Shown here: piece by piece, positions 1 to 45,955 of the stretch
Position numbering within the stretch: position 1 is the stretch's first letter
Layout: every line of letters begins with the position of its first letter
NCBI GenBank assembly: GCA_022841245.1
Contig: JALHRW010000015.1
Location: 1 to 45,955 of the forward strand
Direction: 5' to 3'
Source: Planctomycetota bacterium
Lineage (GTDB): Bacteria; Planctomycetota; UBA11346
DNA length: 45,955 bases
Translations under genes and position numbers: made by a program
The notes under the pieces: generated by a model
Database searches by the model: none
Told to the model about the DNA's origin: nothing
Seen by the model: the letters and a program-made list of their open reading frames with translations, nothing else

Positions 1-1401
1 GTGCTGGCCGCCAACCGCCTGCGCATCGCGCACGGCCACCGCCAGCGCCTGCCGGCGGCGACCGAGGGCGGCGCAGCGGCGCTGCTGCGGCGCGAGAGCG
101 AGAAGAAGATGCGCCACCTGCCGCTGCGCACCCTGCTGCGCGACGCGGGCGCGGCGGTGCAGCGGGTCAAGCCGGTGTTCCTGATGAGCCCGCTGTCGGT
201 GGCGGCGTATCTCGAACCGGGCGGCCTGCAGTTCGACCTGGTGGTGTTCGACGAGGCCAGCCAGGTGCGGCCGGTCGACGCGGTCGGCGCGCTGGCGCGC
301 GGCCGCCAGCTGGTGGTGGTGGGCGACAGCAGGCAGATGCCGCCGACCAGCTTCTTCGACCGTCTGATCGGCGGTGGTGACGCCGACGGCGACGAGGGCG
401 AGGAGGCGGGCTGGGCCAGCGACCTCGAGAGCGTGCTCGGCCTGTGCCTCGGCTCGGGCTGTCCCTCGCTGATGCTGCGTTGGCACTACCGCAGCCGGCA
501 TCCGTCGCTGATCGCGACCAGCAACCGCTGCTTCTACGAGAACAAGCTGCGCACCTTCCCCAGTCCCGCCGGGGCGCCGAAGCCCGATGGCGACGGCCTG
601 ACCCTGACGCATCTGCCGAGCGCGATCTACGATCGTGCGAAATCGCGCACCAATGCCGGCGAAGCCGAGGCGGTGGCCGAGGCGGTGATGGCGCACGCCA
701 AGGCGACGCCGCAGCTGAGCCTGGGCGTGGCGGCGTTCTCGCAGGCGCAGATGCTGGCGATCGCGGGCGAGGTCGAGCGGCGGCGGCGTGCCGACGGTTC
801 CGCCGAAGCTTTCTTCGCCGGCCACCCGAACGAGCCGTTCTTCGTCAAGAACCTCGAGAACGTGCAGGGTGACGAGCGTGACGTCATCCTGGTGTCGGTG
901 GGCTACGGCCGCGACGCGACCGGCACGGTGAACCTCAACTTCGGACCGCTCAACGCCGACGGCGGCGAGCGCCGGCTGAACGTGCTGATCACCCGCGCCC
1001 GCCGGCGCCTGCGCGTGTTCACCAACCTGGTGCCCGAGGACATCGACGAGCGGCGCACCCAGGCCAAGGGGGTGCTGGCGCTGAAGGAGTTCCTCGCCTA
1101 CGCGCGCAGCGGCGCGGTGCAGGCGGCGCAGGCCGGGGCGGTGGCGGGCGTCTCCGGGCGGCTGATGCCGGCTGGAGCGGAAGGCGTAGGCGAGGGCGGG
1201 GTGTCGTGGCGGTTCGGCGACTTGGCGGTGCGCATCGACGACGACGTGTGGTGCGCTGCCGCGACCTGCCGCGACCGCGAACGGCTGCAGGACGAGATGC
1301 TGACCGGGCTGGGCTGGAAGGTGCACCACGCCTGGCGGCTGGGCTGGTGGCGGCGACCGGAGGAGGAGCTGCGGCGGATCGAGGTGGCGCGGAAGCCGTA
1401 G
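1..1401 (+). CDS. SF1 (DNA2/AAA_12-type) helicase, C-terminal part, truncated by the window edge
   Basis: The reading frame is open from base 1, so the GTG at position 1 is probably an internal codon and only the C-terminal 466 residues are seen. Superfamily 1 helicase motifs run in order: Walker B-like VVFDEASQ (about residue 80), GDSRQMPPT (motif III), WHYRSRHPSLI (motif IV), NVQGDERDVI (motif V) and LNVLITRARRRL (motif VI). This arrangement is typical of large DUF4011/AAA_11-AAA_12 ATPases that act on nucleic acids. The last about 60 residues (GLGWKVHHAW and following) resemble the end of the Vsr-like MTES_1575 nuclease domain usually fused there, but I cannot find its acidic catalytic core, so that domain looks shortened or inactive. 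The gene ends 4 bases before the convergent epmA stop. The helicase assignment is firm; the exact substrate is unknown. Confidence 0.88.
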   Translation: MLAANRLRIAHGHRQRLPAATEGGAAALLRRESEKKMRHLPLRTLLRDAGAAVQRVKPVFLMSPLSVAAYLEPGGLQFDLVVFDEASQVRPVDAVGALARGRQLVVVGDSRQMPPTSFFDRLIGGGDADGDEGEEAGWASDLESVLGLCLGSGCPSLMLRWHYRSRHPSLIATSNRCFYENKLRTFPSPAGAPKPDGDGLTLTHLPSAIYDRAKSRTNAGEAEAVAEAVMAHAKATPQLSLGVAAFSQAQMLAIAGEVERRRRADGSAEAFFAGHPNEPFFVKNLENVQGDERDVILVSVGYGRDATGTVNLNFGPLNADGGERRLNVLITRARRRLRVFTNLVPEDIDERRTQAKGVLALKEFLAYARSGAVQAAQAGAVAGVSGRLMPAGAEGVGEGGVSWRFGDLAVRIDDDVWCAAATCRDRERLQDEMLTGLGWKVHHAWRLGWWRRPEEELRRIEVARKP

Positions 1402-1405
1402 GGCT

Positions 1406-2344
1406 TCACACCATCGTGCTGGCGACGTCGGGCAGGCCGAGGGCGAGCATGACCGCGCGGTCGAAGCCGATCGCGACGCCGGCGCAGTCGGGGAAGCCCT
1501 CGACCAGGCAGGCGTGGAACGACTCGTCGAGGGTGCAGCCTGGATGCAGCGGCAGCTCGGTGACATGCCGGGCGCGCAGCTCGGCCGCGTCGCTGCATTC
1601 GTGGTAGCCGTTGGCCAGCTCGATGCCGTCGCGGTAGAGCTCGAAGCGGGCGGCGACCGGTCGGCCCTGCGCATCGCGGCGCACCCGCGCTTGGGCCGCG
1701 CCAGTGGCGGGATAATCGGTCAGGATCGTCCAGCAGCCGCGGCCGAGCAGCGGCTCGACCCGTTCGGTCAGCAGCAGGTCGAGATGCTCCTCGCGGCTGA
1801 AGCCGTCGGCCGCCTGCACCGCGTCGGGGTCGGTGCCGGCACGAATCCAGGCCTCGCGCCAGGACAGGCGCTCGGCCGGACCGGACAGACCGGTGATCAG
1901 GCGCAGGATGTCGACCGTCTCGTCGGCCAGGCGGGCATCGTCCCAGCCGAGGCGGTACCACTCGAGCATGCGGAACTCGGGCTGGTGGCGCACGCCGCGC
2001 TCGCCGGCGCGGAAGGCCGGGGCCAGGGTCCACACATCCTGGCGGTGGGCGGCGACCAGGCGCTTGAGCGCGTGTTCGGGGCTGGTGGGGAGATACCAGG
2101 GCTGGCCGCTGGCTGCTGGCTGCTGGCCGCTGGCCGCTGGCTGCTGGCCGCTGGCCGCTGGCTGCTGGTCGCTGGCTGGCGAGACGCACATCGGCATGAC
2201 ACCGTGATCGAGATTCGCCCCCGGCTGCAGCAGCGGCGTGTCGACCTCCAGCACGCCGCGCTCCGCGAAGAAACGACGCACCCGCTCGACGATGGCCGAG
2301 CGGGCGCGCAGGGTTTCCAGACTGGCGCGTGGGCGCCAGGGCAT
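1406..2344 (-). CDS. epmA: EF-P lysyltransferase EpmA (PoxA/GenX), with a heptamer-encoded insertion
   Basis: This 312-aa protein is a stand-alone class II lysyl-tRNA synthetase-like catalytic domain that in characterised bacteria ligates (R)-beta-lysine to EF-P (E. coli EpmA is about 325 aa). Recognisable blocks are RRFFAERGVLEVDTP (motif 1), YLPTSPEHALKRL, the motif 2 region AFRAGERGVRHQPEFRMLEWYR, and GIELANGYHE plus GVAIGFDRAVMLALG (motif 3). The ATG at 2342-2344 overlaps the efp stop as TGATG, so translation is probably coupled to efp. Residues about 56-83 are a low-complexity stretch of Gln-Pro-Ala-Ala-Ser heptads encoded by the GCTGGCY array. It sits between motif 1 and YLPTSPE, where E. 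coli EpmA has an ordinary loop. The frame stays open through the array, so the protein is probably functional. Confidence 0.93.
   Translation of the reverse strand: MPWRPRASLETLRARSAIVERVRRFFAERGVLEVDTPLLQPGANLDHGVMPMCVSPASDQQPAASGQQPAASGQQPAASGQPWYLPTSPEHALKRLVAAHRQDVWTLAPAFRAGERGVRHQPEFRMLEWYRLGWDDARLADETVDILRLITGLSGPAERLSWREAWIRAGTDPDAVQAADGFSREEHLDLLLTERVEPLLGRGCWTILTDYPATGAAQARVRRDAQGRPVAARFELYRDGIELANGYHECSDAAELRARHVTELPLHPGCTLDESFHACLVEGFPDCAGVAIGFDRAVMLALGLPDVASTMV
2101..2177. repeat. Heptamer array (11 units of GCTGGCY) inside epmA
   Basis: Eleven adjoining 7-base units follow the pattern GCTGGCC or GCTGGCT, with one GCTGGTC at 2164-2170. Read on the epmA coding strand the units are RGCCAGC, coding for repeating Gln-Gln-Pro-Ala-Ala-Ser-Gly. 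It is a member of the dispersed heptamer family seen at five other places in the window. Confidence 0.95.
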
Positions 2345-2916
2345 CACTTGTCCGTACGGCCCTTGAACTCGCGGCTTTCGGTGTTGATCAGGATCTTGTC
2401 GCCGATGGCGCAGAAGATCGGCACCTGGATGGTGGCGCCGGTGCCCTTGAGCTTGGCCGGCTTCATCACGCGGCTCTGGGTGTCGCCCTTCACCGCCGGC
2501 TCGGTGTAGTCGATCTCCATGGTCACGGTGTTGGGCAGGCGGACCTGGATCGGCTCGCCGTTCCACAGGGTGACCTGGCACTCCATGTTCTCGAGCAGGA
2601 AGTCCTTGTCGTCGCCGACCACCTTCACCGGCACCGACATCTGCTCGTAGTCGGTCTGGTTCATGAAGACGTAGCCGTTGGCGTCGCTGTACAGGTAGGT
2701 CATGTCGGCGTCGCTGACGTCGGCCGTGTCGACCTTTTCACCGCCACGGATGGTCTTCTCCAGCACGTTGCCGGTGACCAGGTTCTTCACCCGGCACTTG
2801 TAGAAGGCGTTGCCCTTGCCCGGCTTGACGAAGTTGACCTCGGTCACCAGCCAGGGGGCGTTGTCGAAGATCAGCTTGGCGCCCTTGCTGACATCGCTGA
2901 TCGGAATGCTGGTCAT
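2344..2916 (-). CDS. efp: Translation elongation factor P
   Basis: EF-P binds between the ribosomal P and E sites and relieves stalling at consecutive prolines. This 190-aa protein has the KOW-like N-terminal domain, the acceptor loop VKPGKGNAF with Lys34 exactly at the position beta-lysylated in E. coli, the OB domain, and the C-terminal signature VKGDTQSRVMKPAKLKGTGATIQVP. The length matches the family. A Shine-Dalgarno-like GGAGA lies about 8 bases upstream of the ATG (2914-2916). The gene is first of an efp-epmA operon, and epmB is transcribed divergently from a gap of only 35 bases. Confidence 0.97.
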   Translation of the reverse strand: MTSIPISDVSKGAKLIFDNAPWLVTEVNFVKPGKGNAFYKCRVKNLVTGNVLEKTIRGGEKVDTADVSDADMTYLYSDANGYVFMNQTDYEQMSVPVKVVGDDKDFLLENMECQVTLWNGEPIQVRLPNTVTMEIDYTEPAVKGDTQSRVMKPAKLKGTGATIQVPIFCAIGDKILINTESREFKGRTDK

Positions 2917-2951
2917 GGCACGGGTCTCCGCAGGCGGTACATCGGCGCGCC

Positions 2952-4001
2952 ATGCAGGCAGGCGCCATAGGTGAGGGGGGGACGGTAGCGCCCCTGGACA
3001 GGGACGCCAGCGCTCCCCGGTGGCAGCGCCTGCTGGCCGAGGCGGTGCGCGACGCGGACGAATTGTGGCGCCTGCTCGACCTGCCCGCGGGCCTGCTGCC
3101 GGCGGCGCGGCGGGCGGCCGAGGGCTTCCCGCTGCTGGTTCCGCGAGGATTCGTCGCCCTGATGCGGCGTGGCGATCCGGCCGATCCGCTGCTGCGCCAG
3201 GTCCTGCCGCTGGGCGACGAACTGGCCAGCCCGCCCGGTTTCACCGCTGATCCGCTGCAGGAGGCCGGCTGCGGGGCGGCGCCGGGCCTGCTGAGCAAGT
3301 ACCGCGGCCGCGCCCTGCTGGTCACCACCGGCGCCTGCGCGGTGCACTGCCGCTACTGCTTCCGCCGGCACTTTCCCTACGACGGGCTGCCGCGCGGGGC
3401 GCGCTGGTGGCTGCCGGCGATGGAGGCCCTGCGCGCCGATCCGGCATGCCACGAGCTGATCCTCTCGGGCGGCGACCCGCTGACCCTGCCCGACGGGCTG
3501 CTGGCGGCGTTGGTCGCCGATGCGGCCGCGGTGCCGAGCCTGAACCGCCTGCGCATCCACACCCGCCTGCCGGTGGTATTGCCGGAACGGGTCGATGACG
3601 GCCTGCTGGCGGCGCTCAACGGGACGCGGCTGGGCTGCACGGTGGTGATCCACGCCAACCATGCCCGCGAGCTGTCGCCGGAGGTCGCCGGGGCCTGCGC
3701 CCGGCTGCGCGGTGGCGGCTGCCTGCTGCTCAACCAGTCGGTGCTGCTCGCCGGGGTCAATGATGACGTCGCGGCGCTGGCCGAGCTGTCCGAGCGGCTC
3801 GCGGCGATCGGCGTGATGCCGTACTACCTGCACCAGCTCGACCGGGTGGCCGGGGCGGCGCATTTCGCGGTGGATGATGCGCGGGCGATCGCGCTGCATC
3901 GCGAACTGCATGCCGGCCTGCCGGGGTGGCTGGTGCCGCGGCTGGTGCGCGAGCTGCCGGGGATGCCGGGGAAGATGGGACTTGGGCTCGACGCGGGCTG
4001 A
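2952..4001 (+). CDS. epmB: EF-P (R)-beta-lysine synthase EpmB, radical SAM lysine 2,3-aminomutase type
   Basis: The 349-aa protein carries the radical SAM cluster motif CAVHCRYC (Cys129, Cys133, Cys136) within TTGACAVHCRYCFRRHFPY, almost identical to E. coli EpmB. It also has ILSGGDPL and the substrate and PLP-binding region of lysine 2,3-aminomutases (LHQLDRVAGAAHFAV). EpmB converts (S)-alpha-lysine to (R)-beta-lysine, which EpmA then attaches to EF-P Lys34. The ATG at 2952 is the only ordinary start before the conserved N-terminal region, though a CTG at 2994 is possible. It diverges from efp, so the full modification pair surrounds its target gene. No EpmC hydroxylase is present in the window. 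Confidence 0.93.
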   Translation: MQAGAIGEGGTVAPLDRDASAPRWQRLLAEAVRDADELWRLLDLPAGLLPAARRAAEGFPLLVPRGFVALMRRGDPADPLLRQVLPLGDELASPPGFTADPLQEAGCGAAPGLLSKYRGRALLVTTGACAVHCRYCFRRHFPYDGLPRGARWWLPAMEALRADPACHELILSGGDPLTLPDGLLAALVADAAAVPSLNRLRIHTRLPVVLPERVDDGLLAALNGTRLGCTVVIHANHARELSPEVAGACARLRGGGCLLLNQSVLLAGVNDDVAALAELSERLAAIGVMPYYLHQLDRVAGAAHFAVDDARAIALHRELHAGLPGWLVPRLVRELPGMPGKMGLGLDAG

Positions 4002-4030
4002 AGCCCGCGGTCCTGGGGCGGGCCGCGGCT

Positions 4031-4043
4031 AGCGATAATCGCT
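4031..4043. promoter_or_regulatory. Palindrome upstream of the CDF transporter, possible operator
   Basis: AGCGATAATCGCT is an inverted repeat with 6-base arms around one central base. It includes a -10-like GATAAT in otherwise very GC-rich DNA, 54 bases before the transporter ATG. Seen in sequence; its role as an operator is inference. Confidence 0.35.
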
Positions 4044-4097
4044 CTCACTGCTGCCGGTAGTTGAGGTCGTGATGCCGACGCGCAGCATCCGCCCGTC

Positions 4098-5111
4098 ATG
4101 GCTGATCCACCGACCACGACCACACGCCACCGCCGCGTCACCCGTGCGGCTGCGCTGTCGGTGCTGTCGAACACCGTGCTGGTGGTGGCCAAGCTGGTCA
4201 CCGGCCTGGCCATCGGTTCTGTGGCGGTCATCTCCGAGGCGATCCACAGCGCGGTCGATCTGCTGGCGGCGCTGATCGCCTGGTTCGCGGTGTCCAAGGC
4301 CGGCCGCCCGGCCGACGACGACCACCCCTACGGCCACGGCAAGATCGAGAACCTCTCGGCAGTGGTCGAGGCGCTGCTGATCGTCGGCGCATCGGCGTGG
4401 ATCATGGTCGAGGCGGTGCACAAGCTGTCGAATCCGGGACCGGTCACCGGTGCTGGCTGGGGCTTCGTCGTCATGGGTGTGTCGGCCGGCCTCAACCTGC
4501 TGGTGTCGCAGTATCTCATGCGCGTGGGCAAGGAGTGCGACTCGATCGCGCTGCAGGCCGATGGCTGGCACCTGCGCACCGACGTCCTGACCTCGGCCGG
4601 TGTCATGCTCGCCATGGCGGTGATCTGGCTGGGACACCGCTACTGGGGCCTCGACCTGTGGTGGGTCGACCCCGCGGTGGCCATCGCCGTCGCCATGCTC
4701 ATCCTCAAGGCCGCCTTCGAATTGACCTGGGAAGCAGGCGGCGATCTGCTCGACCGCGGTCTGCCGCCAGCCGAGCAGGACTGGATGAAAGGCTTCCTCG
4801 GCGGCTTCGTGCCGCGCATCACCGGCTTCCATGACCTGCGCACGCGCAAGGCCGGCGCCCACCGCTTCGTCGACGTGCACGTGGTGGTCGAGGAGCACCA
4901 GACCATCGTCGTGGCGCACGAGGTCGCCGAGGAGATGGAACTGGGCATCATCTCGAAGTTTCCCGGCTCGACCGTCACCGTGCACCTCGATCCGTGCGAC
5001 GGACGCTGCCCGCCGCGCTGCCTGGGCGGTTGTCTGCTGGGCAGCGCCAGGCGCAACGCGCTGCGCGCGAGCAAGGGCCTGGGCCCGATCGAGCCGCCAC
5101 CGGCGCAATGA
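4098..5111 (+). CDS. Cation diffusion facilitator (CDF) family divalent metal transporter
   Basis: This 337-aa inner-membrane protein has about six transmembrane helices followed by a cytoplasmic C-terminal domain, as expected for CDF proton/metal antiporters exporting Zn, Fe, Mn or similar ions. The two metal-site motifs are present: HSAVD in TM2 (His50, Asp54) and DGWHLRTD in TM5 (Asp155, His158, Asp162). The cytoplasmic domain carries the usual HRFVDVHVVV strand and ends in a Cys-rich tail (CDGRCPPRCLGGC, after about residue 296) that could bind metal. Metal specificity cannot be read with confidence. An AT-rich palindrome lies upstream. The next gene starts 49 bases downstream. Confidence 0.92.
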   Translation: MADPPTTTTRHRRVTRAAALSVLSNTVLVVAKLVTGLAIGSVAVISEAIHSAVDLLAALIAWFAVSKAGRPADDDHPYGHGKIENLSAVVEALLIVGASAWIMVEAVHKLSNPGPVTGAGWGFVVMGVSAGLNLLVSQYLMRVGKECDSIALQADGWHLRTDVLTSAGVMLAMAVIWLGHRYWGLDLWWVDPAVAIAVAMLILKAAFELTWEAGGDLLDRGLPPAEQDWMKGFLGGFVPRITGFHDLRTRKAGAHRFVDVHVVVEEHQTIVVAHEVAEEMELGIISKFPGSTVTVHLDPCDGRCPPRCLGGCLLGSARRNALRASKGLGPIEPPPAQ

Positions 5112-5160
5112 TGCACGCCTTGCCGCTTGGTCCGGCCGCCGTCCCGCGCTAGACCTCGGC

Positions 5161-6702
5161 ATGCAATCGTGGACCTCGCGCATCGGCGTGATCCTGGCGG
5201 TGACCGGCAGCGCGGTCGGCCTCGGCAACTTCCTGCGCTTCCCCGGCCTGGTCGCCGAACACGGCGGCGCCTTCATCATCCCCTACGCCCTCGCCTTCCT
5301 GGTCATCGGCCTGCCCATCGCCTGGATGGAATGGACCATGGGCCGGGCGGGCGGCGCGCGCGGCACGGCGTCGGTGCCGGGCGTGATGCGCGTGCTGGGC
5401 GGACGGCGCATCTACGGCTACCTCGGTGCGCTGGCCCCGGCCATTCCCGTGTTCCTGTGCGGCTTCTATCTCTTCGTCGAGGCCTGGTGCCTGGCCTATG
5501 CCTGGAAGTACCTCGTCGGCACGGCTCCCGGAGCGGCCGACGCCTTGCCATCGTTCCTCGCCTGGATCGGCGCCAAGGAGCAGCATGGCCACCTGCTGGT
5601 GCATGGCTCGGCCGACCTGTGGACCTGCACCATCATCGTCGTGGCGCTGAACCTCCTGATCATGTGGTACGGGGTGGCCAAGGGCATCGAACGGGCGTGC
5701 ACCTGGGGCATGCCGCTGCTGCTCGCCATCGCCTTGGTCCTGCTGGTGCGCGTGCTGACCCTGGAACCGGTCGAGGGGCGCAGCGTGCTGCAGGGCCTGG
5801 CGGCGATGTGGGAGCCGCGCGACCTCGGCGCCAAGCTCGCCAACCACCGCGTCTGGCTCGACGCCGCCGGACAGATCTTCTTCACCCTGTCGGTGGGCAT
5901 CGGCACCATCACCACCTACGCCGCCTATATGAAGCGTGACGACGACGTCGCGTTGAGCTGCCTGACCTCGGCGAGCGGCAACGAGTTCTGCGAAGTCGCG
6001 CTCGGCGGCATGATCGCGGTTCCGGCGGTCTTCGTCTTCCTCGGCTCGGCCTACGCCGACTACACCGGCTCGTCGATCGCCATGGGCTTCTTCGCCCTGC
6101 CCGGGGTGTTCGAGCACATGGCCGGCGGACGCTGGTTCGGCCTGCTCTTCTTCCTGCTGCTGTTCCTCGCCGCAGTCACCAGCTCGATCTCGATGCTGCA
6201 GCCGTCGATGGCCTTCTTCGAGGAGGCGCTGGGCTGGGGCCGCAAGCGTGCCGTCGCCCTGCTCGGTGGCATCGTGCTGTGCGGACTCGGCACGGTGGTG
6301 TGGGGTAGCGGCAACACCTCGGCCATCGACACGCTGAACTTCTGGGCCGGCACCCTCGGCATCGCCGTCGTCGCGCTGATCACCACGGGTGTGTTCGCCT
6401 GGGTCTGGGGCGCCGAGAGCGGCGTGGCCGAACTGCGCCGCGGCGCCGAGATCGCCCTGCCCCCCGGACTCGCCTGGTGCATGCGTTTCATCACCCCGGT
6501 GGTGCTGGCGGTGATCATCGGCTGGTTCATCTACGGCGAAGTGCAGAGCTTGCGCCAGGGGGGCGGCGTGCTGACCGCTCTGGCCAAGGATCGCGGCGCG
6601 CAGCTGTCGGTGGCCTGGATGGTGGCGACCTTCGTCCTCTACCTGTTCATCGCCCGGCGCGGCATGCCGCACTGGGATTCGCTTGCGGAGCGCCAGCCAT
6701 GA
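5161..6702 (+). CDS. Neurotransmitter:sodium symporter (SNF/LeuT family) transporter
   Basis: This 513-aa polytopic membrane protein (about 11-12 helices) is a Na+-dependent amino-acid or amine importer. Helix 1 contains AVGLGNFLRFP, identical to the unwound substrate and Na+ site of LeuT, followed by GGAFIIPY and WMEWTMGR. Helix 6 and later segments (SVGIGTITTYAAYMKRDDD, helix 8 with SSISMLQ) also fit the family. I chose the ATG at 5161 because it starts directly at the family N-terminus (SWTSRIGVILAVTGSAVGLGN); the open frame extends upstream only as a shadow of the CDF gene. Its stop overlaps the start of the next small gene (ATGA), as in bacterial MetP-MetS pairs. The substrate is unknown. 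Confidence 0.94.
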   Translation: MQSWTSRIGVILAVTGSAVGLGNFLRFPGLVAEHGGAFIIPYALAFLVIGLPIAWMEWTMGRAGGARGTASVPGVMRVLGGRRIYGYLGALAPAIPVFLCGFYLFVEAWCLAYAWKYLVGTAPGAADALPSFLAWIGAKEQHGHLLVHGSADLWTCTIIVVALNLLIMWYGVAKGIERACTWGMPLLLAIALVLLVRVLTLEPVEGRSVLQGLAAMWEPRDLGAKLANHRVWLDAAGQIFFTLSVGIGTITTYAAYMKRDDDVALSCLTSASGNEFCEVALGGMIAVPAVFVFLGSAYADYTGSSIAMGFFALPGVFEHMAGGRWFGLLFFLLLFLAAVTSSISMLQPSMAFFEEALGWGRKRAVALLGGIVLCGLGTVVWGSGNTSAIDTLNFWAGTLGIAVVALITTGVFAWVWGAESGVAELRRGAEIALPPGLAWCMRFITPVVLAVIIGWFIYGEVQSLRQGGGVLTALAKDRGAQLSVAWMVATFVLYLFIARRGMPHWDSLAERQP

Positions 6703-6851
6703 GTCTCGCCGGATGGATCACCATGCTCGCCGCCATCGGCGGCGCGACCACACTGTTCGCCTGGTGCCTGTGGAAGGTGCTGCGCACCCCCGGGGCCACC
6801 GAGCACATCCATGCCCCGCCGGACATCGAACCGCCAGACCAGCGGGGATAG
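6699..6851 (+). CDS. Small membrane protein, MetS-like accessory subunit of the adjacent symporter
   Basis: This 50-aa ORF starts with the ATGA overlap at the symporter stop. It encodes one hydrophobic helix (about residues 5-25, WITMLAAIGGATTLFAWC) and a short polar tail (RTPGATEHIHAPPDIEPPD). Small one-helix proteins translationally coupled to SNF transporters are known in bacteria, for example MetS, the small subunit of the methionine/alanine importer MetPS of Corynebacterium. Position, size and topology match; sequence similarity cannot be tested here. The protein is below the length cut-off of many gene callers. Confidence 0.7.
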   Translation: MSLAGWITMLAAIGGATTLFAWCLWKVLRTPGATEHIHAPPDIEPPDQRG

Positions 6852-6934
6852 CGCTTCACTGGGGGCCAGCAGGCGGTTTTCCGCTGGCCACGCCTGGCGA
6901 TTTCCGGATCGTGCCGCCCTACCCTGGAGTACGC

Positions 6935-7663
6935 ATGCGCCTTCCCGCGCTCGCCACCCTCATCCTCATCGCCCATGCCGCCCCGCTCTGCGCCGGCGAC
7001 GCCCCCCCCGCACCGGAAAGCAAGCCCGTGGAAGCAGCCGCCCCTAACGCTCAGGATCTGCGCAAGCAGGTCAGCTACCTCGTCGGCATCCGCCTCAAGG
7101 GCATGGTCGACCGCACCGTCGCCGACGGCGACCTTGATCGCGCCGAGCTGCTCAAGGGCTTGGCTGAGGCTGAGGCTGGCACGGCGAAGGAGCCCGACCA
7201 GGCGGCGCAGAAGCAGCTCTTCGAGACCTACGACGCGCAGTTGCAGGCCAAGCGCAACGCCGGCGCCGCCGGTCAGCTCGACGACAACAAGGCCTTCCTG
7301 GCAGAGAACGGCAAGAAGAAGGGCATCACCACCACCGCCAGCGGGCTGCAGTACGAAGTGCTGAGCAAAGGCCCCGACGGCGGCAAGTCGCCCAAGTCGA
7401 GCAGCCAGGTCCGCGTCCACTACACCGGCACCAAGCGTGACGGAAGCGTCTTCGACAGCAGCGTGCAGCGTGGCGAGCCGGCCGAGTTCCCGCTCGATGG
7501 CGTGATCAAGGGCTGGACCGAAGGTCTGCAGCTGATGAAGGAAGGCGACAAGTTCCGCTTCACCATCCCGAGCGACCTGGCCTACGGCGAACGTGGACCG
7601 GGCCCGATCGGCGCCAACGCGGTCCTGATCTTCGACGTCGAACTGATCAAAGTCCTGAACTGA
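6935..7663 (+). CDS. Exported FKBP-type peptidyl-prolyl cis-trans isomerase
   Basis: The 242-aa protein starts at the ATG at 6935, preceded by GGAG about 5 bases upstream, and begins with a signal peptide (MRLPALATLILIAHAAPLCAG). Next comes an FkpA/Mip-like helical N-terminal domain (SYLVGIRLKGMVD, about residues 45-130), then a C-terminal FKBP domain. That domain contains VRVHYTGTKRDGSVFDSS, EFPLDGVIKGWTEGLQLM and FTIPSDLAYGERGPGPIGANAVLIFDVEL. It should catalyse proline isomerisation in envelope protein folding, probably as a dimer like FkpA. A strong hairpin terminator follows. Confidence 0.94.
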   Translation: MRLPALATLILIAHAAPLCAGDAPPAPESKPVEAAAPNAQDLRKQVSYLVGIRLKGMVDRTVADGDLDRAELLKGLAEAEAGTAKEPDQAAQKQLFETYDAQLQAKRNAGAAGQLDDNKAFLAENGKKKGITTTASGLQYEVLSKGPDGGKSPKSSSQVRVHYTGTKRDGSVFDSSVQRGEPAEFPLDGVIKGWTEGLQLMKEGDKFRFTIPSDLAYGERGPGPIGANAVLIFDVELIKVLN

Positions 7664-7679
7664 ACGGGACGGATCGCTG

Positions 7680-7722
7680 AACGGGGAAGGCCGGGGCGAA
7701 TGCCCCGGCCTTTCCCGTTTTA
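7680..7722 (+). terminator. Rho-independent terminator after the FKBP gene
   Basis: An 18-bp stem with one G-U pair (7680-7697 with 7702-7719) closes a GAAT loop and ends in a short T-run. A second 11-bp hairpin (7718-7728 with 7738-7748, TTTTAACCCGC arm) directly adjoins it and includes the stop of the convergent lipoprotein gene. The structure may therefore serve both strands. Confidence 0.85.
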
Positions 7723-7742
7723 ACCCGCGGCGAAACTGCGGG

Positions 7743-8153
7743 TTAAAAGCCTCGGTCAACCCCATCGAGGCTGCCAGTCTGCATGCCGGGTTGGCTGGCA
7801 CAGAAATAGGTACTCGTTTGATCAATGATATCGTTGGACTGCATCGGTCCGACAACAGGCGCCGTCCAGGACACCGTCCAGGTTGTGACGATGAAGGCAT
7901 CATTTGATAATGCGGTAACCTCCGTGGACACGCACACGTAAGCGACCAGGAGAGGGCGGCCGTCAGGGGCGCTCTCGGTGGACAGCGAATCGATTGAGGC
8001 GTTGCCAGCCGCACAGCTTTGTATGCCCGTCTGCGGGTTGGTGTGACTTTCGGACAAGGCGTCTTGAAGGCGCTGGGCGCATCCTGCAGAAGCGATGAAG
8101 GCGAAGAGGCAGCACATCATGGTCACTGACGCCGTGTAGATGTTCTTGCGCAT
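7743..8153 (-). CDS. Putative lipoprotein of unknown function
   Basis: The 136-aa product has a charged start, a hydrophobic stretch and a lipobox-like ASAGC (Cys25), so export and lipidation by Lgt and LspA are likely. The remainder is short, polar and rich in Ser, Thr and Asp, with four further Cys residues (about 47, 73, 118 and one near the start), and matches no family I recognise. Base composition is visibly more AT-rich than the neighbours, and the gene lies between two hairpins next to a tRNA gene. This could mean horizontal acquisition or an orphan gene. Coding is supported by the signal sequence and uninterrupted frame only. Confidence 0.55.
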   Translation of the reverse strand: MRKNIYTASVTMMCCLFAFIASAGCAQRLQDALSESHTNPQTGIQSCAAGNASIDSLSTESAPDGRPLLVAYVCVSTEVTALSNDAFIVTTWTVSWTAPVVGPMQSNDIIDQTSTYFCASQPGMQTGSLDGVDRGF

Positions 8154-8255
8154 GGGACATGATCTATGCCCAGTCTGGAGTGATACGCATGGGGCATTGA
8201 CCCCACGCTGACTCGACTGGATCCGCAGTCGCTGCCCGCTGTTCGACTGCCCCCC

Positions 8256-8283
8256 TTGCGCTGATGCGTACCGACACTATTCT
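8256..8283 (+). promoter_or_regulatory. Candidate sigma-70 promoter for tRNA-Val
   Basis: TTGCGC (8256-8261) and TATTCT (8278-8283) are separated by 16 bases and lie about 52 bases upstream of the mature tRNA 5' end. The rest of the 8154-8334 gap shows no convincing coding potential. Confidence 0.45.
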
Positions 8284-8334
8284 GGTTCGCTCTCGCTGAG
8301 GGACGATGCCGGACGGCCGGCTCGCGTTGCATAG

Positions 8335-8411
8335 GGTCTTTTAGCTCAGTTGGCTAGAGCACTACCTTGACATGGTAGGGGTCACAGGTTCGAGTCCTGT
8401 AAAGACCACCA
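8335..8411 (+). tRNA. tRNA-Val (anticodon GAC)
   Basis: A complete cloverleaf can be folded: acceptor GGTCTTT (8335-8341) with AAAGACC (8401-8407), D arm GCTC...GAGC, anticodon stem CTACC/GGTAG around loop TTGACAT (anticodon GAC, reading GUC), and T arm CACAGG TTCGAGT CCTGT. The discriminator A and an encoded CCA end (8409-8411) follow. The 77-nt length is normal. A hairpin terminator comes directly after it. Confidence 0.97.
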
Positions 8412-8413
8412 AG

Positions 8414-8449
8414 ACATAACCCGCGGCTGTGCCGCGGGTTATGTTGTTT
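8414..8449 (+). terminator. Terminator hairpin between tRNA-Val and the heparinase-like gene
   Basis: A 14-bp perfect stem (8414-8427 with 8431-8444) with a TGT loop is followed by TGTTT. It sits 3 bases past the tRNA CCA end and ends at the stop of the convergent gene. Its arm shares AACCCGCGGC with the hairpin at about 7722. Confidence 0.8.
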
Positions 8450-10279
8450 CTACGCCCGACCCGGGCGTATCGACACGCCAACGCTGCCGCCGGCAGTCAG
8501 GTCGGTGCGCAAGGTCAGCCGCCACAGCTTCGACCACGAGCGGAGCATCGTCGCGTCGAGCTGGACCTCCTCGATGGTGACGGCCATCGGCCGGTCGGTG
8601 GCGATCCGCACGCGCTGGCCGTCATGCTCGACCAGCCAGTCGGTGCCGTCCGCCACCGGGCAGCCGGTGAGCAGCAACGGCAGGGCGTAGGTCACGCCTC
8701 GTCCGGCGTCGACCGTGTCGGCGAGGCGGACGCTGCCGTCGGCGCGGGTGAGCGTGACGGTGCGCCGCAGGCTGCGCACCCCGGCCTCTGCAGCGTAGCA
8801 GGCGGCGAGGTCGAAGCTCAGCGCGGCCGAGCCGGTCGTGCTGCTGCACGACACGTCGCGCGCCTGGCGCTCGTATCCGGTCTGCTGCTCGTGCCCGTCG
8901 ATCTGCGGTACGGCATGGCCGGCGCCGCGCGTCCACCAGAGCTCGTAGCGGCGCGGACCGAAGGTCTGCGCGGTGTAGTCGCCGCGCCCGGCATCGACCA
9001 CCAGAGGCACGCCGTGGCGGTGGATGACGAATTGCCCGATGTCGTTGTGATTGTGGTTCTCGGCGTTGTGGCCGCCCTTCACGGCGAGGGCGGTACCGCC
9101 GCCGTGCGCGACCAATACCTGGAGGTTGGGCAGCCAGGCGTCGGTCGGCGCGGCCATGGCGCGGGCGGGACGACCGTCGAACCAGCACAAGGCGCGCAGC
9201 TGGTTGACGACCAAATCGCCCACCGCGGGCACGTCGATTTCGCCGGCGCGCAGCGGGTCGTCGAGCATGCAGGCGACGGCGTGCAGCTCCGGCGAGCCGG
9301 TCCGTTCGGAGGCGACGCTCAGCGCGCCGGAGGGGAGGCGGACGCGGTGGTGGCCGTCAGCGAAGGCGGGGAACGTGCCGCCACCAAGGTGCATGCGGGC
9401 CGGGAAGCGCATGATCTCGGCGACGCGCGGGTCGGCATTCCAGCCGTCCGCCAGTCCGCCGGTGCGGGCGCGCACCTCCTCGAGGGCGCGGATGACGCAG
9501 GCTCCAGCCACGCCCCAGTACATCACGCCCTCGTCGCAGCCGCCGTCCGCGCCCTGACGGTTGACGTAGCGGTCGACCACGCCGAGCAGGCGGTGGACCA
9601 GGCATCCCCAGACCGCGGGCTCGCCGCGCAGGGCGAAGCCGCCCGCGATGATCGACGACGAGGCGCACCACACGCTCCAGTTGTTGTGGCCGTCGAACCA
9701 GCCCGGCGTGGAGCCGGCCAGGAGCGGATCGAGAATGCGTCGGCGGATCTCCTCGCGCGCTCGCGGGACGATGCGGCAGTCGATCGCGTCGAGTTGCGGG
9801 CCGATCAGCTGGCAGGTCTCGGCCAGCACCATCGCCGTCTCGCAGTTGAACAGGTCGATGAAGCCGCCGCCGCCGGTCGGCGGGAGGCGGCTGGGGACGT
9901 CTGCCGGTAGCCCGTGGCGAGCGTGCGCCGGTACGCACCAGCTCGCCTCTTCGCAGACCAACCAGACGCCGTCGGCGGCTTCGGCGGCGAAGCTGGGTTC
10001 GCCACTCGCGGCGCAGGCGATCGCAGCAGAGCCCAAACGGCGCCGGCGGTTGAAGTAGGGGCCTTCGTATTCCGAGCGATCGCCGTCGCGGTAGTAGCGC
10101 AGGTACGATCCGAGAGTCAGCGCGGGCCAGGGCGCACCGAGCTGCCGTCGCGCCACCTCGACCTGGTGCTCCGCCCGTGGGCCGCTCCGCTGCCACGCCG
10201 TGACCGGGAAGGGGAAGGCACCGTGGGCGGCGAAGGCCTCCGCGAGCATGGTGGCGGAGAAGGTCCCTTGCAGATCCAT
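8450..10279 (-). CDS. Heparinase II/III-like polysaccharide lyase-type protein
   Basis: The 609-aa protein has an N-terminal alpha-helical toroid region (about residues 60-330, with HNNWSVWC) and a C-terminal beta-sandwich with the heparinase II/III signature GGHNAENHNHNDIGQFVIH (about residue 420), including the conserved Asn/His cluster. It continues into VPLVVDAGRGDYT. Such enzymes cleave uronic-acid-containing polysaccharides by beta-elimination, or are related proteins of unknown substrate. No signal peptide is evident at the chosen start, so it may act on imported oligosaccharides in the cytoplasm. A promoter and a perfect 16-bp palindrome lie upstream, suggesting substrate-responsive control. 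Confidence 0.85.
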   Translation of the reverse strand: MDLQGTFSATMLAEAFAAHGAFPFPVTAWQRSGPRAEHQVEVARRQLGAPWPALTLGSYLRYYRDGDRSEYEGPYFNRRRRLGSAAIACAASGEPSFAAEAADGVWLVCEEASWCVPAHARHGLPADVPSRLPPTGGGGFIDLFNCETAMVLAETCQLIGPQLDAIDCRIVPRAREEIRRRILDPLLAGSTPGWFDGHNNWSVWCASSSIIAGGFALRGEPAVWGCLVHRLLGVVDRYVNRQGADGGCDEGVMYWGVAGACVIRALEEVRARTGGLADGWNADPRVAEIMRFPARMHLGGGTFPAFADGHHRVRLPSGALSVASERTGSPELHAVACMLDDPLRAGEIDVPAVGDLVVNQLRALCWFDGRPARAMAAPTDAWLPNLQVLVAHGGGTALAVKGGHNAENHNHNDIGQFVIHRHGVPLVVDAGRGDYTAQTFGPRRYELWWTRGAGHAVPQIDGHEQQTGYERQARDVSCSSTTGSAALSFDLAACYAAEAGVRSLRRTVTLTRADGSVRLADTVDAGRGVTYALPLLLTGCPVADGTDWLVEHDGQRVRIATDRPMAVTIEEVQLDATMLRSWSKLWRLTLRTDLTAGGSVGVSIRPGRA

Positions 10280-10315
10280 GGTTCGGCCCCGAGGTTCAGG
10301 AAAGCAACAGCACGG

Positions 10316-10342
10316 ATTCTACCGCATTCCTGCACAGGGCAA
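10316..10342 (-). promoter_or_regulatory. Candidate promoter of the heparinase-like gene
   Basis: Read on the minus strand, TTGCCC (10342-10337) and TAGAAT (10321-10316) are spaced by 15 bases, about 37 bases before the ATG at 10279. Confidence 0.4.
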
Positions 10343-10345
10343 CAC

Positions 10346-10361
10346 GGATCATATATGATCC
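10346..10361. promoter_or_regulatory. Perfect 16-bp palindrome GGATCATATATGATCC, probable operator
   Basis: GGATCATATATGATCC is fully self-complementary and strikingly AT-rich in its centre compared with its surroundings. It lies just upstream of the candidate -35 element of the heparinase-like gene. ATCAT-N-ATGAT-like sites are typical of GntR-family regulators, but no such gene is in the window, so the regulator is unknown. Confidence 0.6.
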
Positions 10362-10393
10362 ATGGACTTCTCGTCCGGACCGCTAATGGGCTT

Positions 10394-11344
10394 TTAGACG
10401 GAGGCGTGGCCGGCCAGCCGGCTCGCCGCCAACGAGCCGACGATCATCTGCACGATGTGGTAGACCACCACCGGCAGCAGCAGCAACGGCAGGGCGGGAT
10501 CGCCGGCGAAGAGCAGGCTGATCAGCGGGATGCCGAGGGCGGCGGTCTTCTGGCTGGAGGTCAGAGTGATGGCGATGCGGTCGGCGCGGGCGCAGCCGGC
10601 GGCGATCGTCCAGGCGGCAGCGGCCAGCGCGAGGTGCAGGATCAGGCAGGCCGCTGCTGCCAGGACAGCACCGCTGCCGAGTCCGCTACGAGCCAGATCG
10701 CTGAAGATCCCGAGCAGCACCAGCAGCAGCAGCAGGCCGCTGACGATCCCGATGCGGGCGCGGTGGCGTTCGAGGAAGGCGGCAGCCGGCAGGCGTGCCA
10801 GCTGGCCGAGCGCCACGGGCAGAGCTGCCAGCAGGGCGAGCTGTGCGATCACGGTGCCGACCGCGACGCTGCCGCTGCGGCCGACCAGCAGGGTGACCAG
10901 CAGTGGCGTGGCAACCAGGCCGAGCAGGTTGCCGAGCACCGAGTTGACCAGGGCGATGCCCTGGTTGCCGCCGGCAAGTCCGGCCAGCGCCACGCAGCTG
11001 CCGATGGTGGTGGGCAGGCAGGCGAGGATGAGCAGCCCGGCCTGCACCGCCGGCGGGGCGCCGGCCAGCCCGGCGAGCCAGGCGACGGCCAGGCCGAGCA
11101 GTGGTGCGAGGACGAAGGACAGCCCCTGCACCAGGGCGTGCGTGCGCCAGGCCTGCACTGCTCCGAGCAGCTTCTGCGAAGGCAGGACCAGTCCGGCGCA
11201 CAGGAAGATGCCGGCGATGCACCAGCGCTTCAGCACATCGAGGTGCAGCACGCCGCCGGCGGCGCCTGGCTCTGGCCAAGCCATCGCGGCGGCGAGGACC
11301 AACAGGTAGGCGGAGAGGAACCAGTGCTTGCGCAGGAACGGCAT
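10394..11344 (-). CDS. Bile acid:sodium symporter (BASS/SBF-like) family transporter
   Basis: The 316-aa product is almost entirely hydrophobic, with about 9-10 helices. It has the family features of SBF-like proteins: ILACLPTTIGSCVALAGLAGGN in the first half, a crossover region, and LTSSQKTAALGIPLISLLF near the C-terminus. I chose the ATG at 11342-11344 because it begins MPFLRKHWF at the first helix and overlaps the stop of the upstream gene as TGATG. BASS members import bile acids, pyruvate, ketopantoate or pantothenate, and others. Coupling to a CoaB-like gene points to a pantothenate-type substrate, but this is inference. Confidence 0.85.
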   Translation of the reverse strand: MPFLRKHWFLSAYLLVLAAAMAWPEPGAAGGVLHLDVLKRWCIAGIFLCAGLVLPSQKLLGAVQAWRTHALVQGLSFVLAPLLGLAVAWLAGLAGAPPAVQAGLLILACLPTTIGSCVALAGLAGGNQGIALVNSVLGNLLGLVATPLLVTLLVGRSGSVAVGTVIAQLALLAALPVALGQLARLPAAAFLERHRARIGIVSGLLLLLVLLGIFSDLARSGLGSGAVLAAAACLILHLALAAAAWTIAAGCARADRIAITLTSSQKTAALGIPLISLLFAGDPALPLLLLPVVVYHIVQMIVGSLAASRLAGHASV

Positions 11345-11985
11345 CAGGCGGCGGCGATGCGGCTGGTCAGCGCCTCGATCAGCGATTCGCGGGAGGTGTG
11401 CCGCTCGACGCCTTCCGCATCGACCACCGCGAGGACCGAGCCGCACAGGCTGTTGGCGGCTATGCAGGCGGCTTTCACCCGGCTGCACAGAGCCGCCGCG
11501 CTGGCCAGGACGGTGGCGGCGTCCTCGTACTTGAAGCCGATGATCGGCCCGCGCAGGCCGAAGGACGGCCGCAGGCGGTCGATCAGCTTGCTGTCCTGGC
11601 GCAGGCGGATGACCACTTCGTCGGCACCGCTCGGCAGCTTTTCCCCCGGCCGCAGGGCGCGCACTTCGCCGCCCTCCCAGCGTTCGACTCGGGTCACGCG
11701 GTAGTCGTTGACCGCCGCACTCATCACCACGCAGCCGTCGGGATGCTTGGCGATCCACGAGGCCATCGCCTCCTCCAGCGCCTCGCGGTCGGCGTAGCGC
11801 GTGGCGCCGGCTCCTGGCGCGGCGTCAAGCGACAGCAGGAGCTGGCATGCGCGCCCCAGCTGGCGCAGCTTGGTCTGCAGCGCCAGGGCGGTCGTGCCGG
11901 TCGCAGCGACGGTGAGGTGGCGGATGGCATCAACCGGAACGCGAGGCGCGCCGCCGACCAGCAGAATAGGGCGTTCAAGCGTCAT
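11344..11985 (-). CDS. Stand-alone CoaB-like protein (phosphopantothenoylcysteine synthetase fold)
   Basis: The 213-aa protein resembles the C-terminal CoaB domain of bacterial CoaBC, which ligates 4'-phosphopantothenate and cysteine. Visible matches are LLVGGAPRVPVDAIRHL at the start (like the ITAGGTREPIDPVRFI region), VVMSAAVNDYR (like MAAAVADYR), and IIGFKYED (like VVGFAAET). The CoaC flavin decarboxylase half is absent. Several consensus residues differ, so it may be a divergent ligase or a paralogue with another substrate. The stop overlaps the BASS transporter start. It is the first gene of the pair. Confidence 0.7.
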   Translation of the reverse strand: MTLERPILLVGGAPRVPVDAIRHLTVAATGTTALALQTKLRQLGRACQLLLSLDAAPGAGATRYADREALEEAMASWIAKHPDGCVVMSAAVNDYRVTRVERWEGGEVRALRPGEKLPSGADEVVIRLRQDSKLIDRLRPSFGLRGPIIGFKYEDAATVLASAAALCSRVKAACIAANSLCGSVLAVVDAEGVERHTSRESLIEALTSRIAAA

Positions 11986-12078
11986 GCCTGCAGGCTAGCG
12001 CCGGGTCCGAAAACAGCACCCCTGCAAATCCGCAGGCACTCCGCGTTGCCTGCCGGCGTCTCGTCGGCTCGAAAAGGG

Positions 12079-13416
12079 CTAGAACCGGTAGCTGGAACCA
12101 ATGCTGAGCGAGAACGTCCGCACCGCATAGCTGGCTTCCGGATCGTTCAGCTCGGGATTGAGCCCCGCTCCCGGCGAGGAGACGAAGCCGATCGCATCCT
12201 GCAGCGTCCCGCTGGTGACGTAGGCACCGGCGATGGTCACCTGCATCGGGCCTTTCTCGAACGACACGCCGGCGGTCCCGCCGAGCAGATCGAGCTGCGA
12301 GAACACGTCCGAACTGTCCACTGGGCTGCGTTCGATGTAGCCGCCGAGGTGCCCGTACACCGTGCGGTCGAACAGTGTGCCGGGGAAGCGGTAGCGCATG
12401 CCCAGACGCGGATTGACCACTGGCCGCAGGTCGACCAGACGCGCCGCCTGGCTGATGCCGGTGGTCGTTGCCACCGCTCCGGTGATTGTGGTCGAGGTGC
12501 CGGCGGCCTGGCCGAAGACCTCATCGGCGCCGCTGCCGGCATGGATGTCGAGGTCGGCTTCGAATTCGAGTCCGGGGATGCCAGCAGGCATCCAGGCGGC
12601 GCCCACGACCAGCTGCCAGGGCAGCGGCACGGCGAAGGCGGCGTCGTCGTCGGTGATGTCGGCCTGGGTGATGGAACTCCCGTCGCCGCTGGTCGACGAG
12701 CCGCTGATCGAGCCCTGTCCCTGCAGCACCAGTCCGGGCGTGCGCAGGAGGCCGCCAACCTGCCAGCCGTTGCCGGACCACTGTACGCCAAGCACCGCGC
12801 GCAGCGCGGTCTGTCGACCGCGTTCGGTGTAGGTCGCTGTCAGCACGCTGGTCGTGTCCTGGGCCGAGGTGCCGGTGTCGAAGCGGTAATCGGTCAGCCA
12901 GGCCTCGACGCCCAGGCCGGTGCACAGCGTGGGCGACAGGCGGCGGCCCCAGGTCAGGCCGACCGCGGTCATCTCCAGGGTCGACCGGCCGTCGTCGCGG
13001 CGCGAGCCGGTCGGGGTCTCGGTGCGCACCTCCAGGCCGGAGCTCCAGGTGATCGGGCTGGCGAGGGTGAAAGCCCAGCCGCCCGCGCCACCATCGAGGG
13101 CATTGGCGAAGCCGACCAGGTTGGGCTTCAACGCCACGTCGTCGGCGGTCGCGGTCGCGCCACTCGGGGTACGCGCGGCCACCCGGGTGTACTCCATCAC
13201 ATCGACCGTGCCGCTGACCGTCGGCATGGCCAGGTCGGCGAGGCCGGCCGGGTTGCCGTAGCCGGCCGACGGCCCGTTGATCCGCGCCACCACCGCGCCG
13301 CCCTCGGCCATCGCCCGCTCGCCCACCGGTAGGCGCTGCCAGCTGAGCAGCGACAGCACCTCGAGCTGGGCGGCGCAGGCGGTGGCAGGGAGGACGAGCA
13401 GGAGGAGTTGACGCAC
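12079..13416 (-). CDS. Outer-membrane beta-barrel protein, FadL/OmpP1-like
   Basis: The 445-aa product has a signal peptide (MRQLLLLVLPATACAAQ) and then VGERAMAEGGAVVARINGPSAGYGNPAGLADL. That segment matches the plug region of FadL/OmpP1/TodX transporters (N-P-A-G-L motif). Alternating hydrophobic and polar strands fill the rest of the protein, which ends in SSYRF with the C-terminal Phe expected for BAM-assembled barrels. It probably transports hydrophobic compounds across the outer membrane. It diverges from the next barrel gene through a 92-base gap. Confidence 0.72.
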   Translation of the reverse strand: MRQLLLLVLPATACAAQLEVLSLLSWQRLPVGERAMAEGGAVVARINGPSAGYGNPAGLADLAMPTVSGTVDVMEYTRVAARTPSGATATADDVALKPNLVGFANALDGGAGGWAFTLASPITWSSGLEVRTETPTGSRRDDGRSTLEMTAVGLTWGRRLSPTLCTGLGVEAWLTDYRFDTGTSAQDTTSVLTATYTERGRQTALRAVLGVQWSGNGWQVGGLLRTPGLVLQGQGSISGSSTSGDGSSITQADITDDDAAFAVPLPWQLVVGAAWMPAGIPGLEFEADLDIHAGSGADEVFGQAAGTSTTITGAVATTTGISQAARLVDLRPVVNPRLGMRYRFPGTLFDRTVYGHLGGYIERSPVDSSDVFSQLDLLGGTAGVSFEKGPMQVTIAGAYVTSGTLQDAIGFVSSPGAGLNPELNDPEASYAVRTFSLSIGSSYRF

Positions 13417-13508
13417 AGCGTAGGTTCGCCTCCCGCCTGCCAGTGGTCAAGGTTGCGCAAGCCGGCGACGCGGGGTTGCCTCGCCCGTCCAGGCAGGAGT
13501 CTGCCGTC

Positions 13509-14474
13509 ATGCGCGTCCTGCCTCTGCTCTGCCTGTGCGCTGCCGCTGGCGCGGTCGAAGAACTGTTCACGGCCTTCAGTCCCCGTCCAACCCCGCCCGA
13601 CATGTCCTGGCGGCTGGCCGGCGAGCTGCGGGGCCAGGGCGAGGCCGATGACCGCGATGGCAGCGGCAGCCTCGCCTTCGACCACGAGATGCTTGCCGGT
13701 TCGTGGCTGGGCCTGCGCGGCGAGCACGATGAAGGCTGGCTGAACGTGCGCGCCTCGCGCACCGGCATCGATGGCGACGCGGTGCTGCCGGGCGGGGCTT
13801 CGCCCGATGGCGAGTACCTCGACGCCGGACTCGGGGCGATGTGGAAGCGGCAGCTCGGCGGCGGCAACGTGGTTGGCGCCAGCGCAACTGCGACCTGCGA
13901 CGGCCAACCCGCGATTTCCGAGGGGATGGAGTGGGGCGGCACCGCCACGGCGTTCACCCGCATCGGCCTTGGCGCCGAAGGCGAGGACGGCCTGCTGCTG
14001 GCGCTGAACTACGACGCGGACCGTGTCTTCTTCGGCAACGTGCCGGTGCTGCCGCTGGTCGCCTGGCAGGGCATGCGTGGACCGTGGATGCTGCTGCTGG
14101 GCGTGCCGTTCTCGGTCATCGCCTACCGCGCCGAGGCCTGGCGGGTCAACGCCGTGCTCGGGCCGCTGCCGTCGCTTTCAGCTGAGCACCGCATCGACGG
14201 CCCGTGGCACGTCTTCGGCGAGGCGAAGTGGAACCGGCAGCAGTGGCGCCGCGCCGACCGCACGCGCAATGACGACCGCCTCGAACTCAGCCAGTGGGAG
14301 TGGTCCGGCGGCGTGCGTCTGGGTTTCGGACCGATGATCCAGTTCGACGCCCTTGCCGGCATCGCCACCGCCCGCCGCCTGGGCGAGGACGAGGACAGCG
14401 CCGACGCCCGGCGCGACGGCATGGCGCTCGAAGCCGCCCCGTTCGCGGCTTTGCGCGGCCGCATCGCCTTCTAA
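13509..14474 (+). CDS. Predicted outer-membrane beta-barrel protein of unknown function
   Basis: The 321-aa product starts with a signal peptide (MRVLPLLCLCAAAGAVEE). It consists largely of alternating strands (for example GSWLGLRGEHDEGWLNVRASRTG and FGEAKWNRQQWRRADRT) and ends in LRGRIAF, a barrel-type C-terminus with terminal Phe. I do not recognise a named family with certainty; DUF6268-like barrels are one candidate. The start at 13509 places the signal peptide at the N-terminus. crcB follows after 8 bases and is likely co-transcribed. Confidence 0.65.
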   Translation: MRVLPLLCLCAAAGAVEELFTAFSPRPTPPDMSWRLAGELRGQGEADDRDGSGSLAFDHEMLAGSWLGLRGEHDEGWLNVRASRTGIDGDAVLPGGASPDGEYLDAGLGAMWKRQLGGGNVVGASATATCDGQPAISEGMEWGGTATAFTRIGLGAEGEDGLLLALNYDADRVFFGNVPVLPLVAWQGMRGPWMLLLGVPFSVIAYRAEAWRVNAVLGPLPSLSAEHRIDGPWHVFGEAKWNRQQWRRADRTRNDDRLELSQWEWSGGVRLGFGPMIQFDALAGIATARRLGEDEDSADARRDGMALEAAPFAALRGRIAF

Positions 14475-14482
14475 CCTCCGCC

Positions 14483-14854
14483 ATGCCGCCGATCCTGCTC
14501 GTCGCCCTGGGTTCCGCCGCTGGCGGTGTCGCGCGTTGGGCCCTGGCCGGTTGGATCGATGCGCGCACCGGCCCCGGCTTCTGGGGCACGCTGGCGGTGA
14601 ACGTCCTCGGCGGTCTGGCCATCGGCGCGGTGGCGGCGCTGCTCGGCCGCGAGTCGCTGCGCCTGCTGCTGATCACCGGCGTGCTCGGCGGCTTCACCAC
14701 CTTCTCAGCCTACAGCCTGCAGACCCTGACGCTGCTGCAGGGCGAACGCTATGCCGCCGCCGCCGGCTATGCCGTCGGCTCGATGCTGGCGTGCCTGCTC
14801 GCCTGCTGGGCGGGTTGGGCGCTCGCGCGGCCGTTCAGCGCGGCGGGATCCTGA
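14483..14854 (+). CDS. crcB: Fluoride ion channel CrcB/Fluc
   Basis: The 123-aa protein has four transmembrane helices and the Fluc signatures: GGVARWALAGWI, GTLAVNVLGGLAIGAV (the Asn-bearing pore helix) and GVLGGFTTFSAYSLQT (the Phe-box and Na+ site GGFTTFS). Fluc channels work as antiparallel dimers that expel fluoride. No fluoride riboswitch is visible in the 8 bases separating it from the upstream gene. Its 3' end overlaps the convergent gmk gene by 20 bases. Confidence 0.95.
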   Translation: MPPILLVALGSAAGGVARWALAGWIDARTGPGFWGTLAVNVLGGLAIGAVAALLGRESLRLLLITGVLGGFTTFSAYSLQTLTLLQGERYAAAAGYAVGSMLACLLACWAGWALARPFSAAGS

Positions 14855-15431
14855 GCGCGCTGGCGCGCAGCACCGCCAGGAGGTCGGCGGCGGCGCGTTC
14901 GACCTCGGCGTTGACGACCAGGTAGTCGTAGTGCTGCCAGCGCGCGACCTCGCGCTCGGCCTCGGCCAGGCGGCGGGCGACCACCTCGTCGGCATCGGTG
15001 CCGCGGCCGCGCAGGCGGCGTTCGACCTCGTCGGCATCGGGCGGGATGAGGAAGACCTGGACCGCTTGCGGGAAGCTGGCGCGGATCTGCGCTGCGCCCT
15101 GCACATCGACGTCCTTGATCACGCTGTTGCCAGCCGAGAGCTGCTGCTCGACGAAGGCGCGTGGCGTGCCGTAGCTCGCCTTGCCGAAGACCACGGCGTG
15201 CTCGAGGAAGCCGCCGGCGGCGGCGCGGCGGTCGAACTCCTCCTGGCTCAGGAACCAGTAGTCGACGCCGTCGCGTTCGGCTCCGCGCGGTGCGCGCGTG
15301 GTGCAGCTGAGGCAGCGCACCAGCCGCGGTTCGAGGGCGCAGGCACGCTGGATCACCGTGCTCTTGCCGGAACCGCTCGGACCCGAGATGACGAGCAGGC
15401 GGGCAGGCGGCGGCAGGGTCGGCCAGGTCAT
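14835..15431 (-). CDS. gmk: Guanylate kinase
   Basis: The 198-aa enzyme phosphorylates GMP to GDP with ATP. It has the P-loop GPSGSGKST (about residues 17-25), the GMP-binding segment SCTTRAPRGAERDGVDYWFLS, GKASYGTP, and DVQGAAQIR. The length matches the family. The gene stands alone in orientation, convergent with crcB and divergent from the signal-peptidase-like operon. Confidence 0.96.
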   Translation of the reverse strand: MTWPTLPPPARLLVISGPSGSGKSTVIQRACALEPRLVRCLSCTTRAPRGAERDGVDYWFLSQEEFDRRAAAGGFLEHAVVFGKASYGTPRAFVEQQLSAGNSVIKDVDVQGAAQIRASFPQAVQVFLIPPDADEVERRLRGRGTDADEVVARRLAEAEREVARWQHYDYLVVNAEVERAAADLLAVLRASALRIPPR

Positions 15432-15550
15432 GGCGGGGCATGCTGGAGCCGCGGGCCGGGGCGGAAGGGGGCATCCCCGGATGACACGCCCTGCCCAGCC
15501 GGACCATCAGCGGGCTTCATCCACCGTGGCATGGCGCGACACCGGGGGCC

Positions 15551-16015
15551 GTGATCTGGGCCATCCGCACGCTCCTCTGGTTCGCCGTCCTGACCGTCGG
15601 TCTGGTCGTGGTCGCCACCTATCTCCCGGCCTGGCTCAGACGCGCGCAGGTGCCGCCGGATTTCGAAGAGATCGGCGGCCTGGTACCGATGACCGGTGTC
15701 TGGCTGGACCCGCCTCCTTACCTCGCTGGCGACGTGCTGGCCTACCGCTTCGGCGACGGTCCCGAGGACATCACCTTCGCCTTCATCGCAGCCCTCCCCG
15801 GCAACACCGTGCGCTTGGGCGGCGGCGAACTGCTGGTCGACGGGCACGAGGCGCGGAACTGGCACGAGTACGGCAACTACCGCGGTATCCATGACATCGG
15901 ACCGCTCACCGTCCCCGCCGGCCACTATTTCGTCGTAAGCAAGGAGCACCGTCACGACAGCATGGTGATGGGTGTGATCGGCCCCGACCAGGTCCTCGGC
16001 AAGGTGCGCGAATGA
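15551..16015 (+). CDS. Signal peptidase I-like (S26) membrane protein lacking the catalytic dyad
   Basis: The 154-aa protein starts with GTG, has one N-terminal helix (about residues 5-25) and then the layout of a type I signal peptidase. That layout is a GDVLAYRF box (residues 60-67, like GDxxLVxK), an ALPGNTVRL box (81-89, like the VGLPGDxV motif), then LLVDG and HYFVVSKEHRHDSMVMGVI (like YFxLGDNRxxSxDSR). The nucleophile Ser of SMxPT is replaced (GGLVPMTG, 42-49), and no general-base Lys precedes LPG (ITFAFIAALPG). It is therefore probably catalytically inactive. It overlaps the next gene by ATGA and heads a three-gene operon. Confidence 0.7.
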   Translation: MIWAIRTLLWFAVLTVGLVVVATYLPAWLRRAQVPPDFEEIGGLVPMTGVWLDPPPYLAGDVLAYRFGDGPEDITFAFIAALPGNTVRLGGGELLVDGHEARNWHEYGNYRGIHDIGPLTVPAGHYFVVSKEHRHDSMVMGVIGPDQVLGKVRE

Positions 16016-16791
16016 ACGCCACGCAGCGCAACATCGTCGGCTTCGCCATGCTCGGTGCTGGCGTCGCCATCATGCTGGCGGCGGCGGCGATCGCCTGGAG
16101 CGGCGTGCAGCGCTGGATCGCCGTCAGCGAGACCCGCGAGGCCTTCGACCAGCTGCGTCGCGGCAATCTCAAGAGCGCGCGGACCCTGGCGACGGCCGCT
16201 GCCGCGCGCGTCCCCGAGGAGCCGACCCCGGCCCTGCTCGCCGCTGACCCAACGGACAGCGCCGCCCTCGACCGCCTGGTGTGGATCGCCTCCCGCTGCC
16301 CGCGCCTGGCCGACCGCCAGGCGGTGTTCGCCGCCATCGGGCTGATGCGCCTCGCCGCCGGCAAGCCGGCTGATGTCGAGTTGGCTGGTACGACCGACGG
16401 CCGCCTGCTTGAGGCGATCGCCGCGGCCAACGCCGGCCGCGATCCGGGCCGGCCCAAGGCGGAAGACGGCGAGCCGCCGCCGCACCTCAACGTGCTGCGT
16501 GCCGCCCACACCGTGCTGCTGCGCGGTGCCTGGCAGGCCGGCAAGGTCTCCGAGACGCGCGCCCACGCCGGCGCCTTGCTGCTGATGCAGCCCAGATCCA
16601 AGGAGGCTCCGGCCCTGCTCTTCCTGCTCGCCGCCAGCTCGCCGACCACGGCCGACGATGTCGCGCTGAAGCTCGGCGACGCGCTGAAGGACGAGCGCGA
16701 TGCGGTGGTCCGCGCAGTCGCCGCGCTGGTGCCGCTGCGGCGCGAGGCGATCGGCGGGAAGTGGCCCAAGGCGGTCGAGGGCCTGCCATGA
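16012..16791 (+). CDS. Membrane-anchored protein of unknown function, second gene of the S26-like operon
   Basis: The 259-aa product has a single N-terminal helix (about residues 9-32, GFAMLGAGVAIMLAAAAIAW) followed by an Ala/Leu-rich helical region resembling degenerate TPR-like repeats (FDQLRRGNLKSARTLATAAAARV and similar). I do not recognise a family. Both ends overlap neighbours by ATGA, so the three genes 15551-17123 are probably translated together and may form a membrane complex. Confidence 0.7.
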   Translation: MNATQRNIVGFAMLGAGVAIMLAAAAIAWSGVQRWIAVSETREAFDQLRRGNLKSARTLATAAAARVPEEPTPALLAADPTDSAALDRLVWIASRCPRLADRQAVFAAIGLMRLAAGKPADVELAGTTDGRLLEAIAAANAGRDPGRPKAEDGEPPPHLNVLRAAHTVLLRGAWQAGKVSETRAHAGALLLMQPRSKEAPALLFLLAASSPTTADDVALKLGDALKDERDAVVRAVAALVPLRREAIGGKWPKAVEGLP

Positions 16792-17123
16792 TCCCCTGCC
16801 AGTCCTGCGGCAACGACAACCCGATCGGCACCCGCTACTGCCGCCGCTGCGGCACCAAGATCGAGATCAACCAGGAGCAGGTGGTCGCCGCGGTGCAGCG
16901 CGACCAGGCCGACGTCGCCTCGGCACGCTGGTTCGAGCGCGGTCGCTCGGCTCTGATCATCGGCATGTTCTTCCTCACCTGCGCCCTGGTGCTGCGCTAC
17001 TCGATCGTCCCGCCGCTGCCGGCGGCGGACGTCCCGCCGGTTGACTTCGGCGGCATCCTGCCGGCCGAACTTCCCCGGGTCGAAGCGAAGCCGGAGGTGA
17101 AGCCGGCGGTCAAGAAGCCCTGA
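16788..17123 (+). CDS. Zinc-ribbon membrane protein of unknown function
   Basis: The 111-aa product begins with a CxxC-N-CxxC zinc ribbon (CQSCGNDNPIGTRYCRRCG, residues 4-22). It then has a short charged segment, one helix (about 54-73, ALIIGMFFLTCALVLRYSIV) and a Pro/Lys-rich tail (VEAKPEVKPAVKKP). It is the third gene of the operon, starting by ATGA overlap. The topology places the ribbon in the cytoplasm if the N-terminus is inside. Function unknown. Confidence 0.78.
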   Translation: MIPCQSCGNDNPIGTRYCRRCGTKIEINQEQVVAAVQRDQADVASARWFERGRSALIIGMFFLTCALVLRYSIVPPLPAADVPPVDFGGILPAELPRVEAKPEVKPAVKKP

Positions 17124-17179
17124 CCACGATTTCGGAGCGTATGCGACGAAATCGAGCCGCGACAAAGGCCCCTGAAGAG

Positions 17180-18535
17180 CTAGCGCAGTTCCGCTAACGG
17201 CAGGCCTGGAACCCAGGCCGGCGGCGGACCGTCGAGGATGACCACGCTGCGGCCATCGGCCAGCCTGACGAGGCAGGCCAGCGGTGGCATGATTGCACGC
17301 AGCGTGCTGACGCCGTCGGCGCCGGTCACACTGCGGTGGTCCCAGCGCCACGGCACCTCGGGCTTGAGCGCGGCAAGCACGCGGTTCGAGCGCGGATTGC
17401 CGATCAGCACCAGATTGCGCCCAGCGAGGCGGGCGGGCTCGACGCGGTCGTCGAGCAGCTCGACCACAGCGTGGGCGTGGGCGGCGTAGGCGGCGCGGAA
17501 GGATTCGGCCAGGCGCTGGTTGGCTGCTGCTGCTGCGGCGTGCTCGGCGCTGCCGACGACGACGGCGAAGGGGGCATCCGCCCAGCCCGTGCCGGGGGTG
17601 GTGGGTTGGCGCGGGCCGAGCACGCTGCTGCACCAGGCGGCATCGACCGCCGCCGGGAGGCGATGCAACGCGTAGGGCAGGCCACCGTCGGCGCACGTGC
17701 CGATGCATGCCCCGCGCGCGAGATTGAGCTGCGCCACGGTTGCGGCTGCGGCGACGGACAGGGCGATGCGTCGGCGCGCGGCGCCGCTCCACGTCACGTC
17801 ACCCGCGGGATAGCACTCCACCACCGCGACGCCGGCGGCCAGCGCCGCATCGATCAGGCGCGGTGCGAGGGCGGGCCAATGCGCCTTGCCCAGAGGCTGC
17901 ACCGCAGGCAGCACCACGAGGAGCGGATGTGGTCCGCTGCCTGCCGGCAGATGCAGGCGGTAGGGCTGCACCGAGTTGTCGACCGGATCGCGCACGGCGA
18001 GCTCGCCCGCCGTCGCAGAGCGCTCGCCGGCCAGCCAGGCGGAGAGCCGCGCGCTGATCGCCGCTACCTCGCCGATGCGGACTGCGCTCGCCCCGCCGGC
18101 ACCGAGCTCGGCGGCCTGCTCGGCCCACAGCCACGGCAGGGGGTCGAGGTCGCCGTTGGCGCGCAGCCGACCGACCTCCTTGGCGACAGCGGCAAGCGCG
18201 GCATTCGGCGTCGTCACGGCGGCTTCGCTGCTGAGCTGGTACGGCTGGCCGGCACCGGTCCAACCGGCGATGACGCGTACGCGCAACTGCCCGCTGCCCA
18301 GACCGGCCGGGACGAGCACCAGGACGGCGCGCCCACCGGCGGGCAGAGCGGCCTCGGCCGTGGCCAACACCGCTTCTCCGTCGAGCAGCTGTGCGGTGAG
18401 CCTGGTCGGCGCTTGGATCTCGTCGACCTGCACGGCGACACGCAGCACGCCGCCCGGGCGGGCCGGGCCGAGCGGTTCGACGCTGATGGCCGGGTCGGCG
18501 GCCAGGGCGCAGGCGGCGATCAGCCCGGCGAGCAT
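17180..18535 (-). CDS. Secreted protein with alpha/beta-hydrolase-like domain
   Basis: The chosen start (ATG at 18533-18535) gives a 451-aa protein beginning with a short signal peptide (MLAGLIAACALAADP). An Ig-like beta region follows (about 20-110), then PYRLHLPAGSGPHPLLVVLPA, which is the first strand region of a serine-hydrolase fold. The possible nucleophile segment is ACIGTCADGG, with Cys rather than Ser. The C-terminal NLVLIGNPRSNRVLAAL resembles the end module of secreted peptidase-like proteins I associate with PVC bacteria. The open frame extends further upstream only as shadow over the next gene, with which the real start overlaps by 16 bases. Enzymatic activity is uncertain. Confidence 0.6.
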   Translation of the reverse strand: MLAGLIAACALAADPAISVEPLGPARPGGVLRVAVQVDEIQAPTRLTAQLLDGEAVLATAEAALPAGGRAVLVLVPAGLGSGQLRVRVIAGWTGAGQPYQLSSEAAVTTPNAALAAVAKEVGRLRANGDLDPLPWLWAEQAAELGAGGASAVRIGEVAAISARLSAWLAGERSATAGELAVRDPVDNSVQPYRLHLPAGSGPHPLLVVLPAVQPLGKAHWPALAPRLIDAALAAGVAVVECYPAGDVTWSGAARRRIALSVAAAATVAQLNLARGACIGTCADGGLPYALHRLPAAVDAAWCSSVLGPRQPTTPGTGWADAPFAVVVGSAEHAAAAAANQRLAESFRAAYAAHAHAVVELLDDRVEPARLAGRNLVLIGNPRSNRVLAALKPEVPWRWDHRSVTGADGVSTLRAIMPPLACLVRLADGRSVVILDGPPPAWVPGLPLAELR

Positions 18536-19047
18536 GCCGCGAGGATCTCCGGATAGAGCTGCTGGTAGGCGACGTAGTCGCCCGCGATCCGCCCGATGCG
18601 TTCGCGGATCTCGGGGCCGAGCGGCTTGATCACCCGGCCCGGCACGCCGGCGACGAGATGTCCAGGCGGCACCTGCATGCCTTCCGGCACGATGCAGCCG
18701 GCTGCGATCAGGCAGCCCTCGCCGATGACCGCTCCGTCGAGCACCTTGGCGCCCATGCCGACCAGCGTACCGCGGCCGACGGTGCAGGCGTGGCACACCG
18801 CGAGGTGGCCCATGCTGACCTCGTCATGCAGGGTGCAGCCCAGCTTACGCGAGACGTGCAGCACGCAGTTGTCCTGCACATTGCAGCGCGCGCCGAGGAC
18901 GACCGGCAGGATGTCGGCGCGCAGCACCGCGCCGAACCACACCGAGCAGTCCGGCCCGAAGCGCACGTCGCCGACCAGGGTGGCGTTGGGAGCGAGGAAG
19001 GCGGGCAGCTGCGGGCTGACGCCGTTGATCGGGACGATGGTGGGCAT
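18520..19047 (-). CDS. Gamma-class carbonic anhydrase-like hexapeptide-repeat protein
   Basis: The 175-aa protein is a left-handed beta-helix built of hexapeptide repeats (for example VGDVRFGPDCSVWFGAVLRAD and LIAAGCIVPEGMQVPPGHLVAGVPGRVI). The three metal-binding histidines of gamma-carbonic anhydrases are present in CVLHVS and GHLAVCHACTVG. Members are YrdA/PaaY-like trimers that bind Zn or Fe, and only some are active anhydrases. The gene overlaps the downstream hydrolase-like gene and is 87 bases downstream of rpmA. Confidence 0.9.
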   Translation of the reverse strand: MPTIVPINGVSPQLPAFLAPNATLVGDVRFGPDCSVWFGAVLRADILPVVLGARCNVQDNCVLHVSRKLGCTLHDEVSMGHLAVCHACTVGRGTLVGMGAKVLDGAVIGEGCLIAAGCIVPEGMQVPPGHLVAGVPGRVIKPLGPEIRERIGRIAGDYVAYQQLYPEILAACSPG

Positions 19048-19087
19048 GGCCGTGCGCAGGCTGGCCGTTGGGTCACCTCGTGAAACG

Positions 19088-19117
19088 AAAAAGGGCCGCG
19101 CCCATGGGGCGCGGCCC
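19088..19117 (-). terminator. Rho-independent terminator of rpmA
   Basis: An 11-bp perfect GC stem (19093-19103 with 19107-19117) with a 3-base loop is followed, on the minus strand, by five T residues (19092-19088). It lies 18 bases past the rpmA stop. Confidence 0.9.
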
Positions 19118-19134
19118 GGTTCGCATCAAGCGGT

Positions 19135-19380
19135 TCAGGCCTGCGCGACGACGACGTCGACGAAGCGGTTGCGGAAGCGGACGACACCGTCCTGCACCGC
19201 GAAGATCGTGTAGTCCTTGCCCAGACCGACGCCGAAGCCCGGCTTGAACTTGGTGCCGCACTGGCGGACGATGATCGATCCGGCGGTGACGACCTCGCCG
19301 CCATAGGCCTTGATGCCGCGGCGCTTGGAAATCGAGTCGCGACCGTTCTGGGTCGAGCCGGTGCCCATCTTGTGTGCCAT
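19135..19380 (-). CDS. rpmA: Ribosomal protein bL27
   Basis: The 81-aa protein begins [16 protein letters not shown] and contains [21 protein letters not shown] and [11 protein letters not shown], all diagnostic of L27 near the peptidyl-transferase centre. The usual partner rplU (L21) is not adjacent: the gene directly upstream is divergent ftsK. It has its own terminator. Confidence 0.97.
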
Positions 19381-19587
19381 AGAGACCTCCAGAGCCCGAA
19401 CGGGCGTACGTCAGTGGGGCGGGGAACATAGAGGGGTGGGACGGCTTGGCAAGAGCCGGGAAGACGTTCGGCCGCCCCGCAGTCCGGCCACCTCGCCCGG
19501 GGAGCGGGCCGCCAGGGTTGGCGCAGGCGCAAAGGTCCGTACGGTCCCAACGATGCTGTGCTTGGCTCCTGCCCGCTGAAACGCCTG

Positions 19588-22164
19588 ATGAACCGCCATC
19601 TCCAACTCGCCCTCTCCGTCCTGCTCGCCATCGGCGGGTTCGCCCTGCTCCTCGCCCTGGTCGCCTACAAGGCTTCGCAGACCGGCACCACCACGCCGGC
19701 GGAATCGCACCCCTTCGGTCCGGCTGGCGCGTGGATCGCCTACGTCCTGCTGCGCGGTTACGGTTTCGCCGCCGTGCTCGTGCCGGTGGTGGCGATCGGC
19801 TGGGCGGTCGGCCTGTGGCGCGACCGCGATCTCAGCGATCCGTCGAAGCGCATCGCCGGGGCGATCATCCTGCTGCCGGTCCTCGCCGGCCTGCTCCATC
19901 TGCTGCCGCGCGGCGTGGGCGACTGGCTGCTGACGCGCTGGGACCAGGGCAATCTCGAAGGACTCGGCGGCGCGATCGGCTTCTGGCTGTGCGCCCCGGT
20001 CAACGGCTGGGCCTCTCCCGGCAGCGACGGCGGTTTCCTGCGCCAGTGGCTCGACACCGCCGGAGCCGCGGTGCTGCTCGCTGGCCTGGGCGTCTTCGCA
20101 CTGTGGCTGATGGATCTCGGCCTGGTCGCCTGGACGCGCCGGCTGTGGTACCTGGCGACCACGCGTCGGGCCGGCAGCGTCGGCAGCGGCAGCGCGGTCT
20201 TCCCCAGCGGCGTCTACCAGGCCCCAGGCGACCCGGTGGCCAACAAGGCGCGCGCCACCACCAGCTTCCGCGAGCTGCAGAAGCGCCTGACCGACCACGG
20301 CGAGCTGCCTGGGCCGAACGACGCCGACGAGATCCTCGCCGCCATCCGCAAGCAGCGCGAGGCCCTCGATGCGCCGCCGGAGGTGGTGGCGCAGGCGCAA
20401 CCGGTCGAACAGGCGCCCGTGACCAGCGACCAGCGACCAGCGACCAGCGACCAGCGACCAGCGACCAGCGACCAGCGACCAGCGACCAGCGACCAGCCGC
20501 CAGCGGCCAGCGACCAGCAACCAGCGACCAGCGACCAGCCGCCAGCCGTCTCCAGCGAGCCCGAGCCGGCCAAGCCGGCCACCAAGCCGAAGCCCAAACC
20601 CAAACCGGCCATCGCCTCCGACTACGCCCTGCCCTCGCCCGACCTGCTGCAGTCGCCCAAGGAGCGCAGCCACGCCGCGCACGAGCAGGAGAAGCAGCAG
20701 ACCTCGAAGGCGATCGAGGCCGCCTTCGCCGCCTTCAATGTCGAAGTCAGCGTGGTCGGCGCGATGCGCGGCCCGACCGTCACGCAGTACGAACTGAAGC
20801 TGCTCGACGAGTCGATGCGGGTGAACAAGGTCGAGGGCTTCGAGCAGGACCTCTCGTTGAAGCTTGGCACCGAGGGCATCCGCATCGTCGCCCCGCTGCC
20901 CAATCGCACGACCATCGGCGTCGAAGTGCCGAACCGCACCAAGGACCCGGTGGTGATGCGCGACCTGGTCGACGAGATCGACCCCAACGTCATGGCCCTG
21001 CCGGTGGTGCTCGGCCGCGACGTCATCGGCCGGCCGCTGATCCTCGACCTGGCCAAGGCTCCGCACCTGCTCGTCGCCGGCGCCACCGGCATGGGCAAGT
21101 CGGTGACGATGAACGCGATGATCTGCTCGATCCTGCTGTTCCGCCGGCCGGACGAGGTGCGCTTCATCATGGTCGACCCGAAGATGGTCGAACTGTCCGG
21201 CTACGAGGACATCCCGCACCTGCTGACTCCGCCGATCACCGACATGACCAAGGCGCACGCCGCGCTCGACTGGGCCTGTCAGACCATGGATGAGCGCTAC
21301 GAAGCGCTGCGTCTGTCCGGCTGCCGCTCGATCGCCGACTACAACGCGCTCGGCGAGGTGGAGCTGCGCTTCCGCCTGGCCAAGAAGGAGGTCCAGCTCG
21401 AGGACCTCGGCAGCGGCGCGCACATGCCCTACATCGTCGTGCTGGTCGACGAGTACGCGGATCTGATGATGGTGAACAAGGAGGTCGAGAAATCGATCGT
21501 CCGCCTAGCCGCCAAATCGCGCGCCTGCGGCATCCACGTCATCCTCACCACACAGCGCCCGAGCGCCGACGTGGTCACCGGCCTGATCAAGTCGAACCTG
21601 CCCTCGCGCGTGTGCTTCCGCGTCGTCGACCGCAACAACTCGCGCGTCGTGCTCGACTCCAGCGGCGCCGAGAACCTGCTCGGCAAGGGCGACATGCTGT
21701 TCCTCCAGCCCGGCACCTCGCTGCCGGTGCGCGGCCAGGGCGTGTTCCTCAAGGACGCCGAGATCACCGCCATCGTCGAGCACGCGCGCAGCCAGGGCAA
21801 GCCGAGCTACGACGAGTCGATCGCCAAGGCCGGCGCCGTCGCCATGCAGGGCGGCGGCCGCGACAGCGGCGAGGAGTCGAGCGACGCGTGGAAGCTCGAC
21901 CGCAAGTTCCACGAAGCGGTGCAGGCGATGTACCGCTACGACAAGACCGGCGCCGACTTCTTCCGCCGCAAGCTGGGTGTGGGCTACAACAAGGCGACCG
22001 AGTACGTCGAGACGCTGGAAGACCTCGGTTTCCTCTCGGGCGCCGCCGGCACCGCTTCGCGCAAGATCCTCAAGAGCTGGGACGACTGGATAGACCTGCT
22101 GAAGGCGAATGGCGTCGAGATGGGCGAGGAGGACGACCTCTACCGCCCGCCGTTCAATACCTAG
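19588..22164 (+). CDS. ftsK: DNA translocase FtsK/SpoIIIE
   Basis: The 858-aa protein (start ATG at 19588; a GTG at 19558 would add 10 residues) has four predicted N-terminal helices within about the first 195 residues. A linker with a heptad repeat (TSDQRPA units, about residues 278-320) and a Lys-Pro tract follows, then the RecA-like motor with Walker A VAGATGMGKSV (about residue 500) and VLVDEYADLM. It ends with a gamma winged-helix domain (KFHEAVQAMYRYDKTGADFFRRKLGVGYNKATEYVETLEDLGFLS). It pumps chromosomal DNA through the closing septum. The linker repeat is encoded by an 18-unit heptamer array, exactly 126 bases, so the frame is kept. It converges with the araC gene. Confidence 0.96.
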   Translation: MNRHLQLALSVLLAIGGFALLLALVAYKASQTGTTTPAESHPFGPAGAWIAYVLLRGYGFAAVLVPVVAIGWAVGLWRDRDLSDPSKRIAGAIILLPVLAGLLHLLPRGVGDWLLTRWDQGNLEGLGGAIGFWLCAPVNGWASPGSDGGFLRQWLDTAGAAVLLAGLGVFALWLMDLGLVAWTRRLWYLATTRRAGSVGSGSAVFPSGVYQAPGDPVANKARATTSFRELQKRLTDHGELPGPNDADEILAAIRKQREALDAPPEVVAQAQPVEQAPVTSDQRPATSDQRPATSDQRPATSDQPPAASDQQPATSDQPPAVSSEPEPAKPATKPKPKPKPAIASDYALPSPDLLQSPKERSHAAHEQEKQQTSKAIEAAFAAFNVEVSVVGAMRGPTVTQYELKLLDESMRVNKVEGFEQDLSLKLGTEGIRIVAPLPNRTTIGVEVPNRTKDPVVMRDLVDEIDPNVMALPVVLGRDVIGRPLILDLAKAPHLLVAGATGMGKSVTMNAMICSILLFRRPDEVRFIMVDPKMVELSGYEDIPHLLTPPITDMTKAHAALDWACQTMDERYEALRLSGCRSIADYNALGEVELRFRLAKKEVQLEDLGSGAHMPYIVVLVDEYADLMMVNKEVEKSIVRLAAKSRACGIHVILTTQRPSADVVTGLIKSNLPSRVCFRVVDRNNSRVVLDSSGAENLLGKGDMLFLQPGTSLPVRGQGVFLKDAEITAIVEHARSQGKPSYDESIAKAGAVAMQGGGRDSGEESSDAWKLDRKFHEAVQAMYRYDKTGADFFRRKLGVGYNKATEYVETLEDLGFLSGAAGTASRKILKSWDDWIDLLKANGVEMGEEDDLYRPPFNT
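20421..20546. repeat. Heptamer array (18 units, mainly GACCAGC) inside ftsK
   Basis: Eighteen contiguous 7-base units: eleven perfect GACCAGC (20421-20497), then CGCCAGC, GGCCAGC, GACCAGC, AACCAGC, GACCAGC, GACCAGC and CGCCAGC. All keep the CCAGC core and vary in the first two bases. The total of 126 bases equals 42 codons. Confidence 0.97.
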
Positions 22165-22173
22165 GTTCGCTGA

Positions 22174-22986
22174 TCAGCCGTAGAGTTTGCGCCATGCCTC
22201 GGGCGACATGCCCAACGCGCGGCGGAAGTGACGGCGCAGGTGCGCGCCGTCGCAGAACGCAAAACGTCCTGCTGCGTCTTCGACTGTGCCGCCATGTACC
22301 AGGGCCTGGGCTGCGGCTTCGCAGCGCGCATGCAGGCGCCAGCGTGCTGGCGGCAGGCCGTAGCGGGCGCGGAAGCGCTTGCGGAACAGCTCCCAGCCCA
22401 TGCCAGCGGCGTCGGCGGCGGCGCGCGGATCGAGCGGCCGGGCGAGGTCGGCGGCCAGTACTTGGCGACCGGCCTCCAGCGCTGCGTCTTCGTCGCCGCG
22501 GCTCCAGCGCGCCAGCGCCAGCACCGCGCCGTGCAGCCGCCACTGCGCCTCGGCCGGGTCGGCGAGGCGGCCGGCTTCGAGATCATCGATCAGCTGGCGT
22601 AGCGGAACGACGGCGTCTGCCGGCGGATGCAGCAGCGGACGCCGCCGGTCGAGCAGGCCCTGCGCTGCCAGCATGCATGGCAGCTCGCCGTCGCAGTCGA
22701 GGAAGGCCTCGTGCCAGCGCTGCCCCGGCCCTGGGCCGTAGTCGTGCCGCAAGCCGGGGAACAGCACGATCAGGTCCCCCGCGGTCATCGCTTCGCGACG
22801 TCCGTCACTGTCGCGGTAGGTGCCGGCACCTTCGACCAGCAGGAGGAACCCGTGCATGCGCAGGTCGCGACCGGCCGATCCCCAGCTGTGCCGGGCGGTC
22901 TTGGCCGAGCGCCCGGCGAAGAGCTGGAGCCCGGGGCCGCGGACCGTGGTGCGGGTGAGGACGGGCCATACCATAACGTACCGCAT
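22174..22986 (-). CDS. AraC-family transcriptional regulator
   Basis: The 270-aa protein has an N-terminal cupin-like sensing domain (about residues 15-110, with GDLIVLFPGLRHDYGPG). Its C-terminal pair of helix-turn-helix motifs is LDPRAAADAAGMGWELFRKRFRARYG and the AraC signature AGRFAFCDGAHLRRHFRRALGMSPEAWRK. It is transcribed divergently from the GH42 gene across a 42-base gap and probably controls it in response to a sugar. The ligand is unknown. Confidence 0.92.
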   Translation of the reverse strand: MRYVMVWPVLTRTTVRGPGLQLFAGRSAKTARHSWGSAGRDLRMHGFLLLVEGAGTYRDSDGRREAMTAGDLIVLFPGLRHDYGPGPGQRWHEAFLDCDGELPCMLAAQGLLDRRRPLLHPPADAVVPLRQLIDDLEAGRLADPAEAQWRLHGAVLALARWSRGDEDAALEAGRQVLAADLARPLDPRAAADAAGMGWELFRKRFRARYGLPPARWRLHARCEAAAQALVHGGTVEDAAGRFAFCDGAHLRRHFRRALGMSPEAWRKLYG

Positions 22987-23028
22987 GCTACCTGCGGATT
23001 CCTGGCGTCACGATGAAATAGCGTTTAG

Positions 23029-25095
23029 ATGCCGCATATGACCGACCGCGCCCATCCCGCCATCGTTCCTGGACCGTACCGCATGCTGCATGGCGGCGAC
23101 TACAATCCTGAGCAGTGGCTGCACCGCCCCGAGGTCCTCGCCGAGGATCCCGTGCTGATGCGCAAGGCCGGGGTGAACCAGGCGTCGGTCGGCATCTTCG
23201 CCTGGGCGGCGATCGAGCCCGAGCGCGACCGTTTCGAATTCGCCTGGCTCGACGGGGTGATGGACCGCCTGCATGCGCAGGGCGTGGGCGTGCTGCTGGC
23301 GACGCCGACCGCGGCCCGCCCGCGCTGGCTGGCCGAAGCGCACCCGGAGGTCATGCAGACCCGCGCCGACGGTCGTCGCCAGGCGCCCGGCGAGTGGCGC
23401 CACAATCCATGCTGGTCGTCACCGGTGATGCGCGAGCGCTCGGCCGTCGTCATCGACCGTCTGGCCAAGCGCTATGCCGGCCATCCGGCCCTGCTCGGCT
23501 GGCACATCAACAACGAGTACGGCGGCGCCGCCGATGGCGCCCGCTGCCACTGCGACACGTGCGTCGCCGGCTTCCGCCGCTGGCTGCAGCAGCGCTACGA
23601 CGGAGACCTCGAGCGGCTCAACCGCGCCTGGTGGACCGGATTCTGGAGCCATCAGTACCAGTCGTGGGAGCAGATCCGTCCCGGCGATGCGACCATCGAG
23701 GCGCTGAACCTCAACTGGCACCGCTACAGCAGCGCGCAGATCGCCGGCTTCTGCGCCCTCGAGATCGCCGCCGTGCGCCGGCACAGCGCAGCGCCGGTGA
23801 CCACCAACCTGCACGGCGGACTCGACCAGTACGACATCCGCGCGCTCGCCGGGCAGCTCGACTTCCCCAGCTACGACAGCTATCCGGAGATGCACGGCAG
23901 TCCCGGTGATCGCGACCAGGTCCACCACCACGCCTGGCTGGGCGCGGCGACGCGCGGCTTCGGCGGCGGCAAGCCCTGGCTGCTGATGGAGAGCTGCCCG
24001 TCGGTGCCGCAGTACCACCGCCTGCCGCGCATGAAGCGCGCCGGCGTGCACCGGCTGCTGTCGCTGTCGATGGTCGCCGAGGGTTCGGACGGCGTGTGCT
24101 ATTTCCAGTGGCGCGCCGGCCGCGGTGGCATGGAGAAGCTGCACGGCGCGGTGCTGATGCAGGACGCGCCGCATGACAGCCGCGTGTTCCGCGAGGTCGC
24201 CGTCCTGGGTCGTGATCTGGCCGGGCTGTCGGCAATGGCCGGAGCCGCCACGCCGTCGCCGGCAGCGGTGGTGTGGGACGTCGAGAGCGAGTGGGCGCGC
24301 AACCTCAACTCCGGTCTCTCCAACCTGCCGCGACCACGCGCCGCGGCGGTCGCCTGGCACCGCCCGCTGTGGGAGGCGGGCATCGGCGCCGACGTCGTCG
24401 ATGCGACTGCCGACCTCGCCGCCTACCGTCTGGTGGTCGTGCCCTGCGTCTTCCTGCTGCGCCCCGGTTTCGCCGAGCGGCTGCAGGCGGCGGCAAATGC
24501 CGGCGCCCAGGTGCTGGTCGATGGCCTATCGGCCTGGGTCGATCACGACTTCGGCTGCGTCGGCGGCGGTCGACCCGGTCCGCTGCGCGGCGCCCTCGGC
24601 CTGCGCGCCGAGGAGGTCGACCACCTGCGCGAGGACGAGTCGGTGCCGGTCGAGGACCCGGCCGGCTGGCTGGGCGCCGGCGCGGCGGCGGTGCAGTGGG
24701 CGGACCGCGTGCATGTCGCCGACGCCGAGGTGCTGGCGCGCCTGCGCGACCGCTTCTACGACGGTACCCCGCTGCTGACGCGCAAGCGGCTTGGCGCCGG
24801 AGCGATGTGGTACCTCGCCAGCGGCCTACGTCCCGAGACCCGCGCGCATCTCATGCACCGGCTGTGCACCGAAGCCGGCATCGCCCCATGCCTGCCTGGC
24901 CTGCCCGCCGGCGTGATCGCCCGTGAACGCACGCAGCCGGACCGTCGCTTCATCACTTTGATGAACCCCAGCGATGCGCCCGCCTCGGTGTCACTGCCCA
25001 CCGGCTGGACGGACGCGCTCACCGGCGCCCCGCTCGCGCGGGTCGACCTGGCGGGCTGGGACGTCCGCGTGCTCAGCGGCGGTTGGCCTTCTTAG
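23029..25095 (+). CDS. Beta-galactosidase, glycoside hydrolase family 42
   Basis: The 688-aa protein shows all GH42 features: GGDYNPEQW at the start, the acid/base glutamate in HINNEYGG (Glu163), the nucleophile in LLMESCPSVPQ (Glu321), and the metal-binding cysteines (Cys128 and CHCDTC at 173-178). A trimerisation domain (about 395-600) and a short C-terminal beta domain complete it. It should release terminal beta-D-galactose from oligosaccharides. No signal peptide is visible, so it is cytoplasmic. An in-frame ATG at 23038 is an alternative start. The 3' end overlaps convergent ffh by 23 bases. Confidence 0.95.
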   Translation: MPHMTDRAHPAIVPGPYRMLHGGDYNPEQWLHRPEVLAEDPVLMRKAGVNQASVGIFAWAAIEPERDRFEFAWLDGVMDRLHAQGVGVLLATPTAARPRWLAEAHPEVMQTRADGRRQAPGEWRHNPCWSSPVMRERSAVVIDRLAKRYAGHPALLGWHINNEYGGAADGARCHCDTCVAGFRRWLQQRYDGDLERLNRAWWTGFWSHQYQSWEQIRPGDATIEALNLNWHRYSSAQIAGFCALEIAAVRRHSAAPVTTNLHGGLDQYDIRALAGQLDFPSYDSYPEMHGSPGDRDQVHHHAWLGAATRGFGGGKPWLLMESCPSVPQYHRLPRMKRAGVHRLLSLSMVAEGSDGVCYFQWRAGRGGMEKLHGAVLMQDAPHDSRVFREVAVLGRDLAGLSAMAGAATPSPAAVVWDVESEWARNLNSGLSNLPRPRAAAVAWHRPLWEAGIGADVVDATADLAAYRLVVVPCVFLLRPGFAERLQAAANAGAQVLVDGLSAWVDHDFGCVGGGRPGPLRGALGLRAEEVDHLREDESVPVEDPAGWLGAGAAAVQWADRVHVADAEVLARLRDRFYDGTPLLTRKRLGAGAMWYLASGLRPETRAHLMHRLCTEAGIAPCLPGLPAGVIARERTQPDRRFITLMNPSDAPASVSLPTGWTDALTGAPLARVDLAGWDVRVLSGGWPS

Positions 25096-26545
25096 CCTTC
25101 GCCTTCTTCTTCCGCTCAGCCCGGTACTTCTTCAGCGCGTCCTTGTCCTCGCGCTTCTGGAACAGGCGGTTCGGGTTGGGCATGAAGGCGCCGGGGTTGG
25201 CCAGCTGCTCGGGCGTCAGCTCCTCCTGGCTCGGCAGCTTGCCGGCCATGTCCTGGATGTCGCCCATCTTGCCCATCATCTTCTTCATCATGTCGAAGTG
25301 CTTGAGCAGGGTCTGCACTTCCGAGGTGGTCGAGCCGGCGCCCATGGCGATGCGGCGGCGGCGGCTCATCTCGATCAGGTCGGGATGGTTGCGCTCCCAC
25401 TTGGTCATCGAGTCGATGATCACGCCGTAGCGCTTGAAGATCTTCTCGTCGACCGGCAGCGAGGCGAACTTGGCGCCCACACCCGGGATCAGGCCGAGCA
25501 GGTCCTTGAGCGAGCCCATCTTGGCGATGGCCTTCAGCTGGTCCTGGAAGTCGGTGAGGTCGAACTTGTTCTTGAGGATGCGCTCCTCGATGTGCTTGGC
25601 CTGCTTCTCGTCGACCGCGCCCTGCGCCTTCTCGACGAAGGAGAGGATGTCGCCCATGCCGAGGATGCGGCGGGCGTAGCGGTCGGGATGGAAGGGCTGC
25701 AGGCCGTCCATCTTCTCGGAGATGCCGACGAACTTGATCGGCCGGCCGACCACGTGGCGCAGCGAGACGATGGCGCCACCACGGGCGTCGCCGTCGAGCT
25801 TGGTCACCACCACGCCGGTCAGCGGCAGGCGCTGGTGGAAGGCCTTGGACGAGTTGACCGCATCCTGGCCGGTCATCGCGTCGACCACCAGCAGGGTGGC
25901 ATGGGGCTTGGTCCGCGCGTGGATCTCGGCGATCTCGCCCATCAGGTCGTCATCGACGTGCAGTCGGCCGGCGGTGTCGAGGATGACGACGTCACGATTG
26001 TCGAGGCGGGCCGCCTCGATGCCGCGGGCGCACAGCTCGGGCGGCTTCACGCCGGCCTGGTGGAACACCGGGCAGCCGACCTGCTCGCCGAGGATCTTGA
26101 GCTGTTCGATGGCGGCCGGGCGCTGCAGGTCGGCGGCGACCAGCATGACGCGCTTGCCGTTCTCCTTGAGCAGCCGGGCGAGCTTGGCGCAGGTGGTGGT
26201 CTTGCCCGAGCCCTGCAGGCCGGCCATCAGGATGACGGTCGGACCGTCCTTGGCGTCGGCGAAAGGCAGGTCGCTGTCGCTCTCGCCCATCATCGCGATC
26301 AGCTCGTCGTGCACGACCTGCACGACCTGCTGGGCCGGGGTGACGCCGGAGATCAGCTCCTGGCCGACCGCCTTGGCCTCGACCCGCGAGAGGAACTCGC
26401 GCACCACGTCGACCGCGACGTCGGCTTCCAGCAGCGCGCGACGGACTTCTTTCAGCCCATCGCGGATGTTGTCGGCGGAGAGGTTCTGCTGCTTGCGGAA
26501 ACGCTCGAAGACGTTGCCGATGCGCTCTGAGATGAATTCGAACAT
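25073..26545 (-). CDS. ffh: Signal recognition particle protein Ffh
   Basis: The 490-aa GTPase binds 4.5S RNA and targets ribosomes making membrane proteins to FtsY. Visible parts are the N domain, the G domain with GLQGSGKTTTCAKLA (about 109-123), DTAGRLHVDDDLM, TKLDGDARGGA, and the Met-rich M domain (DMMKKMMGKMGDIQDM, with the RNA-binding RRRRIAMGAGSTTSEV). The basic C-terminus (KKKAKAKKANRR) is long. It is transcribed with folK, which ends 15 bases upstream. Confidence 0.97.
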   Translation of the reverse strand: MFEFISERIGNVFERFRKQQNLSADNIRDGLKEVRRALLEADVAVDVVREFLSRVEAKAVGQELISGVTPAQQVVQVVHDELIAMMGESDSDLPFADAKDGPTVILMAGLQGSGKTTTCAKLARLLKENGKRVMLVAADLQRPAAIEQLKILGEQVGCPVFHQAGVKPPELCARGIEAARLDNRDVVILDTAGRLHVDDDLMGEIAEIHARTKPHATLLVVDAMTGQDAVNSSKAFHQRLPLTGVVVTKLDGDARGGAIVSLRHVVGRPIKFVGISEKMDGLQPFHPDRYARRILGMGDILSFVEKAQGAVDEKQAKHIEERILKNKFDLTDFQDQLKAIAKMGSLKDLLGLIPGVGAKFASLPVDEKIFKRYGVIIDSMTKWERNHPDLIEMSRRRRIAMGAGSTTSEVQTLLKHFDMMKKMMGKMGDIQDMAGKLPSQEELTPEQLANPGAFMPNPNRLFQKREDKDALKKYRAERKKKAKAKKANRR

Positions 26546-26560
26546 GGCGACCCTGACGGG

Positions 26561-27040
26561 TCAGGCTCTGACGGGAGCGGGTCGCAGGCTAAGGGAGGCG
26601 GCGAGGTCGGCAACCGTGCAGCCGAGGGTCGGGTGGCGCCAGCGCGGGGCGATGGCGACGAGCGGCTCCAGCACGAAGAGCCGTTGGTGCAGCCGCGGAT
26701 GCGGCAGGGCCAGCACCGGGCTGTCGACCATCGTGCCGTCCTCGGCCAGCAGCAGGTCGAGGTCCAGCGTACGCGGTCCCCAGCGCACCTCGCGCACCCG
26801 GCCGCAGGCCGACTCGGCCCGGCGCAGGGCGTCGAGCAGGCTGTGCGGACCGAGGGTGGTGGCGACGATCCAGGCCGAATTGCGGAAGGGGGGCTGGGGC
26901 GGGCCGCCGACCGGGGCGGTGGTGATCCAGGGGGCCTCGGCCTCGACCTGGACGCCGTCGGCGGCGAGCAGGGCCCTGGCCCGGGTGGCGGTGGCGGGGA
27001 CATCGCCGAGGTTCCCGCCGATGCCGACCGCGTAGCGCAT
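26561..27040 (-). CDS. folK: 2-amino-4-hydroxy-6-hydroxymethyldihydropteridine pyrophosphokinase
   Basis: The 159-aa protein transfers pyrophosphate from ATP to the pterin precursor of folate. HPPK signatures are VGIGGNLGD at the N-terminus, FRNSAWIV, and WGPRTLDLDLLL followed by LPHPRLHQRLFVLEPL. The start ATG is at 27038-27040; the longer open frame upstream is shadow of carA. It is first in a folK-ffh operon and diverges from carA. Confidence 0.95.
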   Translation of the reverse strand: MRYAVGIGGNLGDVPATATRARALLAADGVQVEAEAPWITTAPVGGPPQPPFRNSAWIVATTLGPHSLLDALRRAESACGRVREVRWGPRTLDLDLLLAEDGTMVDSPVLALPHPRLHQRLFVLEPLVAIAPRWRHPTLGCTVADLAASLSLRPAPVRA

Positions 27041-27053
27041 GGCGGGGTCATAG

Positions 27054-27081
27054 CGGCCAGCGGCCAGCGGCCAGCGGCCAG
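27054..27081. repeat. Short heptamer array (4 units of CGGCCAG) between folK and carA
   Basis: Four perfect CGGCCAG units, which are GGCCAGC in rotated phase, are followed by degenerate copies to about 27096. The array sits in the 102-base divergent promoter gap, 14 bases upstream of the folK start and about 60 bases before carA. Confidence 0.9.
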
Positions 27082-27142
27082 GGCCCAGCCAGCTGGTTGC
27101 CATCCTGGCGACAGCCCAACACTCCCGCCCCCGGAGCCGCCC

Positions 27143-28279
27143 ATGACCGACCGCGCCGCCCGCCTCGTATTCGCCGATGGTACCATCTTCCGCGGGCGTT
27201 CCGTCGGCGCGATCGGCACCACCACCGGCGAGGCGGTGTTCAACACCGGCATGACCGGGTACCAGGAGGTCCTCAGCGACCCCAGCTACCGCGGCCAGAT
27301 CGTCACCATGACCTACCCGGAGATCGGCAACTACGGGATCACTCCGCTGGACATGGAGAGCGAGCGCGCCCAGGTCAGCGGCTTCGTCATGCGCGACTGC
27401 TGCGCAGTGCCGTCGAACTTCCGCTCGGTCGAGAGCCTGCCCGACTTCCTCAAGCGCTCCGGCATCGTCGCCATCGACGGCGTCGACACCCGCGCCATCA
27501 CCCGCCGGCTGCGCGTCTCCGGCGTGGTCAATGCCGTGATCAGCAGCGAAGACGCCAGCGACGCCGAGCTGATCGCGCGGGTCAAGCAGGCCCCGTCGAT
27601 GAGCGGACTCGACCTGGCGACCGTGGTCTCGTGCAAGACCGCCTACGACTGGGACGAGCCCAGCGACCGCGTGAAATTCGGCACCCCGGTCGAATGGCCG
27701 GCGCTGAGCGGCAGGCCGCTGGTCGTGGCGATCGATTGCGGGGTCAAGCGCAACATCCTGCGCCTGCTGGTCTCGTGCGGCTTCCGCGTCCGCGTGGTAC
27801 CGAGCACGGCCAGCGCCGCCGAGATCCTCGCGCTCCAGCCGCGCGGCATCTTCCTCTCCAACGGTCCCGGCGACCCGGCCGCCGTCACCAGCGTCATCGC
27901 CAGCGTGAAGGACCTGCTCAAGACCGACGTGCCGGTGTTCGGCATCTGCCTCGGCCACCAGCTCCTCGGCCTCGCCTACGGCGCCACGACCTACAAGCTG
28001 AAGTTCGGCCATCGCGGCTCGAACCACCCGATCAAGCGCCTGTCCGACGGCAAGGTCGAGATCGCCAGCCACAACCACGGCTTCGCCGTCGACCCCAAGT
28101 CGCTGCCCGCGGGCGTGCGCATGAGCCACGTCAACCTCAACGACATGACCTGCGCCGGCATCGAACACGAGACGAAGGCGCAGTTCTCGGTGCAGTACCA
28201 CCCCGAGGCCGCCCCCGGCCCGGCGGATCCGCTCTACCTCTTCAAGCGCTTCGCCGACGCGGTTGCCGCCAAGGGCTAG
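27143..28279 (+). CDS. carA: Carbamoyl-phosphate synthase small subunit (glutaminase)
   Basis: The 378-aa subunit hydrolyses glutamine and passes ammonia to CarB for arginine and pyrimidine synthesis. The N-terminal domain contains GEAVFNTGMTGYQEVLSDPSY. The C-terminal class I glutaminase carries GICLGHQLLGLA (nucleophile Cys), the His of YHPEAAPGP and the following Glu. carB is not in the window. mtnA follows on the same strand after 77 bases containing a small hairpin at 28288-28304. Confidence 0.97.
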   Translation: MTDRAARLVFADGTIFRGRSVGAIGTTTGEAVFNTGMTGYQEVLSDPSYRGQIVTMTYPEIGNYGITPLDMESERAQVSGFVMRDCCAVPSNFRSVESLPDFLKRSGIVAIDGVDTRAITRRLRVSGVVNAVISSEDASDAELIARVKQAPSMSGLDLATVVSCKTAYDWDEPSDRVKFGTPVEWPALSGRPLVVAIDCGVKRNILRLLVSCGFRVRVVPSTASAAEILALQPRGIFLSNGPGDPAAVTSVIASVKDLLKTDVPVFGICLGHQLLGLAYGATTYKLKFGHRGSNHPIKRLSDGKVEIASHNHGFAVDPKSLPAGVRMSHVNLNDMTCAGIEHETKAQFSVQYHPEAAPGPADPLYLFKRFADAVAAKG

Positions 28280-28356
28280 CTGGCACCCCGGGCCCGAAGC
28301 CCGGTTGCGGACGCCAGCGGCCGGTTCATGCTGCGCCTCCCGCCCTGGAGCCTGTC

Positions 28357-29442
<1,086 letters not shown>

Positions 29443-29448
29443 GTCGTC

Positions 29449-29483
29449 GCTGGCTGCTGGCTGCTGGCTGCTGCCCGCTGGTT
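29449..29483. repeat. Short heptamer array (GCTGGCT, about 5 units) after mtnA
   Basis: Three perfect GCTGGCT units and two degenerate ones (GCTGCCC, GCTGGTT) begin 6 bases past the mtnA stop, in the gap before rpsO. Confidence 0.85.
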
Positions 29484-29593
29484 GCGCAACTCGTCTTCTC
29501 CTATAGCCTCCCGCCCTCCCAGGCGTGGGTCAGCGTTCACGCGGACGCCTCCCAGGCCCTTCCCAATCCACCCGCACCCCGGGGACGCGTCAC

Positions 29594-29869
29594 ATGCCTC
29601 TCGACACCACCACCAAAGCCAAGCTGATCAGCGAGTTCGGCGGCAACGTCAAGAACACCGGATCGGCTCCCGTGCAGGTCGCCCTGCTCTCCGAGCGGAT
29701 CAACCAGCTCACCGAGCACCTCAAGGGCCACAAGAAGGACTTCCACAGCCGTCGTGGTCTCCTCCTGATGGTCGCCCAGCGCGCCCGCCTGCTGAAGTAC
29801 ATCACCAAGACCGATATCGAAGGCTACCGCAAGCTGACCGAGAAGCTCGGCATCCGCCAGAAGGCCTAA
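29594..29869 (+). CDS. rpsO: Ribosomal protein uS15
   Basis: The 91-aa protein includes TGSAPVQVALLSERINQLTEHLKGHKKDFHSRRGLLLMVAQRARLLKY, the 16S rRNA-binding core of S15. The ATG at 29594 gives the usual length. It is followed by a terminator and then pnp, the conserved rpsO-pnp order of many bacteria. Confidence 0.97.
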   Translation: MPLDTTTKAKLISEFGGNVKNTGSAPVQVALLSERINQLTEHLKGHKKDFHSRRGLLLMVAQRARLLKYITKTDIEGYRKLTEKLGIRQKA

Positions 29870-29879
29870 GCCATCTCCC

Positions 29880-29910
29880 AGCCCCGGGCATCCGCCCGGG
29901 GCTGTTTTCT
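29880..29910 (+). terminator. Rho-independent terminator after rpsO
   Basis: A 10-bp perfect stem (29880-29889 with 29894-29903) and a 4-base loop are followed by GTTTTCTTTC. In other bacteria RNA cleavage between rpsO and pnp regulates pnp; here the hairpin may separate the two transcripts. Confidence 0.88.
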
Positions 29911-30054
29911 TTCTCTCTCTTTCACAACCCGAACATCAACCCAGCCGCGCCCCTGGTCGCCTCTCCTTACCGCCGCCGACACCGTTCGACGTCGATATGG
30001 ACAGGCCGAGGGATCCGCGCGGCGCCTGGGGCCACCGCGCCCCAAGGAGCTCCC

Positions 30055-32367
<2,313 letters not shown>

Positions 32368-32399
32368 TCCCAGCACGAGCTGGTTTCTCCCGCTGTTTC

Positions 32400-32438
32400 G
32401 CAAACACCCGCCGGCACCGCCGGCGGGTGTTTGCGTTT
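32400..32438 (+). terminator. Rho-independent terminator after pnp
   Basis: A 16-bp perfect stem (32400-32415 with 32419-32434) closes an ACC loop and is followed by GTTT. Confidence 0.9.
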
Positions 32439-32455
32439 CCGGACTTGATCGATTC

Positions 32456-32496
32456 GTTCTGTATACTAGAACCATAGTCGTTCCAATATATAGAAC
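32456..32496 (+). promoter_or_regulatory. Tandem operator pair upstream of the IclR-PhyH operon
   Basis: Two 17-bp inverted repeats share the form GTTCY-N7-AGAAC: GTTCT...AGAAC at 32456-32472 and GTTCC...AGAAC at 32480-32496. Their centres are 24 bases apart. They end 2 bases before the regulator ATG, contain a -10-like TATACT (32462-32467), and are strongly AT-rich for this genome. Autoregulation by the encoded IclR protein is the simplest inference. Confidence 0.65.
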
Positions 32497-32498
32497 AC

Positions 32499-33215
32499 AT
32501 GAACAACACCCTGGCCAACGGCCTCCACCTGCTCGCCGAACTCAGCGCCACCGCTGCGGCGCACTCCGTTACCGAGCTGGCGACCCGGCTGCAGCTGCCC
32601 AAGAGCCACGCCCACCGCCTGCTGCAGAGCCTGGTCGAGCTGGGCTACGCGGTGCAGGATCCCGATCGCCGCTACCGCATCGGCCTCGAACCGCTGGCGA
32701 TCAGCAAGGCCCTGCTCGCCAACCATCCGCTGCGCATCCTGGCCATGCCGCACCTGCATCGTCTCGCCGAGGCGACCGGCATGGACGCCATCGCCACCGT
32801 GCCCCACCGGGGCGGCGCGGCCATCATCCTCGCCGCGGTCTATCCCGGCGGCGAGCAGCGCGATACGATCTCGGCGGTCGGCAACCGGCTGGGCCATCCC
32901 GGCTCCGCCACCGGCGCGCTCTTCGCCTGCCTCATCCCCGGCTTCGCTGCCGTCGAGGGACTGACCTCCGCCCGCCGCCGCACCATCGCTCGCGAACTGG
33001 TGGCGGTGCGCGATCCCGGCTTCTCCGGCACGACCAACGGCATGGCCGCTGCCGTGCGCACCAGCGATGGGATGGTGGTCGGCGGTCTCGGCCTTTCCGC
33101 CCCCGGACGGGTCTTCGCCGAGCGCTACGAGCGCGGCCGCGCCCTGCTGCGCGCCGCCGCCGATGCGATCGAGGGCCAGCTTGCCGAGCCATCCACCCAG
33201 GAGGTCGAACGATGA
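32499..33215 (+). CDS. IclR-family transcriptional regulator
   Basis: The 238-aa protein has an N-terminal winged helix-turn-helix (about residues 5-65, SVTELATRLQLPKSHAHRLLQSLVELGYAVQDPDRRYRIG) and the C-terminal IclR effector domain (LHRLAEATGMDAIATV, GHPGSATGALFACL, GFSGTTNGMAAAV and GGLGLSAP). Its stop overlaps the PhyH gene start as ATGA, so the dioxygenase is its likely target. The paired palindromes in its promoter support negative autoregulation. Confidence 0.92.
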   Translation: MNNTLANGLHLLAELSATAAAHSVTELATRLQLPKSHAHRLLQSLVELGYAVQDPDRRYRIGLEPLAISKALLANHPLRILAMPHLHRLAEATGMDAIATVPHRGGAAIILAAVYPGGEQRDTISAVGNRLGHPGSATGALFACLIPGFAAVEGLTSARRRTIARELVAVRDPGFSGTTNGMAAAVRTSDGMVVGGLGLSAPGRVFAERYERGRALLRAAADAIEGQLAEPSTQEVER

Positions 33216-34102
33216 ACGCCACTGCCACCGCCACCCAGCCGTTCCTGCATGACGGCTATGTCGAGGAGTACCGCGAGCGCGGCTACACCATCCTGCGCGG
33301 CGTATTCACGGCGGCGGAGATCGCGGCGCTCAAGCAGGCCTTCGACCGCACCTACGCCGAAGGCATGACGCATCGCGCCACCTGGCGGCACCAGAACCGC
33401 ACCTTCTGGGTGAGCGAGCATCCCACCGTCGGCCGCTTCGTCAGCGGCTGCCAGTGGCAGGCCTGGGCCGACCCGGTGCTCGATCGGGTGCGCAACGACC
33501 CGCGCATGCTCGCCATCCTCAAGCCGCTGATCGGCGAGGATATCAAGCAGATCATCAACCAGATGCACTGGAAGACGCCCGGCACCGGCTACAACTGGGG
33601 GCTGCACCAGGATGTGCGTTCGCGTACGCCGGCGCATTGCTTCCGCGAACTCGGCACCAGCTACGTGCAGACCGCTATCGGCATCGATCGCCACTGGGCG
33701 GGGAACGGAGCGATGAAGCTACTGCCGTTCAGCCACACGCGCGGCAACCTGCAGATCGACGGCGGCGCCAACCACCACTACGACACGCGCGAGGAGGGGG
33801 TGGCGAAGGCCGGCCTCGACCCCGCCAAGCTGATCGACTGCGAACTGGCGGAGGGCGACGTCGCGCTGTGGGGGCCGTACATGATCCATGGCGGCGGCAT
33901 CAACACGACCGCCGACAACTACCGCCGGCTGTACATCAACGGCTACGTCAAGGCGGCGAACTGCGACCGCGGCCAGCCCGTCTTCCACCGTGGCCAGCCG
34001 GTGCCGCTGACCATCCCCGCGCTGATCCAGTACGAGGACCTCTACGTGCGGCCCGAGCCGCACTACCCGACCGACAAGGCCAGCCAGCTGCAGCGCGACT
34101 GA
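33212..34102 (+). CDS. Phytanoyl-CoA dioxygenase (PhyH) family Fe(II)/2-oxoglutarate oxygenase
   Basis: The 296-aa protein shows the double-stranded beta-helix oxygenase pattern: iron ligands in GLHQD (His132, Asp134) and MIHGGG (His226), and an Arg (about 238) for 2-oxoglutarate. GTSYVQTAIGIDRHWAGNGAMKLLPFSH is the usual family core. The start at 33212 is fixed by the ATGA overlap and a GGAGG just upstream. Family members hydroxylate diverse small molecules; PVC genomes carry many in catabolic loci, and the substrate here is unknown. Confidence 0.9.
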   Translation: MNATATATQPFLHDGYVEEYRERGYTILRGVFTAAEIAALKQAFDRTYAEGMTHRATWRHQNRTFWVSEHPTVGRFVSGCQWQAWADPVLDRVRNDPRMLAILKPLIGEDIKQIINQMHWKTPGTGYNWGLHQDVRSRTPAHCFRELGTSYVQTAIGIDRHWAGNGAMKLLPFSHTRGNLQIDGGANHHYDTREEGVAKAGLDPAKLIDCELAEGDVALWGPYMIHGGGINTTADNYRRLYINGYVKAANCDRGQPVFHRGQPVPLTIPALIQYEDLYVRPEPHYPTDKASQLQRD

Positions 34103-34327
34103 GCTTGTTTGCTCGTGGGGCGCTGCCCCACGTCCCCGCCGGGGGCTGCTGCCCCCGGATCCCCCGCCAAGCCCGGCTCACTGACGTTCGCCGATCGCGT
34201 GGACGCCGTCAGTGGAGGCTGCTCGGCGACGGCCAAGCCTGCGCCTGCGCTGCCAACCACGCACAATCTCCGGACATGCCGGCATCGCTGACCGCTGGCA
34301 CCACCCTCCCCGGGCAGAGAGCGTCCG
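34103..34327. other. Non-coding gap with GC-rich double hairpin
   Basis: The 225-base gap after the PhyH gene begins GCTTGTTT and contains two perfect hairpins: GTGGGGC/GCCCCAC (34115-34121 with 34125-34131) and CCGGGGGC/GCCCCCGG (34139-34146 with 34151-34158). The opening resembles the one after groES. The rest has no convincing coding content; the hairpins may end transcription. Confidence 0.5.
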
Positions 34328-34858
34328 TCAGGCGTACCAGACGTGGCGGGCGATCTCGTTTGCCACGGTGCGGGGCAGCAGCCCAGCGACGTCTGCGCCG
34401 GTGCGTAGGCGCTCGCGTACCAGGCTGCTGCTGATCTCCGGCAGCGCGCCGGGGTGCCGGTCGTAGCCGCCGCGCGGCACGCAGAGGATCTCGACCAGGC
34501 GCGCGAGGTCGGCGCCACGGTGCCACTTGGGCATGTCCGAGGCCGTGTCCGTCCCGCCGACCAGCAGCCAGCGATGGCCCGGGTTCTCGCGTTGGATCAG
34601 CTCGACCAGGTCGACGGTGTAGCCGGTCGAGCGCAGCTCCTCGTCGCGCAATTCGCAGAATGGCAGGTCGGCGAAGGCCAGCTGGCACAGCTGCCAGCGT
34701 TGGTCCCACGCCGACAGGGCCTTGGCATACGGGTGGTTGGCAGACGGCAGCACCCACACCCGGTCGGCTCCGCCGCACCAGCGCGCCCAGGCGGCCGCCA
34801 GGACGTGGCCAAGGTGGGGCGGGTCGAAGCTGCCGCCGAAGAGGGCGATGGTGGCCAC
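34328..34858 (-). CDS. nadD: Nicotinate-nucleotide adenylyltransferase
   Basis: The 176-aa enzyme adenylylates nicotinate mononucleotide in NAD synthesis. It starts with GTG (34856-34858) and has the nucleotidyltransferase motif GGSFDPPHLGH (residues 8-18) and ISSSLVRERL near the C-terminus (usually ISST-IR). It diverges from htpG; the 209-base gap holds a sigma-54-like promoter and a long heptamer array. Confidence 0.94.
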   Translation of the reverse strand: MATIALFGGSFDPPHLGHVLAAAWARWCGGADRVWVLPSANHPYAKALSAWDQRWQLCQLAFADLPFCELRDEELRSTGYTVDLVELIQRENPGHRWLLVGGTDTASDMPKWHRGADLARLVEILCVPRGGYDRHPGALPEISSSLVRERLRTGADVAGLLPRTVANEIARHVWYA

Positions 34859-34874
34859 GGGCGCAGTTTACAGG

Positions 34875-34890
34875 TGGCACACGGTTTGCA
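34875..34890 (+). promoter_or_regulatory. Sigma-54-type -24/-12 promoter upstream of htpG
   Basis: TGGCACACGGTTTGCA has the consensus TGGCAC at -24, the invariant GG-N10-GC spacing (GG 34876-34877, GC 34888-34889) and TTGCA at -12. Transcription would begin near 34901, giving an htpG leader of about 167 bases that contains the heptamer array. Assignment is by consensus match only. Confidence 0.65.
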
Positions 34891-34929
34891 TTAGACGGGC
34901 GCACTGGGCCAGAACGACCCGGCTGACCA

Positions 34930-35048
34930 GACCAGCGACCAGCGACCAGCGACCAGCGACCAGCGACCAGCGACCAGCGACCAGCGACCAGCGACCAGCG
35001 ACCAGCGACCAGCGACCAGCGACCAGCGACCAGCCACCAGCCACCAGT
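34930..35048. repeat. Heptamer array (17 units, mainly GACCAGC) in the htpG leader
   Basis: Fifteen perfect GACCAGC units (34930-35034) are followed by CACCAGC and CACCAGT. The array ends 19 bases before the htpG ATG and is the longest perfect run in the window. Confidence 0.97.
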
Positions 35049-35067
35049 CACACCAACCAGACCCTCC

Positions 35068-36942
<1,875 letters not shown>

Positions 36943-37062
36943 GCCTGGGGCAATGGCTGGGCCATCTTGGTCAGAATGACCCACCGGCGAGCGGACGCTC
37001 GTCGGCCCTAGGTCGCAACTCGTTGTCATTACGCTCTTTGCGCCACTACGACCCGGCCAGGA

Positions 37063-37079
37063 TTGGCACACCCCATGCT
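37063..37079 (+). promoter_or_regulatory. Sigma-54-type promoter upstream of the receiver-dnaK pair
   Basis: TTGGCACACCCCATGCT carries TTGGCAC at -24 and ATGC at -12 with the invariant GG-N10-GC spacing (GG 37065-37066, GC 37077-37078). The expected transcription start (about 37090) is only 4 bases before the receiver ATG, so its leader would be very short. Match is good but not perfect. Confidence 0.55.
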
Positions 37080-37093
37080 ACCTCCCCGGTGCC

Positions 37094-37462
37094 ATGGCCC
37101 CCGCCAACCACATCGTGCTCATCGCTGACGACGACCGCCTGGTGCGCGAATCGCTCGGCGATGCCTTCGACGGGTTCGGCTGGGACGTGCGCACAGCGGC
37201 CTGTGGCGGCGACGCCATCCGCGTGCTCGAAGGTCAGCGTCTCGACCTGCTCATGTCCGACATCGACATGCCGGACATGACCGGGTTCCAGCTGCTGAGC
37301 TGGGTGCGCGGCCACGCTTCGCAGCCGCCGGTCGTGCTGATGAGCGCGCGCGCCGACGAGGCGCTCGGCCGTACTGCGCTGGCGGAGGGGGCAATCACCC
37401 TGCTGGCCAAGCCGGTCGAAGTCGCTCGGCTGAATAACGTCATCAACTCTCTCTTTCACTGA
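37094..37462 (+). CDS. Single-domain response regulator (CheY-like receiver)
   Basis: The 122-aa protein is a receiver domain only: acidic pocket ADDD (residues 11-14), phosphoacceptor Asp56 in [13 protein letters not shown], the Ser of VVLMSAR, and the conserved Lys in LLAKPVE. No output domain follows, so it must act by protein contacts. It ends 11 bases before dnaK on the same strand, almost certainly one transcript. Its kinase partner is not in the window. Confidence 0.92.
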
Positions 37463-37473
37463 AGGAACATCAC

Positions 37474-39399
<1,926 letters not shown>

Positions 39400-39408
39400 G
39401 CTCTTTGC

Positions 39409-39485
39409 CTGGGGAGGGGCTTGGTCGCTGCGTACGGGATGGCTGATGCCATTGTCCCCGTGCCCCGCGAGTCGCCCCTCCCCAG
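39409..39485. other. Long-range inverted repeat in the dnaK-groES gap
   Basis: CTGGGGAGGGGC (39409-39420) and GCCCCTCCCCAG (39474-39485) are perfect 12-base complements enclosing 53 bases. RNA across the gap could fold into one large stem, which might end dnaK transcripts or mark processing before groES. No CIRCE element is seen. Confidence 0.5.
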
Positions 39486-39536
39486 ACCCCACCCTAGAAC
39501 ACTCGAACACACCTTTCCAACCAGGAGTCCATTCCC

Positions 39537-39842
39537 ATGGCAGCAGCCCCCAAGTCCGCCCTCCAGCCCATCGGCTCGCACGTCATCGTGACGCGTTCGA
39601 GTGCAGCCGAGAAGAGCACCGGCGGCATCATCATTCCCGAGAAGGCCAAGGACAAGCCGAAGGAAGGCAAGGTCGTCGCCGTCGGACCCGGCAAGGTCCT
39701 CGAGGATGGCAAGCGCCAGGCCATGCAGCTGAAGGCCGGTGACCGCGTGCTGTTCAGCAGCTACGCCGGCACCGAGGTCAAGGTTGGTGGCGAGGAGTAT
39801 CTGGTGATGGAAGAAACGGATATCTTCGCTGTCATCGAGTAG
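39537..39842 (+). CDS. groES: Co-chaperonin GroES
   Basis: The 101-aa protein has the GroES core: LQPIGSHVIVTR, the mobile loop region EKSTGGIIIPEKAKDKPKEGKVVAVGPG, GDRVLFSSYAGTEV and EEYLVMEETDIFAVIE. It caps GroEL. AGGAG lies about 11 bases upstream of the ATG. groEL is not next to it; the following 271 bases are non-coding. Confidence 0.96.
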   Translation: MAAAPKSALQPIGSHVIVTRSSAAEKSTGGIIIPEKAKDKPKEGKVVAVGPGKVLEDGKRQAMQLKAGDRVLFSSYAGTEVKVGGEEYLVMEETDIFAVIE

Positions 39843-40113
39843 CTCTTGTTTGGGGGCTTCGCCCCCACGGCCCCGACGGGCCTGCCCTCACGGGCTTTGT
39901 CGGGGTTCGATTTCCTCGCAGGCTCGGAAATCGTGGGCGGATGGCTTCGCCATTGTATCCGCCCACCGCCCCTCGGCGCCCGACCCTCGCCTGCGGCTGC
40001 GGCCAGGGCTGCGCCCTGGATCCCACAAGTGACGCCCCGGATGCCTGTGCACCCGGGGCGTCTTGCTTGATCTTGATCATTTGGCAGGCGGAGGCGGATC
40101 CTAGGATCCCACC
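39843..40113. other. Non-coding gap with several hairpins after groES
   Basis: The gap opens with CTCTTGTTT and a 7-bp hairpin TGGGGGC/GCCCCCA (39851-39857 with 39861-39867), then CCCCGAC/GTCGGGG arms, a GGCGGAT/ATCCGCC stem around 39936-39963, CCAGGG/CCCTGG, and the terminator at 40031. No coding sequence is recognised. Confidence 0.5.
40031..40068 (+). terminator. Terminator-like hairpin in the groES-radical SAM gap
   Basis: A 10-bp stem GACGCCCCGG (40031-40040) with CCGGGGCGTC (40053-40062) and a 12-base loop is followed by TTGCTT. Confidence 0.6.
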
Positions 40114-41190
40114 ATGCACGCCGCCGACCTCCGCCTCGTCTTCTGGGAAACCACGGCGGCCTGCAACCTGGCATGCAAGCATTGCCGCCGGCTGGAACTC
40201 GACGCCACCCGTGACGAACTGACCACGGCCGAGGCCAAGGGGATGATCGACGGCATCGCGGCGGTCGGCAAGCCGATCCTGGTGTTCTCGGGCGGCGAAC
40301 CGCTGATGCGTCCCGACCTGTGGGAACTGCTCGCGCACGCCAAGGCCGCCGGCCTGACCCTCGCCCTGGCGACCAACGGCACCAAGGTCGACGACGAGAT
40401 CGCCGGACGCATCGCCGCCGCTGGCGTCGCCCGCGTCTCCATCTCGCTCGACGGCGCCGACGCCGCGACCCACGACGACTTCCGCGGTCAGGTCGGTTCG
40501 TTCGACGCCGCTCTCGCCGGTCAGGCCCGCCTGCACGCGCGTGGCGTCGGCACGCAGGTCAACTGCACCGTCGCCCACCACAATCGCGATCAGTTGCCGG
40601 CCCTGCGCGAGCGCTGCATCGCCATCGGCGCCGAGGCGCTGCATCTCTTCGTCGTGGTGCCAGTCGGCTGCGGCGTCGAGCTGACCGACGACATGCGACT
40701 GTCCGCCGACGAGGTCGAGACGACCCTCACCTGGCTGGCCGACCAGGCCGACGATCCGCGCCTCTTCGTCAAGGCGACCTGCGCCCCGCAGTTCGCGCGC
40801 ATCGCCCGCCAGAAGGGCAAGCTGCCGGCCCTGCGCGGCCACGCCCACGGCAACAAGGCCGGGGTCAACGCCACCACCCGCGGCTGCCTCGCCGGCTCGG
40901 CGGTGTGCTTCGTCTCGGCCAAGGGCGAGGTCTTCCCCTGCGGTTATCTGCCGGTCGAGTGCGGCCATCTGCGCAAGCAGGCCTTCCCCGAGATCTGGCG
41001 CGATTCGCTGGTGTTCGAGAAGCTGCGCGATCCGGATGAACTCGGCGGCACGTGCGGCGACTGCTCGTTCTCCTCGACCTGCGGCGGCTGCCGCGCCCGC
41101 GCCTACGCGCTGACCGGCGATTTCCTCGCCGAAGAGCCGGACTGCGCCTACCCGGGGGACCGCAGGTCGCCCCCGGGGAAATCTAACTGA
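40114..41190 (+). CDS. Radical SAM/SPASM protein, AhbC/AhbD/NirJ-like (haem synthesis type)
   Basis: The 358-aa protein has the radical SAM motif CNLACKHC (Cys17, Cys21, Cys24) in LRLVFWETTAACNLACKHCRR, then FSGGEPLMRPDL. A C-terminal Cys-rich auxiliary-cluster region holds GCLAGSAVCFVS, VFPCGYLPVECG, CGDCSFSSTCGGCRARAYALTGDFLAEEPDCAYPG. That ending is characteristic of the siroheme-dependent haem pathway enzymes AhbC and AhbD and of NirJ. Which step it catalyses cannot be decided, as no other haem genes are nearby. Its end overlaps the convergent TauE gene by 8 bases. Confidence 0.8.
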   Translation: MHAADLRLVFWETTAACNLACKHCRRLELDATRDELTTAEAKGMIDGIAAVGKPILVFSGGEPLMRPDLWELLAHAKAAGLTLALATNGTKVDDEIAGRIAAAGVARVSISLDGADAATHDDFRGQVGSFDAALAGQARLHARGVGTQVNCTVAHHNRDQLPALRERCIAIGAEALHLFVVVPVGCGVELTDDMRLSADEVETTLTWLADQADDPRLFVKATCAPQFARIARQKGKLPALRGHAHGNKAGVNATTRGCLAGSAVCFVSAKGEVFPCGYLPVECGHLRKQAFPEIWRDSLVFEKLRDPDELGGTCGDCSFSSTCGGCRARAYALTGDFLAEEPDCAYPGDRRSPPGKSN

Positions 41191-41995
41191 ACAGCATTCC
41201 AGCGACCGCGACCAGCATCAGCGCGATCATGGCGAAGCGCAGCAGGTTCTCAGGCAGGATCTTGCCCAGGGCGATGCCGAGCAGAACGCCGCCGAGCGAA
41301 CCGACCGCCATCAGGCCGGCGACCGACCACTGCACATCACCGCGTCCCGCTGACATCAGCGACGTGGTGCCCATGAGGACCAGCGCCAGGTAGCTGGAGG
41401 TGCCGACGGTGAGGCGGGCCGGCAGGCCGAAGCAGATGATCAGCAGCGGCACCATCACCACGCCGCCGCCGACGCTGGTCGCCCCGAGGATGGCCCCGAC
41501 CACCGCGCCGAGCAGCAGACCGAATGCGGTCCGCATCGGCGAGTGGGGCGGCGCCGGTTCCTCGGTCTGCTGCGTGGTGCGCATTTCGCGCAGCATGTTG
41601 GCGAGCATCAGTACGATCGAGAAGACCATCACCCCGGCGATGAACATCCGCACGTGCGACTGGAACTGGGCCGCCGCCAGGGCGTCCACCGCATTGCTCT
41701 TGGCCCGCGCCACCAGCAGGCAGGCGGCGATGTTGCCGGGAATGGCGCCGGCGAGGAAGCGGTGGGCCAGGCGGAAGTCGATGTTGCCCATCCGGCTGTG
41801 CTGGATGCTGGCGAAGATGTTGGTGAGGAAGATGTAGGCGCTGGCGGTGCCCACCGCCGCTGTCACCGGCAGCCCGAGCAGCAGGGTTAGGGCGGGCACG
41901 ACCAGCACGCCTCCGCCGATGCCGGTCAGGCCGATGCAGACGCCGACGCCGGCGCCGATCGCGCATTCGAGCAGCAGCTGGAGAGGGTCAGACAT
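41183..41995 (-). CDS. TauE/SafE-family anion exporter (sulfite exporter type)
   Basis: The 270-aa membrane protein has about eight helices and the family repeats GAGVGVCIGLTGIGGGVLVVPALTLLLG near the N-terminus and GAVVGAILGATSVGGGVVMVPLLIICFGLP in the middle. Members export sulfite, sulfoacetate or other sulfur-containing anions. Its neighbourhood with an anSME and a sulfatase makes handling of released sulfate or sulfite an attractive guess, not shown. Confidence 0.88.
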   Translation of the reverse strand: MSDPLQLLLECAIGAGVGVCIGLTGIGGGVLVVPALTLLLGLPVTAAVGTASAYIFLTNIFASIQHSRMGNIDFRLAHRFLAGAIPGNIAACLLVARAKSNAVDALAAAQFQSHVRMFIAGVMVFSIVLMLANMLREMRTTQQTEEPAPPHSPMRTAFGLLLGAVVGAILGATSVGGGVVMVPLLIICFGLPARLTVGTSSYLALVLMGTTSLMSAGRGDVQWSVAGLMAVGSLGGVLLGIALGKILPENLLRFAMIALMLVAVAGMLFS

Positions 41996-42091
41996 GGTTC
42001 GTCGTCAGCACCGCGTTCCGTATAGGGACGAGGGAGGCTTGCGCTACTTCTCCGCACGGGCCGCGCATCGGGAGCGGGGGCGAACCCTGGG

Positions 42092-43324
42092 CTAACCACG
42101 CCGCTTCTTCATGATCAATGCCGGATCCCGGTTCGCGCGCAGCAATGCGGCGAGCTCGCTCAGCGGACCCTGGACGTGGTTGAACAGGCGGAAGTAGCTC
42201 GGGCAGAGGTGGTTGAGGCCGGGTTCCCCAGCCTCGGTGACGGCGAAGCGATGCTTGGGGCAGCCGCCGTTGCAGAACTGCCGGACTGGGCAGACGCGGC
42301 ACTGCTGCGGCAGCTTGTCGCGCTTGTCGGTGCCGAAGGTGCGCTGCCGCGCCGAGGTCATCAGGTCGGCGAGGCCCTGCTCGCCGATCGTGCCGAGACG
42401 GAACTCCGGATAGACGAAGTGGTCGCAGGAATAGAGGCCGCCGTCGCGTTCCAGCACCACCGCGTCGCCGCAGGTCTCCTCGTGCACGCAGATGCCGGCG
42501 TGGCCGCTGATCATCCGTGACAGCACTTGCTCGAAGGCGTAGACGAAGACGCGGCCCACGTCGCGTGCGATCCAGATGTCGAAGATCTCGCACATGAACA
42601 CGCCGAGCGCGCCCGGGCTGACCGTTTCCGGGGCGAGTTCGACATCACGCGTCTCGAGCCGATCGAGGATCGGCGCGCCGGCATCGCCGCCGCTCTTCAG
42701 CCGGCGCTCGACGATGGGGATGAATTGCAGGTGGCGGCTGCACGCCTCCTTGACCAGGAAGTCGTAGACCGCGCGGCCGTGCTTCTGATTCTTGCGGTGC
42801 ACCGTGGTCAGGGTGTTGAACTCGACCTGGTGGCGGCGCAGCAGGTCGAGGCCCTTCATCACCTTGGCGAAGGTCGGCTTCTGTCCCTTGTCGACGCGGT
42901 AGCCGTCGTGGATCGCCTCGGGCCCATCGAGGCTGAGGCCGATGAGGAACTTCTCGTCGTGGAAGAAGCGGCACCAGTCCTCGTCGAGCAGCGTGCCGTT
43001 GGTCTGGAAGGCGTTGTCGATCGTCTTGCCAGGCGGGCAGTGCTTGTGCTGCAGCGCGACGACGTTCCTGAAGTACTCGAGGCCGAGCAGGGTCGGTTCG
43101 CCGCCCTGCCAGGCGAACGTCACGTTCTGCGCCGGATTCGCCCGGATGTAGTCGCTGACATAGGCTTCAAGCTGGTCGTCGTGCATCCGCGCCTTGGCGT
43201 CGGTCGCATCATAGAGCTCGTTCTTCCGCACGTAATAGCAGTACGAGCAGTCGAGGTTGCACACCGGCCCGATCGGCTTGGCCATGACATGGAAAGGGGC
43301 GGTCGCGGTCGGATGGGCGGGCAT
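42092..43324 (-). CDS. Anaerobic sulfatase-maturating enzyme (anSME), radical SAM
   Basis: The 410-aa protein installs the C-alpha-formylglycine of sulfatases by oxidising their active-site Cys or Ser. It has the radical SAM motif CNLDCSYCYY (Cys22, Cys26, Cys29), WQGGEPTL, QTNGTLLD, GLSLDGP, and the C-terminal SPASM cysteines (CVHEETCGDAVV, YSCDHFVYP, CRVCPVRQFCNGGCPKHR, LCPSYFRLF). The sulfatase at 44395 carries the matching CLPSR site and lacks a signal peptide, so it is a likely client. Confidence 0.93.
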   Translation of the reverse strand: MPAHPTATAPFHVMAKPIGPVCNLDCSYCYYVRKNELYDATDAKARMHDDQLEAYVSDYIRANPAQNVTFAWQGGEPTLLGLEYFRNVVALQHKHCPPGKTIDNAFQTNGTLLDEDWCRFFHDEKFLIGLSLDGPEAIHDGYRVDKGQKPTFAKVMKGLDLLRRHQVEFNTLTTVHRKNQKHGRAVYDFLVKEACSRHLQFIPIVERRLKSGGDAGAPILDRLETRDVELAPETVSPGALGVFMCEIFDIWIARDVGRVFVYAFEQVLSRMISGHAGICVHEETCGDAVVLERDGGLYSCDHFVYPEFRLGTIGEQGLADLMTSARQRTFGTDKRDKLPQQCRVCPVRQFCNGGCPKHRFAVTEAGEPGLNHLCPSYFRLFNHVQGPLSELAALLRANRDPALIMKKRRG

Positions 43325-43369
43325 GCGCCGGGAGGATGGCAGTGGGAGGGAGGATGGAAATGCTCAGCC

Positions 43370-43560
43370 GCCCAGGCTGCACCACGCCCGCGGCGGGACT
43401 TCCGCGGCGGGCGGGTCGAGACCGCTATCGCCGGCCTGATCGACCTGCCGCCGGCCTGACCGCTCGCGCGCCATGGCTGCCGAGCGCACGCTTGCGCGAA
43501 CGGCTCGCCGCCTGGATGCGCGAAACCGGCGATGCGGTCGCATCGGCCGCTGCCGCCTGA
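43370..43560 (+). pseudogene. Possible remnant of a sulfatase C-terminus
   Basis: Two frames hold sulfatase-like pieces. One reads RGGRVETAIAGLIDLPPA then stop (to 43459), like the segment before the LLDLAG motif of sulfatases. The other reads LRERLAAWMRETGDAVA (to 43560), like the common C-terminal helix. The frame change and missing middle suggest a decayed, internally deleted gene. The remaining gap between anSME and the IclR gene shows nothing else. Confidence 0.38.
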
Positions 43561-43598
43561 GGTCTTGTCCCGCCCAAGTCCAGGCCATCCTGCCGAGC

Positions 43599-44354
43599 AT
43601 GCCCCGCCGCCAGGCCAACGCCGATCCTGACGATCCCGCGCCGGCGCTGACCCGCGGGCTCGACCTGCTCGTCCGGCTGGGGCGCGACGGACCGCAGCTT
43701 CTGGAACGTCTCGCCGGGGATGCCGGCCTGCCCAAGTCGTCGACCCTGCGGCTGCTCGCTGCGCTGGAGCGCTCCGGCATGGTCGCTCGTGATCCGCTGA
43801 CCCGCCGTTGGCACGCCCGCGTGGCGTTGGTCGCCGGACGCGATGGCGCCTCGGAGGCGGCGAGGATGCGACAGGTGCTTGCCGATTTGGCGCGCACGGT
43901 CCGTCATGCCGCCGAATTATGGGAGTGGCGCGGAGACTGCGCCGTGATGATCGATCGCGCCGATCCCGAGGATGCCTCGACCGCGGTGCGCGCCCGTATC
44001 GGCTTCGAGCGCGATCTGCGCGAGGTCGACGCCGTGGTGCTGATCGGCTTCGCCTGCGCCCCCGAAGGTCCGCGCTGGCAGCCGGTGCACGTCCAATACC
44101 GCGACCGCGCCGAGCAACGGGTGACCCGTGCAGAGCTCCAGAAACAAGTGGAGGCCAGCCGGTCCAGTGGGTTCGCCGCCGATGCTGGCGTCAACGGCAA
44201 TGGCGTGCGCCGCTTCGCCGTGCCCTGGCTCGGGGCCGATAGGACGTTGCGCGGAGTACTGGTCGTCGCCCAGGGCGGCGGCGTGCCTCCTGGGCGTGAA
44301 GATGGAACGGTCGAAGCTGCCTTGCGTGCCGCCAGCAGGCGGCTCGCTTCTTGA
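43599..44354 (+). CDS. IclR-family transcriptional regulator of the sulfatase
   Basis: The 251-aa protein has an N-terminal winged helix (LTRGLDLLVRLGRDGPQLLERLAGDAGLPKSSTLRLLAALERSGMVARDPLTRRW, about residues 17-70). The effector domain is divergent: ADLARTVRHAAELWEWRGDCAVMIDRADPED, then a terminal VRRFAVPWLGADRTLRGVLVVAQ. The sulfatase starts 40 bases downstream, and an IclR-like palindrome lies in that gap. ATG at 43599 was chosen because it begins just before the HTH. Confidence 0.85.
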   Translation: MPRRQANADPDDPAPALTRGLDLLVRLGRDGPQLLERLAGDAGLPKSSTLRLLAALERSGMVARDPLTRRWHARVALVAGRDGASEAARMRQVLADLARTVRHAAELWEWRGDCAVMIDRADPEDASTAVRARIGFERDLREVDAVVLIGFACAPEGPRWQPVHVQYRDRAEQRVTRAELQKQVEASRSSGFAADAGVNGNGVRRFAVPWLGADRTLRGVLVVAQGGGVPPGREDGTVEAALRAASRRLAS

Positions 44355-44356
44355 TA

Positions 44357-44372
44357 ATGGAATGTATTCCAT
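44357..44372 (+). promoter_or_regulatory. IclR-type operator before the sulfatase gene
   Basis: ATGGAATGTATTCCAT has 7-base inverted arms around GT, like the TGGAA-N-TTCCA sites of IclR proteins. It lies between a -35-like TTGATA (44351-44356) and a -10-like TAGGAT (44372-44377), where binding would block polymerase. An overlapping TATTC-N8-GAATA (44365-44382) is also present. Confidence 0.6.
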
Positions 44373-44394
44373 AGGATGAATACAGGAGACGGCC

Positions 44395-45861
44395 ATGCGC
44401 GTCCTGTTCATCGACATCGACACTCTCCGGCCCGATCACCTCGGCTGCTACGGCTACCACCGGCCCACCAGCCCCGCGATCGATGCGATCGCGGCCGAGG
44501 GTTTGCGCTTCGACCGCTGCTATGCCACCGATACGCCCTGTCTGCCCAGCCGTTCGGCGCTCAGCACCATGCAGTTCGGCATCCGCAACGGGGCGATCAA
44601 CCACGGCGGGACGCGCGCCGATCTGTTCCACGAGGGGGCGGGCCGCGACTTCCGCTCAGCCAGCGCGAGCGGCAGCATGGCGATGCATCTCGCGCGGGCC
44701 GGGTGGCGCACTGCGTCGATCTCGTCGTTCCCGGAGCGCCATTCCTCCTACCACTGGTGCGCCGGCTTCCGCGAGAACATCGATCCGACCGGCAAAGGTG
44801 GCCTTGAGGAGGCGGCAGAGATCATCCCGACCGCCCTCGACTGGCTGGAGCGCAATGGCCGCGACGATCGCTGGTTCCTGCATGTGCACATGTGGGATCC
44901 GCATACGCCGTACCGTGCGCCGGAAGGCTTCGGCAATCCGTTCGCCGCCGATCCGCTGCCGGCCTGGTACAGCGAAGAGGTGCGGCGTGCGCACTGGGAA
45001 GCCTGCGGCCCGCATGGAGCGCAGGAGGTCAGCGGTTTCGCGCCATCGACTTGGGCTGCGCAATTCCCGCGCCAGCCGCAGTCGATCGACAGCATGGCCG
45101 CTGCACGGCAGATGTTCGATGGTTACGACTGCGGGGTGAGGCGCTCCGACGACCACGTCGCGCAGCTCGTCGCCCGGCTCAAGGCCCTGGGTGTGTGGGA
45201 GGACACCGCTATCGTCATCACCTCCGACCACGGCGAGGATCTTGGCGAGCTCAACAGCTACGGTGACCATCAGTTCGCAGATGAGATCACCCACCGCCTG
45301 CCGATGGTGGTGCGCTGGCCCGGGCTGCGGCCGCGGGTCGAGACCGGCCTGCACTACCACCTCGACGTGTGGGCGACCCTGGTCGAGCTGATGGGCGCCA
45401 AGCAGGGCGAAAGTTGGGACGGAACGTGCTTTGCCGACGACCTGCGCGCCTGCCGCTCTGCCGCGGGGCGGCAGTCCCTGGTGCTGTCGCAGGCGGCGTG
45501 GAGCTGCCAACGCTCAGCGCGCTGGGGTGACTGGCTGATGATCCGCTCGTACCACGATGGCCTGCACGGATTCCCCCGGCACATGCTGTTCAACATCGTT
45601 GAGGATCCGCACGAGCAGCATGACCGCGCTGGCGATCGTCCGGATCTGGTCGAGCACGGCCTCGCGCTGATCGAGACCTGGCGTAGCGACTGCCTGTCGC
45701 GCTCACCGCATCCCGATCCGATGGATCTGGTGCTGGCCGAGGGTGGACCACTGCACTGTCGCGGGGCACTGAAGGACTATGCCGCGCGGCTGCGCGCCAC
45801 CGGTCGCGCCGGATGGGCGGAACGGCTTGAACGCGAGCATGGTCGGAGACCCGGGGCCTGA
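44395..45861 (+). CDS. Sulfatase, formylglycine (Cys) type, cytoplasmic
   Basis: The 488-aa protein hydrolyses sulfate esters. It has LFIDIDTLRPDHLGCYGY (metal-binding Asp7 and Asp9), the modification site CLPSR with Cys49, HMWDPHTPY and VITSDHGEDLGE (metal Asp and His). No signal peptide is present, so it is expected to work inside the cell on imported sulfated sugars and to be matured by the nearby anSME. GGAG precedes the ATG. The IclR gene upstream and its operator suggest inducible expression. A heptamer array starts 6 bases after the stop. Confidence 0.93.
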   Translation: MRVLFIDIDTLRPDHLGCYGYHRPTSPAIDAIAAEGLRFDRCYATDTPCLPSRSALSTMQFGIRNGAINHGGTRADLFHEGAGRDFRSASASGSMAMHLARAGWRTASISSFPERHSSYHWCAGFRENIDPTGKGGLEEAAEIIPTALDWLERNGRDDRWFLHVHMWDPHTPYRAPEGFGNPFAADPLPAWYSEEVRRAHWEACGPHGAQEVSGFAPSTWAAQFPRQPQSIDSMAAARQMFDGYDCGVRRSDDHVAQLVARLKALGVWEDTAIVITSDHGEDLGELNSYGDHQFADEITHRLPMVVRWPGLRPRVETGLHYHLDVWATLVELMGAKQGESWDGTCFADDLRACRSAAGRQSLVLSQAAWSCQRSARWGDWLMIRSYHDGLHGFPRHMLFNIVEDPHEQHDRAGDRPDLVEHGLALIETWRSDCLSRSPHPDPMDLVLAEGGPLHCRGALKDYAARLRATGRAGWAERLEREHGRRPGA

Positions 45862-45866
45862 ATCAC

Positions 45867-45955
45867 GTTGGCCGCTGGCCGCTGGCCGCTGGCCGCTGGC
45901 CGCTGGCCGCTGGCCGCTGGCCGCTGGCCGCTGGCCGCTGGCCGCTGGCCGCTGG
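45867..45955. repeat. Heptamer array (GCTGGCC) running off the window end
   Basis: One GTTGGCC unit is followed by eleven perfect GCTGGCC units (45874-45950) and a partial GCTGG at the last base. The true length is unknown because the window ends inside the array. Confidence 0.97.

Follow-up and report, generated by a model that had tools for sequence, protein, structure and literature searches.

A predicted sigma-54 promoter of htpG is conserved in a bacterial family and probably belongs to a proteostasis regulon with a shared, helically phased palindrome

Sigma-54 is usually associated with nitrogen, motility and the cell exterior. In Escherichia coli, the heat-shock chaperone gene ibpB has a sigma-54 promoter (PMC4316790), in an operon that is also under sigma-32, whereas no RpoH passes its cut-off in the genomes analysed here. 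The hrcA-grpE-dnaK operon of Chlamydia is read from a tandem sigma66-sigma54 promoter (PMC8762339), a sigma-54 input to an Hsp70 operon like the one proposed below, but Chlamydia uses HrcA/CIRCE, whereas the 57 chaperone loci that we searched for CIRCE gave no match with fewer than five mismatches. In Myxococcus xanthus, the NtrC-like response regulator HsfA (of HsfA/HsfB) activates the heat-shock protease gene lonD (PMC9109919, citing Ueki and Inouye 2002), with one heat-shock target named there as against the multigene regulon proposed here. For the Planctomycetota, mainly the Planctomycetia, a 2025 in silico study predicted sigma-54 promoters at groEL, groES, ibpA, grpE, dnaJ, dnaK and protease genes of COG0466/COG0542 (PMC12316311), and that cluster, as far as its accessible text goes, resembles ours in consisting of predicted sigma-54 promoters at chaperone and protease genes. 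The same text lists HSP90 only for Bacteroidia, whereas htpG is a member here, and makes no mention of an activator site in common, of phasing or of a response-regulator-dnaK operon, unlike the present case. The sigma-54 chaperone regulon suggested by the initial annotation of this DNA is therefore supported but less new than thought, given the Planctomycetota prediction visible in that 2025 text. As far as we checked, the htpG member, the family-wide palindrome, the two-sided helical spacing and the response-regulator-dnaK operon are new, and a 2004 paper on a Pirellula activator, to which the 2025 study refers, could contain part of this.

The stretch analysed here (the window) comprises 45,955 nucleotides of a 5.73-Mb genome (548 contigs, 88% complete); its 16S contains GGGAGTATGGTCGCAAGGC, which we take to be the PLA886 probe target, and the host is on this basis probably a planctomycete. 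Within the window, htpG (Hsp90; 35068-36942, forward strand; NF003555, 723 bits against a cut-off of 371) and its divergent neighbour nadD (34328-34858, reverse strand; TIGR00482 above cut-off) flank a 209-bp gap that holds TGGCACACGGTTTGCA (34875-34890, forward strand), oriented toward htpG. From the pattern match and its conservation in the family, we predict this to be the -24/-12 sigma-54 promoter of htpG: it agrees with TGGCAC-N5-TTGCW at 11/11 consensus positions, with no mismatch, and its GG (34876-34877) and GC (34888-34889) are ten bases apart. The near-ideal RpoN site that had been claimed was thus recovered in the correct gap and direction, and transcription would start at 34901 if the C of GC is taken as -12. 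The nadD start codon (34858) lies 16 bp from the site (34875), a distance that forces the nadD promoter to overlap with the promoter or leader of htpG. An exact copy of the pattern was found four times genome-wide, compared to two for the reversed control, and the three other copies fall within open reading frames, so that an exact match alone is moderately unusual and weak evidence. Allowing up to two mismatches, the whole window showed no excess (17 observed vs 19.8 expected). The genome encodes rpoN (one match, PF04552, 194 bits) and about 20 sigma-54 activator domains, the machinery for which a check had been proposed together with the site.

From relatives at family level, whose HtpG proteins are about 58-88% identical, we then retrieved htpG along with the DNA ahead of it, which gave 19 loci with readable upstream sequence. 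A sigma-54-like site precedes htpG at every one of these (19/19, two of them degenerate, the genomes being related bins whose counts are not independent), mostly 40-140 bp ahead of the start codon. GC is retained in 19/19 and GG in 18/19, TGGCA is nearly invariant and the five spacer bases drift; 10 of the 18 scored loci reach 11/11, and poor sites were seen in G011 (score 8) and G014 (reading TAGCAT). The divergent neighbour is nadD at 6 of the 19 loci and another gene at the remaining 13, which indicates that the site travels with htpG and not with the gap. None of 161 predicted background genes on loci retrieved from these genomes is preceded within 215 bp by an 11/11 site, and five are preceded by a 10/11 site; these five include lon and clpB, together with an apparent ammonium transporter gene, a kind of gene classically under sigma-54. 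Outside the family but within the phylum, four htpG genes showed no good sigma-54 site, and a control set from Proteobacteria was limited to 14 usable htpG loci. We regard the conservation across the family as decisive for taking the predicted htpG site to be real.

A comparable site was predicted at the second chaperone operon of the window. TGGCACACCCCATGCT (37064-37079, forward strand), with one mismatch, is the predicted sigma-54 promoter of an operon in which a receiver-only response-regulator gene (37094-37462, forward strand) is followed by dnaK (Hsp70; 37474-39399, forward strand). The site that the initial annotation had placed before dnaK is real, then, although it adjoins the response-regulator gene heading the operon and not dnaK itself. 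This arrangement, with a TGGCA site and GG-N10-GC, recurs at 19/19 family loci, and the dnaK operon begins with the receiver-only regulator in all family genomes that were looked at. An antisense open reading frame over dnaK (37456-38721, reverse strand) matches Pfam PF10712 (NAD-GH), presumably a spurious antisense family. In this genome and its relatives, matching sites were seen at the response-regulator-dnaK operon, groEL, lon, hsp20 and clpB. At groEL, the site, accompanied by the palindrome described below, precedes either groEL or an FmdB gene ahead of it, and sites likewise lie ahead of lon, hsp20 and clpB; for hsp20, clpB and a thioredoxin gene, site and palindrome were seen together in single genomes. 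Curated models identified Lon and HtpG, whereas ClpB, FmdB and thioredoxin were assigned by eye, and Hsp20 rests on a match under the cut-offs of the curated models. One groEL locus (L356, 4845-8987) consists of an FmdB zinc-ribbon gene, groEL, groES and a second groEL, and the FmdB gene of G005, G008, G018 and G019 is provided with a sigma-54 site and downstream palindrome of its own.

These promoters share a second element that the initial annotation did not contain, the palindrome GTCA-N3-TGAC, with the family form GTC[A/G]-N3-[T/C]GAC. In the window, the copy GTCAGAATGAC (extended, GGTCAGAATGACC; 36970-36980) lies 94 bp upstream of the site of the response-regulator-dnaK operon, and a degenerate copy at htpG, GCCAGAACGAC (34908-34918), with GCC instead of GTC, begins 33 bp downstream of the first base of that sigma-54 site, at about +8. 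The palindrome is present at the response-regulator-dnaK operon in 18/19 family loci; at htpG it falls between the -12 element and the start codon in 14/19, the other five being without a clear copy. At dnaK and groEL it mostly precedes the sigma-54 site by 73-107 bp; at htpG and lon it mostly follows the site by 33, 44 or 55 bp, and at fmdB and trx it is downstream as well. A search of 23 genomes for site-palindrome pairs, blind to the genes, yielded 29 matches for the upstream form compared to 3 in reversed controls, and 24 compared to 7 for the downstream form; most of them precede groEL, the response-regulator-dnaK operon, htpG, lon, fmdB, clpB, hsp20 or a thioredoxin gene, and the further matches of this genome are at groEL (C89) and lon (C152). 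Two matches at clpC (L209, L224; spacings 32 and 25 bp, gene start about 195-290 bp off) and single matches at unrelated genes or inside open reading frames (L177, L178, L184, L198, L201 and L225-L227) were taken as chance. Two other single matches fall where no gene is evident (L195) and at an ABC transporter ATPase (L216).

To contact polymerase, an activator has to sit on a constant side of the DNA helix. The upstream site-palindrome distances cluster at 73-75, 83-86, 94-97 and 104-107 bp (with one at 31 and one at 113), and the downstream distances at 33-35, 43-45 and 55 bp (with one at 24). With each gene counted once per genus, the best-fitting period was 10.70 bp (R = 0.87) for the upstream class and 10.55 bp (R = 0.91) for the downstream class, and the joint period was 10.70 bp (R = 0.88), a fit that 0 of 5000 randomised sets (jitter of at most 5 bp) equalled, with a P value to be read loosely because the genomes are related. 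Since the palindrome is common to the promoters and stands at helically phased distances, these data point to a single shared activator.

Taken together, we assign a probability of about 0.85 to the reading that the htpG site is a sigma-54 promoter within a family proteostasis regulon, with one putative enhancer-binding protein acting at the palindrome. On the sequence evidence, the promoter and the regulon appear well supported, and the claim that such a regulon would need an enhancer-binding activator gains from the presence of rpoN, the conserved htpG site, the matching sites elsewhere and the phased palindrome. That the htpG match arose by chance and a sigma-70-type factor transcribes the gene seems very improbable: the genome-wide count against the reversed control, with three copies inside open reading frames, would allow it, and a sigma-70-family factor of about 270 amino acids occurs in most family genomes, but the invariant GC and near-invariant GG across the family and the background genes without such sites argue against it, as does the gap itself, where no sigma-70 promoter match was found, nor around the htpG start. 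RpoH scored above its curated cut-off in 0/23 genomes, and the sigma factor of this genome with the best RpoH score was a better fit to the RpoS and RpoD models.

The palindrome could also be read as the site of a repressor or of another protein that is not an enhancer-binding protein, with the sigma-54 promoters real and each served by a separate enhancer-binding protein. Such a repressor would explain why the palindrome is downstream at htpG, lon, fmdB and trx, and in particular why it is near +8 at htpG and lon, which is a classical operator position; the usual enhancer position at dnaK and groEL and the helical period shared by the upstream and downstream classes speak against it, and for sigma-54 activation both an influence of helical phase and downstream activator sites have been recorded (PMC7408454), so that we consider this reading unlikely. 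The identity of the bound protein raises a further alternative, a nitric oxide-responsive NorR-type protein that binds the palindrome and controls the chaperones. NorR boxes read GTCA-N3-TGAC, as the palindrome does, and this genome has a NorR-like activator gene near an apparent nitric oxide reductase gene (L292, 2879-7776), but close orthologues were found in this genome and G003 only, whereas the palindrome is family-wide. We therefore rejected NorR as the regulator and give this alternative hardly any weight.

Under the preferred reading, a family regulon with one activator at the palindrome, sigma-54 RNA polymerase would transcribe htpG, the response-regulator-dnaK operon, groEL-groES-groEL (preceded by the FmdB gene or not) and lon; in single genomes hsp20, clpB and thioredoxin would join them. 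One enhancer-binding protein would bind GTCA-N3-TGAC upstream of the promoter at dnaK and groEL and, for htpG, lon and fmdB, just past the start, and would open the sigma-54 complex from a fixed helix face, the inducing signal being probably folding stress. The activator may be a protein with FHA, GAF, AAA+ and HTH domains, encoded in this genome at G000:C52:4248-6110, a candidate to which we give odds clearly short of even. Its orthologues occur in 17/23 family genomes, with far weaker hits outside the family; no whole copy was found in the remaining six, whose bins are 61-86% complete, G007 among them having fragments. The gene follows htpG directly in G014 and is oriented divergently from dnaJ-grpE in G002, and adjoins chaperone genes in just these two genomes; in most it adjoins pilT (L283, L290, L291, L348, L351 and L352), an adjacency that may hint at a connection to type IV pili. 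As a further conjecture, the response regulator of the dnaK operon may feed back on the circuit. Heat shock might in this lineage even have been rebuilt on sigma-54, with one dedicated activator (perhaps the FHA-GAF protein, through phosphothreonine) and response-regulator feedback supplanting sigma-32 and HrcA for Hsp90, Hsp70, Hsp60, Lon, ClpB and Hsp20, and with enhancers placed whole helical turns to either side of the promoter, a wider proposal that we put forward tentatively, as possible and not as the expected outcome. If core proteostasis is indeed under sigma-54, the main chaperones would depend on a dedicated sensor protein that opens their promoters with ATP, a logic unlike that of sigma-32 or HrcA. 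The palindrome and its helical spacing offer a direct way to find the activator and to test enhancer action from either side of a promoter.

The leader of htpG is lengthened by an array of 17 copies of the 7-bp unit GACCAGC (34930-35047, forward strand), which lies between the palindrome and the start codon and is missing in the closest relative, G003. Related 7-bp arrays (GACCAGC, GCTGGCC and relatives) occur in the window at 2101-2176, 20421-20539, 27052-27089, 29449-29485 and 45869-45955, and a similar array is located ahead of the FmdB-groEL genes of this genome (L172).
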